From positions 1-64,000 of the forward strand of contig JAGHUS010000006.1 in NCBI GenBank assembly GCA_018064685.1: a stretch of DNA of 64,000 nt, in the 5' to 3' direction. This document shows, piece by piece, positions 1 through 64,000 of this stretch. The position numbers and the translations under genes are program-made. The stretch's first letter is position 1, and every line of letters starts with the position of its first letter. Origin of the DNA: Bacteroidales bacterium (GTDB lineage Bacteria; Bacteroidota; Bacteroidia; Bacteroidales; Bacteroidaceae). The notes beneath the pieces were generated by a model. It saw nothing but the letters and a program-made list of their open reading frames with translations. It did no database searches and had not been told where the DNA came from.

Positions 1-201
1 AATCCCAGTCCAACAAGGACTCACAATAGCAGGATTGGACTGAGATCCCTCCTTCGTCGGGATGACAATGCAGGTGTGGGTCAAATAGTATATAATTACC
101 AATATAATTAATGAAAAATTAATGTTAAATTTGTGGAAATTAATGTTTTAGAAAATAATCGTTAAGATGGGAAACTTAAGTTATTCACTTTTCACTAATC
201 C
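1..201. other. Intergenic end of window, no gene seen
   Basis: No open frame here looks like a gene. The stretch near 45-70 (ccctccttcgtcgggatgac) resembles the 'gtcatcccgac' stretch near 38440, which suggests a dispersed intergenic repeat. The rest is AT-rich and ends at the stop codon of the aldose epimerase gene on the minus strand. Confidence 0.5.
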
Positions 202-1335
202 TCACAACTTCACCCTGTACACACACGTATGCGTATATGTCTCTCCGGGTCGGAGCACGGTGTTGGGGAACTCCGCATGGTTGGGCGAGTCGGGATACAT
301 CTGCGACTCCAGCGCTATGGCAGTGCGGGCACCCGTATACACCTGCAGTCCGGGGTGGTTGTTCCACACCTCCATGGTGCGTCCCGACTGCGGAGAGTGC
401 AGCGTGGCAACCTTCTCCACGCCATCCGTCGAGTGCTTTACGCAGAAGTTGTTATCGTAGTTCATCACCTTGCCCTCAGGTATCTCCGGACGCTGACCCC
501 ATCGGAAACCCTTCATCTCCATCTGGCGGTCGCCGATGCGCAGACCCTGACGGAAGTCGTAGGGCGTGCCGGTCACGTCGAGCATCTTGCCTGTGGGGAT
601 GCCATCACGACTAGCCTCCGTTATCTGGTCGGCGTTGATCGTCAGCACGTGGTCCATGATGTCGCCCTGTCCCGCACCGTTCAGGTTGAAGTAGGTATGG
701 TTCGACAGATTCACCACCGTGGGCTTGTCCGTCGTAGCCACATATTTGATAGACAGACCATTGTCGGGCGTGATGGAGTAGGTGAGGGTGGTAGTCAGAT
801 TACCCGGGAAACCGTCCGTGCCGTCGGGCGACACGCACGTCATCACCACGCTCGTCTCGTCGTGGCTCACCACGTCCCACACCGTGTGGTCGAAACCCTT
901 GTTGCCACTGTGCAGGATGTTCTGCCCGTTGTTCTTCGTCAGCTCGTACTCTATGCCATCCAGCGTGAACTTGGCATTGGCAATGCGGTTGGCAAAGCGT
1001 CCCAGAGCCGGACCTATCATGCCCAGGTTAAAACGCTGGTAGGCCTGGATGCTGTCGTAGTGCGTCACGATGTTGGCATACTGTCCGTCCTTGTCCGGCG
1101 TCAGGAACGACACGATGAAGCCGCCCAGGTTCGTCACCTGCGCGCTCACCACCCCGTTGCCGATCGTATACAGATCCGTCTGCTTGCCATCTATCACAGC
1201 CTTGAACTTAGCCCTGTCCATCAGCATGTCCTTAGGCACCTGTGCATAGCCACACGCCATGGCCATCACTGCCACTCCCAGCAATGCAGCCCTCATCACT
1301 CTGTTGTTCTTAAATAGTCTCATCATATTTCTCAA
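202..1335 (-). CDS. galM: Aldose 1-epimerase (mutarotase), exported
   Basis: This enzyme interconverts the alpha and beta anomers of hexoses such as galactose before phosphorylation. The 377-residue product has the usual mutarotase length. It shows the family motifs HSGNKGFD, NHTYFNLNG (with the catalytic His) and a C-terminal ALESQMYPDSPNH segment that holds the base Glu. The N-terminus has a hydrophobic export signal, with cleavage near residue 31 (CGYAQ); a lipoprotein cysteine is possible but the lipobox is weak. Other in-frame starts lie at 1323 and 1296. With the start used here the gene overlaps the upstream ATPase gene by 26 bp, so the two may be co-transcribed, though they have no obvious shared role. 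Confidence 0.93.
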   Translation of the reverse strand: MRNMMRLFKNNRVMRAALLGVAVMAMACGYAQVPKDMLMDRAKFKAVIDGKQTDLYTIGNGVVSAQVTNLGGFIVSFLTPDKDGQYANIVTHYDSIQAYQRFNLGMIGPALGRFANRIANAKFTLDGIEYELTKNNGQNILHSGNKGFDHTVWDVVSHDETSVVMTCVSPDGTDGFPGNLTTTLTYSITPDNGLSIKYVATTDKPTVVNLSNHTYFNLNGAGQGDIMDHVLTINADQITEASRDGIPTGKMLDVTGTPYDFRQGLRIGDRQMEMKGFRWGQRPEIPEGKVMNYDNNFCVKHSTDGVEKVATLHSPQSGRTMEVWNNHPGLQVYTGARTAIALESQMYPDSPNHAEFPNTVLRPGETYTHTCVYRVKL

Positions 1336-2893
1336 TTATACAAGTATGCTCTTTGCTGTCCCTGTCGTAGTTGATGCCAATCAGCAGAAGATTGTCCGTA
1401 TATTCCAATACCTTACCCTGATACTCTCTGCGACGAATCTGCGAGATTGCCGTATCAGCATCCCGGTCGTATTTCAACTCAACAATCATTGCCGGTTTGT
1501 CAACATTCCTGCGAGGGATGAAAACCAGGTCGGCAAAGCCTTTGCCCGAGGCCAGCTCGCGATGGATCACGTAATCGTTCTTGGCATAGTAATAGGCAAT
1601 GCTGATAGCACAGGAAAGAGACTCCTCGTCGTTGTATGACAAGATACTTGTCTCATCCTGATGAATGCCTTCCAATGCCCTGGCTACCGCCTCTTCTTTC
1701 ATGGCAAGAGTGTCGCAAAGGAGTTTTTTTGATGTGGACAACGCCTTCGACACATGTGTCCATGAAGTAGCCTCTACCGCATTCTTCATCTCTATGCCCA
1801 CCTCCACATTCGGGATGTAGCACTGCTGCTCAACCTTGTCGTAAGCCAGATACCCCAGATGAATAAGAACGGTCAATACGTCATCCTTACTCTCTATAGC
1901 ATGCATGTCATTCTGGAACTTAGTAGTATCAACATCCACACGCTCGCCAGCCAGCATTCTTATCACGTCATCCTTCAGTCCGTCGAAATTCATCTGGATG
2001 TACTTCATGACATTGTCATAGGCCCCCGTCTTTCCCCAATACGTATCACATTCACCATCCAGCACGGCATTGATTACCGAATTGGGATTGAAGATCGACT
2101 CCTCGTTGCCTATCTTATATCCGTCATACCATTTCGCCAGTTCCTCAAACGGCATGTCATATTTCTCTGCCAGCATCTGCACGTCAGCTTTGGTAAAGCC
2201 AAAGTATTTGTCAAGCCTCTTAGGACTGATGACGGAATACTCCTTGAAATTGTTAAGCGCTGATTCCGTCTTATACTTCTTAATGGGAAGAATGCCCGTC
2301 ATGTAAACCCCGGCAAAGATCTTCTTGGATTCGTCACCCTTAAACAGACGGCGGAGCAGCTTTACGAACTCATCCTCAGCCTTGCTGCCGCTTTCATATT
2401 CGCGAAGCAAAGCATCCCATTCGTCAATGATGCAGACGAACTTCTCGCCCGTCTGGGCGCAGATCTTTATCAGCACGTCCATCAGGTCATCCCTCTCGCC
2501 AAGAGCGATGGTGGGGTAGACGGAAAGCAGCTCATCCATCACGTCCTTCTGCATCAGTGATATGATTTGAGGATCCTCCTTGTACTTGGTGGTGAAATTC
2601 GTTACATCCAACTTCAATACCGTGTACTTGTTCAGATGCCTCTCATAGCTGTCGTCAGAGGCGATCTGCAAACCCTCGAACAGTTCATGGCTGTCACAAG
2701 ACTTATCATAATAGGCGCACAACATATCAGCCGCCATCGACTTGCCAAAGCGGCGGCAGCGGGTCACACAGGTAAATGACCGTTCTGTGTCAAGAGTAGC
2801 ATTGACGACAGCAATCAGCCCAGTCTTGTCAACATATTCACTATTCCTGGCCCTGCGGAAATTCTCATTGCCCTTATTGATATATACACCCAT
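1310..2893 (-). CDS. AAA-ATPase-like / PD-(D/E)XK nuclease-like protein (copy 1)
   Basis: The 527-residue protein belongs to the Bacteroidetes AAA-ATPase_like plus PDDEXK_9 family, whose function is not established. It begins with the conserved segment INKGNENFRRARNSEYVDKTG. A Walker A-like CRRFGKSM lies near residues 46-53 and a Walker B-like IIDEWD follows in the first third. The C-terminal part has a nuclease-fold signature: GFADLVFIPRR, then IVELKYD. A paralogue of nearly the same length lies at 9638-11254. A consensus promoter lies upstream at 2958-2988. No signal peptide is present, so it should be cytoplasmic. A role in defence or mobile-element biology is inference only. Confidence 0.85.
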   Translation of the reverse strand: MGVYINKGNENFRRARNSEYVDKTGLIAVVNATLDTERSFTCVTRCRRFGKSMAADMLCAYYDKSCDSHELFEGLQIASDDSYERHLNKYTVLKLDVTNFTTKYKEDPQIISLMQKDVMDELLSVYPTIALGERDDLMDVLIKICAQTGEKFVCIIDEWDALLREYESGSKAEDEFVKLLRRLFKGDESKKIFAGVYMTGILPIKKYKTESALNNFKEYSVISPKRLDKYFGFTKADVQMLAEKYDMPFEELAKWYDGYKIGNEESIFNPNSVINAVLDGECDTYWGKTGAYDNVMKYIQMNFDGLKDDVIRMLAGERVDVDTTKFQNDMHAIESKDDVLTVLIHLGYLAYDKVEQQCYIPNVEVGIEMKNAVEATSWTHVSKALSTSKKLLCDTLAMKEEAVARALEGIHQDETSILSYNDEESLSCAISIAYYYAKNDYVIHRELASGKGFADLVFIPRRNVDKPAMIVELKYDRDADTAISQIRRREYQGKVLEYTDNLLLIGINYDRDSKEHTCIIEKYDETI

Positions 2894-2939
2894 ATTGATT
2901 AATCCCGTTATGTTTCACACCCCCACATATCAACCCCCA

Positions 2940-3001
2940 TTCTTCACTGATGCGTTGCAAAAGTAATATAAAAATATGGAAGTTCAAAGACTAGTGATGC
3001 T
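2940..3001. repeat. 62-bp direct repeat, copy A (promoter-bearing)
   Basis: This 62-bp stretch recurs at 3213-3274 with a single difference (c at 2947, t at 3220). Each copy contains a complete minus-strand promoter, so the duplication has placed the same promoter before the ATPase gene and before the small gene between the copies. Confidence 0.9.
2958..2988 (-). promoter_or_regulatory. Bacteroidetes-type promoter for ATPase copy 1
   Basis: Read on the minus strand, TTTG (2985-2988) is followed by 19 bp and then TACTTTTG (2958-2965), matching the TTTG/TAnnTTTG consensus. It lies about 65 bp before the start at 2893 and is part of a 62-bp sequence repeated 273 bp further upstream. Confidence 0.75.
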
Positions 3002-3027
3002 GAAAAGTTGCTCTAGGGAGCATATGT

Positions 3028-3201
3028 TTAGATGTTCCATGTGATTTTGTACTGATTACTTTTCAATACATCATCATGCAGACTGCCCATGATCTTATCT
3101 TCCTCGTTGCGATTATCTGTTGCCAGCCGCCACAACTGCATACGTATTTCTCGTGCGAACGTCCCTTTGACAGACATCCCATTTTGTTTCATACCTAACA
3201 T
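3028..3201 (-). CDS. Small hypothetical protein, 57 aa
   Basis: The frame encodes 57 residues starting MLGMKQNG and ending YKITWNI. The start at 3201 is favoured because GAAAGGAGG (3207-3215, complement) lies 5 nt upstream, an unusually good Shine-Dalgarno for this genome. An in-frame ATG also occurs at 3192. A consensus promoter lies just upstream at 3231-3261. The product is charged with no signal peptide, and I do not recognise it. It could be a real small gene or the remnant of a larger one left between the two 62-bp repeats. Confidence 0.5.
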   Translation of the reverse strand: MLGMKQNGMSVKGTFAREIRMQLWRLATDNRNEEDKIMGSLHDDVLKSNQYKITWNI

Positions 3202-3212
3202 CTCAACCTCCT

Positions 3213-3274
3213 TTCTTCATTGATGCGTTGCAAAAGTAATATAAAAATATGGAAGTTCAAAGACTAGTGATGCT
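3213..3274. repeat. 62-bp direct repeat, copy B (promoter-bearing)
   Basis: This is the second copy of the 62-bp repeat at 2940-3001, in the same orientation at an offset of 273 bp. Confidence 0.9.
3231..3261 (-). promoter_or_regulatory. Bacteroidetes-type promoter for the 57-aa gene
   Basis: On the minus strand TTTG (3258-3261), 19 bp and TACTTTTG (3231-3238) form a consensus promoter. It lies 30 bp before the start at 3201 and is identical to the promoter at 2958-2988. Confidence 0.7.
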
Positions 3275-3352
3275 AAAAATAACACTAGTAGTGCAAATGG
3301 CACTCAAAAAGAATGGAATGTGCAGTTGTCGTGGCATGAAAATTGGCTTATC

Positions 3353-3384
3353 GTTGGAGAAATGAAAAATTTTCTGTACTTTTG
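3353..3384 (+). promoter_or_regulatory. Promoter for the Panacea/toxin pair
   Basis: TACTTTTG (3377-3384) is an exact TAnnTTTG box. A GTTG at 3353-3356 sits 20 bp upstream as the -33 element. The coding start is 69 bp downstream. Confidence 0.6.
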
Positions 3385-3453
3385 CATCGAAAAAACTCGG
3401 TTATGCTCAAATGGTTGAGTGTGGCTAGGATGTTTTTAGAAAGGATTTAGACT

Positions 3454-4032
3454 ATGTGTAAACTGAATGCATCTGATAGATCGAAGTTGGGAAATGCCTG
3501 CGTGTATATGGCGCAGAGGATTCCAGACCTGAGCAAGACGAAGTTGCTGAAGATGTTGTACTTCATGGAGGAGTATAGTGTGCTGAGGTTTAAGACTCCG
3601 TTCCTGGGACTGCCTTTCGAAGTATGGCAGGCGGGGCCGGTGGTGAAGGATGTGTTCGTTGACTTGAGCGAGATACCTGTGCTGCTTGATGGTTTTGTGG
3701 AGCGTGTACAGGCAGATGGTGCTACATACGTAAAGCCGGTGGCAGAGTTCTGCGATGATGAGTTTTCGGACAACGACATCGTGGTGATGGATGATATGAT
3801 AAAGCGCTATGGGTGCAAGACGGCTAAGGAACTGGTGCAGCTGACGCATGAGGTGGGTTCGCCTTGGTGGAAGGTTGCTAAAGAGCATGGGTTGCTGGAG
3901 GCTTTCGAGCAGAAGCTGATGAACAACAGCGACTATGTGATTGACCTTGGTGAGGCTTTGCCGGAGTGCAGCAGGGAGTTTTATCAGGAAAATCTGGAAT
4001 TCTTGCAGGAGGCTCGCGCGTATGGCAGATAA
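3454..4032 (+). CDS. SocA/Panacea-domain protein (DUF4065), putative antitoxin
   Basis: The 192-residue product carries the Panacea (SocA, DUF4065) fold. The signs are the early KLGNACVYMAQRIPDLSKTKLLKMLYF helix, the FEVWQAGPVVKDVF segment and a helical LVQLTHEVGSPWW stretch, which resembles the usual 'L..LTH....PW' motif. Panacea domains are known as antitoxin modules that pair with many unrelated toxins, and in Caulobacter SocA acts as a proteolysis adaptor. The gene is the first of a two-gene unit and overlaps the next start by 11 bp, the usual layout for antitoxin followed by toxin. The role as antitoxin is inferred from family and context. Confidence 0.75.
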   Translation: MCKLNASDRSKLGNACVYMAQRIPDLSKTKLLKMLYFMEEYSVLRFKTPFLGLPFEVWQAGPVVKDVFVDLSEIPVLLDGFVERVQADGATYVKPVAEFCDDEFSDNDIVVMDDMIKRYGCKTAKELVQLTHEVGSPWWKVAKEHGLLEAFEQKLMNNSDYVIDLGEALPECSREFYQENLEFLQEARAYGR

Positions 4033-4489
4033 TGGCTTGTTTGAGGAGGGTAAGGTGTTGTACTTTGACCCTTTCTATTTCAAGGATAAGGTGGGTGGCC
4101 AGAAGCCTAAGTATTACATTGTGCTGAAGAAACAGGCGGATGAGGTGGTGCTGGCTACTTTGCCGACTTCGAAGGATTTCGTGCCGAGTACGATTGAAAA
4201 GGCACATGGGTGCATAGATCATCCCGAGATAAACTTCAACTGTTATTATTTTGCTGCTGGCCAAGCGGTTTGCACGAATGGCTTTGGCTTTCCTGTGGAG
4301 ACGTATGTGTATGGCTACAGGCTGCAGACGCATAGGGTGGCTGACTTTGTGAAGCAGGCGGCTGATGGTGAAACTGTTATCACAGAGAGGGGGCAGCTAA
4401 CGGACGAAGAATATAGGGCGATTGTGGATTGCCTGAGAATGTCGCCTGCTGTTAAAAGAGTGTATAGGAATGCGCTTTGTGCTAACTGA
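4022..4489 (+). CDS. Putative toxin partner of the Panacea protein
   Basis: The 155-residue protein starts at ATG 4022, inside the end of the Panacea gene, which is typical of translational coupling. An upstream in-frame start at 3941 would overlap the antitoxin far more and is less likely. The N-terminal half (GKVLYFDPFYF, then KPKYYIVLKK and VVLATLPTSKDFVPS) resembles the beta-barrel core of PemK/MazF-like toxins, where the conserved phrase is a 'K.R..ivl' strand followed by a strand ending in T/S. I cannot confirm catalytic residues. No signal peptide or membrane segment is present. The toxin role is inference from pairing and the MazF-like pattern. Confidence 0.55.
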   Translation: MADNGLFEEGKVLYFDPFYFKDKVGGQKPKYYIVLKKQADEVVLATLPTSKDFVPSTIEKAHGCIDHPEINFNCYYFAAGQAVCTNGFGFPVETYVYGYRLQTHRVADFVKQAADGETVITERGQLTDEEYRAIVDCLRMSPAVKRVYRNALCAN

Positions 4490-4518
4490 CATTTTTGAGC
4501 AGAAAAAATAGTAAAGCG

Positions 4519-4556
4519 ATAGCGGCAACAACCCCATCTGGAGTCATTGCCGCTAT
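4519..4556 (+). terminator. Hairpin after the toxin-antitoxin pair
   Basis: A perfect 10-bp stem, atagcggcaa (4519-4528) with ttgccgctat (4547-4556), encloses an 18-nt loop 30 bp after the toxin stop. No long T run follows, so termination is only likely. Confidence 0.45.
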
Positions 4557-4650
4557 TGTTATTGTTGTAGCAGAAAGTAACCGTTGTTGCTACTGTCGTC
4601 TGCCGTTGTCCGCTTCACACTGGCCTTACGTCCAATGTGATCTGTCGTAT

Positions 4651-4685
4651 TGCGCTGTCCCGAGCACCAACGCCGGGACAGCGCA
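4651..4685 (-). terminator. GC-rich hairpin after the small peptide gene
   Basis: A perfect 12-bp stem, tgcgctgtcccg (4651-4662) with cgggacagcgca (4674-4685), encloses an 11-nt loop. It lies 11 bp past the stop of the minus-strand peptide gene at 4696, where a terminator is expected. There is no T run. Confidence 0.5.
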
Positions 4686-4695
4686 AACAGACTAT

Positions 4696-4875
4696 TTACC
4701 AGCCGGATGCCCAGCCGGCTTCGCCTTTGACGTCAGCATCGGTAATATTTTGAGTACTCGTTTTACCGCCATTGCTAGTGCCATCAAGACCATCACCTTC
4801 AAGGCTTTCTGCAATGAGCTGCTCTAATTCTACTTTGACATAAGTAGTTTTAGGATTTATATAGTTTCTTTTCAT
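4696..4875 (-). CDS. Small peptide gene, MK-x-NYINP type, 59 aa
   Basis: From the ATG at 4875 the product is 59 residues: it begins MKRNYINPKTTYVKVEL, has an acidic middle (AESLEGDGLDGTS) and ends GEAGWASGW. Short proteins beginning with an MK-x-YINP segment recur in Bacteroidales and have no assigned function to my knowledge. A 12-residue longer frame beginning at 4911 has no support. The gene lies 66 bp downstream of the giant surface protein on the same strand and is followed by a hairpin, so it may be the last gene of that transcript. There is no conventional signal peptide. Confidence 0.6.
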   Translation of the reverse strand: MKRNYINPKTTYVKVELEQLIAESLEGDGLDGTSNGGKTSTQNITDADVKGEAGWASGW

Positions 4876-4941
4876 GTTATTTTTATTTGTTTTAGTGTTT
4901 GGCCGCAACATGGCGTTGCGGACAAACCATTTTTGATTTAT

Positions 4942-7900
4942 TTATTTTGCCAAATACTTGTGACCATTCTTGATATAGAGATGATTCTTCTGTGCCTTTA
5001 CAACCTTGCGTCCAGAGAGGTCAAATACATTGTTATCATCAAGTCCGTTGACATTTACATTTTCAATGGCAGTGGTATTCTCATCAAAGCTGAATGACAG
5101 AGCCTTTGCATCGTTGCTACCATCCAATGAGAAGAGGTTGAAGTAGCCACGGAAGCCCTTGCTTGTAACAGCAGAGTCAACGTAGTAGAACTTGTTGCTA
5201 CTGATGATGTAGTTGCCAACGTTCATAGGAACGGTGATCTTGGCATAGTTACCAACGAATGTTACCTCATTATCATTTGAGCTATCACTCGCAGAATCCT
5301 CAGGATCTTCTGTTGTATCTACCTCAACGGTACCCTCAACGGTAATGGTGCTTACTGCATTACTTACACGAATCATACAAGGAATACCTGCACCGATCTC
5401 GTCACAGTCAGAGAAATTCATCGTATATGAAGTACCATTGACTTTCAAACCAGTAAGTATCTTTACCTCAGCATCTGCACCGAAGTTCTCTTCAATCTGA
5501 GCAGCTGTCATATCGAAGGGCAAGCAGAGGGTATTCCAATTACCAGCCTTGATAGTGCGGTGAACAATAACCCTGTCGTACTCGTCGTCGTCGATTTCTG
5601 CAATTTCGGTAGCATTCTCATCAAGTTCGAGGACATTCATCGTGCGGCTTACGTAGTAAGTAGTGGTAGAACCAGGAACATCATACTCGTCAATCTGGAA
5701 GAACTGAATCTTGCTGAGTGTAGCGTTCGTGGTCATACGCCACGTGCTATTGTCAAGATAAACATAATTGCCAGAATGGTTATAAGGACTTCCGCCGAGG
5801 CTTTCCATACTATAAGTCTTTTCTCCATTTGCAGAGAGTGCCCAACGCTCGTAATTGCTGTATGAGCAGCCCATGTTGTAGAGGTAGCCGTTACTATTGC
5901 TCGTGAATGAATAGTCGTCGCCTTCCTTTGAGATAATCCAATTACTATTGGTAGGCTCATTGGAAGTGACAATGCCATCTTCAACAGTTACGTCACGACC
6001 AGTGAAGTAGCCTGTAGAACCTTGATCGGCAGAAAGAATCTTAGAGGTAGAACCGCTAGTTGAAATGATGAGTACTGTAGAATTAAGGTCAAGTTCATTG
6101 AGTCCCTTGAGTACCCAACCCATATCAGTGCCAGATTCACCATCGTTCTCTTCCTTCGAGAATACAGGATAGAGTGTTACGTCTGCATTAGCTACGTAAT
6201 TGTTGGCTACGAGTGAAGGAGCGGTAGAAGTTTGGGCTACTTCACCAGCAGCGGTCCAACCACGGAAGGTGTACCCGTTCTTGGTTGTGGTTGCATTTGG
6301 AAGTGTTACTGTGCGGCCCTTGACAACCTTGAGGGGCTCGGTATAACCTTCAATGTCGTTATAACAAGCATCGAGGGTAACGTATGCATAACCTGCAGAA
6401 GGAGTGGTAACAATGAGAGTGTATGATACCTTGTTACTCTGTTTCCATGTGTCATTACCCACTGTCTGGGCGCTGATAGTGGTAGTACCCTCAGTATTGA
6501 GCGTAAGCGTTGAGTTGCTTGCATCGGCAAAGCTTGCCACAGCTGGATTGCTTGAAGAATAAGTAACACCAAGAGAGCCATACTTAGCGTCAACAATAGC
6601 AGCAAGGTTTGCGACACCATCAAGTGCAACCTCTACATTAGGCTCAGCAAAGCTGATTACAGGAGTTCCCTTAGCGATGGTCAGGTAGTAGTCAGCAGTA
6701 GCAGACTTGTATTCTGCATTACCAGCAAAGGATGCAGTAACGCGCACATTGTTACTCCTTGAAGCATACTTCTTAAGAGTTACCACACCAGTTTCTGCAT
6801 CAACGCTAATGTAGGCATCATTGCCAGTAGAATAAGTTACGGTAGCACCAGCAATCGCATTACCTTCGCTATCCTTTACAACTGCAGTGGGGAAGGTGTT
6901 GTCTTCACCGATGGTGAATGCTACAGGACTTTCGCTTGTGCCAGTACCTGCTGCGAGGTCGAAGACTACCTGAGCGTTGGCTTTCTCAACGAGGTTGATG
7001 TCGTCTTCAGACCAAACTCCAATTTGGTTGGTTGAATTGTAATCCTGGAAATAGCCGACAATAGAAGTTACTACATAATCCGTATTAGAAAGTTTATCGC
7101 CAGTACATCCTGCACTTGCTTTTTCGTTCACCTTGATAGATACACCATTCTGCTCAACAGTTGCATTGCGGCTGCTCATTGCAGAGGTGATAGTAAGATC
7201 CTTTACGATAACTCGGCGAGATTCCCAAGCCTCCATGCCATCTTCCTCAAGTTGAGCAAGAGTAACTTCTGTACAAGGAACAGTTGCATCACTTACCTTC
7301 TCGAAACCGGTAATAGATGTAAGTTCAGTAAGGCCAGAATAGATGTAGCCCTTACCAGAGACAACACCATTGAGCTTGTCACCAACAGCAAGACCAGTGT
7401 TCTTGGCGTAAATAGCAACACCTGCCTCATCATCCTCGATGTAGATAGTAGGTGTTGAGCCATTGCTAACGTAAGTTACAACAGCATCAACAATTTCTGC
7501 CTCATAGTCGTTTGCAGCAGAAGATGAAGTAGCAGTAATCTGACTACGCAGATTCTTAATACCCACAGGTACCACCTTGTTTACAGTGATGGTGAAGTCC
7601 TTTGAGAAAGGCTTGTAGTTCGCAGTGCCCTCGCCAGAGATGGTCAGGGTTGCATTGCCAACAGACTTACCCTCGACGGTCACCTTGCCTTCGTTGTAAG
7701 AAACGGTTGCAACGCTTTCCTTGCTAGAAGCAACAGAGATAGTGCCATCGTAATCTGAAGTTACGGTGTAATCTTCGCTTGAGCCATTGTAAACGCTAAT
7801 AGTTTCGGGGGCGATAGCAACAGTTGCCTCCTGGCGATCGTCGGTTGCGGTAACCTTGATGGCCTGGGGAACGTTGATAGCATAGTAGTTGGCAGTAGAA

Positions 7901-9591
7901 GGAGCGGTTACGCTGATGTAAGCCTCGCCCTCACCCACATAAGTGATAGTGGCGGTAGTGCCAGTATAAGTTACTCTAGCAACATTCTCATCGGAAGAAG
8001 CAATGGTGACTGTACCATCGTACTCAGCCTCGCTCACGCTGATGGTTACATTCTTTGTGCCATTGTAACCGAGAGCCACGTTCTTGTCTGCGTCAGCAAT
8101 GTTTAGGGTTGCCGTTGCCTTGCCAGAAACTGTCGTGCAGTAGTCGGAGTAGGTGACTCCTGCTCCATAATTGACAACAACTTTGGTCACTGCAGAAGAA
8201 GCTGAAGTATAAATGTATCCAGTAGAGACGTTTTTACCTGAAAGGTCAATTATTGCGGATGTGCCTTGTGCATTGGCTATTGAAGAACCATTGCTGCCGG
8301 TATAGTCAGATTCTGAAAAATAATATGTTACATTAGCACCAGTTACAACAACAGAAGAAATAGCTCCAGGACAGTCGGGGACTTTAATGCTGGCATTCTT
8401 GCCAGTATTCAACTGAATACCCTTGTTCTTGAATCCTTTGACAACCCATGTACTTCCATCAGATGCTGTATATTCGTATGCTTTTCCATATGATCCCCAG
8501 TCTGTTGAAGAAGAAAGTGCGCTTTCATTATTGTAATCTAATGTATAAGAACCGGAAGCGCCACTACCACTTGCTGTCGCAAATACCGCATAGAAATTAG
8601 CATCTGCATTACCCATGTTCTTGCTGGATACAAGATTGGGAGCATTGTCTTGTGTACCTGAAATCTCTGCTTCAGCCCAACCGATGAAGACTACGTCATC
8701 AATGGAAGGTTTTTCTGCAGGGAACGTAATTGCCGAACCTTCAGCTACTGATTGAGTTTCGCCATACTGTTCACCGTTTACAAAGAATTTAGCATCGTGC
8801 GAAGGTGCCTGGTAGGTGTAATAAGCATAAAGGGTGCAATTTGAAGAGGGTTTGTATGTATTACCTGCTTTACCTGCGTTTGCAGAAGTAGGAGTAGAAG
8901 AGGTTGACCAACCAACGAAAGTGTAGTTGGTATTTGCTGTACAAGAAGGCAGAGTTACACCAGCACCAACACTAGCTTCGGTAAGAGAAGGGGTTGAGCA
9001 GGTTCCATTTGTGCCTGCGTTGAAAGTTACGGTATAAGGGTTTGTAGGAGCATCTGCTGTTGTTGAAATAGTTATTCCTGTTATTTGAGCATTTGCTCCC
9101 GTAATCATTAACGAAAGTTCTTTCGATTGATGTGCTGTAGGGATACTGTAGGTGTATGTTTTTTTTGTACTTGCTGTCCACCCTTGAGCAGGAACCACGG
9201 TTGACAACGATGAGTTGCTATAGTTGATTATTGCTACATTAGGTGCACCACCAGAAGCCGAACTGGTAATCTTAATAGTGGTGATTTTTTGATTATTGTA
9301 TGTGGGAAGTGTTAGGACACGACAGTCACCTGTGTTTCCATTTTTCTGCGCCATCAAATAACCACTATTAAGATATACTTTTGATGCATGTCCTATAAAA
9401 GCATCTCCATTGCTATAATAGAAAGTTTCCAAAGTATTGGAATTTCCTGTTGAGACCTTTGTGGATAGATTTGAAGATGTGTACAGGTTATTCGTAGAGA
9501 AATCGTACACATACTCTTCCGCCCACGTCGTCCCCACTCCCACAACGAGTAGACACAGCATGAGCCATGTTTTAAGTAATTTTTGTTTCAT
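4942..9591 (-). CDS. Giant exported protein with InlB-like and Ig-like repeats, probable surface protein
   Basis: The 1549-residue protein has a signal peptide (residues 1-24, cleavage at TTWA-E). Regions in order: an N-terminal beta domain starting YVYDFSTNN; InlB B-repeat-like segments near 186-262 and 265-340 (VTFNAGTNGTC..., FVGWS, FIGWAE); bacterial Ig-like repeats near 490-690; a DUF5689/OB-like segment near 690-880; two more Ig-like repeats near 885-1090; another InlB-like repeat ending LYPVFSKEE; and a C-terminal segment with DLSGRKVVKAQKNHLYIKNG. That end resembles the sorting domains of exported Prevotella proteins, possibly for type IX secretion. It is probably an adhesin or surface-layer protein; the ligand is unknown. 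Confidence 0.8.
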   Translation of the reverse strand: MKQKLLKTWLMLCLLVVGVGTTWAEEYVYDFSTNNLYTSSNLSTKVSTGNSNTLETFYYSNGDAFIGHASKVYLNSGYLMAQKNGNTGDCRVLTLPTYNNQKITTIKITSSASGGAPNVAIINYSNSSLSTVVPAQGWTASTKKTYTYSIPTAHQSKELSLMITGANAQITGITISTTADAPTNPYTVTFNAGTNGTCSTPSLTEASVGAGVTLPSCTANTNYTFVGWSTSSTPTSANAGKAGNTYKPSSNCTLYAYYTYQAPSHDAKFFVNGEQYGETQSVAEGSAITFPAEKPSIDDVVFIGWAEAEISGTQDNAPNLVSSKNMGNADANFYAVFATASGSGASGSYTLDYNNESALSSSTDWGSYGKAYEYTASDGSTWVVKGFKNKGIQLNTGKNASIKVPDCPGAISSVVVTGANVTYYFSESDYTGSNGSSIANAQGTSAIIDLSGKNVSTGYIYTSASSAVTKVVVNYGAGVTYSDYCTTVSGKATATLNIADADKNVALGYNGTKNVTISVSEAEYDGTVTIASSDENVARVTYTGTTATITYVGEGEAYISVTAPSTANYYAINVPQAIKVTATDDRQEATVAIAPETISVYNGSSEDYTVTSDYDGTISVASSKESVATVSYNEGKVTVEGKSVGNATLTISGEGTANYKPFSKDFTITVNKVVPVGIKNLRSQITATSSSAANDYEAEIVDAVVTYVSNGSTPTIYIEDDEAGVAIYAKNTGLAVGDKLNGVVSGKGYIYSGLTELTSITGFEKVSDATVPCTEVTLAQLEEDGMEAWESRRVIVKDLTITSAMSSRNATVEQNGVSIKVNEKASAGCTGDKLSNTDYVVTSIVGYFQDYNSTNQIGVWSEDDINLVEKANAQVVFDLAAGTGTSESPVAFTIGEDNTFPTAVVKDSEGNAIAGATVTYSTGNDAYISVDAETGVVTLKKYASRSNNVRVTASFAGNAEYKSATADYYLTIAKGTPVISFAEPNVEVALDGVANLAAIVDAKYGSLGVTYSSSNPAVASFADASNSTLTLNTEGTTTISAQTVGNDTWKQSNKVSYTLIVTTPSAGYAYVTLDACYNDIEGYTEPLKVVKGRTVTLPNATTTKNGYTFRGWTAAGEVAQTSTAPSLVANNYVANADVTLYPVFSKEENDGESGTDMGWVLKGLNELDLNSTVLIISTSGSTSKILSADQGSTGYFTGRDVTVEDGIVTSNEPTNSNWIISKEGDDYSFTSNSNGYLYNMGCSYSNYERWALSANGEKTYSMESLGGSPYNHSGNYVYLDNSTWRMTTNATLSKIQFFQIDEYDVPGSTTTYYVSRTMNVLELDENATEIAEIDDDEYDRVIVHRTIKAGNWNTLCLPFDMTAAQIEENFGADAEVKILTGLKVNGTSYTMNFSDCDEIGAGIPCMIRVSNAVSTITVEGTVEVDTTEDPEDSASDSSNDNEVTFVGNYAKITVPMNVGNYIISSNKFYYVDSAVTSKGFRGYFNLFSLDGSNDAKALSFSFDENTTAIENVNVNGLDDNNVFDLSGRKVVKAQKNHLYIKNGHKYLAK

Positions 9592-9637
9592 AAGTCTTTA
9601 AATTTTGATATTGATTGATATTGATTGATTGTTTGTG

Positions 9638-11254
9638 CTATTGCCCCGGCACGATGGCACTAGGGTGGGGCGGTGTAGTGATGCGTTCTATGACGCATGT
9701 GTGCCTTTTGCCTTCAGGACCGTTCTTGTCGTAGCTGATGCCAACGAGAAGGACTTCGCCCGAATACTCTAACGCTATGTTGGAATAGTCCTTGCGCTTG
9801 ATCTGGTCGATGGCAGCATCTGCATCCTTGTTATATTTGAGTTCTATCACCATTGCCGGCTTGTCAACATTCCTGCGAGGGATGAACACCAGGTCGGCAA
9901 AGCCCTTGCCACTTGCCAGCTCTCTGTGTATGATGTAGTCGTTCATGGCATGGTAGTAGGCAATGGTGAGCACACAGGCCAATGAGTTTTCGTCATTGTA
10001 GGACAGGATGCTTGTGTTGGAGTCGTGCGCCAGTTCGATGCCTGCTGCCACCGCCTCTTCGTCGCCCGCGAGGGTTGCCTTGAGCAGTTTCTTCGACGCT
10101 TCGAGTGCCTTGGCCACATTCCATTTGCAGCTTGCCACGGCATTCACCATCTCCATACGCGCCTCTTTGTTCGGAATGAAACACTCCTGCTCGTTCTTGT
10201 CGTACGACAGATAACCCAGATGAATGAGCACCGTCAGGACATCGTCCTTCGATCTTACGTCGTGCATGTCATTCGAGAATCCGATTGTATTTACAGGACA
10301 TCGTCCGCCCGAAAGCATGTATATGATATCATCCTTCAGCCCTTCGTAGTTCATCTCGATGTAGGTGGCCACGGAATCGTAGGCACCTGTCGTAGACCAG
10401 AAACTGTCACACTCTCCGCTGGCAATAGCCTCCGTCACAGAGTAGGGATTGTAGATGGAGGGTTCGTCGCCTATTGAATAACCGTCGTACCATGCTTTCA
10501 GGTCATCCATGCTCACATCCGAGCTCTCTGCGAGACATTCCACTTCTTTCGGAGTAAAACCGAAAAAGCGAGACAGGGTGCCTGACTTTACGACGGAATA
10601 CTCACGGAAATTGTTGAGTGCCGACTGCGTGTTGTATTTCTTGATAGGCAGGATGCCTGTCATGTATGCTCCTGCGAAAACATCTTTTGACTTGCCGCCC
10701 TTGAACAATCTGCGCAGCAGTTTCACGTACTCATCCATCACGGCAGGATCATCCGAGAACTCACGGCAGATGGCATCCCACTCGTCTATCAGCACTATGA
10801 ACTTCTCGCCGGTGTACTGCTGTATCCTTATGAGCAGTTCCATCAAATCATCCCCTTCCTCACTCTTCACGTCAGGATAGACTTCGTGAAGTTCCTTCAT
10901 GACATTGCGCTGGATGTATTTGATTATTACTGCATCTTTTCCATAACGTGTGATGAAATCCGTAATATCAAGGCTGATGACGGGATACTTGTTCAGATGC
11001 TTGTCGAACGTAGCTCCGCTTTGTGCAGCCAATCCGTCAAACAATCGTCGGCTATCGCATGATTTGTCGTAGTATGCGCACAGCATGTCCAACGCCATGG
11101 ACTTGCCAAAACGGCGCGAACGGGTCAGACAAGTGTAACGGCGCTCAGTGTCAAGCGTCATATTGATAATTTCAATCATGCCAGTCTTATCAACGTACTC
11201 GCCGTTGATAGCACATCTGAATCCTTCGTTACCTTTGTTGATGAATGTGCCCAT
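9638..11254 (-). CDS. AAA-ATPase-like / PD-(D/E)XK nuclease-like protein (copy 2)
   Basis: The 538-residue protein is a clear paralogue of the product at 1310-2893. It has the same opening (INKGNEGFRCAINGEYVDKTG), Walker A-like SRRFGKSM, Walker B-like VLIDEWD and the C-terminal GFADLVFIPRR...MVIELKY nuclease-like motif. It carries about ten extra residues at the C-terminus (PPHPSAIVPGQ). The two copies flank the toxin-antitoxin pair and the giant surface protein, all within 10 kb. No export signal is present. The biochemical function is unknown; ATP binding and a nuclease fold are the only supported statements. Confidence 0.85.
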   Translation of the reverse strand: MGTFINKGNEGFRCAINGEYVDKTGMIEIINMTLDTERRYTCLTRSRRFGKSMALDMLCAYYDKSCDSRRLFDGLAAQSGATFDKHLNKYPVISLDITDFITRYGKDAVIIKYIQRNVMKELHEVYPDVKSEEGDDLMELLIRIQQYTGEKFIVLIDEWDAICREFSDDPAVMDEYVKLLRRLFKGGKSKDVFAGAYMTGILPIKKYNTQSALNNFREYSVVKSGTLSRFFGFTPKEVECLAESSDVSMDDLKAWYDGYSIGDEPSIYNPYSVTEAIASGECDSFWSTTGAYDSVATYIEMNYEGLKDDIIYMLSGGRCPVNTIGFSNDMHDVRSKDDVLTVLIHLGYLSYDKNEQECFIPNKEARMEMVNAVASCKWNVAKALEASKKLLKATLAGDEEAVAAGIELAHDSNTSILSYNDENSLACVLTIAYYHAMNDYIIHRELASGKGFADLVFIPRRNVDKPAMVIELKYNKDADAAIDQIKRKDYSNIALEYSGEVLLVGISYDKNGPEGKRHTCVIERITTPPHPSAIVPGQ

Positions 11255-11661
11255 GAGTCATATATCCTTTTCAACGCTGCGAATATACAACAAAATTCAC
11301 AACCCGCCAAGATATTTTATAAATAAGGTATAAAAAAGGGTAAAAATAACGCAAGTATGGCTCATTTTTTGCAAATTGTCGGGAGATAATACGTTAAACC
11401 AGCATTATTCATGCAAATTTATTATTTTTGTTTAAAACACGAATTTCCCACGAATTTAATCATAAATACAAGTTTCGCATGTTGCCTTTTATTCAAAATA
11501 ATACATTTATGCAATAGATTTTTAATCACGTATGTTATTTTTATAGCATAATTTAAGAAAATTATAATTTTTTTTGCTAATTTTGCGCTTGATTAAACAT
11601 TTTCCAGCTCCATAGTTTAAGACGTAGTGTAGAGCAATCAGATGGTTACATATTGACTGAA
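11255..11661. other. AT-rich divergent intergenic region
   Basis: About 400 bp separate the minus-strand ATPase copy 2 from the plus-strand TIR gene. The region is very AT-rich. No conserved frame, tRNA or clear repeat is seen. A TAATTTTG box (11578-11585) lies 76 bp before the TIR start, with no good -33 element, so promoter strength cannot be judged. Confidence 0.5.
11578..11585 (+). promoter_or_regulatory. Possible -7 box for the TIR gene
   Basis: TAATTTTG matches TAnnTTTG. The expected -33 TTTG is absent (TTTA at 11552-11555), so this is a weak or regulated promoter candidate. Confidence 0.4.
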
Positions 11662-12912
11662 ATGGCTAAAATTTTCATATCATATAAGCGACAGGACAGA
11701 AAAAAGGTGTTTCCTGTTGTAGAGGAAATAAAACGTAAGACAGGTATAGACTGTTGGATTGACCTTGAGGGGATTGAAAGTGGCGATCAGTTTCAAAATG
11801 TCATAATAGACGCTATAGACAATGCTGATATCGTTGTCTTTATGCTATCTAAAAATTTTATTGCTCCATATAGAGATGAGATAACGGGTAAGATTGACCC
11901 AAGGAAACAAACCTTTCCTGCAAAAGAGGTGCTGTATGCACTTCGTCACAACAAGCGGTTAATTCCTGTAAGTATTGACGGCACAACAGTTTATGATTGC
12001 AAGTGGCTCGATTTTAATTGTAGCGGATTGGATTGTATAGATTGGGGTGACTTGGTGCAGAGGAATAAGTTTTTGGTTAACTTGCAGAAATGGGAGGTAA
12101 AAGGACAGTCTGTTCGCATTCCGGGAAACACGACAGATAGAAAGAATAACAACAATACAGGAAATGAAGAGAAGAAAAACGACGACAATCGTATTGTTGT
12201 AAATATTCTCTTGGCTGCAACTCTTGCAGTTTTTCTCTTTAATTTTATTTGTCCTTGGTTTCTCTCTCCCATTTATTTTAAGATAACCATACCTGTGACC
12301 GCAATATGTTTGTTTCTTGTAGTAAAAGGAAATGAAAAATTATTGTGTGTTGGTTGTTTTATTGCACTTTTATCAGCTGCTTTCAATATATATGGCATTT
12401 GTAATGAATCATCAACAGAATCAGACGAAATCGACACCCTAGCCGAAACAAACATTATATCTGAGAATGCCAATGCTGTAAACGAAAAGACGGACAGTGT
12501 TTCGGTTGTCGTTGCCCCTGTAGTGACAAAGCAACAACCCGATTCCTTGTCGAAGTCACAACCCGAAGTGTCCTCTGTTGCATCACAACCCGGGGTGTCC
12601 ACTGGAACGTCAAAAACTGAACGCAAACAAGAAGATGTCTCTCAACAAACAAATAATACAAATAATAAGGAAACACCCAAGTTGTCGAAGGATGAAAGAT
12701 TTCAGCTGGCATCTAAATCCAACGATTGGAAGAGCATGAGACAGTTGGCGGATGAAGGGTATTCTCGTGCTTATCTGCCGCTTGCCAAACATTATATAAA
12801 GAATGCCAGTCAGCACGATTTGGCAAATAAATACGCGCTTAAAGCTCTGAAAGCGGGTTATTCGGAAGCAAATGATGTATTGAACGAACTAAAAGAACTT
12901 GATTATGATTAA
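11662..12912 (+). CDS. TIR-domain membrane protein with C-terminal Sel1-like repeats
   Basis: The 416-residue protein starts at ATG 11662 (MAKIFISYKRQDR); a TTG 9 bp upstream is less likely. Residues 1-145 form a TIR domain: the first strand FISYKRQD, a CWID strand, an IVVFMLSKNF strand, and AKEVLYALRHNKRLIPV. Its Glu (about residue 89) is placed like the catalytic Glu of NAD-cleaving TIR domains. Three hydrophobic segments follow (about residues 178-199, 203-221 and 225-245). A Ser/Thr/Gln-rich linker then leads to a Sel1-like helical region (LSKDERFQLASKSNDW, then YLPLAKHYIKNA). It overlaps the next gene by 8 bp. TIR proteins often act in NAD+ depletion or signalling; here the activity is inferred. 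Confidence 0.8.
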   Translation: MAKIFISYKRQDRKKVFPVVEEIKRKTGIDCWIDLEGIESGDQFQNVIIDAIDNADIVVFMLSKNFIAPYRDEITGKIDPRKQTFPAKEVLYALRHNKRLIPVSIDGTTVYDCKWLDFNCSGLDCIDWGDLVQRNKFLVNLQKWEVKGQSVRIPGNTTDRKNNNNTGNEEKKNDDNRIVVNILLAATLAVFLFNFICPWFLSPIYFKITIPVTAICLFLVVKGNEKLLCVGCFIALLSAAFNIYGICNESSTESDEIDTLAETNIISENANAVNEKTDSVSVVVAPVVTKQQPDSLSKSQPEVSSVASQPGVSTGTSKTERKQEDVSQQTNNTNNKETPKLSKDERFQLASKSNDWKSMRQLADEGYSRAYLPLAKHYIKNASQHDLANKYALKALKAGYSEANDVLNELKELDYD

Positions 12913-14626
12913 AAACAATAGTGGCACATTTAATAGGAGGTCATTCCTCTTCATTGTGATTTTCTTCTGTTGCATTCTGTCATCCTTTTCTCAGACACTT
13001 AAGGAAAAAGCAGAAAATGGTGATAAGGTTGCACAATACCAGTATGGAAAAAAACTGATTGATGGGCGTAATGCAACCGAAAAAGAAAAGGCAGAAGGAG
13101 TTATTTGGATAACAAGATCTGCTAATCAAGGATATGCCGTGGCACAATGCCAATTGGGATATTGCTACAATACTGGCATGGGTGTTATGAAAAATGGTGC
13201 AACAGCGGTTGCATGGTATCAAACAGCTGCCGATCAAGGGGAGAGTACAGCTCAATACAACTTGGGAGTATGCTATGCAACTGGTAATGGCGTAACACAA
13301 TCAAAAGAAAAAGCATTTATATGGTATAAGAAAGCAGCCGAACAAGGGCAAACAAGTGCAGAAAATGCTCTTGCCAAATGCTATTATTATGGAAATGGAA
13401 CTACAGCTAATCTTAACCTGGCATTTCAGTGGTTTAAGAAATCATCGGAGAAAAACGAAGAAGCTATGTATTATCTTGGCGAATGCTACTATTACGGCTA
13501 TGGTACTACGAAGGATATGAAGATAGCTGCCGAATGCTATAAGAAGACAGAAAACGTCAATGCGCAATATAAGCTGGCTCTTATGATGCTGAAAGGTGAA
13601 GGAATAGAGAAAGACTCCATCGAAGCTGCAAATTTACTGGTAAGTTCTGCTGCTGGTGGATTTTGCATTCCAGGGTGGCAAGAGTATTATGAAAAAGACA
13701 AAGCCAATAAAAAAGCAGAAGAAAAACTTGTGGAATTATGTGGAAATGTACGTACATTTACGCAAGGCTATTTTGCGGGCACCTTGGGCTGCTTGTATCG
13801 TGCCAAGCAAGATTATCAAAATGCAGAGATCTATTTTAAACGCTCTATAAGTGCTGGCAGCTGCCTTGGCTTCTACGGACTTGGCATTATGTACTTTTAT
13901 GTTGCTGCAAATAGCCCGTCTTTATATCCATATTACAACAACTCAGGTCCTTTAGGACTTGAATCTTATATGGAAGAGGACAATTCCGCCATCCTTGAAT
14001 ATGCAAAGACAAAGAAATGGAGTGATACAGATAATGTGACATATTGGCTGGAAGAGGCTATTACGGGATGTGATGACGGAAGTTCTGTTTATGGAGTCAT
14101 GGGCTATAACCTTTACGACCATTTGCTTTTTGCATATGTTGATGAGGTTGGCACAAAAAGAAACATGGCAAAGGCCACAGAAATTGCTGCGCTATGTATA
14201 GCAGATGAAGGTGTGGAATACAGCTATAATGCATGCACAGTATTACGAATGGCACTTGATGAACCCGAACTCGAGAAGAATGTATTCCGCATTTGTCAAG
14301 ACCTTGGGAAACAAATCGGGAATAACAAAGAGCATTGGGCGTATGCAGAAGTAATGGGACTTCTGGGCAGATGCTATTACAAAGGAACAGGAATTGCGAA
14401 AGACTACAATCTTGCCTTTAAATATTTGTCTGCGGCAGCAAATGAAGGAGACAGTGAGGCAATGAGATTATTGGCGGCATGTTATAGGTATGGCCGTGGT
14501 ACGGCTGAGAGTCAGGCAAAAGAGAAGGAGTGGGTTGAAAAGGCTGCTCAATACGGAGACGATAAGGCAAAAAAGATTAAAGAAAGGAGAGAGTCAGCAT
14601 CGCAAAAAAGAAGGAATAGAGTATGA
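12905..14626 (+). CDS. Exported Sel1-repeat protein coupled to the TIR gene
   Basis: The 573-residue product begins at ATG 12905, 8 bp before the TIR stop ends, so translation is probably coupled. A signal peptide (FLFIVIFFCCILSSFSQ) precedes many Sel1-like repeats of the form AQY.LG.CY..G.GV..D...A..WY.KAA.QG, which run over about residues 30-230 and again near 475-560. The middle carries looser helical repeats with Tyr-rich stretches. Sel1 repeats are alpha-helical scaffolds for protein-protein contact. The shared repeat type suggests that it binds the C-terminal Sel1 region of the TIR protein or a common partner; that is inference. Confidence 0.8.
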   Translation: MIKNNSGTFNRRSFLFIVIFFCCILSSFSQTLKEKAENGDKVAQYQYGKKLIDGRNATEKEKAEGVIWITRSANQGYAVAQCQLGYCYNTGMGVMKNGATAVAWYQTAADQGESTAQYNLGVCYATGNGVTQSKEKAFIWYKKAAEQGQTSAENALAKCYYYGNGTTANLNLAFQWFKKSSEKNEEAMYYLGECYYYGYGTTKDMKIAAECYKKTENVNAQYKLALMMLKGEGIEKDSIEAANLLVSSAAGGFCIPGWQEYYEKDKANKKAEEKLVELCGNVRTFTQGYFAGTLGCLYRAKQDYQNAEIYFKRSISAGSCLGFYGLGIMYFYVAANSPSLYPYYNNSGPLGLESYMEEDNSAILEYAKTKKWSDTDNVTYWLEEAITGCDDGSSVYGVMGYNLYDHLLFAYVDEVGTKRNMAKATEIAALCIADEGVEYSYNACTVLRMALDEPELEKNVFRICQDLGKQIGNNKEHWAYAEVMGLLGRCYYKGTGIAKDYNLAFKYLSAAANEGDSEAMRLLAACYRYGRGTAESQAKEKEWVEKAAQYGDDKAKKIKERRESASQKRRNRV

Positions 14627-14680
14627 ACTAACCATACTGTATACTATAAGAGCGTGATTAAAATCCTTTTATCCAGCTAG

Positions 14681-14702
14681 TCCCCCTTCCAAAACCGCTG
14701 CG
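14681..14702. repeat. Short dispersed repeat (tcccccttccaaaaccgctg)
   Basis: A 22-bp sequence starting tcccccttccaaaaccgctg recurs in the same orientation at 15266-15287. The two copies bracket the orphan antitoxin gene. The second copy continues into a longer array of aaaaccgctgcggtttt-type units. Confidence 0.7.
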
Positions 14703-14813
14703 ATATTATTTCGTTTCCCCAAGGCCGCCGTTTCCATCCATCCCTAAACAACTACTTTCCTAAACGGCTGAAACTGAGCAAAAGTGACAGTTGAATTACT
14801 TATTTTGGAGGAT

Positions 14814-14886
14814 TTACTCCCTGTCCTTTGTCAATGGAGAAAGTTTGGACGGGTCACGCCAAGTGTTCCATAAAAGATGGATGTAG
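14814..14886 (-). pseudogene. Possible C-terminal remnant of a RelE/ParE-type toxin
   Basis: Directly after the antitoxin stop, in the minus-strand frame, about 23 codons read IYIHLLWNTWRDPSKL... before a stop. This resembles the last strand and tail of RelE/ParE-type toxins (hydrophobic strand, W/F-D/N-x-x-x-x-P-x-K-L). No start codon or N-terminal part is present. The match is short and by eye only. Confidence 0.3.
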
Positions 14887-14892
14887 ATATTC

Positions 14893-15141
14893 TTATACCC
14901 AGTTCAAGGACTCTGTTTCAATCTCTTCCTGTGTCACACCCACGCCTTCAAGTGCTGATTCTTCACTTACACGAAGTCTTTCTTGCACTTCCTGCAGTGA
15001 GTAATGACATGGCTCGTCAACGCCAGCCTGATTGAAGTCGGCGATGACACTACTAATGCGGTTCAGCAATGCTGAATCAGTAATTCCGAGGATAAACTGA
15101 GCCAGTTGTATCTTTCTGCAATCCATTGTCATTGTATCCAT
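14893..15141 (-). CDS. Orphan antitoxin-like protein, 82 aa
   Basis: The 82-residue product (MDTMTMDCRKIQLAQFILG..., then YSLQEVQERLRVSEESALEGVG) resembles small Bacteroidetes antitoxins paired with RelE-type toxins, in which a short helical N-terminus precedes a 'S..EA...L..S..Q...G.G' helix. The start at 15141 is chosen because a promoter -7 box lies at 15165-15172, so the longer frame beginning at 15195 would start upstream of transcription. A further ATG is at 15132. No intact toxin gene follows; only a possible 23-codon remnant does. Confidence 0.5.
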   Translation of the reverse strand: MDTMTMDCRKIQLAQFILGITDSALLNRISSVIADFNQAGVDEPCHYSLQEVQERLRVSEESALEGVGVTQEEIETESLNWV

Positions 15142-15164
15142 ACGATTATTTTCAGAACTGATTG

Positions 15165-15195
15165 CAAAGATACGAACTTTTTTGCTATCCGCCAA
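15165..15195 (-). promoter_or_regulatory. Promoter for the orphan antitoxin gene
   Basis: On the minus strand TATCTTTG (15165-15172) fits TAnnTTTG, with TTGG (15192-15195) 19 bp upstream as the -33 element. Transcription should begin near 15158, which fixes the coding start at 15141 or 15132. Confidence 0.6.
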
Positions 15196-15265
15196 GTGTT
15201 TTGCAGAATATCTGTAATAACATCACGTATGGTCGGTTCCCATCACCTTTTATAGTCGGTTCCCA

Positions 15266-15385
15266 TCCCCCTTCCAAAACCGCTGCGGTTTTATTTCAAA
15301 ACCGCACGGGTTTCATTTCAAAATCGCTGCGGTTTTGATTTGAAATCGCAGCGGTTTTGAACCGTCCAACCTAGGCTGGACGGTT
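15266..15385. repeat. Array of aaaaccgctgcggtttt units and a hairpin
   Basis: Four diverged units of an A/T-flanked ccgctgcgg core lie in tandem and inverted order (15275-15358), so imperfect stem-loops can form. A perfect 9-bp stem, aaccgtcca (15360-15368) with tggacggtt (15377-15385), follows. These look like noncoding repeat elements; no function is known to me. Confidence 0.65.
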
Positions 15386-15781
15386 AAGTGATGCTGCATG
15401 ATAATTTTGTTAGTGCTGCGTCAACTGTACAAAACCGTAGCAACATTCCGACATCAATGCTGCAAGTTAATATCACACTTTTCGCACAAAAAGCGTGTTT
15501 TTGCCCAAAACAGTGGAGGAGAAAAAAGTACCTCCACCGAGTTAAACCATTATGTTCTAAACAAATACAAAGAAAGTGGAGGGTGGAGGCAAAAAAAACT
15601 TTTTATGACACTCCCCGATTCTTATCGGACAGCAATAAACCACGCCCTTTTATACAGGCCGAAAGACTTTGGCAGATGTTAACCATGCAATCTAGGCACA
15701 GCCGCATAAAATCGAAAAAAATGGGCATGCCAGTCAGACTGACACACCCACCACACATAGATTATTTCAGCAAGGTTATGA
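15386..15781. other. Intergenic stretch, no convincing gene
   Basis: About 400 bp without a credible gene. The open frames have low-complexity, unconserved-looking products and no ribosome binding site. A short stem gtggagg/cctccac occurs near 15510-15540. Nothing else is seen. Confidence 0.45.
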
Positions 15782-15973
15782 TCAATATTTCTTGAATGCG
15801 TACTTGTCGCGCATAGCCTGTTGCGTCTCGGCATCGAGCGAGGTGAAATACCCCTTCCATCCGGGACAGAAGTTGATGTGCCAACGCCAAAAGCGGCCAA
15901 GCAGCGACTTGGGATTCTTCTCATAGCTGGCACGCAACTTGCAGTTCGCGCATTTGTATGTTTTCTCTGCCAT
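15782..15973 (-). CDS. Small conserved-looking protein with a CxxC motif, 63 aa
   Basis: The 63-residue product starts MAEKTYKCANCKLRASYEKNP. It contains one CxxC pair and an aromatic-rich centre (RFWRWHINFCPGWKGYF), ending in a charged helix. A second Cys lies in the centre, so a single metal site is possible. It is 6 bp downstream of the membrane protein gene on the same strand, so the two are likely co-transcribed. I do not know its function. Confidence 0.7.
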   Translation of the reverse strand: MAEKTYKCANCKLRASYEKNPKSLLGRFWRWHINFCPGWKGYFTSLDAETQQAMRDKYAFKKY

Positions 15974-15979
15974 AATAGG

Positions 15980-16252
15980 TTATTCTTTGTTTTCGGTTTT
16001 CTTTTTCTTGAATTTCTGCTTCAAGCGCTTCACACCTTCAACGCCAAGAATGGTGATGCCACCATACTGAAACGTCTTGGCCAGACCGAAAAGGACGAAC
16101 CACAGCACACCTTTTGTCTGCGCAGAGAGGGGCAATGCCATCTGTGCAAAAGACAGGATGTAGCAGGGGATGCAGCACAGCAGCACTATCACGCCGGTTC
16201 GGAACGACAGGCGGGCAAGCCACTGCTTCAGTCGGGCAAACAAGGATTTCAT
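15980..16252 (-). CDS. Small two-helix membrane protein (transporter-suffix-like), 90 aa
   Basis: The 90-residue protein has two hydrophobic helices (about residues 17-38, GVIVLLCCIPCYILSFAQMA, and 45-68, GVLWFVLFGLAKTFQYGGIT) and a lysine-rich tail. The pattern resembles the small 'transporter suffix domain' proteins of Bacteroidales. It sits between the peroxidase gene and the 63-residue gene, all on the minus strand with gaps of 6 and 21 bp. Function unknown. Confidence 0.7.
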   Translation of the reverse strand: MKSLFARLKQWLARLSFRTGVIVLLCCIPCYILSFAQMALPLSAQTKGVLWFVLFGLAKTFQYGGITILGVEGVKRLKQKFKKKKTENKE

Positions 16253-16273
16253 GCGAAGGGGCTGCTATGATCC

Positions 16274-16885
16274 TTACTTGAGCAGCGCCTCTATAGCGGG
16301 AGCCAGAGCCTCCTTGGTGGCTGTAGGTTCGAAACGCGACACGACACGGCCTTCCTGGTCGATGAGGAACTTGGTGAAGTTCCACTTCACATCCGGCTTC
16401 TTGGCATAGTCGGCATCGACCTTGCTGAACATGCCATGGAGGATGTTGGTGAGAGGATGAGCGGGATCAAAGCCGGCGAAACCCTTCTGTGACTTGAGGT
16501 AGGTGTAGAGTGGCAACTCGTTCTCGCCGTTCACCTCTATCTTCTTGAAACGAGGAAAACGCGTATTGAAGTTCAACACGCAGAACTCCTGTATCTCCTC
16601 GTCCGTGCCAGGTGCCTGAGCACCAAACTGATTGCAAGGGAAATCGAGAATCTCCAATCCCTTGTCGGAATATGCCTCGTAGAGGGCTTCGAGTTCGGCA
16701 TACTGAGGGGTGAAGCCACATGCTGTTGCCGTATTGACAACGAGCAGAACCTTTCCCTTATACTGAGCCAGCGACACGTCGTTGCCCTTATTGTCCTTGA
16801 CGGTGAAATCGTAGATGCTGTTCTGTGACATAATAGTTATTGTTGTGATGAATGTTAAGATTAAAGATGTTAGTACTCGCTTCAT
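16274..16885 (-). CDS. Glutathione peroxidase-family thiol peroxidase, exported
   Basis: This 203-residue enzyme reduces hydroperoxides; bacterial members of this family usually draw electrons from thioredoxin. The catalytic triad is visible: Cys56 in NTATACGFTPQY, Gln86 in DFPCNQFGAQAPG and Trp168 in KWNFTKFLID. Residues 1-20 form a signal peptide, so it should work in the periplasm. It appears to head a short minus-strand unit with the two small genes downstream. A tandem GAGGTTRT repeat lies just before the start. Confidence 0.92.
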   Translation of the reverse strand: MKRVLTSLILTFITTITIMSQNSIYDFTVKDNKGNDVSLAQYKGKVLLVVNTATACGFTPQYAELEALYEAYSDKGLEILDFPCNQFGAQAPGTDEEIQEFCVLNFNTRFPRFKKIEVNGENELPLYTYLKSQKGFAGFDPAHPLTNILHGMFSKVDADYAKKPDVKWNFTKFLIDQEGRVVSRFEPTATKEALAPAIEALLK

Positions 16886-16901
16886 AATTATTTTTTGAGG
16901 T

Positions 16902-16974
16902 TAAGAGGTTATGAGGTTATGAGGTTGTGAGGTTGTGAGGTTGTGAGGTTATGAGGTTGTGAGGTTATATTCTA
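16902..16974. repeat. Tandem gaggttrt repeat
   Basis: About nine head-to-tail copies of an 8-bp unit (gaggttat or gaggttgt) fill the gap between the peroxidase gene and the sdhC-like remnant. Similar short-unit repeats occur at 55892-55972, 56034-56113 and 60302-60590. Confidence 0.9.
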
Positions 16975-16978
16975 AAAA

Positions 16979-17203
16979 TCATCCCAGCACCGAAGCGTCA
17001 ATGTCGGATGGAGTATATCCCAGACAGAAGAGTACGGCTACAGCAGCAAACATGAGGATGATGAGGGTGCTGTAGAGGGTGCTGAAAGTCTTCAGTCGGC
17101 CGAACCAGGTCTTGTTGTTCAGTCCCATCGTCTGCATAGCACTCCAAATGCCATGGTTGAGGTGCAGCCATAGTGCGCAGAGCCGTAGTTGGGCAGATTC
17201 AAA
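16979..17203 (-). pseudogene. C-terminal remnant of a succinate dehydrogenase/fumarate reductase cytochrome b subunit
   Basis: After the murI stop, a frame reads LCALWLHLNHGIWSAMQTMGLNNKTW, then GRLKTFSTLYSTLIILMFAAVAVLF. This matches the last helices of the five-helix Bacteroidetes SdhC/FrdC, including the HLNHG heme-ligand segment. Only about 65 residues are present, against roughly 220 in the full protein, and no start codon precedes them. The frame continues upstream only as antisense-like noise inside murI. No sdhA or sdhB lies nearby. It is best read as a truncated leftover of a rearrangement. Confidence 0.7.
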
Positions 17204-17213
17204 TAACAGGGGA

Positions 17214-18035
17214 TCAGCCCAAAGTGATACGCTCTGCCTGCACACCATTGTCGCCCAAAAAGATGGCGGCACTGCAGCTAAAGGCAGAAGGCTCCTCGGT
17301 GGTGAGGAAACGGGTGGTGGAACCTTGCGACAGTCGCTGTTCCATCTCGGGATGACGCAACAGATAGTCCTTGAGACTATCGGCCACGTACTCGCCCTGC
17401 GGGATGACACGCACCTCGCGAGGCGTGTATTTAAGAATCTTGTTGAGCAAGAGAGGATAGTGGGTACAACCGAGAATGATGGTGTCGATCTTCGGGTCGT
17501 GACGCAGCAGATTACCGATGCGCTTCTCTACAAAATAGTCGGCTCCGGGTGAGTCGTATTCGCCATTCTCGACCAGAGGTACCCACATGGGACAAGCCTC
17601 TCCCGTCACCGTCATGTCGGGATGCAGCTTGGCAATCTCCAGTTCGTACGTCTTGCTGCGGATGGTGCCTGGTGTAGCCACCACTCCGACATGCCGAGAG
17701 AGTGAGATCTCGCCCACGCACTCGGCCGTAGGACGTATCACGCCCAACACACGGCGCGTTGGATCGATATTGGGAAGGTCGTTCTGCTGAATGCTGCGCA
17801 AAGCCTTGGCCGAGGCTGTATTACAACCCAGGATGACGAGCGGACATCCCATATCGAAGAGATGACGAACAGCCTGCAAAGTGAACTCATAGACAATCTC
17901 GAAACTGCGTGTTCCGTAAGGGGCACGGGCATTGTCGCCCAGATAAAGATAGTCGTACTGGGGCAACAGGGCTCTGATTTGACGCAGAATGGTCAAACCG
18001 CCGTATCCCGAATCAAAAATGCCTATAGGAGCCAC
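17214..18035 (-). CDS. murI: Glutamate racemase
   Basis: MurI converts L- to D-glutamate for peptidoglycan. The 273-residue product has the two catalytic cysteines, Cys71 in LGCNTASA and Cys190 in LGCTHYPLL, plus the N-terminal GIFDSGYGGLT and GDNARAPYG motifs. It is the last intact gene of a minus-strand envelope block (uppS, bamA, three ompH/skp-like genes, murI), an order common in Bacteroidales. A 45-bp gap separates it from the upstream ompH-like gene. Confidence 0.96.
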   Translation of the reverse strand: MAPIGIFDSGYGGLTILRQIRALLPQYDYLYLGDNARAPYGTRSFEIVYEFTLQAVRHLFDMGCPLVILGCNTASAKALRSIQQNDLPNIDPTRRVLGVIRPTAECVGEISLSRHVGVVATPGTIRSKTYELEIAKLHPDMTVTGEACPMWVPLVENGEYDSPGADYFVEKRIGNLLRHDPKIDTIILGCTHYPLLLNKILKYTPREVRVIPQGEYVADSLKDYLLRHPEMEQRLSQGSTTRFLTTEEPSAFSCSAAIFLGDNGVQAERITLG

Positions 18036-18080
18036 TTGGAGAAATTGAGATTGAGGGGAGGGAGAGTAATTGGAAAAAGA

Positions 18081-18854
18081 TTAAAGACCGTCGGTGGAAC
18101 TGCTACCAGCATTTGCCGGAATATCGCCTTCGACAGGGGTAGACGGTACGGCCTCGGTGGGAGTTGAGGGTACGGCCTCGGTGGGAGTTGTCGGTACGGC
18201 CTCGGTGGGAGTTGACGGTACAGCCTCGGTGGGAGTGTTTGGTACGGCCTCGACAGGGGGTGTATTGACGTCCTCGACAGTAGTTGTGGGTATGGTTTCG
18301 GAAGGCATGGTGGGAAGCACGGGTACGGGAAGTGTCATCTCGTCGGCCTTGATGATGCCCAGACGTACACGAACAAGGTCGGTGACGTTGTCGCCCATAG
18401 CGGGATTGATGTATGGTGCTGCATTGTCATCAGTGTTCAGCACAAAGGCATAGCCATACTGCATGGCTACGGCTGTGATGGCTGCATTGAGCTGGCTGTA
18501 GACATCGTCCATGAGTGTCTTCTCGGCTCGGCGCAACAAGTCCTGTGCCTCTTGGCGGAATGCAATGCCTCGCTCCATCACGTCCTGCAACTCGGCCTGA
18601 CGCTTCTGCAGGATGTTGGCGGGAAAATCTTTCTGTCCCTGAAGGAAGTCGGAGAACTTACGCTGAAACTCTTCCTCACTGCGGGTAGCTTCCTTTTCGT
18701 ATTTTGCCTTTAGTTCGGCCAACTGCTTTTGTGCCACTTCATATTGAGGCATCTGCTGACAGATTTCAGCGTAACTGATATGGCCGAACTTAATCTGTGC
18801 TGTTGCCACAATGGGCAACAGCAACAGAATCAGTATCAGTTTGTTTCGCATCAT
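18081..18854 (-). CDS. OmpH/Skp-like periplasmic chaperone with Pro/Thr repeat tail
   Basis: The 257-residue protein has a signal peptide (about 1-19) and an OmpH/Skp coiled-coil domain (about 20-165: FGHISYAEICQQMPQYEVAQKQL and a long charged helix). Unusually for this family it has a tail of about 75 residues in which TPTEAVPS-like octapeptides repeat about six times. The DNA of the tail (about 18145-18253) consists of near-identical 24-bp units, so its copy number should vary between strains. Skp-type proteins hold outer-membrane proteins unfolded on the way to BamA, which is encoded in this block. The role of the tail is unknown. Confidence 0.87.
   Translation of the reverse strand: MMRNKLILILLLLPIVATAQIKFGHISYAEICQQMPQYEVAQKQLAELKAKYEKEATRSEEEFQRKFSDFLQGQKDFPANILQKRQAELQDVMERGIAFRQEAQDLLRRAEKTLMDDVYSQLNAAITAVAMQYGYAFVLNTDDNAAPYINPAMGDNVTDLVRVRLGIIKADEMTLPVPVLPTMPSETIPTTTVEDVNTPPVEAVPNTPTEAVPSTPTEAVPTTPTEAVPSTPTEAVPSTPVEGDIPANAGSSSTDGL
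18145..18253. repeat. 24-bp tandem repeats within the ompH-like gene
   Basis: Units of about 24 bp (ggtacggcctcggtgggagt plus 4 bp) recur four to five times in tandem and encode octapeptides. They do not disrupt the frame. Confidence 0.85.
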
Positions 18855-18913
18855 ATTGCTTTGTTTGACTTACTCTAAGAAAACTATTCTTAGTGTAACA
18901 ATTGCTTGTCAGA

Positions 18914-19405
18914 TTAGATACCAAGAGCCTTCTTAACGTCGGCAGTGACGTCAGTACTCATGCTGGTGTTGACGAAGGGAAGCTGAGTACCATCAAATAT
19001 ATAGATATAGCCACCAGCTTCACCTACCTTCTTGATAGCGTTGAGAACCAACTCCTGGATAGCCTGCAACTTCTCGCTCTGAGCCTTCTGCAATGCAACC
19101 TGGTTGTCCTGCAAGCTCTGCTGGATGCGGTTCTGCAAGTCCTGCAACTCAGCCTCGCGGCGCTGCTTTACGTTGTCGAGCAATTTGGGAGCCTCTTTCT
19201 GATACTCCTCGTACTTCTTCTTAAACTCATCGTCCATACGCTTCAGGTCTTCGTCATACTGCTTTGCCAAGTTCTCAATCTCGGTCTGAGCTGCCTGATA
19301 CTCCTTGGTGTTGGTGATGATCTCTGCTGTGTTGCAGTGAGCGAACTTCTGAGCGAAGATGCTCAAGGGTGCCATCAGCAAGATGGCAAAAAGAATCTTT
19401 TTCAT
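18914..19405 (-). CDS. OmpH/Skp-like periplasmic chaperone
   Basis: The 163-residue protein has a signal peptide (MKKILFAILLMAPLSIFAQ). The OmpH/Skp domain follows: KFAHCNTAEIITNTKEYQAA, a long Glu/Lys/Gln-rich coiled coil, and the C-terminal YIYIFDGTQLPFVN strand. Length fits Skp-like proteins. It lies between two similar genes, downstream of bamA, and should deliver outer-membrane proteins to the Bam complex. Confidence 0.92.
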   Translation of the reverse strand: MKKILFAILLMAPLSIFAQKFAHCNTAEIITNTKEYQAAQTEIENLAKQYDEDLKRMDDEFKKKYEEYQKEAPKLLDNVKQRREAELQDLQNRIQQSLQDNQVALQKAQSEKLQAIQELVLNAIKKVGEAGGYIYIFDGTQLPFVNTSMSTDVTADVKKALGI

Positions 19406-19461
19406 TTGTTTTTTTATTTATTATTATTAATTATGTATAAGTCGTTGGGGGATATTACCGC

Positions 19462-19977
19462 CTAATTGGCATATCCCAGCTTCTGCAGCACCTCGTTGCT
19501 GATATCAATCTTGGGCGAAGCGTAGATGATGCCTGCATCGCTGGCACGGTCGAGCACCAAAGAATAGCCTTTCTGGTCGCAGATGTCCTTTACGGCATTG
19601 TATATCTCGTCCTGGATAGGAGTCATCAGACTCTCGCGCTTCTTGAAGAGTTCGCCCTCGGTGCCGAAGTATTTACGCTTCAGTTCGCTGGCTTCCTTCT
19701 CCTTGGCCACGATAGCCTCCTCGCGACGTGTCTTCTCCTCCTGGCTCAGGAATACAGCCTCGCTCTGGTAGTTCTTATAGAGTGTCTGTGCCTCGCTGCT
19801 GAGAGCCTCGACCTCTGCCTGCCACTTCTTACTCACCTGGTTGAGCTGCTCATTGGCACGCTCGTAGGCGGGTACGTTCTTCAAGATATATTCCATATCA
19901 ACCAGCACGAATTTCTGTGCACTCATCGATGCGGCAAAGCCGAGCATCAGCATCATACTAATAAGAATCTTCTTCAT
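19462..19977 (-). CDS. OmpH/Skp-like periplasmic chaperone
   Basis: The 171-residue protein has a signal peptide ending ASMSAQ. The typical OmpH pattern follows: KFVLVDMEYILKNVPAYERANEQL, a charged coiled coil of about 80 residues, and YSLVLDRASDAGIIYASPKID. It is the first of three ompH-like genes after bamA. Three tandem copies in one block suggest specialised clients or dosage; which one is the main Skp cannot be told from sequence. Confidence 0.93.
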   Translation of the reverse strand: MKKILISMMLMLGFAASMSAQKFVLVDMEYILKNVPAYERANEQLNQVSKKWQAEVEALSSEAQTLYKNYQSEAVFLSQEEKTRREEAIVAKEKEASELKRKYFGTEGELFKKRESLMTPIQDEIYNAVKDICDQKGYSLVLDRASDAGIIYASPKIDISNEVLQKLGYAN

Positions 19978-20132
19978 AATATTATCTTTTTAGATCATTT
20001 ATGTTTTTGGATAATCTACGTTCTTTCTACGCAGCCTCTTCACGTTAGACATTCACACCTTTTGTTCGGTTTAACGCTTCCATCAACGTGTTATCACTTT
20101 TTAACTTCGACGTTCCGTCCTTTAACCTAAGG

Positions 20133-22766
20133 TTAGAATTCCTGTCCCAAAATGAAGTGGAACTGACTGCCTGAGTACTTCTTGCTGCCGAACACCGAGT
20201 CGAAACCGTATGCCCAGTCGATACCCAGCAGACCGACCATAGGCAGGAAGATGCGGACACCAAGACCGGCAGAACGCTTCATGTCGAAGGGATTGAACTT
20301 CTTGACGCTGGTCCATGCATTACCGCCTTCGGCAAATGCAAGAGCGTAGATGTTGGTGCTGGCACCGAGCATGAGGGGATAGCGCAACTCGAGGGTGAAG
20401 CGGTCGTAGGCATAGCCGCTGGCACCGTTGGGAGTGAGCGAACCGTTGTCGTAACCACGCAGACCGATAGTCTCGGTACCATAGTTGTAGCTGTATCCCG
20501 AAGTACCATCACCACCCACGTAGAAGGTCTCGAAGGGCGACTTCTTATACTGGTTGTAATGACCCAGCAATCCGAATTCAACACGTGTCATCAGCACCAG
20601 GCACTTCACACCGGGAGTAAGCTGAGTGAAGGTACGGCCCTTGAACTTCCACTTGTGGTACTCGATCCAACGGAACTTATCCTGCAGCTCATGCTTGTAA
20701 CCAGCGCTGTAGGGGTTCTTGGCCAGATTCTCATAATCCTTTCCGTCCCACAGCGAGAAGGGAGGAGTGAACTGGGCAGAGAGTACGAACTCAGAACCGC
20801 TACGGGGGAAGTAGGGATTGATGGTAGAGGAACGTGACAGGGTGAAACCAACGTTGATGTTGTTGCACGAACCGTTAGAGACAAGGAAGTACTGCCAGTC
20901 CTTGAGCATATAACGAGTATAGGAAACCTCGGCCATGAAATTGAAGTAGTCGTCGGGCCAGCGCAAACGCTTACCCCAACCTATTGAGGCACCTACAATC
21001 TTCACGAACTTGTCGGGGTCGTAGTAGTTCTCGTAATAGTTGCTGCCATAACCACCCATGCCATAACCATACAGGTAGTTATTGTAATAGTTCTGATAGT
21101 AAGCCGAATTGTAGTAGTTGTCGCTCACGTCGGTCTGCTTCGAGAAGAAGGCACTGACAGACAACTGGTTGGGACGCTTACCGCCACACCAAGGATTGAC
21201 ATACGAAACGCTGTAAGCCTGATAGTAGCGACCGTTGGTCTGACCACTGATGCTGAACGACTCACCGTTGCCCTGAGGCATCACACCACGACGAAGACCA
21301 TCTTTCTTGAAGATGTTAGCCAGACAGAAGTTACTGAACTTCAATCCGATCTTACCAATCACACCCGTCTGTCCATAACCCAGCGAGAACTCGATCTGGT
21401 CGTTCGACTTGGGTGTCAATCCCCATCCCAGATCTACCGTACCGTCATCGGCGTTGGGCTGGATGTCGTAGTTGATACTCTCGGCATCGAAGTGGCCCAT
21501 AGCAGCCAACTCACGGTAAGAACGCTCCAAGGCCTCCTTGCTGAAGAGGTCGCCGGGCTTGTTGCGCAACTCGCGACGCACGACGTTCTCATAGACACGG
21601 TCGTTACCCATAATCTTGACATGACTGAGATGGGCCTGCGTACCCTCGGTGATACGCATCTCAAGGTCGATAGAGTCGCCGACGATATTGATCTCGACAG
21701 GATCGATAGACGAGAACACATAACCGTTGTTGTAGTACAAGTTGCCCACAGCCTCGTCGTCAGACTTCAGTCGCTCGTCCAACAGCTTCTGATTGTACAC
21801 ATCGCCCTTCTTCATGTTCAGCACATACTGCAGGTACTCGGTTGTATACAATGTGTTACCCACCCAAGTAATATTGCGAATGTAGTAACGCTGACCCTCG
21901 TCGATGTTCAGATGTATGTTGACAGAGTTTTCGTCAAAAGGTACTACGGAATCTGTTGCGATGATAGCATCACGGTATCCCAGCTCGAAGTACTTGGCAA
22001 GCAAACTCTCCTTTGCCTCCTTGTATTTCTTGTCGGTAAACTTCTTGGAACGGAACCAGTTTGCCATCTTGCCGCGTTCGCGAATACCCTTGAAGGCACC
22101 ATTCTTGAACAGCGTACCCTTGATCTGCTTCTCGGTCAATGCCTGATTGCCGTTCAGGATGATGGAGTTCACCTTTACCTTGTCCTTCTTGTCGATGTTG
22201 ACATCCACAATCACCTTGCCGGGATGCGCCACATCATCACGCTGCACGATGTTGATCTCGGCATTCTTAAATCCCTTGTCGTCAAAGTACTTCTTGGCCA
22301 GAATCCTGGCACGGTCGGCCATATTGGGATTTATCTGGTTCTCCTTTACCAAGCCCAACTTGGTTTCCAGATCTTCGCGTTCGCCCTTCTTCACGCCATT
22401 GTAGTTAATCTCGGATATCTTAGGCAGCTGCGCGAGTTCAATATGCAGATAGGCAGAGTCTACCACTATGCTGTCCACACGAATCTGCACGTTCGAGAAC
22501 AAGCCGTTACGCCAATAGCGGCGAATGGCCTTGGTAATCTCCTCGCCGGGGATGGAGATGCGCTGTCCGACGGACAAACCAGAGAGTCCGATGAGAAGAT
22601 AGTCGTCGTAATTACTGATGCCACCCACCGTAATACCGCCAATGACATACTTCTTTGGCGTACGAGAGTAATCGACTACGGGCTTGACCTGCGTCTCCTG
22701 TGCCATCATCTGCACAGGCACGATCAAGAGCAGTATGAGTAATAAAAGAGAATATATACGTTTCAT
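20133..22766 (-). CDS. bamA: Outer-membrane protein assembly factor BamA
   Basis: BamA inserts beta-barrel proteins into the outer membrane. The 877-residue product has a signal peptide (1-23), POTRA repeats over about residues 36-450 (for example VRRELRNKPGDLFSKEALE) and a C-terminal barrel ending in Phe (HFILGQEF). A Tyr/Asn/Gly-rich stretch at about 550-587 lies within the barrel region and is probably an extended loop; it looks lineage-specific. Upstream is uppS (34 bp gap), downstream the ompH-like genes. Confidence 0.95.
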   Translation of the reverse strand: MKRIYSLLLLILLLIVPVQMMAQETQVKPVVDYSRTPKKYVIGGITVGGISNYDDYLLIGLSGLSVGQRISIPGEEITKAIRRYWRNGLFSNVQIRVDSIVVDSAYLHIELAQLPKISEINYNGVKKGEREDLETKLGLVKENQINPNMADRARILAKKYFDDKGFKNAEINIVQRDDVAHPGKVIVDVNIDKKDKVKVNSIILNGNQALTEKQIKGTLFKNGAFKGIRERGKMANWFRSKKFTDKKYKEAKESLLAKYFELGYRDAIIATDSVVPFDENSVNIHLNIDEGQRYYIRNITWVGNTLYTTEYLQYVLNMKKGDVYNQKLLDERLKSDDEAVGNLYYNNGYVFSSIDPVEINIVGDSIDLEMRITEGTQAHLSHVKIMGNDRVYENVVRRELRNKPGDLFSKEALERSYRELAAMGHFDAESINYDIQPNADDGTVDLGWGLTPKSNDQIEFSLGYGQTGVIGKIGLKFSNFCLANIFKKDGLRRGVMPQGNGESFSISGQTNGRYYQAYSVSYVNPWCGGKRPNQLSVSAFFSKQTDVSDNYYNSAYYQNYYNNYLYGYGMGGYGSNYYENYYDPDKFVKIVGASIGWGKRLRWPDDYFNFMAEVSYTRYMLKDWQYFLVSNGSCNNINVGFTLSRSSTINPYFPRSGSEFVLSAQFTPPFSLWDGKDYENLAKNPYSAGYKHELQDKFRWIEYHKWKFKGRTFTQLTPGVKCLVLMTRVEFGLLGHYNQYKKSPFETFYVGGDGTSGYSYNYGTETIGLRGYDNGSLTPNGASGYAYDRFTLELRYPLMLGASTNIYALAFAEGGNAWTSVKKFNPFDMKRSAGLGVRIFLPMVGLLGIDWAYGFDSVFGSKKYSGSQFHFILGQEF

Positions 22767-22800
22767 CTATATTGATTTCATTTGTTAGCAGCACAGCCTG

Positions 22801-23538
22801 TTATTGCTGAACCTGCGCACTAGTCTTTCCGAACCGGCGTTCACGCTGTTGGTAATCCACGATAGCTTCGTAAAGTTCCTCTTCCAGAAATTCGGGCCAG
22901 AACTTGTCGGTGAAATAGAACTCGCTGTAGGCGCACTGCCACAACAGGTAGTTACTGATACGCAGTTCGCCACCAGTGCGAATGAGCAAATCGGGATCGG
23001 GCATGAAGTGGGTCTGGAGCGCTTGAGAGACAGTCTCCTCGCTGATGTCTTCGGGATTCAGCTCGCCATCCTTCACCTTCTGTGCCATGTGCTGCATGGC
23101 ATCCGTCAACTCCCATCGCGACGAATAGCTGATGGCCAGCACCAACGTCATGTGATCGTTGTTCTTGGTATGCTCGCATATCTTGTCAAGATGCTTTCTC
23201 ACAGCTTCGGGCAGACGCTGCATGTCGCCTATCACACGCAGGCGAACATTATTCTTCATAAAGACATCCTCGAGCAGACGGTCGAGAATGAGCTGCATCA
23301 AAGCCTGCACCTCTAACGAGGGGCGATTCCAGTTCTCGGTCGAGAAGGTGTATAGTGTAAGGTATTTCACTCCCAGACGGGCACACTCCTCGGTGATGCG
23401 TGTCACGGTCGACACTCCCTCCTGATGCCCAGCTGTGCGAGGCAGCCCTTTTGCCTGTGCCCATCGTCCATTACCATCCATGATGATAGCAATGTGCTGT
23501 GGTAAGCGTTCGAAGTCTATTTGTTCTTTAGCACTCAT
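22801..23538 (-). CDS. uppS: Isoprenyl transferase (undecaprenyl diphosphate synthase)
   Basis: UppS makes undecaprenyl diphosphate, the lipid carrier for peptidoglycan and glycan export. The 245-residue protein has the diagnostic [12 protein letters not shown] motif with catalytic Asp21. It also has [13 protein letters not shown] and the C-terminal [21 protein letters not shown] substrate-binding region. Its stop is 34 bp from bamA and its start 3 bp from the stop of the DUF6089 gene, so these are one operon. Confidence 0.96.
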
Positions 23539-23541
23539 ATG

Positions 23542-24309
23542 TTAGTTGTTGCATTTTCTGTATTTGGGACAGAGGTCGTAGGTGATGAAGAGCATCAGAA
23601 ACGAGTAGCAGTCCTTATTCTTAAGTCCCACGCTGTGAACGCCATAAGGCGAGTCCAGCTGCAGGGATGTATTGGTCACGTCCAATTTGTCGGATGTAGT
23701 GAAGCGGACAGTCCATTCGGCTCCCACATTGACACGTGGCTTCAGCTTGTACTTGACGCCGGCACCCACAGGAGCATTCAGGGCAAAGCTGGTATGACCG
23801 CCTCCCAGAGCCAGTGTGAATCCCAGTCCGGCTGTCACATAAGGGGTGAAGCGGCTCAGTCCCTTGTACCCTTCGCCTGTGCCATAGCCCCAGAAATTGA
23901 ACTCGAACTGAGCTCCGAGGTCTATCAGGTTCTTCTTGAACGATACCTCGGTAGGCACGCCACCGTCAACGGTTTCGCTCTCAGCATTGGTAGGAATGAA
24001 ATACCCCTTCGAGTTACCCGATATATGGCCTACGGCCAAATCGCCTTTCAGCACCATGCGCGGATTGAAAACTCGACGCGCCACTACACCGCCCATCACA
24101 CTGGTGTGCTTGAACGGTGCACTGCTCACATCACCCAGATAGAACGAAGGACCCAAAGCGCCTCCCAACTCCATCTGGTATTCCAGTTCCTGGGCTTTGA
24201 CGGAAGTAGTCAGCAGCAACAAGACGAACAGCAATAACGTGTTCAGTGTCCTCCCTCTTGTCAAAGAGAAAGAACACACCTTGCACATTACGAGTTGTCT
24301 AGACTGCAT
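23542..24309 (-). CDS. DUF6089-type outer-membrane beta-barrel protein
   Basis: The 255-residue frame has a signal peptide (TLLLFVLLLLTTSVKAQ) about 24 residues in, then alternating beta strands with a GPSFYLGDVS motif and a C-terminal YDLCPKYRKCNN. Proteins of this type (DUF6089) often precede uppS and bamA in Bacteroidales. The ATG at residue 9 could be the real start. It probably forms a small outer-membrane barrel; the function is unknown. Confidence 0.8.
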   Translation of the reverse strand: MQSRQLVMCKVCSFSLTRGRTLNTLLLFVLLLLTTSVKAQELEYQMELGGALGPSFYLGDVSSAPFKHTSVMGGVVARRVFNPRMVLKGDLAVGHISGNSKGYFIPTNAESETVDGGVPTEVSFKKNLIDLGAQFEFNFWGYGTGEGYKGLSRFTPYVTAGLGFTLALGGGHTSFALNAPVGAGVKYKLKPRVNVGAEWTVRFTTSDKLDVTNTSLQLDSPYGVHSVGLKNKDCYSFLMLFITYDLCPKYRKCNN

Positions 24310-24334
24310 ATTCTGTTCGTTCCGGCTTTATTTT

Positions 24335-25708
24335 TTAGAATCCCAGTTTGTTCTGACGTCCGCGCCACGTCTGGTTGCCCACAACGACCCAGATGAAATC
24401 ATCCTTGTCGACAGTAGCTGTCATCGGCGCATCCTTTCCTTTCAGTTCGCTGGGCAGATATAGTTCTGTATTGGTCTTCCACGTCAGACCGAAGTCTGGA
24501 CTATACAGCATCTGACTCAAAGCATTGGTCTTTCCGTCGCTCGTCTTGCCGCCAAAGGCTATCAGTCCGTTGTAATAGGGCAACATCACGAGGGGCGAGA
24601 ACTCGGGACAGAGATAGCGGTTGTCCGACGTATGAGGATAATACATCCACAAGGCGTCACCCTCCTTTCCCGACTGCTTCCACGACTTCGACCACACCTC
24701 AACCTTATCATCGGCCGAAGTGCTGTTGCAACCGGCCAGCACCAAGCGATGCTGACCATTGCTTTGCTGACATTGTATGACGTTCAGCTGGCTATTGGGC
24801 AGATGAGAGGCAGCGGCGTCTATCGCCTCATCACTCCATGTCTGTCCTCCGTCAATGCTGCTCTGCAGTTTGCCATCGGCTATCACATAGATGCACGCTT
24901 GGCTCAAACCTGCCAGCACACGTCCGGGCACGGCCTCACTCACAGTCTGCCAACTCTTGCCGTCTGCACTCTGCAGCAAAGCGCCATCGGTGGTACTCAT
25001 CATGAGCGTCCCGTCGGAAGCAGACTTCAGAGTCTGAATATCAGCTCCTTCGGCTCCAGACACAACATCGACACTCCACATATCCCTCAGGTCGGCAGAA
25101 CGGGTAGCCACCAACAAATCACCGTCGGCATTACGTCCCAGCAACACAAGTCGGTCTGACACACTCACAATCTTGCGTTCCTGTATCTGGTTCAGTTCCA
25201 ACGACTCACCAGTATTCATCCAGGTACACTTTGTACCATCCAACTTATGCACGTTCACCTTGATCTTGTAGTGGCGCTCGCTGTTGCCGGTATTGGAGAA
25301 CACAGCAAACTCGACAGGACTGGAGAAGTCAATAGAGTCCTTTTCCGAATACAGACTCCATTCCGTAGCACCCCTCTGCTTGTAGGTCAGGATGCCCTTG
25401 TAGTTGATCGACGCCAACACCGCACTCACGCGAGTGCCATGAGGGAACGAGTCGAGATTCTCGATGACAAGATTACGTTGGTCTATCGAGAAGGGAAAAG
25501 CTGACGCATCGAACGTCACGGTATAGGTACTATCCTCGCCATTGTCGTTCTGCGTATATATTACACGCTTCAACGAGTTGAGGGCAAAGCTTGAGATGAA
25601 GCAATGCTCATCTGGCACAATCTCGTTGTCTTCGCTTTTGCACGAAGGCAACAGGCAGATGCACAACAACACCAAGACTACAGCCGAGAAATATCTTTTC
25701 AGTTTCAT
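24335..25708 (-). CDS. DUF6242-type lipoprotein with beta-propeller-like repeats
   Basis: From the ATG at 25708 the product has 457 residues and starts MKLKRYFSAVVLVLLCICLLPSCKSED, a lipoprotein signal with Cys in LPSC. An N-terminal beta domain of about 150 residues follows. After it come repeats with Asp-box-like features (SADGKSWQTV, SIDGGQTWSDE, SPDFGLTWKT) typical of sialidase-like propellers. The layout matches Bacteroidales DUF6242 proteins. An ATG at 25720 (MVKIMK) is an alternative start. A promoter lies at 25784-25815. The gene heads the envelope block; its substrate is unknown. Confidence 0.8.
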   Translation of the reverse strand: MKLKRYFSAVVLVLLCICLLPSCKSEDNEIVPDEHCFISSFALNSLKRVIYTQNDNGEDSTYTVTFDASAFPFSIDQRNLVIENLDSFPHGTRVSAVLASINYKGILTYKQRGATEWSLYSEKDSIDFSSPVEFAVFSNTGNSERHYKIKVNVHKLDGTKCTWMNTGESLELNQIQERKIVSVSDRLVLLGRNADGDLLVATRSADLRDMWSVDVVSGAEGADIQTLKSASDGTLMMSTTDGALLQSADGKSWQTVSEAVPGRVLAGLSQACIYVIADGKLQSSIDGGQTWSDEAIDAAASHLPNSQLNVIQCQQSNGQHRLVLAGCNSTSADDKVEVWSKSWKQSGKEGDALWMYYPHTSDNRYLCPEFSPLVMLPYYNGLIAFGGKTSDGKTNALSQMLYSPDFGLTWKTNTELYLPSELKGKDAPMTATVDKDDFIWVVVGNQTWRGRQNKLGF

Positions 25709-25783
25709 TATCTTAACCATTTTGCAATCATTTCGAACACGTGCATTTACACGCAGTACGCGCGTGCACAAATTTTCAAGGTG

Positions 25784-25815
25784 CAAAATTAAACTTATTT
25801 TTTTGCATAATGAAA
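25784..25815 (-). promoter_or_regulatory. Promoter for the DUF6242 gene
   Basis: On the minus strand TAATTTTG (25784-25791) fits TAnnTTTG, with TTTC (25812-25815) about 20 bp upstream. It lies about 75 bp before the coding start and may drive the whole DUF6242-to-murI block. Confidence 0.55.
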
Positions 25816-25961
25816 CTTATAGCCAACTTTTGCGCCCTTTTTGGCATTATTTAGGCATAATGACAATGTTTTTACGCGTTTTTTACATTTTTTAGCGATA
25901 AACAAATAAGCTGACACGATTTTGGCTAGCGATGACAAAAGAACAAATTGGTACGACTTGA

Positions 25962-26963
25962 CTAGGAATACCACACAGCAATCCTGTTCTCACCGTATTG
26001 AGCAGAACGCATCAGTTGGCCTTGTGGAACACGGGGTGCCACCACCCCATCGCCCAAGACGCAAGGAGCCGTCTCTACCCTCACCTCATCCCAGAGTCCG
26101 GCATCGATGAAACGCTGTAAAATGTGTGCTCCACCTTCTACCAGCAAGGTCTGCACCTTTCGTCCGTGCAAGTCTTTCATCAACAGCTGCAAGTCCCAGT
26201 TCCTCCACACCAGCGTCTCAGCCTCATCATTGAAGATTTTCAGGTCGGCAGAAAGGTTGTCGTGCGTATCGACCACCACCCTCAACGGATTCTTACCGTG
26301 CCACATACGAGTGGTAAGCGAAGGATTATCAGCCACAACCGTACCCCCACCCACCAGTATGGCATCGCAATGTGCACGAAGCTGATGCACAAGTGTTTGC
26401 GTAAGCGGAGTGGAGAACCTGACTGGAGCGCCACCAGGCACGCCACCCATAAATCCGTCACTACTCTGTGCCCACTTCAAAATGATGTATGGGCGATGGT
26501 GCGTGTGGTAGGTCATGAAGTGTCGGTTCAGTTCCCGGCACTCCTTCTCCAGCACACCCACGGTCACATCACATCCGGCATCCTGCAACTTCTTGATACC
26601 CAATCCGTCGACCTTGGCAAAGGGATCGCGACATCCCACCACGACTCTCGGAATGCGCTTCTCCACAATCAAATCGGCACAAGGAGGAGTCTTGCCATAG
26701 TGTGCGCATGGCTCAAGACTGACGTAGATGGTACTCTCAGGCAACAACTCGGGATGGCGCACTGAACGAATGGCATTCACCTCGGCATGCGGACCGCCAC
26801 ACTTGCGATGATAGCCTTCGCCTATAATCCTACCATTATGCACAATTACTGCACCCACCATAGGATTGGGTGCAGCACCCGACACGCCGTTTCTAGCCAG
26901 TTCGATGCATCTACGCATGAATATTTCGTCATTTTCCAAAGTCGAAGGATTGTATATTGCCAT
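25962..26963 (-). CDS. ribD: Bifunctional riboflavin biosynthesis deaminase/reductase
   Basis: RibD deaminates and then reduces the pyrimidine intermediate of riboflavin synthesis. The 333-residue protein has the zinc deaminase motif HAEVNAIRS with PCAHYGKTPPC in the first 150 residues. The reductase domain follows (DGFMGGVPGG, ILVGGGTVVADNPSLT, LLVEGGAHI). Length and order match the fused enzyme. It is divergent from prmC with a 67-bp shared upstream region. No riboswitch structure was seen in that short gap. Confidence 0.95.
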   Translation of the reverse strand: MAIYNPSTLENDEIFMRRCIELARNGVSGAAPNPMVGAVIVHNGRIIGEGYHRKCGGPHAEVNAIRSVRHPELLPESTIYVSLEPCAHYGKTPPCADLIVEKRIPRVVVGCRDPFAKVDGLGIKKLQDAGCDVTVGVLEKECRELNRHFMTYHTHHRPYIILKWAQSSDGFMGGVPGGAPVRFSTPLTQTLVHQLRAHCDAILVGGGTVVADNPSLTTRMWHGKNPLRVVVDTHDNLSADLKIFNDEAETLVWRNWDLQLLMKDLHGRKVQTLLVEGGAHILQRFIDAGLWDEVRVETAPCVLGDGVVAPRVPQGQLMRSAQYGENRIAVWYS

Positions 26964-26979
26964 ATTTTTTGTATTTTTG
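26949..26979 (+). promoter_or_regulatory. Promoter for prmC-recX
   Basis: TATTTTTG (26972-26979) fits TAnnTTTG, with ATTG (26949-26952) 19 bp upstream. The -33 element overlaps the first codons of the divergent ribD gene. Confidence 0.55.
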
Positions 26980-27030
26980 CATTCGTAAAAGTGTCAACAG
27001 TACAACGAGTCAACGAGACAACAGGACAAT

Positions 27031-27879
27031 ATGAGTCACTATCACAACGTCATACAGCAGCTTTCCGCCATCTACCCCAAAAGCGAAGCCACAGCCATGA
27101 CACGCATGCTGTTCGAGGAGCGCTTCGGAATGTCGTTAACCGACCTTTTGCTCGGCAAAGATAGTAATTTATCGGAAAAAGAACGCACGGAACTGCAGAT
27201 TATTGTCGACCGACTGCTGAAAAACGAACCCATACAGTATGTTTTGGGGCGTACCACGTTCTGCGGGATGAACATCAGCGTGGCACCAGGCGTGCTAATA
27301 CCTCGCCCCGAGACGGAGGAGTTGGTGGCGTGGATTACTTCCGACCATGAGACCACGCATCACACCTCACCACTCAGCATCCTTGACATTGGCACGGGCA
27401 GCGGATGCATAGCACTGGCGCTGGCAGACCAAGGTTTTAAGGTCGAGGCATGGGACATCAGCGACGAGGCTCTCGACATTGCACAGAAGAACGCTGAACG
27501 GCTACAACTAAGCATTCATTTCAAGAAAGAAGATATTTTACATACTGATTATTCCGAGACAAGAACGCCATACGACATCATCGTCAGCAACCCTCCCTAC
27601 ATCTGTCAGCAAGAGGGTGCAGAAATGGAACGGAACGTATTGGACTACGAACCTCACCTGGCACTTTTTGTACCGGACAACGACCCGTTGCTTTTCTATC
27701 GTGCCATAGCAAGATTTGCGCAAAAAGCACTGAACGCAGACGGTGCTTTGTACTACGAAATAAATCGAGCATACAGCAAAGAAACCGCAGAAATGCTCAA
27801 AAAGGAAGGATTCCAGAAAATAGAGATACGCAAGGACCAGTTTGGAAACGACAGAATGATCAAAGCCATCCGCAAATGA
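27031..27879 (+). CDS. prmC: Release factor glutamine methyltransferase
   Basis: PrmC methylates the GGQ glutamine of peptide release factors. The 282-residue protein has an N-terminal helical domain, the SAM-binding DIGTGSGCIALAL motif near residue 119 and the NPPY catalytic motif near residue 187. Its stop overlaps the recX start by 4 bp (ATGA), so the two are translationally coupled. Confidence 0.95.
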   Translation: MSHYHNVIQQLSAIYPKSEATAMTRMLFEERFGMSLTDLLLGKDSNLSEKERTELQIIVDRLLKNEPIQYVLGRTTFCGMNISVAPGVLIPRPETEELVAWITSDHETTHHTSPLSILDIGTGSGCIALALADQGFKVEAWDISDEALDIAQKNAERLQLSIHFKKEDILHTDYSETRTPYDIIVSNPPYICQQEGAEMERNVLDYEPHLALFVPDNDPLLFYRAIARFAQKALNADGALYYEINRAYSKETAEMLKKEGFQKIEIRKDQFGNDRMIKAIRK

Positions 27880-28379
27880 AGAAACCACTATCACAACAGG
27901 AAGCCCTATACCGCGTCACGGCATTATGTGCAGGCTGTGAGCAATGTGAGCACAACATCCGCGAGAAACTCACAAAATGGGGACTGACACAGAACGAGTC
28001 AGACCACATCATAGACCACCTATATGACGAGAAATATATTGACGAACTACGCTTTGCCAACGCCTATGCTCGCGACAAGATGCGGTACAACCACTGGGGA
28101 CGTCAGAAGATAGACCAAGGTATGCGCCTACTGCGCATTAGTCCCGCTTCACGCAAAGAGGCACTCGAGGCCTTGCCCGAGGAGGAATACCTTGAAACGC
28201 TGCAAGGCATTCTGACCTCGAAGGCACGCACCGTCAAAGCAGATAACGACTATCAGCGCAACGGCAAACTCATTCGCTTTGCACTGGGACGAGGGTTTGA
28301 GATGGGACTCATCATACAAGCACTGAACTGCGATGACTATGAGATGTCCGACGAGTCCGACGACGAAGCAGAGATATAA
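27876..28379 (+). CDS. recX: Regulatory protein RecX
   Basis: RecX binds RecA filaments and limits recombination. The 167-residue product has the tandem three-helix pattern of the family: EHNIREKLTKWGLTQNESDHIIDHLYDEKYIDELRFANAYARDK, followed by WGRQKIDQGMRLLRIS. It overlaps prmC by 4 bp. No recA is in the window. Confidence 0.9.
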   Translation: MKKPLSQQEALYRVTALCAGCEQCEHNIREKLTKWGLTQNESDHIIDHLYDEKYIDELRFANAYARDKMRYNHWGRQKIDQGMRLLRISPASRKEALEALPEEEYLETLQGILTSKARTVKADNDYQRNGKLIRFALGRGFEMGLIIQALNCDDYEMSDESDDEAEI

Positions 28380-28432
28380 AGAAACAAAAAAAGCCATTAT
28401 CGTTTCACCCCCAAAAAACATCCATCACAACA

Positions 28433-29122
28433 TTGAGCCGTTTATCTCTCCTACTCGACCTTCTTCTGCCCCGACGCTGTGTGGTGTGCGAAGAACAATT
28501 GAACAGTCACGAGAAGTGCATGTGTACGGCTTGCGTGATGAACATCCCGCGACTGTCATTCCCATCACTCACCGACAACGAACTGGTGCGAAGATTCTGG
28601 AATGTAGCACCCGTACACGCTGCAGCCACACTGATGGCTTATCGCTCTGGCACCGACACACACAGCATCCTCGAAGCCATGAAATACCAGGGCCGCCCCG
28701 ACGTGTGCCAACTGATGGGTCGCATGCTGGCAACAGAACTGAGCGGGACGGATTTCTTCAAGGGCATTGACCTCATCATCCCCATCCCCTTATCCCGCAA
28801 ACGCAAACGCCGTCGAGGCTATAACCAGGCAGAACAAATAGCAATGGGCATCAGCCAGGTTATAGGCATCCCCATCGACACTGCCACACTACGACGCACG
28901 AAGGACAATGTCACGCAAACCACCCTCTCGGCCATACAACGAGCACAAAACGTACAAGACATCTTTTCCGTCCAGGACACATCACCCATAAACGGGAAGC
29001 ACATCCTTATCATAGACGACATCGTCACTACGGGAGCCACCATCTCCTCGGCCATCGCGACACTCGTCGAAGCAACATCCCAGCTTACCATCAGTGTAGC
29101 ATGCATTGGCTTGACACAATAA
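28433..29122 (+). CDS. ComF-family phosphoribosyltransferase-like protein
   Basis: The 229-residue protein has an N-terminal zinc-finger-like region (RRCVVCEEQL, then CMCTAC). A phosphoribosyltransferase fold follows with the PRPP loop ILIIDDIVTTGATI near residue 190 and the RKRKRRGYNQAEQIA segment typical of ComF. ComF proteins act in DNA uptake in competent bacteria; here only the family is supported. The only plausible start is TTG at 28433, since no upstream in-frame ATG or Shine-Dalgarno was seen. Confidence 0.85.
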   Translation: MSRLSLLLDLLLPRRCVVCEEQLNSHEKCMCTACVMNIPRLSFPSLTDNELVRRFWNVAPVHAAATLMAYRSGTDTHSILEAMKYQGRPDVCQLMGRMLATELSGTDFFKGIDLIIPIPLSRKRKRRRGYNQAEQIAMGISQVIGIPIDTATLRRTKDNVTQTTLSAIQRAQNVQDIFSVQDTSPINGKHILIIDDIVTTGATISSAIATLVEATSQLTISVACIGLTQ

Positions 29123-29182
29123 TCCACGCTTGTGTACGTCAATTATTTGCCACTAAAGTTTTTAACTTTCACAAATAATTCG

Positions 29183-29190
29183 TACCTTTG
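29183..29190 (+). promoter_or_regulatory. -7 promoter box for pyrE
   Basis: TACCTTTG matches TAnnTTTG and lies 39 bp before the pyrE start. No exact TTTG is found at the usual -33 spacing. Confidence 0.55.
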
Positions 29191-29228
29191 CATCCGAATT
29201 AGAACATAAATCACTAAAATATACTATT

Positions 29229-29864
29229 ATGAAGACATTAGAGAACATCTTCGCAGGCAAACTGCTCAAAGTAAAGGCTATCAAGCTTCAGCCTACCAAC
29301 CCCTTCACATGGGCTTCAGGCTGGAAGTCTCCCTTCTATTGCGACAACCGCAAGACCCTTTCATACCCCGACCTTCGCACCTTCGTGAAGATCGAGATTG
29401 CACGCCTCATCAGCGAGCAGTTCCCCGAGGTTGACGCCATCGCTGGTGTGGCAACAGGTGCCATCCCTCAGGGCGCACTCGTAGCCGATGCACTGAACCT
29501 ACCCTTCGTATATGTTCGCAGCAAACCAAAGGATCACGGTTTGGAGAACCTCATCGAGGGTGAGTTGAAGCCTGGTATGAAGGTTGTTGTAGTCGAGGAC
29601 CTCATCTCTACCGGTGGTAGCAGCCTCAAGGCAGTCGAGGCCATCCGCAACAATGGTTGCGAGGTAGTGGGCATGGTAGCCAGCTACACCTACGGCTTTG
29701 CTGTAGCCGAGAAGGCATTCAAGGATGCCAACGTACAGCTCTACACCCTTACCAACTACGAGGCTGTAGTCGAGGAGGCAGTACGCACCGGTTACATCAG
29801 CCAGGACCAGGTGCCCATGCTGAACGAGTGGCGCAAAGACCCCGCAAACTGGAACAAAGAGTAA
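29229..29864 (+). CDS. pyrE: Orotate phosphoribosyltransferase
   Basis: PyrE joins orotate to PRPP to form OMP in pyrimidine synthesis. The 211-residue product has FTWASGWKSPFYCDNRKTLS at the N-terminus, DAIAGVATGAIPQGALVAD and the PRPP-binding loop VVVVEDLISTGGSSLKA. Length is typical. A repeat-rich intergenic region follows. Confidence 0.96.
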   Translation: MKTLENIFAGKLLKVKAIKLQPTNPFTWASGWKSPFYCDNRKTLSYPDLRTFVKIEIARLISEQFPEVDAIAGVATGAIPQGALVADALNLPFVYVRSKPKDHGLENLIEGELKPGMKVVVVEDLISTGGSSLKAVEAIRNNGCEVVGMVASYTYGFAVAEKAFKDANVQLYTLTNYEAVVEEAVRTGYISQDQVPMLNEWRKDPANWNKE

Positions 29865-29867
29865 TGC

Positions 29868-30027
29868 ATAATTCATGCATAATTCATAATTATCCTATCC
29901 GCATGAGACAGGATGAGTGACAAGCTAACTTATAGCAGCCCCCCAACGCCCTTAAAGGGAAGAAAGTCTCACTGCGCTAGCTAATTATGAATTATGAATT
30001 GTGAATTATGAATTAAACAAAACTGTT
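29868..30027. repeat. AT-rich repeat region (aattatgaatt units)
   Basis: Units of the form aattcataatt/aattatgaatt surround a C-rich core (cccccaacgcccttaaaggg). The same composite occurs at 30515-30800, 32671-32850 and 54807-55026. The unit runs into the start of the next gene, so a frame beginning ATGAATTATGAATTA (Met-Asn-Tyr-Glu-Leu) is opened by the repeat itself. Confidence 0.85.
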
Positions 30028-30513
30028 ATGACGAAATACGAAAGCCAGATCAAGAGTATCTATGCTCCCGTCGACCGTGTCTACGCTAAGCTGTCCGACC
30101 TGAGCAACCTGCGCGTCCTGCAAGAGCGTTGCTCCGATCCCGCCTTCATCGACACCATCAAGCAGCGTGCCGGCGACAAGGTGAGCGACGAGCAGTTGGC
30201 ATCCTTGCAGGAACGACTGAAGGCTATGCAGTTCGACACCGACACTGTGTCGGGCTATGTCGAGCAACTTGGCACTGACCTGACACTGCGCATCATCGAG
30301 CGCGAGGAGCCCAAGCTGGTGAAGATGGAACTGGAGAACTCGCCCGTCCCCGCCAATCTGTGGATACAACTGCTGCCCGACAGCAACGGCAATACACGCA
30401 TGAAGCTGACCATAGGTGTCGAACTCAACTTCTTCATCAAGCAGATGATAGGAGGCAAACTTAAAGACGGAGTGGACAAGTTCGCCGACATGCTGGCGAT
30501 GATTCCGTACTAA
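30028..30513 (+). CDS. SRPBCC-fold (START-like) protein
   Basis: From ATG 30028 the product has 161 residues (MTKYESQIKSIYAPVDRVYAKLSDL...). The opening 'S....I.AP.e.VY..lsDl.nl' and the final GGKLKDGVDKFADMLAMIPY helix fit the SRPBCC/polyketide-cyclase-like fold, which binds hydrophobic ligands. The upstream in-frame ATG at 30001 lies in the repeat element and is not used here. No signal peptide. The ligand is unknown. Confidence 0.75.
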   Translation: MTKYESQIKSIYAPVDRVYAKLSDLSNLRVLQERCSDPAFIDTIKQRAGDKVSDEQLASLQERLKAMQFDTDTVSGYVEQLGTDLTLRIIEREEPKLVKMELENSPVPANLWIQLLPDSNGNTRMKLTIGVELNFFIKQMIGGKLKDGVDKFADMLAMIPY

Positions 30514-30514
30514 A

Positions 30515-30800
30515 ATTAATTCATAATGCATAATTCATAATGCATAATTAGGCTGGCGCTTGGAATAATGCAGCCCCAACCCCTAAAGGGGGAGAAAGGT
30601 ACACTGCGCCAGCTTAATTATGAATTATGAATTATGAATTGGACAAAGCACTGCGCAGCCAATTATGAATTATGAATTGTGAATTATGAATTATCAAAGC
30701 GCCAGCCTTCTCCCCCTCGGGGGAGATGCCGTAGGAAGAAGGGGGCTTGATTATGAATTAAGAATTGTGAATTGTGAATTATCAAAGGATTGTGAATTAA
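30515..30800. repeat. Composite AT-rich repeat with inverted ends
   Basis: The gap before argH is filled by aattatgaatt units around two C/G-rich cores (cccctaaaggggg and ccccctcggggg). The segment gcataattaggctggcgc and a later gcgccagcttaattatg are inverted copies, so part of the region can fold as a large hairpin. No gene is seen. Confidence 0.85.
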
Positions 30801-30801
30801 C

Positions 30802-32132
30802 ATGAAGCTTTGGGAAAAGAACTTTGAGATAAACAGCGAGATAGAGCGCTTCACCGTAGGTCGCGACCGTGAACTCGACCTCTATCTGGCCGAGCATGAC
30901 GTACTGGGCTCGATGGCCCACATCACCATGTTGGAGAACATCGGACTGCTCACTGCCGACGAGCTGAAAGCCTTGCTGGCCGAGTTGCGCGACATTCACG
31001 CTATGGTGTGCCGTGGTGAGTTCGTCATCGAGGATGGCATCGAGGATGTACACTCGCAAGTGGAACTGATGCTGACACGCCGTCTGGGCGACGTAGGCAA
31101 GAAGATACACTCGGGCCGCAGCCGTAACGACCAGGTACTGCTCGACCTAAAACTCTTCACACGCCGACAGCTGCAACTCGTGGCCGAGGATGTGAAGACG
31201 CTCTTCGACGAACTCATCAGCCAGAGTGAGAACTACAAGAACGTGCTGATGCCAGGCTACACCCATTTGCAGGTTGCTATGCCTAGCAGCTTCGGATTGT
31301 GGTTTGGCGCCTATGCCGAGAGTCTCACCGACGACATGCTCTTCCTGCAGGCCGCCTACAAGATGACCAACCGCAATCCTCTCGGCTCTGCCGCCGGATA
31401 CGGTTCGTCATTCCCCCTCAACCGCACCATGACCACCCAGCTTCTCGGCTTCGACTCGATGGACTACAACGTGGTATATGCCCAAATGGGGCGTGGCAAG
31501 ATGGAGCGCAACGTAGCCTTCGCCATGGCCTCTATAGCCGGCACCATCGCCAAGTTGGCCTTCGACGCCTGTATGTTCAACTCGCAGAACTTCGCCTTCG
31601 TGAAGCTGCCCAACGAGTGTACAACGGGCTCGAGCATCATGCCGCACAAGAAGAACCCCGACGTATTCGAGCTGACACGTGCCAAGTGCAACAAGTTGCA
31701 GGCACTGCCCCAGCAGATCACGTTCATCATGAACAACCTACCTGTGGGTTACTTCCGCGACCTGCAAATCATCAAGGAGGTCTTCCTGCCCGCCTTCGAG
31801 GAGTTGCGCGACTGTCTGCAGATGACCGCCTACATCATCAACAAGATCAAGGTGAACGAGCACATCCTCGACGACCCTCGCTACGACTTGATGTTCTCGG
31901 TCGAGGAGGTGAACCGCCTGGCCACCAACGGTATGCCTTTCCGCGATGCCTATAAGAGGTAGGACTGGACATCGAGGCTGGTCAGTTCCAGCCCGTCAAG
32001 GAGGTACACCACACCCACGAAGGCTCTATCGGCAACCTCTGCAACGAGCAGATCACAGCCTTGATGAACGGCATCTGGGATGGTTTTAACTTCAAGAAGG
32101 TAGAAGATGCAGAGAAAGCACTTTTGGCATAA
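30802..32132 (+). pseudogene. argH: Argininosuccinate lyase, frameshifted near the C-terminus
   Basis: ArgH cleaves argininosuccinate to arginine and fumarate. The frame from 30802 runs well (KIHSGRSRNDQV, the GSSIMPHKKNPD signature loop) but stops at 31960-31962 after 386 codons. The following bases, read one frame over from 31959 (VGLDIEAGQFQPVKEVHHTHEG...), give the missing 57 residues up to a stop at 32130-32132, close to the normal length of about 445. The site TATAAGAGGTAGGA is one base short of a continuous frame. Either the gene is damaged, a frameshift is tolerated, or the base call is wrong. The catalytic loops lie upstream, so partial activity cannot be excluded. Confidence 0.85.
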
Positions 32133-32670
32133 ACTCTGTGCTATCATAGCAATGGCGTCGTTGGCTTCCTGTGCCAGCGACGCTCTTGTTTCCAACAAAT
32201 ACAGCACGCTCTATGCACGTTTCAACTTCTCGCCCGTCAGTGCCTACTCACAGCTATACAGCGCGTGCAACTCACTGGGCGAATGGAGCACCATACGTGC
32301 CGTCAACAACAAGTACGTCTTCAGCAACCTGACCGGTTCGACCGAGGCCAACCAGACCGCCGTCCAGAACTATTCGGGTTTCTACATGGGACTGTGCGGC
32401 TTCATCATCGGACTGCCCAACGTGCCCGAGCTGGGCACCAGCACACCAGTCGTCACCTGTTACGACCTGGCTTGCAGCAACTGCTACCACACAGGCACCG
32501 TCACCAAGCGCCTCACACTGCAGGCTGGAGGCAAGGCCCATTGCAGCAGTTGCCAGCGCACCTACGACCTCAACAACCTGGGACAAGTATGTCAGGGCGA
32601 AGCCGGCATCAACCTCTATCGCTACCGCGTCTTCTATGGCAACAACACACTAGCCATCAATAATCGGTAG
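32107..32670 (+). CDS. Lipoprotein with a zinc-ribbon-like cysteine pattern
   Basis: The 187-residue product has a lipoprotein signal (MASLASCAS, Cys near 22). Two CxxC-type pairs follow, CYDLACSNCYH near residue 119 and HCSSCQRTYDLNN near 140, which together could bind one metal. Homologous layouts occur in Bacteroidales proteins of unknown function. It starts inside the out-of-frame last 26 bp of argH, so the two are probably coupled when argH is intact. Function unknown. Confidence 0.75.
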   Translation: MQRKHFWHKLCAIIAMASLASCASDALVSNKYSTLYARFNFSPVSAYSQLYSACNSLGEWSTIRAVNNKYVFSNLTGSTEANQTAVQNYSGFYMGLCGFIIGLPNVPELGTSTPVVTCYDLACSNCYHTGTVTKRLTLQAGGKAHCSSCQRTYDLNNLGQVCQGEAGINLYRYRVFYGNNTLAINNR

Positions 32671-32851
32671 AGAGCCCCCCCTAACCCACCAAAAGGAAAG
32701 ACCCCAACCCTACCCCCGCCCCAAGGCGGGGAACAAAATGGAGACAAGGGCAGAATTCACTGCGCAGCTAATTATGCATTATGAATTAAGAATTATGAAT
32801 TGTCCACTGCGCAGCTAATTATGCATTATGAATTAAGAATTATGAATTGAC
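32671..32851. repeat. 45-bp exact direct repeat within an AT-rich repeat region
   Basis: The 45-bp sequence at 32758-32802 is repeated without change at 32805-32849 (cactgcgcagctaattatgc...). A C-rich stretch with a short ccgcccc/ggcggg stem precedes it. The second copy ends 2 bp before the start codon of the serine hydrolase. Confidence 0.9.
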
Positions 32852-34372
32852 ATGAAACGTATTCTATACACTTTGATACTGAGCATCTTTGCTCTGCTTC
32901 CCGCCAAGGCACAGCTCACCTTCCTGCCACGCACTGCACCCGAGACCGTAGGACTGGCATCGACCGATGTGAAGGCGTTTGTCGATGAGATGATGACACT
33001 GACCGTCACCGACATGCACGGACTCATGGTACTGCGCAATGGCAAGGTGATAGCCGAAAAGTACAACGAACCCTTTGCAGCCAAGTACAGTCACACACTC
33101 TACTCGTGCTCGAAGACCTTCACCGGTGCTGCCGTGGGTATGGTCATTGGCGACAGTCTGCTCACCCTCGACGCACACCTCGTGGACTTCTTCCCCGAAG
33201 CACTGCCCGACTCGGTGAGCGAGAACCTGGCCGCCATCACCGTGCGTGACCTCCTCACCATGCAGTCCGGCTTTCCCGTTGACACACAAATGCGTACTCG
33301 CTATAACGACTGGATACACCAGTACCTCATCAAGGACGTTGCATACACCCCTGGCACACACTTCGCCTACGACAGCATTGACAGCTATCTGCTGGCAGCC
33401 ATAGTGCAGAAAGTCACTGGCATGAAGCTCATCGACTTTCTGCGCCAACGCCTCTTCAAGCCAATGGGCATCACACGAGTGGAATGGGAGGAGTCGCCCG
33501 AAGGCATCAGCTGTGGAGGTTGGGGACTGTACCTGCAACTCGAGGCCATGGCCAAGTTCGGACAACTGCTGTTGCAGAGAGGAGAGTGGAACGGCATGCA
33601 ACTCATCCCTGCCGAATGGGTGGACGAGATGATGAAGGAGCAGGCTGCCAGTGGCACGAACTACGGCTATCACATCTGGATGAGCAAGTACCCGGGCATG
33701 GTGCGTTGCGACGGAGCCTATGGCCAATACATCATGATAGTGCCCGACCGACAGATGGTAGTAGCCTTCACGCAGTGCATACACAGCGACGGAAGCATAG
33801 AGAGCGACCGGGTGTGGGAACTGTCACGCAAGGCCACCGAGCAAGCCATGACGCCAGGCAAGGAGTACCGACAGCTGCAACTGGCCACCTATTCGCTACC
33901 CGTCACCAAGGGTAAGGCACTGAGCCGCACCATCGCCACGCCACACAGCATCAGCCTTGGCAATAACGATCTGGGATGGAAGAACGTGATACTGGAACTG
34001 GGACGCGACCAGCGCAAGAAGTCGCCCACACTGACACTGCACGTCACCGACCGTGCCGGCAAGACCTACGACATCGTCTGCGGTCACCAACAATGGATCA
34101 CGGGTCCTATAGGCGGCACACCCCTCAACTTCCGTCCCTTCCGTGGCCAGTTCAGCAATCTGCCACGCCCCTTCTACGTGGGAGCCAGTTACGGATGGAC
34201 TTCCGACACCGACCTCTACGTGCGCCTTCACTACGTTAACTGGTACGCCTCGTGCCGCCTCCACTTCAAGTTCGTAGACGGCAATGTGCAGGTACGCATC
34301 CTGGGCAGCGTCACCGAGAAGACCCTCCTCTTGCAGTCTACCCTCGAGCCCTCACCCAAATTCAAACTGTAA
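32852..34372 (+). CDS. Serine hydrolase of the beta-lactamase/class C family, exported
   Basis: The 506-residue protein has a signal peptide (1-20). The beta-lactamase-like domain (about 30-340) shows the nucleophile motif S85-C-S-K88 in LYSCSKTF and a Tyr-containing second motif in YDSIDSYLL. A C-terminal region of about 150 residues is beta-rich. Such proteins are usually penicillin-binding-like esterases, peptidases or hydrolases; true beta-lactamase activity is not implied. The start lies directly behind a repeat unit. Confidence 0.85.
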   Translation: MKRILYTLILSIFALLPAKAQLTFLPRTAPETVGLASTDVKAFVDEMMTLTVTDMHGLMVLRNGKVIAEKYNEPFAAKYSHTLYSCSKTFTGAAVGMVIGDSLLTLDAHLVDFFPEALPDSVSENLAAITVRDLLTMQSGFPVDTQMRTRYNDWIHQYLIKDVAYTPGTHFAYDSIDSYLLAAIVQKVTGMKLIDFLRQRLFKPMGITRVEWEESPEGISCGGWGLYLQLEAMAKFGQLLLQRGEWNGMQLIPAEWVDEMMKEQAASGTNYGYHIWMSKYPGMVRCDGAYGQYIMIVPDRQMVVAFTQCIHSDGSIESDRVWELSRKATEQAMTPGKEYRQLQLATYSLPVTKGKALSRTIATPHSISLGNNDLGWKNVILELGRDQRKKSPTLTLHVTDRAGKTYDIVCGHQQWITGPIGGTPLNFRPFRGQFSNLPRPFYVGASYGWTSDTDLYVRLHYVNWYASCRLHFKFVDGNVQVRILGSVTEKTLLLQSTLEPSPKFKL

Positions 34373-34410
34373 TTCATTGGAGAAAACATCTCCCCTTTTG
34401 ATGCTATAAC

Positions 34411-34442
34411 AAAGAAAGGTCCGCCATCGCGAACCTTTCTTT
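34411..34442. terminator. Bidirectional terminator between convergent genes
   Basis: Stem aaagaaaggt (34411-34420) pairs with acctttcttt (34433-34442), extended by ccgc/gcg across a short loop. T-rich sequence follows on both strands. It lies between the stop of the serine hydrolase (34372) and that of the GH2 gene (34465). Confidence 0.8.
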
Positions 34443-34464
34443 GTTTCTTTATGCACTGAGCGTA

Positions 34465-37400
34465 TCACTTCTTCGGACTTATCGTGATGACTCTGTCGTA
34501 CGAGGCAGGCTTCACTCTGTATTCATCCAGCACATACACACAGGTGCAACCCACACCCGTAGTGGCATAGTCGAGGTTGAGTGTGTAGCGGTCGGACTGA
34601 GGTTGGAGCTGGTAGGTGAACTGGCTCTTGGTCAGGTTGTCCGTCGTGAAGGGATAGGCATTGAAGTTGAAGTGCTCGTTCATCGATATCTGCACGCCCT
34701 TGCCCGCCTTGTCGAGAAGTTGCAGGTAGCGGGTATCGGTGCGAAGAGCATGATCCTGAGGCAAGAGGTAGGGCTCGTACATATCCTTGACCGTCTTGCT
34801 CCACACACCTACAGGATAGCCTGTCTTGCGGTCGGGATAGTTCTCCTCAGGACCACGTCCGTACCACGTTATATTGTCGAATTCCTTGGCCACAGAGGTG
34901 GTGAAACCGATGCGAGGAAGCATCTCGGGCAGCTTGCCCTGAGGACTCAGCTTGTTATGCACCTTCACCGTACCGTCGTCATAGAAGCTATAGGTATAGT
35001 CGAGTACGAAACCTGCCAACTGCACACCCGAGATGTAGAGATCGAGAGCGCCATACGACGAGGCACCGACCTGCACCAACTGATGCACGTTGACGGTTGT
35101 CTCATGCTCGTTCTGTGTCATCGACACCTCGGCGGGACGGATGCGAAGCTGGTTCACACCCTTCGAGTAGAAGAGCGACGACACCATGTTGCCATAGCCC
35201 TCGACATAGCCGCCATTCACACGATATGCATCCCATGCATCAAACTCGTTGGCGATGGGGGCACGCCACAGGTTGAACGAGACAGGCTCCTTCAGCACCT
35301 CACGTCCGTCCACCTTTATCTGCTCCAGGTTGCCCGTCTCCTTATTTATAATATAGGCAAAGTCCTGACCGCTTATCTCTATCTGCTTCTCATCCTCCTT
35401 GGCACTGAGCTTCGACGCACTGTGCTGTGCCTCCTTGGCGGGAAGGTTCCATGCCGACAGCTCCAGCTGGTCCCATGCCACCTCGTGTCCGGCCTTTGCC
35501 CACACCTCGTCGGTCTTCAAGGTCGAAGTCAGCATGACGCGATACTCCTTGCCGGGTACAATCTGAGGTTTGTGATACGGAATCTTCACAACCCGCTTCT
35601 GTTGCGGAGCCACATCAAACTGCATGTCGCCCTCCTCCAGCACCTCGCCGTCGGCCATCAGCTTCCAGTGCGAAGCATACTGGCTGAGGTCGGAGAAGAA
35701 GAGGCGGTTCGTAACCTCGGCCTCGCCCGTCTCGGCATTGAGCAGACGTATGCTGATGGGCTGTGTCGTCCACTTCATCTGCAGCATCTCGGGCTGCACG
35801 GTGCGGTCGGGCCAGATACAGCCATAGGTGCGCATGTTGGCACCGATGGTGAAGTACGTACCCTCGTCGCCACTGCCGTCGAAGGTGAGGTAGAGGACGG
35901 CATCCTCGGCCTTGCCTTCGCCGTCGGCCATGCACTTGTCGTAGATGGCCACATTGTCCATCTCGGCATGAGCCGTGTAGATGGTCTGCACGTCCTGGGC
36001 ATGATTGCCCGCAAAGCGACCAATATTGATGGGATAAGGGAAATTGCTGAGTTTGCGACGCTCGCCGCCCTGCTGTCCTCGGCGGTTCGGTGCAGACTCC
36101 TGGGCTATGGTCTCCGTGCCCAGCAGTTTATGGTCTACATAGAGTTTCATCTCCTTGCCGTCCCACGAGGCAGTGACGTGGTGCCAGTTGCCCACCCAGT
36201 CTTCGGGCAGATCGACGTCGAGGCGGTGCATCACGCCCGAGTGCAGGTAGAACTGCAGTTTCTTGTTGCCTTTCTGTACCACGCCAAACTGCGTGTTGCC
36301 CTTCGTCACGTAGGGAGCACCCTCGTGCATGCCGCTACGCTGCCCCGGCTTCACATCGAAGCTGATAGTCAGCGCACCGCCGCTCAGTTCCACGTTGTTG
36401 GCACGATACACCTCTACCCATTCTTCGGGTCCGTCAAGCTTCAGCACACCCTTTTCCACCTTGGCACCCGACATGAGGTGAACGGGGGTCTTGTAGGGCG
36501 AACTGTCGGCAATGGGACGTATATGCTCCGTGAGGCCAGGGTTGACAAAGTCCCAGATGGCGCCACCCATCAGTCGGGGATGACGGCGTATGACATCCCA
36601 GTACTCGTCCATACCGCCACCGGCATTGCCGGCCACCGACAGATACTCGTCCATGAACGAAGGACGAGGATCCTCGCTCTCGGGTGTCATGGCGGTGTTC
36701 ATCTCCAGTTCGTAGGGCGTCGGGTATCGCGGACCGATAATCTCCTCGCCGGGATGGGCGTAGGCATTACCGCCATACATGAAGTAGCGTGTAGGATCAA
36801 GGCGCTTGCCCTCCTTCACCACCTCGGTGATGTTGGGTCCCTCGCCACTCTCGTTACCTGCACTCCAGAACAGCACGCAGGGGTGGTTGCGGTCGCGCAG
36901 TACCAACTTCTGCACGCGTTCCAGATACATAGGCAGGAAGCGCTTGTCGTTGCTCAGGAACTCGGTGGCGTGAGCCTCGGTTCCAGCCTCGTCGATGATG
37001 TACAGACCGTACTCGTCGGCCAGCTCCAGATACTTGTTGACGGGGGGATAGTGCGAGGTGCGCACAGCGTTGAAGTTATGGCGTTTCAGAATCTCCATAT
37101 CCTTGCGTATCGTAGCCTCGTCCATGGCATGTCCGCCTTCGGGATGCTGCATGTGACTGTTCACGGCGTTTATCTTGATGGGCTTGCCGTTCAGGTAGAA
37201 CACCTGGTGGCGTATCTCCGTCTCCTTGAATCCCACACGGCTCTCGATGTGCTGAGCCACCTGTCCGGCCTCGTCCAGCAGTTCCATCTTCAGGGTGTAC
37301 AGCACGGGGTTCTCGCAGGTCCACTTCTTCGGGTTCTCAATCAAGCCCGACAGCTTCACCGTCGTCTTCCGTCCAGCCTCCACGTCGAAGGCGTTGCTCT

Positions 37401-38247
37401 GCAGTTCCTTCACCACAGCCTTCTGTGCGTCATACAGCGTGGTGCGCAACTTGTAGCGCCCTGCAGCCTCGGCATAGTTCTTCACGTCGACGTCTATGTT
37501 GAGCGTGGCATCGCGATACTGCTCGTCCAGATCGGTGGTGACGTACCAGTCGAAGATGCGCGTCTTGGGTGTGGCATACAGCGTCACATCGTCGAAGATA
37601 CCGGCCAGACGCCAGTAGTCCTGCCCCTCCAGATAGTATCCGTCGCTGTACTTCGTCACGCACACCGCCAACGTGTTCTTGCCAGGCTTCAGGAAGCGTG
37701 TCACGTCATACTCGGCAGGCTCCTGTCCACCCTCGTTGTAACCCACCTCCTGACCATTCACCCAGATGAAGCTGGCACTCTGCGTCTTCTCCAGTCGCAG
37801 AAACACCTGTTGCCCCTTCCAGTTGGCGGGGACGGTGAACGTCTGACGATAGGCACCGGTGGGATTGTACTCTCTGGGCACGAAGGGCGGGTTGGACTTG
37901 AAGGGTGCCTGCACGTTGCGGAACTGCGCATCGCCAAACCCCTTCATCTCCCAGTTGCTCGGCACGTCGATGCGGCTCCACTTCGAGTCGTTGAACAAGG
38001 GTTGGAAGAAATTCTGCGGCACCTGTTCGGGCGTCTCGCAGAAGAGGAAGCGCCACTTGCCGTTGAGCGAGACGTGATTGTCGGCCAGGTAGTAGGCATG
38101 TCCCTCCTCCTGTCCGCTCTCAAAGACCTCGGTATTCTCGATGTAGTCGTATATGTGGGTCAGAAACTGCGCCCTGGCAGCCGTCGTCCCGAACGTCAGA
38201 CCGCCGCACATCAGTGCCAGCGCCCCGAAAAGCTTGTTTTTCATCAT
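34465..38247 (-). CDS. GH2 beta-galactosidase-like enzyme with LamG-like insertion, exported
   Basis: The 1260-residue protein has a signal peptide (cleavage near ARAQ, residue 27) and a glycoside hydrolase family 2 fold. Its sugar-binding and Ig-like domains lie at 40-340 and its TIM barrel at about 345-590. The acid/base is Glu466 in WSAGNESGEG and the nucleophile is Glu534 in SFMDEYLSVAGN. After the barrel, about 595-775 carry an inserted concanavalin/LamG-like module (SFDVKPGQRSG, WHHVTASWDGKEMKLYVD, NIGRFAGN). The remaining GH2 domains follow, including a beta-sandwich ending near 1260. It likely acts in the periplasm on beta-galactosides from host or plant glycans; the insertion may bind the glycan. 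The minus-strand promoter is at 38284-38314. Confidence 0.9.
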   Translation of the reverse strand: MMKNKLFGALALMCGGLTFGTTAARAQFLTHIYDYIENTEVFESGQEEGHAYYLADNHVSLNGKWRFLFCETPEQVPQNFFQPLFNDSKWSRIDVPSNWEMKGFGDAQFRNVQAPFKSNPPFVPREYNPTGAYRQTFTVPANWKGQQVFLRLEKTQSASFIWVNGQEVGYNEGGQEPAEYDVTRFLKPGKNTLAVCVTKYSDGYYLEGQDYWRLAGIFDDVTLYATPKTRIFDWYVTTDLDEQYRDATLNIDVDVKNYAEAAGRYKLRTTLYDAQKAVVKELQSNAFDVEAGRKTTVKLSGLIENPKKWTCENPVLYTLKMELLDEAGQVAQHIESRVGFKETEIRHQVFYLNGKPIKINAVNSHMQHPEGGHAMDEATIRKDMEILKRHNFNAVRTSHYPPVNKYLELADEYGLYIIDEAGTEAHATEFLSNDKRFLPMYLERVQKLVLRDRNHPCVLFWSAGNESGEGPNITEVVKEGKRLDPTRYFMYGGNAYAHPGEEIIGPRYPTPYELEMNTAMTPESEDPRPSFMDEYLSVAGNAGGGMDEYWDVIRRHPRLMGGAIWDFVNPGLTEHIRPIADSSPYKTPVHLMSGAKVEKGVLKLDGPEEWVEVYRANNVELSGGALTISFDVKPGQRSGMHEGAPYVTKGNTQFGVVQKGNKKLQFYLHSGVMHRLDVDLPEDWVGNWHHVTASWDGKEMKLYVDHKLLGTETIAQESAPNRRGQQGGERRKLSNFPYPINIGRFAGNHAQDVQTIYTAHAEMDNVAIYDKCMADGEGKAEDAVLYLTFDGSGDEGTYFTIGANMRTYGCIWPDRTVQPEMLQMKWTTQPISIRLLNAETGEAEVTNRLFFSDLSQYASHWKLMADGEVLEEGDMQFDVAPQQKRVVKIPYHKPQIVPGKEYRVMLTSTLKTDEVWAKAGHEVAWDQLELSAWNLPAKEAQHSASKLSAKEDEKQIEISGQDFAYIINKETGNLEQIKVDGREVLKEPVSFNLWRAPIANEFDAWDAYRVNGGYVEGYGNMVSSLFYSKGVNQLRIRPAEVSMTQNEHETTVNVHQLVQVGASSYGALDLYISGVQLAGFVLDYTYSFYDDGTVKVHNKLSPQGKLPEMLPRIGFTTSVAKEFDNITWYGRGPEENYPDRKTGYPVGVWSKTVKDMYEPYLLPQDHALRTDTRYLQLLDKAGKGVQISMNEHFNFNAYPFTTDNLTKSQFTYQLQPQSDRYTLNLDYATTGVGCTCVYVLDEYRVKPASYDRVITISPKK

Positions 38248-38283
38248 TTTCTCTTTCTAATGAACAGTTTTGGTTACAAGTCG

Positions 38284-38314
38284 CAAAAATACACATTATT
38301 TCTGCAAAATCAAA
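38284..38314 (-). promoter_or_regulatory. Consensus promoter for the GH2 gene
   Basis: On the minus strand TTTG (38311-38314), 19 bp and TATTTTTG (38284-38291) form an exact Bacteroidetes promoter 37 bp before the coding start. Confidence 0.75.
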
Positions 38315-38545
38315 GATTTTATCGCCTTAATTTGATATTTTCTTCGCACATTTGCAAAAATAATACCGATAAGTAACTGTGCAAAAAGAATTTTATAACT
38401 AAACTTTCCCACCCTTGTAACATCCGGTGTTTAAGCAGCAATGTCATCCCGACACAGGGCTTTTGCCGAGGGGCAATGTTTGATACGGCTTATTGAATCC
38501 CCACAAAAAACACAGAAAATAGTCATAAGGGCCCCTTTTATTGTA
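38315..38545. other. Intergenic region between GH2 and AAA ATPase genes
   Basis: No gene is seen. A gtcatcccgac-type stretch near 38440 resembles the sequence near 50. The region leads into the 33-bp repeats and promoter of the ATPase gene. Confidence 0.5.
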
Positions 38546-38644
38546 CCAATTGGTTATTCAGATAACCTTTTTTGAATAAAAATCGCTTACTCGAATAACC
38601 TTTTTTGCCGACAATTTGGTTATTAGGGTAACCTTTTGTAACTT
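38546..38644. repeat. Three 33-bp tandem repeats at the ATPase promoter
   Basis: Three units (38546-38578, 38579-38611, 38612-38644) align over most of their length around a ggttat(n)ataaccttttt core. In units 1 and 3 the core is palindromic (38552-38567 and 38618-38633). The period of 33 bp is about three helical turns. Unit 3 covers the spacer between the -33 and -7 boxes, as expected for an operator. Confidence 0.75.
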
Positions 38645-38646
38645 TG
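38615..38646 (+). promoter_or_regulatory. Promoter for the AAA ATPase gene
   Basis: TTTG (38615-38618), a 20-bp spacer and TAACTTTG (38639-38646) form a good promoter 26 bp before the start at 38673. Confidence 0.7.
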
Positions 38647-38672
38647 TACGGAAAAACAAAACTACATTTTAT

Positions 38673-39869
38673 ATGGACGATCTCTTCAAGAAACATAGAA
38701 TGTACGTCTCGCAAGTTACGATGGATATTGTACGCGAGATGTCCAACAGCATCAACTGGAATAGTCAGCTTGTTGCCATAAAAGGCTCAAGAGGTGTGGG
38801 TAAAACAACCATGATTCGCCAATACATTCGGCAGAGATATGGTGTTAATGCTGGCGAAGCGCTATATTGTGTATTGGATAGTATATACTTCACAAATCAC
38901 TCTTTGCTTGATTTGGCAGAACGATTCTGCTTGATGGGTGGCAAGCACCTGTTCCTTGACGAGGTACACAAATATCCTACCTGGAGTAAGGAGCTGAAGG
39001 AGATTAATGACCTATATCCCAAACTCAAAGTAACTTTCAGCGGGTCGTCCATACTACAGATACTGAATGCCGACGCAGATCTGTCGCGAAGAGTGCTTTC
39101 CTACACAATGGAAGGATTGTCTTTCCGCGAGTTCCTGCATTTCTACAAAGGCATAGATTTGCCTATCCATAGCCTTGACGAGATACTGGCAGACGCTGAT
39201 AACATCTGCGACGAAGTGTGCAAAGTGTGCAGCCCGCAGAAAATGTTTGAGGAATATCTGCGTGTAGGATATTATCCCTTCTATGATGGTAATGAGACGG
39301 AATACTATAGCCGTATCGAGAACGTGGTAAACTTCATCATCGACCAGGAGATGACTGAGTTTTGCGGAGTGGATCCTGCTTATACGCGAAAGCTCAAAGC
39401 TATGCTGCTTTTCCTTTCCGACAACATTCCTTACGAGGTGAATATAGCTAAGTTGGCGTCGTATCTGGAACTGAACAAAGCTACGGTACTTGCTTACCTC
39501 AATGCCATGCAGAAGGCAGAGTTGCTACATCTCATCTATACCGACAACAAGTCAGTAACCAAGATGCAGAAGCCCGACAAGATATACATACACAATCCTA
39601 ACATGCTCTGTGCCCTGGCCAGGCAATATAAGATAGGTACGGTAAGGGAATGCTTTGTTGTCAACCAACTGAGTGTGAATCATACCGTTGAATACGGCAA
39701 AACAATCGGAGATTTCAAGATAGATGGCAAACACACCTTCGAAGTCGGTGGCGAGGGGAAATCTTTTGAACAAATAGCAGACATACCAGATTCCTACATT
39801 CTTGCCGACAACATAGAGTTCCCTGTAGGCAAGAAACTTCCTATATGGTTGGTGGGATTAATCTACTAA
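38673..39869 (+). CDS. AAA-family ATPase (AAA_14/DUF4143 type)
   Basis: From ATG 38673 the product has 398 residues. It shows Walker A GSRGVGKTT (38-46), Walker B KHLFLDEVHKYP (about 93-104), a sensor-like VTFSGSSILQI and a winged-helix/C-terminal DUF4143-like region ending IDGKHTFEVGGEGK...GLIY. The family is widespread in Bacteroidales with no defined role. A start at 38616 would begin inside the promoter and is rejected. It stands alone; three 33-bp repeats lie directly upstream. Confidence 0.85.
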   Translation: MDDLFKKHRMYVSQVTMDIVREMSNSINWNSQLVAIKGSRGVGKTTMIRQYIRQRYGVNAGEALYCVLDSIYFTNHSLLDLAERFCLMGGKHLFLDEVHKYPTWSKELKEINDLYPKLKVTFSGSSILQILNADADLSRRVLSYTMEGLSFREFLHFYKGIDLPIHSLDEILADADNICDEVCKVCSPQKMFEEYLRVGYYPFYDGNETEYYSRIENVVNFIIDQEMTEFCGVDPAYTRKLKAMLLFLSDNIPYEVNIAKLASYLELNKATVLAYLNAMQKAELLHLIYTDNKSVTKMQKPDKIYIHNPNMLCALARQYKIGTVRECFVVNQLSVNHTVEYGKTIGDFKIDGKHTFEVGGEGKSFEQIADIPDSYILADNIEFPVGKKLPIWLVGLIY

Positions 39870-39922
39870 AGAAAGCCGATACTGCTGTACGTTTACTTTA
39901 TCACCTGGAATGTGGTCCTGCA

Positions 39923-40008
39923 TTCAACTACATCTACACTAATAGGGTCTAACGTTTTATTTTACTGCAACATAAAAGCAGTGTAGTTGAAATTTTCAAC
40001 TACACTGC
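39923..40008. repeat. Left composite end of the VirE/HU module
   Basis: TTCAACTACATCTACAC begins at 39923 and TTCAACTACACTGC begins at 39995, 72 bp later. The inner copy is also one arm of a 14-bp perfect hairpin (39978-39991 with 39995-40008). An inverted counterpart of the pair lies at 42781-42865. Confidence 0.7.
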
Positions 40009-40053
40009 CACCAATAAAGCCGCAAGACTGCTTATACGCTGAATGACAATACT

Positions 40054-40503
40054 TTATATCGATTTTCCTTCTTGTCGCTTAATTCGATTTTCCTTCAAAC
40101 AACGTCTTGTGGTACGTCGGTCAACGGCTTGTTCAAACGATACGCTTGCACGCAGGTTGCTGAATTCCTTGCTGGGTGACCACTTGGGTCGCAGACCTTG
40201 TATGTGTCGGTTCGGGTCGAAGTCCTCGGGTGTATCGGCACCCTTGCTGTCCAGTGTGACATAGAACTTACCCAGCTTGCCCAGTTCCACCTGGTTGCCC
40301 ATCTTCAGTTGCTCGACGATGACACCGGCCAGTATCGTCGTTACGGCTTGTATGTCTCCCTCGCCGTATACGCAGCCATGCTGTGTGATGTGCTTGGCCA
40401 GTTGTTCCAACGAAACTACGCTGTGGCTCTGTGCCGCAGCAAATACCTTTCTCTCTTCTTTGGGTGCGCGTGGGTCGCCACGCATGACTAGTGTGTATTT
40501 CAT
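40054..40503 (-). CDS. HU-like DNA-binding protein
   Basis: The 149-residue protein starts MKYTLVMRGDPRAPKEERKVFA and carries an HU/IHF-like core: LEQLAKHITQHGCVYGEGDIQAVTTILAGVIVEQLKMGNQVELGKLGKFYVTL. It ends in a basic tail (RTTRRCLKENRIKRQEGK). Such HU-like proteins are often encoded beside VirE-domain proteins in Bacteroides and Prevotella. It follows the VirE-like gene on the minus strand, with a hairpin-rich gap of 150 bp between them. Confidence 0.85.
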   Translation of the reverse strand: MKYTLVMRGDPRAPKEERKVFAAAQSHSVVSLEQLAKHITQHGCVYGEGDIQAVTTILAGVIVEQLKMGNQVELGKLGKFYVTLDSKGADTPEDFDPNRHIQGLRPKWSPSKEFSNLRASVSFEQAVDRRTTRRCLKENRIKRQEGKSI

Positions 40504-40549
40504 TTTGTTATTGTATGGTTATTCTAATATTATCCCTGCGCTTGTAGCT

Positions 40550-40614
40550 TGTACGATAGTTATTGTACAGCTGTACGATAGTTATCGCACACGTGTACAA
40601 TAACTATCGTACAG
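40550..40614. repeat. Inverted-repeat cluster between the HU-like and VirE-like genes
   Basis: A perfect 15-bp stem, ctgtacgatagttat (40571-40585) with ataactatcgtacag (40600-40614), lies next to a further direct copy of tgtacgatagttat at 40550-40563. The copies meet in the palindrome gtacagctgtac (40565-40576). Together these give three copies of one 14-bp motif in 65 bp, suited to protein binding or a structured RNA. Confidence 0.85.
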
Positions 40615-40653
40615 CGAAATGCCACAGGATGACTTATGCATATTGTTGCCACA

Positions 40654-42675
40654 TCATTTCTTTATGGCCGCATAATTCATCCCCTTCGACGTGCGCTTTG
40701 ATGCAAATTCCTTCTCGCGCAGCAGACGGCCAAGCTCACGGCTCGTGTTGTTCGTTGGTGTGAAGTTAGGGTATGCACGCATGATGATACTCAGGATCTC
40801 ATCGCCCGTCATCCATCGATCCGCATCCGTACCGTCGGCATGCATCAGCACATCGTCGATGATCTCGGTCAGCGAGGTCAAGCGCAGAAACGGTGCGTTG
40901 TGCTGCTGCAGTTGCTTCGTTTCCTCATCGTCGAGCCAGTAGCGCACTCCGTTGTCTATCTCCTCCATCAGCTGGGCATACATCTGACGGTGATCGATGG
41001 GCGTGGTGGTGTCGATACGCGCATCGTCAAGGATTCGGATACACACAAAACGACGGCTGCCTGTACGGTCTACAAGTGGTTTTTGTAGGTTTGTAGTGGC
41101 AATGAACGAGGCGTAGCGTGGCATCACCTCAATGGCCTTGCCGTAGATGGGGCGCACCTTCACCTCGCTCTTCGACAACAGATACTTCAGCGTGGGTTGC
41201 TGGCTCTTCTTCAGTGCATCAAACTCGTCGATGTTAATCAGTGCAAAGCGGCTCAGCGACGACATCAAGTCGCTCTCGCTGCGAAAGTCCACCTTGTCGT
41301 TGTAATAGTCACCCAGCTCGCGAGGCAGTATCATGCTGGCCAGTGTCGTCTTGCCACAACCCTGCTGACCGATGAACAGCGGCTCGATGGCATTGCCATG
41401 CATGCGGTCCTTGCCCAACCAGTGTGCCACCATCGAGAGCAGCCAGGTGTGGAGGTAGTGATGCAGGTCGAGACAGGTGGACGGTATGCGCTCGCAGAAC
41501 TCCCTGACACGGTCTCTTCCGTCCCATTTGGGCAGGTCATACAGGTATGCGTGCAGCGGATTGTAGTTCATCACATCCTTGCTGTTGATGAGTCGGCGAA
41601 TGTCCTTGTCCCACGATCCCAGGCCAGCCTTCAGCGCACGTATCGTCATGGAGTTCATGGCTTGTTCGGTCAGATTGCTGTAGCTGAAGTCATACCCGCT
41701 CTTCTCCCTGTACTGCACGATGCCCGTCAGCACGTTACGACGCAGGTCGTAGTGCGCACGCAGGAAAGCCTCTGTGCGTAGGGTCAGCAGAGCAGTACGC
41801 TCCACATGTCCGAAGCCGATGCGTGAGGCAATCTCCCCCTCGTAGGCATTCTCAAAGATCTGATCTATACGGTCGCGGCTGAAGTCGGAGCTCACCACCC
41901 ACTCCGCATGCTCCCGTGCGTAGGGCAGCGGCAGGTTCGACTCGAAGCAATAACGAGCCAGCAGGCATACCGCTTTTTCTTCCCACTGACCCTCCTGGCT
42001 TACCTGCTGGCGAGCGTCGACGAGCGCCTTGCAACGGCAGGAGTGAAAGACGAAGGAGCGCGTCTCGCTCTCGTCCATGCCCGGCAGCAGCTTCATGGTG
42101 CGACCCACGGCCGATGGCAGATTCGTCTGAGCGGGCACGTCATGCGCCTTCTTGTTCACGTAGAAGGGCAGACTGTCGGCATTGTAGTACATGTCAGCAT
42201 CTTCGCTATATCTCGCTGCATAATCCAGTGTCGGCTCCTCGGTGTCAATCTGCATCTGAAGCTGTGTACAGTACACATAGTGCAGCATTCGGTATGCATT
42301 CGTCTGGTACGTCTGCATCTCCTGCTCATTCACCGGAGCCTCGCCCTCGCGCCACGCTATGCGGCATACGATGTAGAGCGAACGACCGTCATAGTCCCTC
42401 CATGCCATGTGTGTGTAGGGAATTCCCTGCACCCCGTCCATTGTGTTGTCAACCTCTTCACTGCCAGGCAGGTTGCGCACGTGCAGCGTGACGAGTGCGC
42501 AGTACTCCATCAACCCCACCTTCCCATTGCGCTTGCGGTAGTCAGCTGCAAAGACGATTCTGGGGCGGTGTGACTCAAGGTTCAGAAGTCCGTGTTTGAT
42601 ACTCTGTGCAATCTCCTGTGTGTTGTGTCGTTTGTAGCTCAACACATCCTTTTTCTTCTTGATAATAGTACTCAT
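40654..42675 (-). CDS. VirE-domain (BT4734-type) primase/helicase-like protein
   Basis: The 673-residue protein has an N-terminal BT4734-like region (VLSYKRHNTQEIAQ..., about 1-200), a middle region, and a VirE/VapE-type ATPase domain with Walker A GQQGCGKTTLA (about 438-448), Walker B-like FALINIDEFDAL and ATTNLQKPLVD. A DUF3874-like C-terminal winged-helix end follows. Related proteins of phages and islands are replication helicase-primase modules. The neighbour is an HU-like gene, and inverted composite repeats bound the pair, so it may belong to a small mobile or replicating unit. Confidence 0.85.
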   Translation of the reverse strand: MSTIIKKKKDVLSYKRHNTQEIAQSIKHGLLNLESHRPRIVFAADYRKRNGKVGLMEYCALVTLHVRNLPGSEEVDNTMDGVQGIPYTHMAWRDYDGRSLYIVCRIAWREGEAPVNEQEMQTYQTNAYRMLHYVYCTQLQMQIDTEEPTLDYAARYSEDADMYYNADSLPFYVNKKAHDVPAQTNLPSAVGRTMKLLPGMDESETRSFVFHSCRCKALVDARQQVSQEGQWEEKAVCLLARYCFESNLPLPYAREHAEWVVSSDFSRDRIDQIFENAYEGEIASRIGFGHVERTALLTLRTEAFLRAHYDLRRNVLTGIVQYREKSGYDFSYSNLTEQAMNSMTIRALKAGLGSWDKDIRRLINSKDVMNYNPLHAYLYDLPKWDGRDRVREFCERIPSTCLDLHHYLHTWLLSMVAHWLGKDRMHGNAIEPLFIGQQGCGKTTLASMILPRELGDYYNDKVDFRSESDLMSSLSRFALINIDEFDALKKSQQPTLKYLLSKSEVKVRPIYGKAIEVMPRYASFIATTNLQKPLVDRTGSRRFVCIRILDDARIDTTTPIDHRQMYAQLMEEIDNGVRYWLDDEETKQLQQHNAPFLRLTSLTEIIDDVLMHADGTDADRWMTGDEILSIIMRAYPNFTPTNNTSRELGRLLREKEFASKRTSKGMNYAAIKK

Positions 42676-42780
42676 TGAATTGAATTTATTTGTGATTAAA
42701 ACAATTTATTCAACGACGAGTCTACGTTTTTTTCTCAAGAATTTCAAGTTTTTATCAAAATAGTATAAAATATATACAAA

Positions 42781-42865
42781 ACAGTGTAGTTAAATGCAGT
42801 TGTCTATTTTACTTATATAATTGTAGTACAGTTCATTAACACACCTTTGTGTAGATGTAGTTAAA
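42781..42865. repeat. Right composite end of the VirE/HU module
   Basis: Read on the minus strand, TTTAACTACATCTACAC begins at 42865 and TTTAACTACACTGT begins at 42794, 71 bp apart. This mirrors the pair at 39923 and 39995 in sequence, order and spacing. Confidence 0.7.
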
Positions 42866-42883
42866 AAATATGAATAACCCTGA

Positions 42884-45358
42884 TTACAGCCTGGAGTAGT
42901 AGAACCGCCTAACACCTTCATCGTCCCAGTTATGATCGCCGAGGTTGGAATACAGAGTGACGGGGCGATGCAACGTGGGACGGTAGAATTCATCGCCCTG
43001 CAACAGCGAGGGGAAGACGTGCTTCCAAAGTCCATCGCGCAGACCTGCCACTTCCTCGATTTGGTAGTTGGAGTGATAGGACATGTGAATGGAGTTTTGC
43101 AGCGTATATCCGTATTCATCAATCGTCTCTTGAGCGATGAGGTTGCCATGAGAGTCGTAGGAGTAGATTGTCTTATGCTTAAAAACATCACCTTTGTAGA
43201 ACTCGCTGTATGCCAAACGCCCTTCGCTGTCGTAAGTGTAGAGTGTATGGGTTTCTTTGGGCAGATTCTCGTGTTTGATTATTCTGCCCTTCTTGTCGTA
43301 GGTGGCGCGTTCCTGCAGTTCCATGCGTACAGTGTGGGGCACATCCTGAATGCGTGCCCAAAGGGCGTCGAGGAAGTACTCGTACTGCAGCACCTCGGTC
43401 AGCATGCCTTTTTTGTTATAATGATACACGTAGCGTACGTGCGAGCGTGAGGGCTGGAAGTCTTCACTCCATTTGTGACAGTCCTTGACGATCATTCTGC
43501 CGGCATCGTCATAGGCATACGCGTAGCAGTTGTGCCATCCCCGACGGTCAAGACTGTCGTTCTGCATGTCATCGTATTCTAGCACCTTTCGCCCGCTTTT
43601 GTCATACTCATATCTTGTGTCTTGACGGTATTTGTAGGCGTCTTTGCATATCATGCGCAATGGTTTGCTGTCGGCATCGTATTCGATGTGATAGACAATT
43701 GTGTCTTTGGCGTAAGCACTTTTGTAAGAATAGGATTCAACGCGTTGTAGCGAGTCGTAATGTGGAATGATGATTCGCACCCCACCATCCTTCGTCTGCG
43801 TCACCACGCTATCCAGTTTCAACAACAACTCGTCGCTGACAACCCTCTTCCATTTGACGTTTTTCTTTCTGCTTTTCTTTTCAACCTTCTCCTTTGGAGC
43901 ATCGACGGGGCGGTCGAGGTTGATATGCGGGAAGCGTGCCTTCAAGCGCTTGGCCTGCTTCTGTGTGACCTTGCCGTGCACGGTAAGGCGTTGGATGTCT
44001 ATGCTGTCCATCCACTGTGGCAGCTCGACACGATCCACGAAATAGAGGGAGAGGCGGTCGATGGCCTTTGCCTCGCGCAGTGCCTCGGGCACTCGCTTCA
44101 CGCGCAGTTCCAGTCCGAAGGGATTGCTGCCGTCAAGAGAGTTCGACTTGGAGGAGTCGCGCTTGCTGTACGTCTGCATCCGACGCTTCAAACCGTCGTT
44201 CATGGCATCGTTGCCTTCGCCCATTCGCACCATCCACCCTATCTGTGGCGTGAGGGCGAGGGTGACGGGGTCCTCCTTCACGCTGACCAGTCCGGCAAAG
44301 AGCTCCATGGACGTGTCGCTCAGTGTCTGTCCCGAGGGCGCTGTCACAACGTAGCGGAAAGGCACGCGCACCATCTCGCTCAGCATCTGTCGGGTGTGTG
44401 CCACCTTCTCGGGCGTGCGCACTCCGTCCTTGTCGTAGGGGAAGAGCTTCAGGAACCATCCGTCCAGCTCGGTAGGACCTTCAAAGCTGCAGCCGCCACC
44501 ACGCAGTCGCAGCGGTGTGTCCTTCATCACCATATCCTTCCAGAAAGCCTGGTTGGGCTTGCCCTGAGAGGCACGCACAAACTCCTTCAGTATGGGGTCT
44601 AAATCCTTCGTCCACCACCCCATACCATACTTCTTCAGGGCCATGGCCTTGTCGTGCACCTTCTGCCAGTCCTGCGGTGTGCCTTGCAGGGTGATGGTGG
44701 GGATGCCGCAAGCCAACGTGTGTACTATGTATTCGAAATAGCTCTTCATGGCGTCCATCAGGGTTATCTGCGAGGCGATGCGCTCGGTGGGACCGGTGGT
44801 GGTGAAGTCGGCAGTGATGGTGTGACAGATGTCGGCCTTGCTGTGCTGCGCTATCTGCCTCTCGAAGTCGGTCATGATGGCCGACCAGTCGGGATGCCCG
44901 CCGACAAGGTCTTCCTGGCTGTTCACTACCAGACTTATCTTTCCGTCATGACTTACCAGCTTGGAACGGAGTTCGTCGGCATGCTCGTTGACATAGTACG
45001 AGAAGTTCTGGGCTATGACGAGCCACACCATGTCGGGCGAGAGGACGAGGGGACGGTGCTCGGCAAAGCAGCGCACCATGGTATTGTAGAGGACGTCGGA
45101 GGTGCAGTACAGCATGGAGTCGCGCTCGAAACTGCTTGCCACAAGTCCGTCGGCTGGCTTCGCGACATTGGCATGCCCGGCCACCATCTTTGCCAGCTCC
45201 TTCCCACCACGAAGGGAGCTGTATTTGTCTCGTACTGGAGCCGGCAGGTTCTCGTCCACCACGAAGGTGATGCCCGATTCGGTCTTTGTCTGTTGTGCCG
45301 AAAGCATCATGGGCAGACACACAAAAAAGAGTAACAGAGAGAGTGTGCGTTTCTTCAT
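42884..45358 (-). CDS. Exported DUF4419-domain protein with YD-repeat-like C-terminus
   Basis: From the ATG at 45358 the product has 824 residues and a signal peptide (MKKRTLSLLLFFVCLPMMLSAQ). Residues about 30-400 fit DUF4419 (SPDMVWLVIAQNFSYYVN, then YGMGWWTKDLDPIL, GGCSFEGPTELDGWFLKLFPY). The C-terminal third has Tyr-Asp-rich strands of the RHS/YD type (YEYDKSGRKVLEYDD, YDKKGRI, YDSEGRLAYSEFY, YDSHGNLI). No lipobox. The function of DUF4419 is unknown; YD repeats often form shells or binding surfaces. A start at 45388 is possible but has no signal-peptide benefit. Confidence 0.75.
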   Translation of the reverse strand: MKKRTLSLLLFFVCLPMMLSAQQTKTESGITFVVDENLPAPVRDKYSSLRGGKELAKMVAGHANVAKPADGLVASSFERDSMLYCTSDVLYNTMVRCFAEHRPLVLSPDMVWLVIAQNFSYYVNEHADELRSKLVSHDGKISLVVNSQEDLVGGHPDWSAIMTDFERQIAQHSKADICHTITADFTTTGPTERIASQITLMDAMKSYFEYIVHTLACGIPTITLQGTPQDWQKVHDKAMALKKYGMGWWTKDLDPILKEFVRASQGKPNQAFWKDMVMKDTPLRLRGGGCSFEGPTELDGWFLKLFPYDKDGVRTPEKVAHTRQMLSEMVRVPFRYVVTAPSGQTLSDTSMELFAGLVSVKEDPVTLALTPQIGWMVRMGEGNDAMNDGLKRRMQTYSKRDSSKSNSLDGSNPFGLELRVKRVPEALREAKAIDRLSLYFVDRVELPQWMDSIDIQRLTVHGKVTQKQAKRLKARFPHINLDRPVDAPKEKVEKKSRKKNVKWKRVVSDELLLKLDSVVTQTKDGGVRIIIPHYDSLQRVESYSYKSAYAKDTIVYHIEYDADSKPLRMICKDAYKYRQDTRYEYDKSGRKVLEYDDMQNDSLDRRGWHNCYAYAYDDAGRMIVKDCHKWSEDFQPSRSHVRYVYHYNKKGMLTEVLQYEYFLDALWARIQDVPHTVRMELQERATYDKKGRIIKHENLPKETHTLYTYDSEGRLAYSEFYKGDVFKHKTIYSYDSHGNLIAQETIDEYGYTLQNSIHMSYHSNYQIEEVAGLRDGLWKHVFPSLLQGDEFYRPTLHRPVTLYSNLGDHNWDDEGVRRFYYSRL

Positions 45359-45630
45359 TTTCTTCTTGGAATTTTGGTTTTGTGGCACTTGTGGATTTCG
45401 TGTGAGAGAAATTAAACATCAACAAAGAAAAACCTTTCAAAAAACCGGTTTTTATTATGTTTTTATTGGTTGATATTTCCACTTCACACAATTCCCACGT
45501 TTTTTCGACGGCAAAGGTAGAGGTTCTGCCCGAAAACTGCAAGAAATGCATTTCACAAATAATTCACAATTGACATTTGTATTTCACAAATAATTCACAA
45601 ACGCCACTTAACACACTGTTCATGCGATAG

Positions 45631-46845
45631 TTACAAAGATTGAACGAAAGCATCCCAATCCTTGGCTGTTCCACTGCCGCCAAACACCTTTTGCTGCATT
45701 CTGAGTCGGCTTTGCGACACACTGCTGGCGCCCATTGCCAGGAGCCGGGCCATGTTGGAGGGCGTCGTATCCATCTTGATGAGCATGCAGATGCGGTATT
45801 CCGTCTCCGACAGTTCGTAGAGCGAATAGAGGGTGCTGCGGAATTGCGGGAAGGCAGCCAGCAGTCGCTCCTCGACCATTCGCCAATCGGCAGGACGCAG
45901 CGCCTTGTCGGCCTTGATATGGGAACGAAGCATCTCATCCACCTCGGCGTCGTAGAAGGCACGATGGTTGGGAGGCAACGAGTGAGAGGATGGCTCCTCG
46001 TCCTGCGCAGTAACGTCCGGCTCGGCGTGCATGCTTGTCTGCGCATTGACTTTCTGTCTACGCCAAACCCACATCCCGATAACGGCCAACAAGGCTCCAG
46101 CCATCACAAGCCACGGCGTCATGTTGCCGCCTTCGTCCACCCGCCTCTTCTGCATCTCGTTCTGCAGTCGAAGCACCTTGTTGTGGGCACGCTCCATCAG
46201 CATGTTGCACGACTGGCGCATGGCGACGAGCGATGCCGTGTCGCGCTGCGTCTGCAGCATCATCTGGTCGATGGTGGCAATGTCCTCGGTGCTGTAACGC
46301 ACACCCAGTGTGTCGCCGATGTTACGGCAGAAGGTGCGAGCCATCTCCTGCATGTCGCGTGCCTCCTCATAGAGGCCGTTGCGAAGGAACACATACCCCT
46401 TTTGGGCAAAGAGGCGGCTGCGCCAGTAGTCGTTCAGCCACAGGGTGTCGCACGTCAGCGACAGCTCGGTGTAGTACAGATGCCGACGCGAATTCTTGTC
46501 CACATCGGCGCAGACACGTCCGGCATAGTAATAAGCCATGCCCATCTTCTGCCAGTCGCCCTGCTGCTCGTAGTAATCCACCACCTTCATAATGAGCGAG
46601 TCGGAAGTATGCTTCTTGTATATCTTGTCCGTTCCGCGCACCGTGAGCAGGTCGTAGTACATCAGCACCTCCTCGTCCATCGTTGCCACCTCGGCGCGCA
46701 TGTCCTCGAGCATGGCAAAGGCGCTGTCGGGATGGTCGTAGAAGAGCGAGTCGACGTCAGCCAGGCGCGACATCATCCGTCCAGCCTTGTCACACGAAGC
46801 GAGAAGGAGGAAGAGGAGAAGGACTGTGAGCCAGCATCTGTTCAT
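45631..46845 (-). CDS. Lipoprotein TPR / membrane / HTH regulator
   Basis: From the ATG at 46845 the 404-residue product has a lipoprotein-type signal (MNRCWLTVLLLFLLLASCDK), TPR-like helices (about 20-240) and one transmembrane helix (MTPWLVMAGALLAVIGMWVW, about 242-261). The final domain (about 310-400) reads LSETEYRICMLIKMDTTPSNMARLL with SVSQSRLRMQQKVFG, a LuxR-like helix-turn-helix. Such TPR-membrane-HTH proteins couple an outer or periplasmic sensor region to a cytoplasmic DNA-binding end. A lipid anchor and a cytoplasmic domain are hard to combine, so the N-terminal Cys may be an uncleaved signal anchor. Two related genes lie at 47027 and 47467. Confidence 0.75.
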   Translation of the reverse strand: MNRCWLTVLLLFLLLASCDKAGRMMSRLADVDSLFYDHPDSAFAMLEDMRAEVATMDEEVLMYYDLLTVRGTDKIYKKHTSDSLIMKVVDYYEQQGDWQKMGMAYYYAGRVCADVDKNSRRHLYYTELSLTCDTLWLNDYWRSRLFAQKGYVFLRNGLYEEARDMQEMARTFCRNIGDTLGVRYSTEDIATIDQMMLQTQRDTASLVAMRQSCNMLMERAHNKVLRLQNEMQKRRVDEGGNMTPWLVMAGALLAVIGMWVWRRQKVNAQTSMHAEPDVTAQDEEPSSHSLPPNHRAFYDAEVDEMLRSHIKADKALRPADWRMVEERLLAAFPQFRSTLYSLYELSETEYRICMLIKMDTTPSNMARLLAMGASSVSQSRLRMQQKVFGGSGTAKDWDAFVQSL

Positions 46846-47026
46846 ACGAATCTGCACATTATTTTTGACTAACGACAAAGACTATCCACACAACACCCTA
46901 GCAGGGAGGGGTAGTATGACATTGCAAAGTTACAAATAATATTTGAAACGACAAGAGATTGCTGAGTCAAAATGTCAAATAACGTAAGTTCGATGAAATA
47001 TAAATGACTAAAAAAAACTGACAGAA

Positions 47027-47314
47027 TCAAGAGGAGGATGCATGAATCCGACTAAAGAGGTTACTGTTTTGATTATCGTTGCCAGCTTGTTCTTCTGTTA
47101 TCCAACTGTATTTCTTCATCCATCTCCAAACCGTTACACGTGCAAGATTTGTCAGGTGTTGTATTTCTTGGCCTGACAATCCGATACGCATCAGATAAAA
47201 CACCTGCATGTGCTGTTCAGTGAATTGTCCTACCTTATTGATTATATTCATTCTGAAAGTCGGATAGAGTTTGTCAACTGCTTGATACAGTTTTTTCCAG
47301 TCGTTAGCCGACAT
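47027..47314 (-). CDS. Stand-alone HTH protein related to the TPR-HTH regulators
   Basis: The 95-residue product (SANDWKKLYQAVDKLYPTFRMNII..., FTEQHMQVFYLMRIGLSGQEIQHLTNLARVTVWRWMKKYSW) matches the C-terminal DNA-binding end of TPR-membrane-HTH proteins such as that at 47467-49374 (LTEEDWDELIELSGQHFPTF...). It lacks any sensor or membrane part. It may be a truncated regulator or an independent repressor. It is divergent from the gene at 47467 across a 152-bp gap. Confidence 0.6.
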   Translation of the reverse strand: MSANDWKKLYQAVDKLYPTFRMNIINKVGQFTEQHMQVFYLMRIGLSGQEIQHLTNLARVTVWRWMKKYSWITEEQAGNDNQNSNLFSRIHASSS

Positions 47315-47324
47315 TTACCATGAA

Positions 47325-47388
47325 TGTACTTTTGTGTACTTTTTTCTTCCAAAACATTTGCGCACTTTATTTTTTGTGCTTATTTTTG
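47325..47388 (+). promoter_or_regulatory. Promoter copy A with conserved upstream element
   Basis: TTTG (47357-47360), 20 bp, TATTTTTG (47381-47388). The preceding 30 bp (47325-47354, tgtacttttgtgtacttttt...) is identical to that at 49437-49466. The two promoters align without gaps at an offset of 2112 bp. Confidence 0.85.
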
Positions 47389-47466
47389 CGCGGAGAAATG
47401 AAAATATACTGGATTCTATTGATTTTTGAGATAATTTGAAAATCGCAAGTTTACAACATACATATT

Positions 47467-49374
47467 ATGAGCTACTGTAGGAAGTCTCCGTTATCTCTTT
47501 TTCTTTTGATTTTACTTTTTGTTATCAGCTCATGTTCGAGTCAGAGAGAAGAACGCTTTATGTCTTTTCTGAACGTTACGGAAGACTTGATAGAAGTATC
47601 ACCCGACTCTGCATTTCATTTGCTAGGTCAGTTGAATCCCGACCAATTAGAAGGTATTTCGCAGAGAGAGCGGAATTCTTACTTCTTGCTAAGGGCTAAG
47701 GCTCAGAACAAAGCCTTTATTCCGTTTGAAGATGACAGTTTGATGCTATCCTTAGTATCCTACTACGATTCAAAGGGGTCGGCAAACGAGCGCGTCCTTT
47801 CCAATTATATGTTAGGTTGTGTTTATCGCGACTTGGCAGAAGCGCCCAATGCCATCAGTTGTTTCCAGAAAGCCATTAATAGTGCTGATACTCTGTCGGC
47901 AGAGTGCGATAATAGGTTGCTAAGCAGTGTGTATTCACAGATGGCGGAACTTTGGGGTGCACAGTTGCTTTGGAACGATGAAATACGATGCCGGGAACAG
48001 TCTGTCAAATACTCACTCATGGCCAATGATACGCTAAACGCGCTGTATGACTTTTGTTTGATGGCATCTGCATATTTCAAACTTAACGAACCGACAAAGG
48101 CAGAAAAAATCTTGCTGAAAGCCAAAGAGGAGTATGAAAAACTCGGTGAACAACAAGAATGGCTTGACTTTTCGATTATTCTCATAGCCCTATACACAGA
48201 AAAGATAGATGAGTTTGATAAAGCTAGATCTTTAATAAATGAGTATGAGGCCAAAACGGTCTATGTTGACGACCAAGGAGTAATTCTGCCTCAGAGAAGG
48301 CATTTATACAGTTACAAAGCGCACTATTTTGAGCATAATCATGAATTAGATTCTGCCCTTTATTATTATGCAAAATCCGTCCATCCCGACATGCAGTTTC
48401 CGGAATTTGATCTAATGTATCGTGGACTGCTACGAGTTTACCAAGAAATGAACGAACCAGATTCCATTGCTAAATATGCTGCCTTGTATTGTATGTTTAA
48501 TGATTCATCGATTGCGCTGACAGATAGGGAAATAACTAAGAGGATGACCTCCCTGTACAATTACAATCGATTTGCACAAATGGCTTCGGAACAACAACAG
48601 AAGGCAAAAGATGCGATATACAACATGATGCTTGTAGTCTCATTCTTCCTTTTATTTGCTGTTTCCGCATGTACAACAATTCTATTAATGTATCGAAGCA
48701 AAAAGCGAAAACAGCAGGAACTTGAGGATACATTGAACAGATATACAGAGGCATGCAAGAGATTGGAAGAGTCAAAAAGCGAACAGCATGAGAAGGAGAA
48801 ATACTATATTCAGTTATCTGCCACACTGCAAGAGGAACTGACCGATGCAAGGCTGCATTTCTTCAACCAAGAAGAGAAATGTGAGCGTTTGCAAAACGAC
48901 ATAGAAGCATTGGCAGAACTAAGAACGAGAGAGACAGAGAAATATATTGCATATCAAAATGCCTTGGAAAAAGAGATTGAGCAGTTATTGCGAAATGAGC
49001 ATGTTCGCGAGATGAACAATAGAACTATATCTTTTAAAAATTCACTAAAAGTTAGATACTTCAAGGATGTGGCAAACGATCCAAGAAAGAGCTTGACAGA
49101 AGAGGACTGGGACGAATTGATAGAACTTTCTGGTCAACATTTTCCCACCTTTCTTCATGACCTTCGCAACAATCCAAATCTCAGTTCACAAGCTATAAAG
49201 GTAGCTGTATTAACCCTTGTGAAAATGCATGAAGGCGAAATGGCTAATCTTTTGAGTGTGAACAAACAGCGCATATCCAACATCAAATCGGAGATAAACA
49301 AAAAGCTATTCGGAGAAACCTCTGCAAAGTCTTTATATGGCAATCTGACAAAAAATTACCTGACACTACCATAA
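47467..49374 (+). CDS. Lipoprotein TPR / membrane / coiled-coil / HTH regulator
   Basis: The 635-residue protein has a lipoprotein-type signal (LLFVISSCSSQ, Cys near 23), TPR repeats over about 35-370, one membrane helix (MMLVVSFFLLFAVSACTTILLMY, about 383-405) and a charged coiled coil (about 410-530). The C-terminal HTH-like domain (LTEEDWDELIELSGQHFPTFLHDLRN..., KMHEGEMANLLSVNKQRISNIKSEINKKLFG) follows. The arrangement suggests an envelope sensor with a cytoplasmic DNA-binding end. The next gene downstream is DUF3244, whose promoter is a copy of this gene's own. Regulation of the downstream genes is inference. Confidence 0.8.
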   Translation: MSYCRKSPLSLFLLILLFVISSCSSQREERFMSFLNVTEDLIEVSPDSAFHLLGQLNPDQLEGISQRERNSYFLLRAKAQNKAFIPFEDDSLMLSLVSYYDSKGSANERVLSNYMLGCVYRDLAEAPNAISCFQKAINSADTLSAECDNRLLSSVYSQMAELWGAQLLWNDEIRCREQSVKYSLMANDTLNALYDFCLMASAYFKLNEPTKAEKILLKAKEEYEKLGEQQEWLDFSIILIALYTEKIDEFDKARSLINEYEAKTVYVDDQGVILPQRRHLYSYKAHYFEHNHELDSALYYYAKSVHPDMQFPEFDLMYRGLLRVYQEMNEPDSIAKYAALYCMFNDSSIALTDREITKRMTSLYNYNRFAQMASEQQQKAKDAIYNMMLVVSFFLLFAVSACTTILLMYRSKKRKQQELEDTLNRYTEACKRLEESKSEQHEKEKYYIQLSATLQEELTDARLHFFNQEEKCERLQNDIEALAELRTRETEKYIAYQNALEKEIEQLLRNEHVREMNNRTISFKNSLKVRYFKDVANDPRKSLTEEDWDELIELSGQHFPTFLHDLRNNPNLSSQAIKVAVLTLVKMHEGEMANLLSVNKQRISNIKSEINKKLFGETSAKSLYGNLTKNYLTLP

Positions 49375-49436
49375 ATTATTTTACATTGAAAATCAGAATA
49401 TTACAAATACCATTATTACCATTTCCTACCCCTAGG

Positions 49437-49500
49437 TGTACTTTTGTGTACTTTTTTCTTCCAAAATATTTGCATACTTTATGTTTTGAACTTAATTTTG
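49437..49500 (+). promoter_or_regulatory. Promoter copy B before the DUF3244 gene
   Basis: TTTG (49469-49472), 20 bp, TAATTTTG (49493-49500). The upstream 30 bp (49437-49466) is identical to promoter copy A. A transcription start near 49507 is expected, which supports the coding start at 49524. Confidence 0.85.
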
Positions 49501-49523
49501 CGGAGAATTTAAAAAATAAACTT

Positions 49524-49886
49524 ATGGGAAATAAAGTATCTATTATCTTTCTTCTTTTCTATTTTATGTGTATTACTAATGCGAACGCGCAAGCGATTGA
49601 TGTTACTTTACAAGTCGGATACATAGATCCGTCAATAAACAAAAATGGTTCGCACCGTACGCCACCAGCCGCACTACACATGGAAGTGGATGGCAATGTA
49701 TTGTATCTCCCTTCGTTGCAAAACGACTATGATGTTCGTTTGGAGGATTTAGATGGCATTGTAGTTTGGGAACAACATATATATAATGGGGAAGAAACCG
49801 TGACAATTCCTCTTCAATTAACCGGATGTTATAAATTAGTATTAACTAGGGAGTTTATCACCTATTATGCATTCATAAGTCTTTGA
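49524..49886 (+). CDS. DUF3244-type exported protein, 120 aa
   Basis: From ATG 49524 the product has 120 residues and a signal peptide (MGNKVSIIFLLFYFMCITNANAQ). The rest is a small beta domain (LHMEVDGNVLYLPSLQNDYDVRLEDLDG, then VTIPLQLTGCYKLVLT), as in Bacteroidales DUF3244 proteins, which have an Ig-like fold. A longer frame beginning at 49386 starts upstream of the promoter and is rejected. The duplicated promoter ties it to the regulator at 47467. Confidence 0.75.
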   Translation: MGNKVSIIFLLFYFMCITNANAQAIDVTLQVGYIDPSINKNGSHRTPPAALHMEVDGNVLYLPSLQNDYDVRLEDLDGIVVWEQHIYNGEETVTIPLQLTGCYKLVLTREFITYYAFISL

Positions 49887-50315
49887 CCAAAGTTTGCCAT
49901 CCTTACGGGGAGCGACAAAATAGTGTCAAGATAGGGGCGATTTGATAACCGATAGTACCCTAAGCTGCTTCAACTATACAAAATCAACATAACACTATTG
50001 TTATTTTTATAATAGATGTGTTCTATTTTTCTGCAGATTTTGGGCTTATTTCGCCTTTTGACGACGGTCAAAATGCAGAGTGTAGCGGGGCTACATGACT
50101 TTCGCCTACAGGACTTTTGACTACGGTACAAAAGTAAAAGTAGAGAATAAGAGCAAAAGGTGTGAAAAAGAGAGTGCATATATTATAAAAGTTCACTTAC
50201 TACACATTAACTAAATAATTTTGATTACTTAGTATCTTGATTATAATGACGTCATCTATATAATGCGGAACCGAAAAGCTATAATAGAGTAGGAACAAGA
50301 AAATAGTATAAAAAA
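49887..50315. other. Intergenic region with short hairpins, no gene seen
   Basis: The 429-bp gap has no credible gene. It contains two similar stems, ttttgac/gtcaaaa near 50056-50075 and acttttg/caaaagt near 50112-50134. A TAATTTTG box (50216-50223) could serve the next gene. The shape suggests a dispersed noncoding element. Confidence 0.45.
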
Positions 50316-50525
50316 ATGAAGAAAATACTTTTGTTAGGTGCAATGTGCCTTCTTAGTATGGGAGCGTATGCGTCTCAAACTATCCGTTTAAGTTGCGGTA
50401 TCGAGGTTCAGACTGTCGATCCCAGTTTTTTCCCAAGCCTGGAAGAATATGCTGACTTTATTGCTGAGTTGGAGGAGGATTTCTGTGGTGTGAAGCGTGA
50501 CCAAAATACAGACCTTAAGCCTTAA
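50316..50525 (+). CDS. Small exported protein, 69 aa
   Basis: The product has a signal peptide (MKKILLLGAMCLLSMGAYA), leaving a mature peptide of about 50 residues (SQTIRLSCGIEVQTVDPSFF..., acidic and ending DQNTDLKP) with two cysteines. I do not recognise it. It lies between the DUF3244 gene and a GLPGLI gene on the same strand. A long-range 12-bp stem follows at once, so it may be terminated or attenuated there. Confidence 0.6.
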   Translation: MKKILLLGAMCLLSMGAYASQTIRLSCGIEVQTVDPSFFPSLEEYADFIAELEEDFCGVKRDQNTDLKP

Positions 50526-50537
50526 ATACTAACTAAG

Positions 50538-50597
50538 GATGTGTCAAGTGTGGTTTAAAAATCATTTCTTGTTTTCACGATTCATACTTGACACATC
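50538..50597 (+). promoter_or_regulatory. Long-range stem between the small peptide and GLPGLI genes
   Basis: gatgtgtcaagt (50538-50549) pairs perfectly with acttgacacatc (50586-50597) across a 36-nt loop. It lies in the 92-bp gap between two genes and could stop or attenuate transcription. There is no T run. Confidence 0.55.
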
Positions 50598-50617
50598 TAT
50601 AAGAATCCATTGTTAAG

Positions 50618-51493
50618 ATGAAATACAACCGGCGTTTCTTTGCTCTCGCTTTTTTTCTATTTCACTTCACCAGTCTTGTTGTCTGTGCTCAAGAGGAGGA
50701 TCCGAACGCGTGGAGAAAGCGATTAAATTACTTTTATCCGGAAACAGTGCTGGATAGCAGCAATGTGGAGTGCATCTACGACTATTATGTTACGGATACA
50801 GTGCGTAATGAAAGGAAAAGAACGGAGTTTATTTTGCTGCATGGCAAGCAGTACTCTAAGTATATGGATTACGAGGCTTACCGTTTGGATTCGGTAGAGT
50901 GTACCAGGGACAGAACGAAACTAACTTGGGGAGATTGTGACGATATTCGTAAGGAATATAATATTATTACTACGACGAGTTCACTTATCTATTTGTTGAA
51001 AGACCATGCAAGTGGTATGATACAGGTGTTTGACAAGGTGTTTATGGACAAATATACTTACCTTGACTCTCTTGCCAGATTTGAGTGGGAACTGGTTGAT
51101 TCGACCCGTGAGGTTTGCGGCTATGTCTGCCACAAGGCTACCACAAGTTTCCGTGGACGTAAATGGACAGCCTGGTATTGTGACCTGCCCATAAATGACG
51201 GCCCATGGAAGTTCTCCGGTCTCCCCGGATTGATATTGGCTATCTACGACACATCCACTTGTCAACGCTTCATAGCTAATACCATCAGAATGGGAAAAAG
51301 TTGCATAAAACGTATAGAGAGAGACGACATAAAGACAACCCGAGAGAAATTCAACAAAGCTTTGAAGCAGTATAAGGAAGACCCAAGAGGCTTGAGGCAC
51401 GCAATGGGCATCGAAGTGAAAGTTGTGAACAATGGTGGTGAAACGGGAACGCCTTATCGGCGCGGTTTTTATAACCCCTTAGAGTTAGAGTGA
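50618..51493 (+). CDS. GLPGLI-family exported protein
   Basis: The 291-residue protein has a signal peptide (RFFALAFFLFHFTSLVVCAQ) and the name-giving motif FSGLPGLILAIYD near residue 200, preceded by GRKWTAWYCDLPINDGPWKF. GLPGLI proteins are common in Bacteroidetes, usually next to TonB-type barrel genes, and have no fixed function. Its TGA overlaps the start of the barrel gene (TGATG), so the two are coupled. Confidence 0.88.
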   Translation: MKYNRRFFALAFFLFHFTSLVVCAQEEDPNAWRKRLNYFYPETVLDSSNVECIYDYYVTDTVRNERKRTEFILLHGKQYSKYMDYEAYRLDSVECTRDRTKLTWGDCDDIRKEYNIITTTSSLIYLLKDHASGMIQVFDKVFMDKYTYLDSLARFEWELVDSTREVCGYVCHKATTSFRGRKWTAWYCDLPINDGPWKFSGLPGLILAIYDTSTCQRFIANTIRMGKSCIKRIERDDIKTTREKFNKALKQYKEDPRGLRHAMGIEVKVVNNGGETGTPYRRGFYNPLELE

Positions 51494-54135
51494 TGCGCCT
51501 CTTCTGCCGTTTCATACTGGTTTGTGTGCTGCTTGTCGTGTTTCCACTAACCGTCAGTGCTCAAGGGCGCTTAGCGGGAACGGTGACCGACGAGGCAGGT
51601 GTGCCTCTGCCCTCGGTCGTTGTAAAAGTGTATGACGAGACAGGAAGCAAGATGCTGACCTATGCCATGACAGATGTGCACGGGAGATATGCTGTTGAGG
51701 TGAAGCAATCAGTAGAAAAGGTGATGGTGCGGTTCAACTGCATGGGATTTGTACAAAAAGAATGCAAGGTTGACAAGTTCGGGACTCAGGAGCACATCAC
51801 ATTGAAGGAAGGGCAGACGGAGATGAAGGAGGTGTCGGTACGAGCAAAACCCGTAGTTTCGCGTAATGACACCATCAGCTATAACGTAGCACGATTGAAG
51901 GATAAGAGCGACAGGACGATTGAGGATGTCATAAAGAAAATACCCGGGATAGAAGTCGAGGAATCGGGGACCATCAAGTATAACGGAAAACCCATCAACA
52001 AGTTCTATATTGAAGGTGCAGACATGCTGGGAGGCAGGTACAGCCTGGCATCAAAGAATATCGATGCTGAGGATGTAGCCACTGTGAGTGTATATGAAAA
52101 TCATCAGCCAAAACGTGTACTGAAGGATATTGCCATCTCTGACCAGGCCGCGCTTAACCTGAAACTGAAAAATGGTAATATGCTTCGGCCCATCGGCAAT
52201 GCTTCTGTAGGTGCGGGGTTGGGGGATAAGGCCTTGTGGCAAGCCGGTCTCTTCACACTCTTGGTGTCACCCAAGAAGCAATATCTCGTCACATTAAAGG
52301 GTAACAACACGGCAGCACTATACGATGACGAGGCGGCAGACTATTTCAGTACCTCATCCAGTCGCAATGCCCTTGTCAGCGATTTGCTGCATCCCTCTCT
52401 TTCCGGTCCTTCCTATATCTCGGCAAGCCGAAGCTGTGACAATCGTTCTGCAATAACGACCTATAATTCTCTCCATACGTTGTCGAAGGACGTACACCTG
52501 AACGTCAATGGAGGGTACCACTACAATCATCTGGACAACAGAATAGATAAGGCCAGTACGTTCACGACATCGGATGGTGTGGGTGTGGTGGTTAACGAGA
52601 ACACACGGAATAGCATTGGCTCGCATGCTGGTTGGCTGAAATTAAAATACGAAAGCAACAAGGACTCGGCTTACGTTAATGAACAACTCAGTGCAGAGGG
52701 AAAATTGCAGGATGGTGAGTGCAAGATAGCAACGTCTGCTCCTGTGAGACAATATGTCAAGTCTGCCAACTATCTTGTCACCAATCATCTCGAAATGATT
52801 TGGCGACGTAACGGTCATGCTTATAACTTCAAGTCGATAACGTCGCTGGGTAATTCACCCAAAAACATGCTGGATGCACTCACGCCCGGTGTCTCGGGAG
52901 GCGATTCGCTCATCGTGAGTCAGAATATTGACGGGCTGAGGTTTCACAATCAGGAGTCGTCGTACTACAAATGGGCACTTTCGCACATGGTGACGTTGGG
53001 GGTTGATGGTCTTTTCCAACTGGATTATGACAAGATGAATGCCACAATGATGCATGCCGCTGATGGTACAGAAATGCAATACGGAGGTCGTCAGATACAG
53101 GCAGAGGTAGCTCCTTCACTGGGGCTGCGTTTGAACCAGGACATGAACGCGAGCATCAATCTTGTAACACAATATGGCAGCCTGCATTACCGCGACCAGA
53201 TAAGCCGGGAGGACTATCGCTATGACCGTCCTCGCGTCGGGCTACGCACTTCTTTCGCTTACAGAATAAAGCAGAATGTGCGACTGACGTGTGGCGCTAG
53301 CCATCTGGGTACGATGGGCAACATGTTCAACTATGTTACCATACCACTTTATCTCACCTATCGTGATCGCAGTGTACTGGGGTCGGGACGGCATGACTAT
53401 AAGACCAAGACTACGGTCAATGTGAATCTGAACTGCCACGACGTGATAACGGGTCGTAATGCCAATCTGACAGCGCATTACCAGCATGTGCATGGCAATG
53501 TGTCCAGCGGCAGTGATGTATCGCAAAATCAAACTTCGACATTCTATACCCAGCATGGAAGTAATACCGACTCGTGGCTTATCGTAGCCAATGTCTCAAA
53601 AAACGTGTATGACTGGCACACGATATTCTCACTGCGTGGTGAGATGGCGCTCAATGGCGCACAGATGTATCGCCAAAACACTTTTTTTCGTTTTCACAAT
53701 GACATCTATGCTGTCGAGGGACGTTTGCAGTCTTCCATCCTTCAACAGATGCTGACTGTCAATGTCAGCGCCCAGTATATTCTTTCGCTTCAGCATGGCG
53801 GTTTGTTGACAGCGCCTAACCGGCAAAACGATTACAACATGAATGCAGAGGTTACTCTGGTTCCTCTGTCGGGATGGCAAGTTTATTTGCGTTGCAATGC
53901 TTCATTTATTCAGAAACCTTCATGCGATACTTCTGCATCTCGCTATAACCGACACTCGTATCTGGATGTAGGTTCTCAATATGCTTTCAAAAAGTTTCTG
54001 CTGGAATTATCCCTTCGCAACGTGACAAACCGTCGCCAGTATCACGTGCGCCAGTTCTCGGCCTTAGATACATACGACTACCTCTACCATCTCCGTCCCA
54101 TCGAAGGAGTGTTGACGGTTCGCTACAATCTTTAG
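51493..54135 (+). CDS. TonB-receptor-like outer-membrane barrel with carboxypeptidase-regulatory domain
   Basis: The 880-residue protein starts at ATG 51493 within the GLPGLI stop. It has a signal peptide, a carboxypeptidase-D regulatory-like domain (about 25-110: GTVTDEAGVPLPSVVVKVYDETG), a plug-like domain (IPGIEVEESGTIKYNGKPINKFYIEGADMLGG, about 150-230) and a long beta-barrel. The usual TonB-box was not seen. SusD is absent, so this is not a Sus pair. It probably passes or exports a peptide or metal complex together with its GLPGLI partner; the substrate is unknown. Confidence 0.85.
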   Translation: MRLFCRFILVCVLLVVFPLTVSAQGRLAGTVTDEAGVPLPSVVVKVYDETGSKMLTYAMTDVHGRYAVEVKQSVEKVMVRFNCMGFVQKECKVDKFGTQEHITLKEGQTEMKEVSVRAKPVVSRNDTISYNVARLKDKSDRTIEDVIKKIPGIEVEESGTIKYNGKPINKFYIEGADMLGGRYSLASKNIDAEDVATVSVYENHQPKRVLKDIAISDQAALNLKLKNGNMLRPIGNASVGAGLGDKALWQAGLFTLLVSPKKQYLVTLKGNNTAALYDDEAADYFSTSSSRNALVSDLLHPSLSGPSYISASRSCDNRSAITTYNSLHTLSKDVHLNVNGGYHYNHLDNRIDKASTFTTSDGVGVVVNENTRNSIGSHAGWLKLKYESNKDSAYVNEQLSAEGKLQDGECKIATSAPVRQYVKSANYLVTNHLEMIWRRNGHAYNFKSITSLGNSPKNMLDALTPGVSGGDSLIVSQNIDGLRFHNQESSYYKWALSHMVTLGVDGLFQLDYDKMNATMMHAADGTEMQYGGRQIQAEVAPSLGLRLNQDMNASINLVTQYGSLHYRDQISREDYRYDRPRVGLRTSFAYRIKQNVRLTCGASHLGTMGNMFNYVTIPLYLTYRDRSVLGSGRHDYKTKTTVNVNLNCHDVITGRNANLTAHYQHVHGNVSSGSDVSQNQTSTFYTQHGSNTDSWLIVANVSKNVYDWHTIFSLRGEMALNGAQMYRQNTFFRFHNDIYAVEGRLQSSILQQMLTVNVSAQYILSLQHGGLLTAPNRQNDYNMNAEVTLVPLSGWQVYLRCNASFIQKPSCDTSASRYNRHSYLDVGSQYAFKKFLLELSLRNVTNRRQYHVRQFSALDTYDYLYHLRPIEGVLTVRYNL

Positions 54136-54165
54136 GGCAGTAAAACTGGAATCATAACAACAAAA

Positions 54166-54208
54166 AGATTCTCTCCAAGGATTGTCGACAATCACTTAGA
54201 GAGAATCT
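54166..54208 (-). terminator. Terminator of tRNA-Leu and of the barrel gene
   Basis: Stem agattctctc (54166-54175) pairs with gagagaatct (54199-54208). On the minus strand it is followed by TTTTTG, so it is a rho-independent terminator for the tRNA. It also lies 30 bp past the barrel gene on the plus strand. Confidence 0.8.
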
Positions 54209-54211
54209 GTG

Positions 54212-54299
54212 TGGTGCCTCGAACGGGACTCGAACCCGTACGGCCGTTATGGCCAAGGGATTTTAAGTCCCTCGTGTCTACCAATTCCACCATCAAGGC
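54212..54299 (-). tRNA. tRNA-Leu (anticodon UAA)
   Basis: The minus-strand 88 nt fold as a class II tRNA. The 7-bp acceptor stem is GCCTTGA with TCGAGGC, CCA is encoded at 54212-54214, the variable arm is long, and the anticodon loop ACTTAAAAT carries UAA. It is convergent with the barrel gene. Confidence 0.96.
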
Positions 54300-54389
54300 A
54301 GCCTTGCGGGTGCAAAGGTACAATAAAAAATTAAGAATTAAGAAATAAGGATTAAGAATTTTGCATTTTTTGAAGGAAAAAGTGTTTGT

Positions 54390-54803
54390 TTACCTTTTAC
54401 GCTTGAAGAATTCCTTCATCAACGCTGCACATTCGGCCTCCATGACACCTGCGCGCACCACCGTCTTGGGGTGCAGGGCCTGGGGTGCAAACCGCTGATA
54501 GCCACGCTTCTCGTCGCTTGCACCAAACACCACACCGCCTATCTGCGACCAGCCCAGGGCTCCGGCACACATGATGCAGGGCTCGACGGTGACGTAGAGG
54601 GTGCATTCGTTGAGGTATTTGCCTCCCAGATACTCGGCCGCAGCCGTGATGGCCTGCATCTCGGCATGAGCAGTGACATCGTTGAGGCGCTCGGTCATGT
54701 TATGGGCACGGGCTATGATGGTGTCGCGACACACCACCACAGCTCCTACCGGTATCTCATCCTCGTCGAAGGCACGACGCGCCTCCTTGAGCGCTTCGCG
54801 CAT
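54390..54803 (-). CDS. tadA: tRNA-specific adenosine deaminase
   Basis: TadA converts A34 to inosine in tRNA-Arg. From the ATG at 54803 the 137-residue product has the zinc and catalytic motif HAEMQAI and PCIMCAGAL. A start 6 codons earlier (MNYELY) lies in the flanking aattatgaatt repeat, so the repeat supplies that alternative N-terminus. The next gene upstream is the HD-domain gene at 55027. Confidence 0.93.
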   Translation of the reverse strand: MREALKEARRAFDEDEIPVGAVVVCRDTIIARAHNMTERLNDVTAHAEMQAITAAAEYLGGKYLNECTLYVTVEPCIMCAGALGWSQIGGVVFGASDEKRGYQRFAPQALHPKTVVRAGVMEAECAALMKEFFKRKR

Positions 54804-54806
54804 ATA

Positions 54807-55026
54807 TAATTCATAATTCATAATGCATAATTCACTTATGATAATTCATAATTCATAATGCATAATTCATAATTAGGCTGGCGCTTGGACAATGCATAAT
54901 TCATAATGCATAATTCATAATTAGGCTGGCGCTGTGTGACTTTCTCACCGTTTAGGGGGTGGAGGGTCTGCTAATTCGAATGTATACGCTCAAAGAGCGT
55001 TCTAATTATGAATTATGAATTATGAA
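54807..55026. repeat. AT-rich repeat region with ggctggcgct units
   Basis: Many aattcataatt units surround two direct copies of taattaggctggcgct. They fill the gap between tadA and the HD-domain gene and match the family at 29868, 30515 and 32671. Confidence 0.85.
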
Positions 55027-55875
55027 TTATTTTACGACGTGTGTATCCAGCGCAAAGACCTTCTCCATATTACCCGCAAACTCGATGGCATCGGTCTTGG
55101 CCGAGAGATTGTCGAGGAGGTTGATGATGACGGCTTCCTGCATGCAGGGCACGACGGGACTGCCGTAGTCACGCTGTCCGTGATGTGCCAGGATGCAATG
55201 CACGATGCGGTACTGCTCGTCCTGAGCCACGCCTGCCTTGGCAAGGATGGACTGCAGGGCCATGGCCGACATATAGATGTGGCCGAGCAGGTACATAGCC
55301 TCTTGGGTGTTGCCTTCGCGGTCGTACTCGCGCTGCTTGCCATAGTCGTGGAAGAGGATGCCCAGGACGCAACGCTCTATCTTGATCTCGTAGGGCAGAC
55401 AGGGATAGAGCCCCTCCAGCATATGCAGCATCTGCCATGTGTGGGTGACAAGGCCACCGGGGAAGGCGTGATGAACGCTGGTGGCAGCGGGATACTCCTT
55501 GTAGGCATCGTAGAGCTTGGGGGCCCATTCCTGCACGATGCCCTTCAGTGTCTGGTCGGTGCAGAAGGCGCAGAGTGTCTCGATGGTCTTGTCCCAGTCG
55601 GCACGTGGCGTGGCATGGGGCACGAGATGGTAGAGGGGGTGTTCGGGCACAGCCATCTGGCGTACTATCATATCGTTGAGGCCAGCCGACTTCTTGCCTT
55701 GGTTGTCCTTTATATTTAGGAAAGAAACGAGCTGTCCGACTACGGGTCCCTGGTTGGGAGCCACGTCCCACACAGCCAGGGTGATGGGCTCGTCCTCGTT
55801 GGCCAGTTTCAGCGTAACGAAGGGGCTGCCCTTCGACGTTATGCCGTTGCTACGGCTAAGAGTGATGTATTCCAT
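55027..55875 (-). CDS. HD-domain protein of the YhaM 3'-5' exoribonuclease type
   Basis: The 282-residue protein begins with an OB-like nucleic-acid-binding region (about 1-75, ITSKGSPFVTLKLANEDEPITLAVWDV). An HD domain follows with HHAFPGGLVTHTWQM, ILFHDYGKQREYD and LAHHGQRDYGSP. The order matches YhaM/CBF1-type 3'-5' exoribonucleases, metal-dependent enzymes that degrade RNA or DNA ends. RNA turnover here is inferred from family. The tandem repeats at 55892-55972 lie just upstream. Confidence 0.85.
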   Translation of the reverse strand: MEYITLSRSNGITSKGSPFVTLKLANEDEPITLAVWDVAPNQGPVVGQLVSFLNIKDNQGKKSAGLNDMIVRQMAVPEHPLYHLVPHATPRADWDKTIETLCAFCTDQTLKGIVQEWAPKLYDAYKEYPAATSVHHAFPGGLVTHTWQMLHMLEGLYPCLPYEIKIERCVLGILFHDYGKQREYDREGNTQEAMYLLGHIYMSAMALQSILAKAGVAQDEQYRIVHCILAHHGQRDYGSPVVPCMQEAVIINLLDNLSAKTDAIEFAGNMEKVFALDTHVVK

Positions 55876-55891
55876 TGTCTTTATTTTGATA

Positions 55892-55972
55892 AGGTTAGAG
55901 GTTTTAGGTTTTAGGTTAGAGGTTAGAGGTTTTAGGTTTTGGGTTAGAGGTTTTGGGTCAAAGGTTATAGAT
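55892..55972. repeat. Tandem ggttagaggttttaggtt-type repeat
   Basis: Head-to-tail units of about 10-14 bp (aggttagaggttttaggttt) lie before the HD-domain gene. The reverse-strand counterpart is at 56034-56113, so the two arrays are inverted relative to each other around a short spacer. Confidence 0.85.
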
Positions 55973-56033
55973 ATTATACCTTTTCCAGCTTGGATGTAGT
56001 ATTGATGGGGTTATTCATGAGGCTATTTGTAAC

Positions 56034-56113
56034 ATACCTATAACCTATAACCCAAAACCTATAACCCAAAACCTATAACCTAAAACCTATAACCTAAAAC
56101 CTATAACCTAAAA
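56034..56113. repeat. Tandem cctataacccaaaa-type repeat, inverted copy
   Basis: Units such as cctataacccaaaacctataac run to the stop of the metalloprotease. They are the complement type of the array at 55892-55972, and RNA across both could pair. Confidence 0.85.
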
Positions 56114-56117
56114 ACTT

Positions 56118-58475
56118 TTACTTGATCACCAACGCACGGCTGATGAGGTCGTTGAGGTTCTGGAAGTGTGCTGTGGTGCTGGCAGCGGTCTTTGTCTTCA
56201 GCTGCTTGAGGGCTGCGAGAGAAGCCGCACGCAGGTTGGCAGGAGTGCTGGTGCCCTTGAAGAGGGTGATGAGCTGCTCAACGTATGCCGACTGCATAGC
56301 CTCGTGATAGCGGTCGGTCTTGGTGGCCGAAGGCATGATGAGGCGGTTGAGGTCGTTGACATACTCCTCGGCGGTGTAGGTGTCGTTGAGATATGACAGA
56401 CGGCTCACCAGACTGGTCACGGCATTGGTAGCGATGCGGATAGTGAGCTGCTGAGGATCGCTCGAGATGCGCTTGGCGTAAGGCAGGTCGCGCAGCCAGG
56501 TAGGCTCGGCGATGATGTTGCGCTTCACATACTCCAGGGCTGCCAACTGCTTGGCACGGGGCTGGGGAGCGTAGATGTCGCCAGCCTCATCGGCAGTGCG
56601 GTAGTTCATCAAGGTTCCACCGATGTTGTTGATGACATGGTTGTTATAACGCACAAACTGATTGGCCATCTGGCTCCACATCGTGCTGAGGTTCTCGCCA
56701 TAGATGTCACTGTCATCCTTGGTCCACGACTGCAGGTTGACAATCTCTCGTTTCAGGTTCTTGATGCCATACTCGCTGGCCTTGACAGCATCATCGCCCA
56801 GGTCCTCGGTCTGACGGCGCGGATCGTTGCGATAGCCCTCGCCATCGCCCCACCACAGACGCTTGTTCTTCTGTGCAGCAGCCGTCATGCTCTCCAGCAT
56901 CTTGTGGTCTTCGGCAGCACTCTTGGCTCCGAACATTGGCTTGTAACCCCACTCGATGGCCCACTTGTCGTAGTCGTTGATGCGGGGGAAGATGCCGACT
57001 TGCGAGATGCCGTCTTCGGGCTGTGCCACGTAGTTGAAGCGGGCATAGTCCATGATAGAGGGAGTGTGACCGTACTTCTCGACCCAAGCCTTGTTGCGCA
57101 GCGAGTCGACGGGCACGGTGCTCGACGAACCGAAGTTGTGACGCAGACCGAGCGAGTGGCCTACCTCGTGAGAAGAGACGAAACGGATGAGCTGCCCCAT
57201 CAGTTCCTCGTCGTAGTTCATCTTGCGTGCAGCCTCATCGATGCTGCTAGCCTGTACCATGTACCAATCATGAACGAGCGACATCACATTGTGATACCAA
57301 CAGATGTGGCTCTCGATGATCTCACCACTGCGGGGGTCGCTGACGTGGGGACCGTAGGCATTGGCAATGGGCGAAGCCAGGTAGCGGATGACGCAGTAGC
57401 GGGCATCCTCCATCGACATGGTAGAGTCCTCGGGCCACTCCTCGCCACGGATGGCGTTCTTGAAGCCTGCCTTCTCGAAGGCTACCTGCCAGTCGTTGAC
57501 ACCCTGGATAAGGTACTTGCGCCACTGCTTGGGCGTAGCGGGATCGATGTAGTATACGATGGGCTTCACGGGCTCGACGAGCTCGCCACGGCGCATCTTC
57601 TCCACGTCCTCGGGACGGGGCTCCAAGCGATAGCGGGCAATATAGCGAACGGACTGTACACGCTGCTGATCGTCGTTATAGCTGTTGTAGTCCTCGGTGA
57701 AATAGCCTACGCGGGGATCGTAAAAACGGGGCATCATGGGTTCCTTGGGAAGGAGCACGAAGGAGATGTTCAAACCCAGAGTGACCTTGCCCGTGGCACG
57801 AGCTGCGGCCAGCGAGGTGCTGGTAGAGCCGTAGGTCTTGGTGACACGCACCTCGGTGTTGGTGGGGAACGACTTGATGTCCTCGATGTAGCTGCCCATC
57901 ATACCGGTCAGGTTGAACTGCTTCTTGACGCTCTGCGAGACGCTGATGGCAGGGTTGTCCTCGTTGAAGAAGCTACGCACCTTGATCTTATAACCGTTCT
58001 TCTCGCGCTTCTCCACCTTGAAGGTACCGATGATGGGATTCTCGTTGCTGATGGTGATGGCCTTGCTGATGCTGTTGGTCGAATCGGCATAGTTGACCAA
58101 CAGGCGGGCACGCATCACGATCTGGCTGTCGGCCACCATCTCGAAGTAGACGGTCTGCTCGTTGAGCTGCTCGCCACCGAAGACACCACTGCCAGCGGGG
58201 GTTGAGGTGTAGCGGGTGGTGGTGAGGAAGTCGCGTCCCATCAGTGAGTCGGGAATCTCGAAGAACCAGTCTTCCTTCATCTTCGTGACGTGGAACAGAC
58301 CATTGCGGTCGACCGATGGTTTGGGAGCGGGCTTGGGTTTGGGGGCAGGTGCCTCAACCTTCTTTTTCTTCTTCTTGAAAAGTCCTGCTTGGGCGGGGGT
58401 GGCGCCAGAAAGACAGAAAGCAAGTCCCAATAGGAAAAGTCCCTTGAAGGGACGTACAAATGAAATTCGTTGCAT
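56118..58475 (-). CDS. Zinc-dependent metalloprotease, DUF5117 type, exported
   Basis: The 785-residue protein has a signal peptide (ending about residue 31) and a Pro/Lys-rich linker. It carries the DUF5117/5118-type regions and the extended zinc motif HEVGHSLGLRH near residue 434, which fits the metzincin-like M10-type active site. A Met-turn-like SIMDYARFNYV follows. It probably cleaves proteins in the periplasm or outside the cell; substrates are unknown. The gene is divergent from LemA. Confidence 0.88.
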   Translation of the reverse strand: MQRISFVRPFKGLFLLGLAFCLSGATPAQAGLFKKKKKKVEAPAPKPKPAPKPSVDRNGLFHVTKMKEDWFFEIPDSLMGRDFLTTTRYTSTPAGSGVFGGEQLNEQTVYFEMVADSQIVMRARLLVNYADSTNSISKAITISNENPIIGTFKVEKREKNGYKIKVRSFFNEDNPAISVSQSVKKQFNLTGMMGSYIEDIKSFPTNTEVRVTKTYGSTSTSLAAARATGKVTLGLNISFVLLPKEPMMPRFYDPRVGYFTEDYNSYNDDQQRVQSVRYIARYRLEPRPEDVEKMRRGELVEPVKPIVYYIDPATPKQWRKYLIQGVNDWQVAFEKAGFKNAIRGEEWPEDSTMSMEDARYCVIRYLASPIANAYGPHVSDPRSGEIIESHICWYHNVMSLVHDWYMVQASSIDEAARKMNYDEELMGQLIRFVSSHEVGHSLGLRHNFGSSSTVPVDSLRNKAWVEKYGHTPSIMDYARFNYVAQPEDGISQVGIFPRINDYDKWAIEWGYKPMFGAKSAAEDHKMLESMTAAAQKNKRLWWGDGEGYRNDPRRQTEDLGDDAVKASEYGIKNLKREIVNLQSWTKDDSDIYGENLSTMWSQMANQFVRYNNHVINNIGGTLMNYRTADEAGDIYAPQPRAKQLAALEYVKRNIIAEPTWLRDLPYAKRISSDPQQLTIRIATNAVTSLVSRLSYLNDTYTAEEYVNDLNRLIMPSATKTDRYHEAMQSAYVEQLITLFKGTSTPANLRAASLAALKQLKTKTAASTTAHFQNLNDLISRALVIK

Positions 58476-58520
58476 AAGGTCTATATTTTGATTTAGTTAT
58501 TCAACGTAGTCTAAACACGG

Positions 58521-58528
58521 CAAAAGTA
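58521..58528 (-). promoter_or_regulatory. -7 box for the DUF5117 protease gene
   Basis: On the minus strand TACTTTTG matches TAnnTTTG and lies 46 bp before the coding start. No clear -33 TTTG was found. Confidence 0.45.
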
Positions 58529-58601
58529 GTAATATTTTTTAAGAAAAAGGCATGATGAGTGCTTAAAAAACTAAAAAGAAAGAAAAAAGAGCCTTTTTTG
58601 C

Positions 58602-58632
58602 TTGTTGTATATAAAATAATAATGTACCTTTG
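58602..58632 (+). promoter_or_regulatory. Promoter for lemA
   Basis: TACCTTTG (58625-58632) fits TAnnTTTG, with TTGT (58602-58605) 19 bp upstream. It is divergent from the protease promoter. Confidence 0.55.
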
Positions 58633-58716
58633 CCGTAATTCATGACACGCCTTCTTTCTGCCTAAGGCACCCCCAAAATGGGGAGAAGGTCTTTTAACCT
58701 TTAAAATATTATCATA

Positions 58717-59280
58717 ATGATTGGAGTAATTATTGCCATCGCAGTGGTGGTTATCTTGGTAATCTGGGTGATTGCCATCTACAACGGTCTTGTGAACCGT
58801 CGTAACAACCGTGAGAACGCCTTCGCCAACATCGACGTGCAGCTAAAGCAACGTCACGACCTCGTGCCACAGCTTGTGGCCACCGTCAAGGGCTATGCCC
58901 AGCACGAGAAGGAGTTGCTGGAGAAGGTTACCGCAGCACGCTCGGCAGCCATGAGTGCCGGCACCATCAACGACAAGATTCAGGCCGAGAATGCCCTGAC
59001 AAGTGCACTGGCCGGACTGAAGGTGGCCGTAGAGGCTTACCCCGACCTGAAGGCTAATCAGAACTTCCTGCAACTGCAGACCGAGGTGAGCGACATCGAG
59101 AACAAACTGGCTGCCAGCCGCCGATTCTTCAACGGTGCTACACGCGAGCTGAACACTGCCGTGGAGCGTTTCCCCAACGTACTCTTCGCTGGCATGTTCG
59201 GCTTCCATCGCGAACCTATGTTCGAGATTCCCACCGCTGACCGTGCCACCATGGACAAGGCTCCCGAAATAAGCTTCTAA
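58717..59280 (+). CDS. LemA-family membrane protein
   Basis: The 187-residue protein has an N-terminal membrane helix (GVIIAIAVVVILVIWVIAIYN) with the LemA signature NRRNNRENAFANIDVQLKQRHDLVPQLV, then a helical bundle ending NVLFAGMFGFHREPMFEIP. LemA proteins are anchored in the cytoplasmic membrane with the helical part outside. The M48 protease follows 6 bp downstream, a common pairing. Confidence 0.94.
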   Translation: MIGVIIAIAVVVILVIWVIAIYNGLVNRRNNRENAFANIDVQLKQRHDLVPQLVATVKGYAQHEKELLEKVTAARSAAMSAGTINDKIQAENALTSALAGLKVAVEAYPDLKANQNFLQLQTEVSDIENKLAASRRFFNGATRELNTAVERFPNVLFAGMFGFHREPMFEIPTADRATMDKAPEISF

Positions 59281-59285
59281 AGCCC

Positions 59286-60296
59286 ATGAAGTATGTAGGA
59301 ATATACAGTCAGAAGGTGAACAACAACACCAAGAGTATGTTGTTGCTCATCTCCTTCCCCACTATCATTCTGGCACTCACATACCTCTTCTTCTTCATCA
59401 TCGGTTACATGCAGAGCCGTGGCGAGGAGCAAGTGGGCTCGTACGTCGTACCTGCACGACCGATAGACTGGGAGTGGGTGAACGAGATGTTCCTCGATGC
59501 TCTGCCCTGGGTGGTGGGCGTCGTGGCGGTGTGGTTCGTCATTGCCTACCTCTTCAACACGGCAATGATAAAACACTCGACGGGTGCCACCGAGGTGACA
59601 CGCAAGCAGAATCCACGCATCTATAACATCGTGGAGAACCTGACGATGTCTTGCGGCATGCCTATGCCCAAGATCAACATCATGCACACCAACGAACTGA
59701 ATGCCTTTGCCAGCGGCATCGACAACAAGAGCTACACGGTGACGGTGACGACGGGTCTCTGCAACATGCTCAACGACGAGGAGTTGGCAGGTGTCATCGG
59801 CCACGAACTGACACACATACGCAACAAGGACACACGTCTGCTCATCATTAGCATCATCTTCGTGGGCATCATGAGCACCGTGCTGACACTGGCCTGCCGC
59901 TATATGTGGTACATGGCTATGTGGGGAGGAAGCTCGCGACGCAGCAGCAAGAAGGAAGGTGGCGCAGCAGGCATCGTCATCCTGCTCATCGGCATCGTAC
60001 TGGCGGCCATCGGTTACTTCTTCACCTTGCTGACACGCTTTGCCATCAGTCGCAAACGCGAGTACATGGCCGATGCGGGTGGAGCCGAACTGTGCGGCAA
60101 CCCACTGGCTCTGGCCAGTGCACTGCGCAAGATTTCGGGCATGCCTGCCGCAGCCCCCAACGGTCGCGACGACATAGCACAGCTCTACATCGTACATCCG
60201 CAGGCACTCACAGGCGGCTTCACAGGTTGGCTCAGCAACTTGTTCAGCACACACCCCAGCACCGAAAGCCGCATCAAGTTCCTTGAGCAGTTCTAA
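59286..60296 (+). CDS. M48-family membrane metalloprotease
   Basis: The 336-residue protein has two membrane helices near the N-terminus and the zinc motif H173-E-L-T-H177 (GVIGHELTHIRNKD). More membrane segments follow, with the third ligand region EYMADAGGAEL in the C-terminal part. This HtpX-like layout suggests membrane protein quality control. It forms an operon with lemA. Confidence 0.94.
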   Translation: MKYVGIYSQKVNNNTKSMLLLISFPTIILALTYLFFFIIGYMQSRGEEQVGSYVVPARPIDWEWVNEMFLDALPWVVGVVAVWFVIAYLFNTAMIKHSTGATEVTRKQNPRIYNIVENLTMSCGMPMPKINIMHTNELNAFASGIDNKSYTVTVTTGLCNMLNDEELAGVIGHELTHIRNKDTRLLIISIIFVGIMSTVLTLACRYMWYMAMWGGSSRRSSKKEGGAAGIVILLIGIVLAAIGYFFTLLTRFAISRKREYMADAGGAELCGNPLALASALRKISGMPAAAPNGRDDIAQLYIVHPQALTGGFTGWLSNLFSTHPSTESRIKFLEQF

Positions 60297-60301
60297 AGTG
60301 G

Positions 60302-60590
60302 GAAAGGTTTTAGGTTTTTAGGTTTTAGGGGGTAGGTTGTAGGTTTTAGGTTGTAGTTTTTTTGCGGTTTTGCGGTTGTACGGTTGTACGGTTGTACGGT
60401 TTTGCGGAGATTACGTTCGCAAGTTGACGACAAGCCGACACAACAAATATCCGAATAACCGAATAACCGAAAAACCTCATAACCGACAAAACCAAATCTC
60501 CGAATAACCGAAAAACCTCATAACCTCATAACCGACAAAAACAAATCTCCGAAAAACCGAATAACCGAAAAACCTCATAACCGACAAAAA
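60302..60590. repeat. Repeat-rich leader of the sugar kinase gene
   Basis: Short tandem units (ttttaggtt, gcggttgtacggtt) are followed by copies of a unit of about 45 bp with ccgaataaccgaaaaacctcataaccgacaaaa. The last copy runs to the start codon at 60593. No gene is seen. Confidence 0.9.
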
Positions 60591-60592
60591 CA

Positions 60593-61705
60593 ATGAACAA
60601 CATCGTATCAAAATTCGCCATCCGTGGCACTGTCAACGAGATCAAGCCTCTGGGCGAGGGGCTCATCAATGATACATACAAGGTAACTACAATAGAATCA
60701 GACGCTCCCGACTACGTCTTGCAACGCATCAACACCAACGTCTTCCCCGACGCCGACATGGTGATGCGAAATATCAAGGCCGTCACTTCACACATACGTC
60801 AGAAGCTGGAAGCCAAAGGCGAGGACGACATCGACCGCAAGGTGCTGACCTTCATACCATCCAAGGAGAATCCCGAGAAACTTTACGTGACTACAGAAGC
60901 TCCCTCCCTTCAGGGAGGGCGGGGGGAGAGTCTTTTTTGGCGCCTCATGATCTTCATCCCCAACGCCATCACCAAGCAGGCCGTCAACCCCGAGTCGAGC
61001 CGCGCTGCCGGCAAGGCGTTCGGTAACTTCCAGGCTATGCTGGCCGACATCCCCGTTGAGTTGGGCGAGACCATCAAGGACTTCCACAACATGGAGTTCC
61101 GCCTTCAGCAGTTGCGCGAGGTGGTGGCTGCCGACCCTGCAGGACGCGTGCAAGAGCCCGAGGTACAGGCTATGCTTCAAGAGATTGAGAAGCGTGCCGA
61201 GGAGATGTGCAAAGCTGAGCGTATGGGACGTGAGGGCATCCTGCCCAAGCGTGTGTGTCACTGCGACACGAAGGTCAACAACATGATGTTCGACCAGCAG
61301 GACAACGTGCTCTGCGTCATCGACCTCGACACCGTCATGCCCAACTTCATCTTCTCCGACTACGGCGACTTCCTGCGCACAGGTGCCAACAAGGTGGCAG
61401 AGGATCATCCCAACATGGACGAGGTGCAGTTCGACATCGACATCTTCAAGGCCTTCACCGAGGGGTACCTCTCCAGTGCCAAGTCGTTCCTCCTACCCGT
61501 CGAGATCGAGAACCTCCCCTATGCCACTGCTCTCTTCCCCTACATGCAGTGTGTCCGCTTCCTGTGGGACTACCTCAGCGGTGACAAATACTGGAAGGTG
61601 AAATATCCCAACCACAACTTCGTTCGTGCCAACAACCAGCTACACCTGCTTCTCAGCATCGAGGCGCACTGGGACGAGATGAAGGATTTCATAGCGAAAC
61701 TCTAA
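60593..61705 (+). CDS. Aminoglycoside-phosphotransferase-fold sugar kinase (N-acetylhexosamine kinase-like)
   Basis: The 370-residue protein has the APH/choline-kinase fold: GEGLINDTYKV near residue 24, the catalytic loop CHCDTKVNNMMFD near residue 223 and VIDLDTVMPNFIFSDYGDFLR. Bacterial relatives include NahK, which phosphorylates GlcNAc/GalNAc; the exact sugar here is inferred. Residues about 103-114 (APSLQGGRGES) interrupt an otherwise conserved region before LFWRLMIFIPNA and look like a translated repeat insertion. A long-stem terminator follows at 61765-61820. Confidence 0.8.
   Translation: MNNIVSKFAIRGTVNEIKPLGEGLINDTYKVTTIESDAPDYVLQRINTNVFPDADMVMRNIKAVTSHIRQKLEAKGEDDIDRKVLTFIPSKENPEKLYVTTEAPSLQGGRGESLFWRLMIFIPNAITKQAVNPESSRAAGKAFGNFQAMLADIPVELGETIKDFHNMEFRLQQLREVVAADPAGRVQEPEVQAMLQEIEKRAEEMCKAERMGREGILPKRVCHCDTKVNNMMFDQQDNVLCVIDLDTVMPNFIFSDYGDFLRTGANKVAEDHPNMDEVQFDIDIFKAFTEGYLSSAKSFLLPVEIENLPYATALFPYMQCVRFLWDYLSGDKYWKVKYPNHNFVRANNQLHLLLSIEAHWDEMKDFIAKL
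60899..60932. repeat. Palindromic repeat inserted in frame
   Basis: ctccctcccttcagggaggg with a following G-rich run forms a stem (ccctccctt/cagggaggg type) of the kind found between genes here (cccctaaaggggg near 30575). Here it lies inside a coding region, in frame. Confidence 0.6.
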
Positions 61706-61764
61706 CGGAAAAAAACGAAAAGTAGCACAATTTGATGCACATTTTTCGTAACAAGTCATAGAAC

Positions 61765-61820
61765 AGGGGCAGAAGACAGAGTCATTGCAGTTGAAGCATG
61801 ACGAACCATCTTCTGCCCCT
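61765..61820 (+). terminator. Terminator after the sugar kinase
   Basis: Stem aggggcagaaga (61765-61776) pairs perfectly with tcttctgcccct (61809-61820) and is followed by ctttatt. The 32-nt loop holds a second smaller stem. Confidence 0.75.
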
Positions 61821-61932
61821 CTTTATTCACGTCTGACAGTCGAAAAACGCATCAGTTGCAGCATTTTCTGCACAAAATCCAACTTTTCAGCAAAATTTCT
61901 CTTATTATTTTTTTATTTTCACTTTTTTGTTG

Positions 61933-61940
61933 TACCTTTG
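61933..61940 (+). promoter_or_regulatory. -7 box for tRNA-Lys
   Basis: TACCTTTG matches TAnnTTTG and lies 33 bp before the tRNA. T-rich sequence lies upstream without an exact TTTG at -33. Confidence 0.55.
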
Positions 61941-61973
61941 CACCCGCTAATGCAAATTAGCTTCTATAAGGCT

Positions 61974-62049
61974 GACTCGCTAGCTCAGTTGGTAGAGCAC
62001 TTCACTTTTAATGAAGGGGTCTCGGGTTCGAACCCCGAGCGGGTTACCA
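61974..62049 (+). tRNA. tRNA-Lys (anticodon UUU)
   Basis: A 76-nt cloverleaf. Acceptor GACTCGC pairs with GCGGGTT (two G-T pairs), the D arm is GCTCAGTTGGTAGAGC, the anticodon stem CTTCA/TGAAG has loop CTTTTAA, and GGTTCGAAC forms the T loop. CCA is encoded at 62047-62049. Confidence 0.96.
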
Positions 62050-62053
62050 AAGA

Positions 62054-62092
62054 AAAAATCTCTAACCTACAACAAGTTAGAGATTTTTCTTT
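62054..62092 (+). terminator. Rho-independent terminator of tRNA-Lys
   Basis: A 13-bp perfect stem, aaaaatctctaac (62054-62066) with gttagagattttt (62076-62088), runs into a T-rich tail. Confidence 0.9.
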
Positions 62093-62169
62093 TTTATTCC
62101 CCTAAAAAATGAGGCAAAAATTTACACCTTTTATATTATATACGCGCAAGGAAAAGAGGCGAAAAACTA

Positions 62170-62221
62170 AGAGTGTATGATTTTCATACACAATACTGTA
62201 TGAAAATCATACACTCTTATG
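62170..62221. repeat. 22-bp perfect inverted repeat
   Basis: Arms 62170-62191 and 62200-62221 are exact inverse copies (taagagtgtatgattttcatac) with an 8-nt loop. Each arm holds the smaller palindrome gtatgattttcatac. It lies between tRNA-Lys and the stop of the minus-strand M61 gene, where a two-way terminator would sit, but no T run follows. Confidence 0.9.
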
Positions 62222-62242
62222 GGGGAACGCGGTTATTGGGGT

Positions 62243-63715
62243 TCAGTTGTGAGGTTTGATTGTCCAGGTATTTCTGTCGAGTATCAATCCTGCTGGTGTA
62301 AGATATTTTTCGTAGTCAATATCTACGGGGTTATCCACTATGTAGCGGATGTGGGACATGGATGCGCCAGCCACCTCATCCACTGCTGTCCAGAACTCCT
62401 CTTCGTTGAATCCACGCCCCTGCGCCTTGTGATAGCGGTTGTATAGTAGGCGCATGAGGTCGTCAAGCGAATGCTTCTTGTTGCTGAGGCGCTGGATCTC
62501 TAAGTCCATGATGAGTCCTACGGCAGGACCACGGAAGTAGTAGTTGATGGTGACATCTTTGTAGTTCTTATCCTCGTTGAGGAAGGTGAGCCAGATGTCG
62601 TAGCTCGTCTGCCGGAGACTCTGGTGGTGATGACCCTCGTAGCGCTCGTCCATTCGCATGTATTTGGAGATGAGCTCATACATCTCCTCCTCTGTGGCAA
62701 GTCCTGCACGGTGGAGAATCTGCGCCTCGTAGTAGCAGGTGATGCCCTCGCTGAACCAAAGCAACGGGGTGAAGACTTCGCGGTCATAGTCGAACGGACC
62801 GAGTTCTATGGGGCGAATGGTCTTTACGTTGTATAGGTGAAAGTACTCGTGGGCAGTGAGTGCCAGGTAGTTTAGCCACTCCGAACGGTCGTTGAAGCGA
62901 AAGGAACCATCCGTGTAGCAAGCTTGGGAGTTGAGGTGCTCAAGGCCGCCAAGACCCTTGCCCATGTGTATGAGGGTGTAGTTGCTGTATGGCACATCCT
63001 GGACGATCTGTGTGGCGGTGGAGACGATCTTGCGGAAGCAGTCCTCGAAGCCGGACTCCTCAAATCCGTCAGGTGTCTCAAGGGCAAGTTCGTAGTCATG
63101 TCCTTCGTGTCGGAACTTCTTGACGAGGTGGTTGCCCATCAGAAGTGGACTGTCGTAGAGAACATCGAAATTGGGCGAGGTGTAGGTGTGGAGCTTGCCC
63201 TTGTCTGGCAGTAGCCCTGTCGAGACGCTTTTCCAGTTGGAGGGGACGGTGTAGCTGATGGTGACAGGACTGTCCTTCTTGCCCTCTTCGTACATGAACA
63301 CGCCATTGGGAGCAATGAATGCAGCCTTGCTGTCAATGCGACTTGATGCTACGTCGTATTCGTCTGCAAAGATTCTGTACCGAACCTTCGCTTTGCCATT
63401 GTCGGGCAAGACTATGCGCCAACCGTTTTTGCCCTCCTTGGTCCACTTTATGCTTCTGCCCTCGCTGTCGGTGGCTGTGAAGTCGCAGAGGTGTTTCGGG
63501 AAGTTCTGTATCATGTAGTAGCCGGGGGCCCAGACTGGCATCTTCAACAGAACTTCAGGGGAAGGGGCTGTTGAGGTGTATTCCAGTTCTACGTTCAGGT
63601 ACTTTCCCACGGTGTCAAGGTCAACGGTGTAGCGCATTGACGAATGGATGCCGTTTGCTACTGTTGTGCTTGGCAAGACAAGCGCAAAGAGAATGAGAGT
63701 GAAGATATGTTTCAT
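62243..63715 (-). CDS. M61-family exported peptidase
   Basis: The 490-residue protein has a signal peptide (1-20). An N-terminal beta domain follows, then the zinc active site H289-E-Y-F-H293 (LTAHEYFHLYNVKTIRP) and Glu323 in LLWFSEGITCYYE; the GGLEH segment near 257 is also typical. M61 enzymes (glycyl aminopeptidase type) often end in a PDZ domain; this one stops at about 490 residues and lacks a clear PDZ. It is expected to act in the periplasm. Confidence 0.9.
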   Translation of the reverse strand: MKHIFTLILFALVLPSTTVANGIHSSMRYTVDLDTVGKYLNVELEYTSTAPSPEVLLKMPVWAPGYYMIQNFPKHLCDFTATDSEGRSIKWTKEGKNGWRIVLPDNGKAKVRYRIFADEYDVASSRIDSKAAFIAPNGVFMYEEGKKDSPVTISYTVPSNWKSVSTGLLPDKGKLHTYTSPNFDVLYDSPLLMGNHLVKKFRHEGHDYELALETPDGFEESGFEDCFRKIVSTATQIVQDVPYSNYTLIHMGKGLGGLEHLNSQACYTDGSFRFNDRSEWLNYLALTAHEYFHLYNVKTIRPIELGPFDYDREVFTPLLWFSEGITCYYEAQILHRAGLATEEEMYELISKYMRMDERYEGHHHQSLRQTSYDIWLTFLNEDKNYKDVTINYYFRGPAVGLIMDLEIQRLSNKKHSLDDLMRLLYNRYHKAQGRGFNEEEFWTAVDEVAGASMSHIRYIVDNPVDIDYEKYLTPAGLILDRNTWTIKPHN

Positions 63716-63864
63716 GTGTAGGGGGCGGTGAAAAGCAATTTGTTCGTAATTTATTTTGAAGCCTAAAGTTCGCTATTTTTTTGGGGAGGTACTTGTCAGA
63801 AAGTGCAGATAGATCTGACGTATAACTCCAATCACATTTCAGCTGTGATGCCAAGAAACTCGCT

Positions 63865-64000
63865 TTAATCTACGAAGCGCATTTTGAACCAACAGGCAAA
63901 TACCGGGTCGGTTAGGACGATACGTCTGCCATCGGCCTCTATAAGCTCGGCATTCGTAAGTGCTGTCTTCAGTCTTGTAATATTTGAGGCACTGCCAAGA
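63865..64000 (-). CDS. C-terminal end of an ATPase (ATPase_2/DUF234-like), partial
   Basis: The last 44 codons of a minus-strand gene that starts beyond the window read LGSASNITRLKTALTNAELIEADGRR..., then DPVFACWFKMRF. This fits the winged-helix tail of the ATPase_2 family of P-loop proteins in Bacteroidales ('..GS.SN....L....li......v.l.DPvf..Wf'). The Walker motifs are outside the window. Confidence 0.6.
   Translation of the reverse strand, partial: LGSASNITRLKTALTNAELIEADGRRIVLTDPVFACWFKMRFVD

Follow-up and report, generated by a model that had tools for sequence, protein, structure and literature searches.

SusR, the regulator of the starch utilization (Sus) locus of Bacteroides, is described in the available part of one report as combining a sensor in the periplasm with a DNA-binding domain in the cytoplasm, as having predicted direct-repeat sites, and as activating a TonB-type uptake operon (PMC3878776). 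A second arrangement is the BT_3442-BT_3433 cluster of B. thetaiotaomicron, in which, according to the accessible portion of PMC2954219, a TPR protein is followed by the small Ig-fold protein BT_3441 and then by surface proteins. TonB-related proteins have also been proposed as graspetide exporters (excerpt of PMC8939145). The name GLPGLI is rare in the literature searched, so far as the text of these sources was accessible, and appears in lists of regulated genes: in Riemerella, GLPGLI genes and a TonB receptor are under the control of PhoP, and a PG0720 table for P. gingivalis lists two GLPGLI genes.

We analysed a stretch of 64,000 nucleotides from a Bacteroidales genome (contig JAGHUS010000006.1, positions 1 to 64,000; the window), in which five genes at 47467-54135 encode a TPR-membrane-HTH regulator, a DUF3244-like protein, a 69-aa protein predicted to be exported, a GLPGLI protein and a TonB-type barrel. 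The features of this cassette and its flank are as follows (genes are named below by their first coordinate):

45631..46878, reverse strand: second regulator of like type, with a reduced TPR part, a predicted membrane segment at about 253-271 and a C-terminal HTH-like end
47027..47314, reverse strand: stand-alone HTH-type ORF of 95 aa, divergent from the main regulator
47325..47354, forward strand: first copy of a 30-bp site, a putative operator upstream of 47467; direct repeat TGTACTTTT with a 10-nt period
47357..47388, forward strand: putative Bacteroides-type promoter TTTG-N20-TATTTTTG before 47467
47467..49374, forward strand: TPR-membrane-HTH one-component regulator, 635 aa, from profile matches and transmembrane prediction
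49437..49466, forward strand: second copy of the 30-bp site, identical to the first, upstream of 49524
49469..49500, forward strand: putative Bacteroides-type promoter TTTG-N20-TAATTTTG before 49524
49524..49886, forward strand: DUF3244-like, putatively exported protein of 120 aa, from an HMM of short DUF3244-type proteins
50005..50190, no strand assigned: inverted repeat with imperfect arms (each about 55 nt, 75%) in the gap from the DUF3244-like gene to the miniprotein gene
50262..50295, forward strand: DUF805b RNA motif (RF02914), lying 20 nt ahead of the start codon of the miniprotein gene (38.5 bits, cut-off 35.6)
50316..50525, forward strand: 69-aa two-cysteine miniprotein with a Sec-like leader (judged by eye)
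50537..50598, forward strand: RNA hairpin with a 17-bp stem, between the miniprotein and GLPGLI genes (z -4.4)
50618..51493, forward strand: GLPGLI family protein of 291 aa with a CGYVC motif (Cys167/Cys171; TIGR01200, 152.6 bits)
51490..54135, forward strand: outer-membrane barrel resembling TonB-dependent receptors, 881 aa, with a GTG start that overlaps the GLPGLI end

A sequence-only reading had described regulators, DUF3244, a 69-aa protein, GLPGLI and a barrel on 45631-54135, and this set was confirmed, with a stronger link among its members than that reading could show. Contig C110 of the same genome repeats the five genes and their order (23-46% identity per protein), as do two other Bacteroidales genomes (L062 and L072). 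The earlier reading also proposed that the regulator could respond to an envelope or peptide signal and that the barrel could let a ligand through. The survey of co-occurrence that this reading proposed was positive: the full cassette totals four (the window, L034, L062 and L072), and all five matches of a miniprotein profile (E<=1e-4) in a survey of 393 genomes of the order are immediately followed by GLPGLI and barrel genes, two of the five being the genome's own and part of the profile and one being decayed. Our literature search, made without most subscription journals, agrees with its statement that no system with such a set has been described; the parts have known analogues in SusR, the BT_3442 operon and GLPGLI-barrel pairs.

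The 47467 protein would resemble SusR, as described in the text cited above, in being a membrane regulator with a putative periplasmic sensor and a predicted anatomy of one transmembrane helix and a C-terminal HTH, with a candidate direct-repeat site upstream and an adjoining TonB-type barrel operon. It has no match to the SusR model NF058541 (cut-off 480), which a paralogue on contig C57 of the same genome matches weakly (30.3 bits). The window differs from Sus in its repeat period, 10 nt vs 67 or 77, and in having no SusD or glycan-enzyme match among the cassette proteins. The order of a TPR protein followed by a small Ig-type protein is shared with the BT_3442 cluster, and the BT3442 model (NF053779) gives weak matches to seven of the 14 regulators in our alignment A9; the cargo of that cluster, however, is MACPF and lipoproteins in the part of PMC2954219 available, where the window has the miniprotein, GLPGLI and barrel, and the NF053779 cut-off of 940 is not reached in the window, the 45631 protein scoring 53.6 bits and the 47467 protein being unmatched. 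The 45631 gene (438 bits with a regulator HMM iterated with the 45631 protein included) is probably an accessory or separate regulator. The 95-aa ORF, which shares 40% over 58 aa with the C-terminal end of the regulator at L055, may be a relic of a divergent regulator of that type. In the genome as a whole, eight of 17 regulator-profile places, which we grouped ourselves and which include some weak matches and three places on C91, are near a barrel.

The two copies of the 30-bp site each stand beside a promoter of Bacteroides type. Searching the assembly (3.8 Mb, 84% complete) with a 26-nt pattern of the site, allowing up to three mismatches, returned the two copies only, and a reversed control returned none. 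The repeat extends to 86 nt and is 81% identical between copies, with 30/30 positions identical in the core vs 40/56 in the flanking remainder; the similarity score of the two upstream regions is 45, vs at most 15 for 156 mismatched pairs. A site with a promoter before both 47467 and 49524 is what autoregulation combined with control of the operon would be expected to leave; co-regulation of the cassette is well supported, and the link predicted earlier from 47467 to 49524 gains support from a site that the assembly holds only before these two genes. Neither the C110 cassette nor any other regulator-DUF3244 locus in the comparison shows a detectable counterpart: 12 others give scores of 7-15, which mismatched pairs also reach. 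The case for an operator therefore comes from a single locus, and plain duplication of a promoter region would give a similar pattern. L272 and L273 share a possible motif.

The 3d33 type is DUF3244. The 120-aa protein, whose gene is the immediate neighbour of the regulator gene, scores 32.7 bits with an HMM built from 14 other short DUF3244-type proteins, itself excluded; Pfam PF11589 does not match it at E<=1 and has no matches in the genome. Short DUF3244 ORFs neighbour a TPR-membrane-HTH regulator in 16 of 18 loci vs none of 12 for DUF3244 within long ORFs, where the 190-aa limit was chosen after the list was seen (15/17 with 150 aa) and the 30 loci, all of one genus, were taken from a longer match list. 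One transcript across 49524 and 50316 is not assured, because the inverted repeat separates them (folding z -3.43 over 49960-50230).

The 69-aa protein belongs, as judged from its sequence, to an undescribed and rare family of putatively exported two-cysteine miniproteins. It matched no NCBIfam model, including any for a GG leader, and sequence searches for solved relatives gave nothing credible for it or for the 120-aa protein. Miniproteins occur in two of 139 genomes of the genus vs 51 for GLPGLI, so for the most part GLPGLI and barrels function in its absence. In the genus, only the three matches above 80 bits were accepted as family members; the other 24 of 27 at E<=0.01 were rejected, scoring at most 25.8 bits and lying in frames of at least 185 aa in 20 cases. 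The copy in genome G446 (L152) lacks an ATG start and the second cysteine.

All 18 testable gaps after the miniprotein gene contain a hairpin (z <=-2.1, median -3.9; five from L063 and two from L062, the 20-nt gap of L035 being dropped as too short), vs a median z of -0.06 in 24 hand-picked control gaps of miniprotein-type loci, three of which fall below z -3 (difference p 1.6e-5). The gaps at 49886-50316 in the window, much of which folds at z -3.43, and at 8738-9157 in L066 were left out of the controls. Such a placement hints at overproduction of the miniprotein.

The GLPGLI protein exceeds the curated TIGR01200 cut-off of 50 bits. The family is widespread, with matches at E<=0.001 in 265 of 396 surveyed Bacteroidia genomes and above the curated cut-off in 164, and a CarboxypepD barrel accompanies it in 57 of 60 class-survey regions (high-scoring places that we chose) and in 38 of 40 loci. 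Compared with ordinary pairs, the window adds the cysteine miniprotein, the hairpin, the DUF3244-like gene, a dedicated regulator and the second cysteine of CGYxC. Both CGYxC cysteines are present in 22 of 28 GLPGLI genes at miniprotein loci, 14 of 68 at other Bacteroidales loci (which include the genome's own contigs L051-L053) and two of 80 in the class survey, counts that include the duplicate loci L035/L056 and L151/L240. Counted by locus, after dropping L056 and L240 (duplicates), L072 (ambiguous base) and L241 (decayed), the figures are 10/14 with a miniprotein vs 10/90 (p 4.7e-6, a statistic that ignores shared ancestry); the association of CGYxC with the miniprotein is suggestive only. 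In the class survey, other types of small exported ORFs were seen upstream of GLPGLI at L212, L213, L214, L233 and L237.

We read the cassette, at about an even chance, as an inducible, autoregulated surface-peptide unit in which a SusR-like regulator drives a miniprotein handled by GLPGLI and the barrel. The TPR part of the 47467 protein would lie on the periplasmic side of a single membrane helix and its HTH in the cytoplasm, where the protein would bind the 30-bp site before its own gene and 49524, activating both promoters as SusR does with the starch genes. The 49524 operon would first yield the DUF3244-like Ig-type exported protein, probably a periplasmic partner of the regulator, and next the 69-aa exported disulfide miniprotein, which would exceed the later products if the hairpin after its gene ended transcription or protected the mRNA. 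The miniprotein or its load would be handled by the TonB-type barrel together with GLPGLI, located in the periplasm or the outer membrane, and moving either across the outer membrane would feed back on the sensor. A few related GLPGLI-barrel pairs beside radical-SAM-type cysteine-rich peptides (L077, L086 and L316) speak for this reading; against it stand the TIGR04149 loci, most of which have no GLPGLI nearby, and the weak plug domain of the barrels. The sequence itself shows the gene content, the conserved order, the shared site with its promoter, the hairpin and the linkage of the miniprotein to GLPGLI and barrel; we infer activation rather than repression, topology, export, the disulfide, the transport role and its direction, and the identity of the inducer.

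Nutrient or cofactor uptake is a rather unlikely alternative, in which barrel and GLPGLI import a small ligand, the miniprotein catches it as a surface or secreted protein and the TPR part senses the ligand once imported; on this account the miniprotein could, tentatively, be likened to a hemophore or a small-scale SusD. A search with the barrel profile hit the N-terminal domain of SusC homologues (8aa4), and a TonB plug is found in seven of 19 related barrels at E<=0.01 (E 0.03 in the window barrel, a weak match). SusR-type regulators control uptake loci in the text seen of PMC3878776, and the available sources place GLPGLI genes with a TonB receptor under PhoP in Riemerella and list GLPGLI in the PG0720 table of P. 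gingivalis. Against uptake, the 13 aligned miniproteins share as invariant residues, besides those of the leader, two cysteines and one Thr, with no invariant His or Met as a metal or heme ligand, and a domain scan of the cassette proteins matched no enzyme or SusD model.

We consider it improbable that the cassette is a peptide signalling loop, with the miniprotein or a fragment as a secreted pheromone that re-enters via the barrel for detection by the periplasmic TPR part. Peptide binding is a property of RRNPP-type TPR regulators, and a TPR sensor, a putatively autoregulated promoter and an apparent excess of the small product would suit such a loop; GLPGLI-barrel pairs also occur with exported RiPP-type precursors, adjoining TIGR04149 precursors at L077 and L316. 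RRNPP regulators, however, are cytoplasmic, and several miniprotein loci (L035, L064, L066 and L071) have no TPR-membrane-HTH regulator within the DNA fetched.

Still less probable, and quite unlikely in our view, is bacterial competition, with the miniprotein as an antimicrobial or surface toxin-like protein and GLPGLI and barrel as export or immunity parts. At L086 a related GLPGLI-barrel pair lies within a radical-SAM/C39-ABC operon for a cysteine-rich peptide, and the MACPF cluster of B. thetaiotaomicron begins with a BT_3442-family TPR protein in the available part of PMC2954219. The window resembles these RiPP loci (L077, L086 and L316) in having a small cysteine-containing product beside GLPGLI and a barrel; it differs in its Sec-like leader, in having no GG leader match and in that the domain scan matched none of the cassette proteins to a modification enzyme or a dedicated exporter. 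No radical SAM protein was found among those scanned, TIGR04149 has no matches in the genome, and at 28 of 30 fetched loci no GLPGLI lies within 1.5 kb of a TIGR04149 peptide. A chance neighbourhood of ordinary envelope genes, each common (GLPGLI genes, such regulators and such barrels) and with the proposed site at one locus only, is scarcely credible given the order repeated on C110, L062 and L072, the assembly-unique shared site and the hairpin statistic.

More broadly, and doubtfully, GLPGLI-barrel pairs might be a general Bacteroidota outer-membrane device for small secreted cysteine-containing peptides, the window being a regulated, Sec-exported peptide circuit. It is likewise a tentative thought that GLPGLI would engage the peptide, possibly via the CGYxC cysteines, and that the TPR regulator would sense peptide or cargo and control its production. 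The defined small product, candidate operator and putative export/receptor pair of the surface-peptide unit that we favour offer an experimental handle on the GLPGLI family, and equally on DUF3244-type proteins and TPR-membrane-HTH regulators; the unit also points to small cysteine proteins as components of a regulated circuit at the outer membrane of rumen- and gut-type Bacteroidales.

The DUF805b RNA was rejected as a common control of the cassette: a single copy was found in the genome, and none of 13 other miniprotein loci (L034, L035, L059, L062, L063, L064, L065, L066, L071, L072, L090, L150 and L151) reached the gathering score. In the window match, two of the four hairpin pairs are non-standard. 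Among the other fetched copies in the genus, 18 of 29 precede OmpX-like proteins, as judged by eye. A sub-threshold match (29.6 bits, cut-off 35.6) on G101:C80 has a DUF3244 gene on one side and an exported 177-aa ORF on the other.

The region 45631-54135 of the window holds the cluster that a sequence-only reading had proposed there: two regulators (one-component proteins of the TPR-membrane-HTH type), an HTH-type ORF, small exported proteins, a GLPGLI protein and a barrel are all present, and it is the regulation side that this reading undersold. The features are listed below (the small proteins are called exported from the appearance of their leaders).

45631-46878: second regulator
47027-47314: HTH-type ORF, 95 aa
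47467-49374, forward strand: main regulator
49524-49886, forward strand: exported DUF3244-like protein, 120 aa
50316-50525, forward strand: exported two-cysteine miniprotein, 69 aa
50618-51493, forward strand: GLPGLI protein
51490-54135, forward strand: barrel, its start overlapping the GLPGLI stop
54212-54299, reverse strand: tRNA-Leu

The assembly comprises 3.8 Mb in 206 contigs (completeness 84%). Downstream of the 45631 regulator there is also an 834-aa DUF4419 protein with an RHS repeat (42884-45388).

In the intergenic DNA, the 30-bp sequence TGTACTTTTGTGTACTTTTTTCTTCCAAAA occurs twice without mismatch (47325-47354, 49437-49466), within a longer 86-nt repeat of 81% identity. A 26-nt pattern, allowing up to 3 mismatches, was found at two places only in the whole assembly (its reversed control at none), and a TTTG-N20-TAnnTTTG promoter, which we take to be of the Bacteroides -33/-7 type, begins two bases after the end of each 30-bp copy. 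Because the putative site lies just upstream of the -33 element and shows a 10-nt period, the protein that binds it would be an activator, as the arrangement suggests. When the upstream regions of the regulator and of the DUF3244-type gene were compared at 13 loci, the window scored 45, against 7-15 for the other loci and a maximum of 15 among 156 mismatched pairs; thus, the site is striking in the window yet left no trace, by this comparison, in the sister cassette on contig C110 of the same genome. The proposed link from 47467 to 49524 is supported by this site, common to both genes and unique in the assembly, and the two genes are very probably co-regulated.

The pairing of regulator and DUF3244 genes is general. 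We fetched 30 PF11589 loci from the genus; the match falls in an ORF of at most 190 aa in 18 and in a long ORF in 12. A TPR-membrane-HTH regulator adjoins 16 of the 18 versus none of the 12 (Fisher p 1e-6). An HMM of 14 short DUF3244-type proteins gave 32.7 bits for the window 120-aa protein, and 58.9 bits for its C110 counterpart. The regulator profile had 22 matches in the same genome, which we grouped into 17 places (three on contig C91), and a barrel is found near eight of these (C91, C110, C57, C79, C127, C43, C78, and C187). The regulators on C43, C78, and C194 (loci L303, L305, and L307) share the C-terminal end of the others and differ from them in the N-terminal part; WQLVQEEW occurs in two of the three, and those on C43 and C78 adjoin barrels. 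The commonest curated model among the regulators is BT3442_fam (7 of 14 members, all far below cut-off), and SusR is the curated match of the C57 paralogue, also far below cut-off. The C57 island (L051, L052) contains 11 GLPGLI matches, several CarboxypepD barrels, a weakly SusR-like regulator and, by eye, two sigma/anti-sigma-like gene pairs. At two other loci (L272, L273), the motif AATTGTTATTACCG is common to the regions upstream of the regulator and the DUF3244 gene; it is a possible operator for a different subtype of the regulator. Small exported ORFs near further pairs (L260:962-1315, L268:1982-2290, and L273:2927-8974) have starts resembling that of a 2015-aa protein, and could be what is left of large surface proteins truncated after the start.

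A search with the 69-aa protein across the genus, its own genome included, returned one paralogue (C110) and one homologue (in genome G103). Gene order on C110 is that of the window (591-aa regulator, 125-aa exported protein, 73-aa exported protein, GLPGLI, barrel), with identities of 27.2% for the regulator, 22.6% for the DUF3244-like protein, 39.7% for the miniprotein, 46.1% for GLPGLI, and 33.9% for the barrel, so that the order has outlived much divergence. Three GLPGLI queries against named genomes gave 40 loci, 38 of them with a barrel ORF (in L073 at 18 bits only). A small two-cysteine ORF upstream of GLPGLI is clear in eight of the 40 (L056, L059, L062, L064, L065, L066, L071, and L072) and diverged in three further loci (L063, L090, and L073). 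L062 and L072 carry the complete set; their DUF3244-like proteins reach only 16.0 and 16.7 bits with the DUF3244-type HMM. The co-occurrence of regulator, DUF3244-like and GLPGLI genes anticipated earlier is seen again on C110, in the same order, and in full at these two loci.

The miniprotein family is rare, as judged from profile searches. To avoid ascertainment, 393 genomes of the order were searched with a 13-sequence profile. Five matches, from 4 genomes, reached E<=1e-4, and each is directly followed by GLPGLI and barrel (5/5; two come from the own genome and had been part of the profile, and L152 is decayed). All three strong matches in 139 genus genomes adjoin GLPGLI; the miniprotein is present in at least two of these genomes, versus 51 for GLPGLI. 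Absences are soft, since the first pass scored no more than 15 (order) or 43 (genus) candidates in each genome. Cys27 and Cys57 are invariant in a 17-sequence alignment, and we found no credible relative in Pfam, NCBIfam or PDB.

The 92-nt gap between the miniprotein and GLPGLI genes can form a hairpin with a stem of 17 bp (z -4.4) that is missing from the terminator-scan list. All 18 testable gaps of this kind had z <= -2.1 (median -3.9); for 24 control gaps, picked by hand, the median was -0.06 (Mann-Whitney p 1.6e-5). Stem sequences differ from locus to locus, and T runs follow some. These hairpins may be terminators or mRNA-protecting elements that raise the miniprotein above GLPGLI and barrel.

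GLPGLI and barrel are the constant part, since 57 of the 60 GLPGLI regions taken from the class survey also have a barrel, mostly adjoining (we chose the 60, largely among the highest-ranked matches; L240 and L241 were taken for their miniprotein). Against PDB, the GLPGLI profile matched PNGase F-II (E 0.0046), and the barrel profile matched SusC homologues in the N-terminal domain only. In one gene run (L086:167-9250), a cysteine-rich precursor resembling TIGR04149 (24.4 bits against a cut-off of 25) and GLPGLI are encoded together with a radical-SAM enzyme, a C39-peptidase ABC exporter, and a CarboxypepD barrel; elsewhere (L077, L316), a TIGR04149-type precursor directly precedes GLPGLI. Taken together with the miniprotein linkage, these precursors suggest that one class of clients of the pair is small secreted cysteine products. 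The converse does not hold: 30 loci were fetched out of 37 TIGR04149 matches, and 28 of them lack GLPGLI within 1.5 kb. GLPGLI proteins with the second Cys (CGYxC) tend to occur where the miniprotein is present, a pattern confounded by descent. At L316:1687-2667, the precursor continues in frame, with no stop, into GLPGLI (326-aa ORF).

SusR is reported to be a membrane protein with a periplasmic sensor, a cytoplasmic DNA-binding domain and predicted direct-repeat sites (PMC3878776); the cluster that contains BT_3442 also encodes MACPF proteins and a protein with an Ig fold (PMC2954219). The membership tests made did not assign the cassette to the SusR, BT3442 or RiPP families. By analogy, it would function like a SusR-controlled locus, differing in its peptide-type product. 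We put at even chances the full mechanism, in which an autoregulated, SusR-like regulator drives the cassette, and GLPGLI and barrel handle the miniprotein or its cargo.

A DUF805b RNA lies at 50262-50295, between the DUF3244-type gene and the small exported ORF; a sub-threshold match (29.6 bits) is likewise placed in L272 (G101:C80:7579-7611). In the genus, this RNA was found in 41 of 139 genomes at E<=0.001 (32 over cut-off), with OmpX-like proteins, by eye, downstream of 18 of 29 fetched copies. One copy (L025:1501-1533) is followed by a tandem pair of small cysteine-rich ORFs whose leaders are, also by eye, of the GG type.
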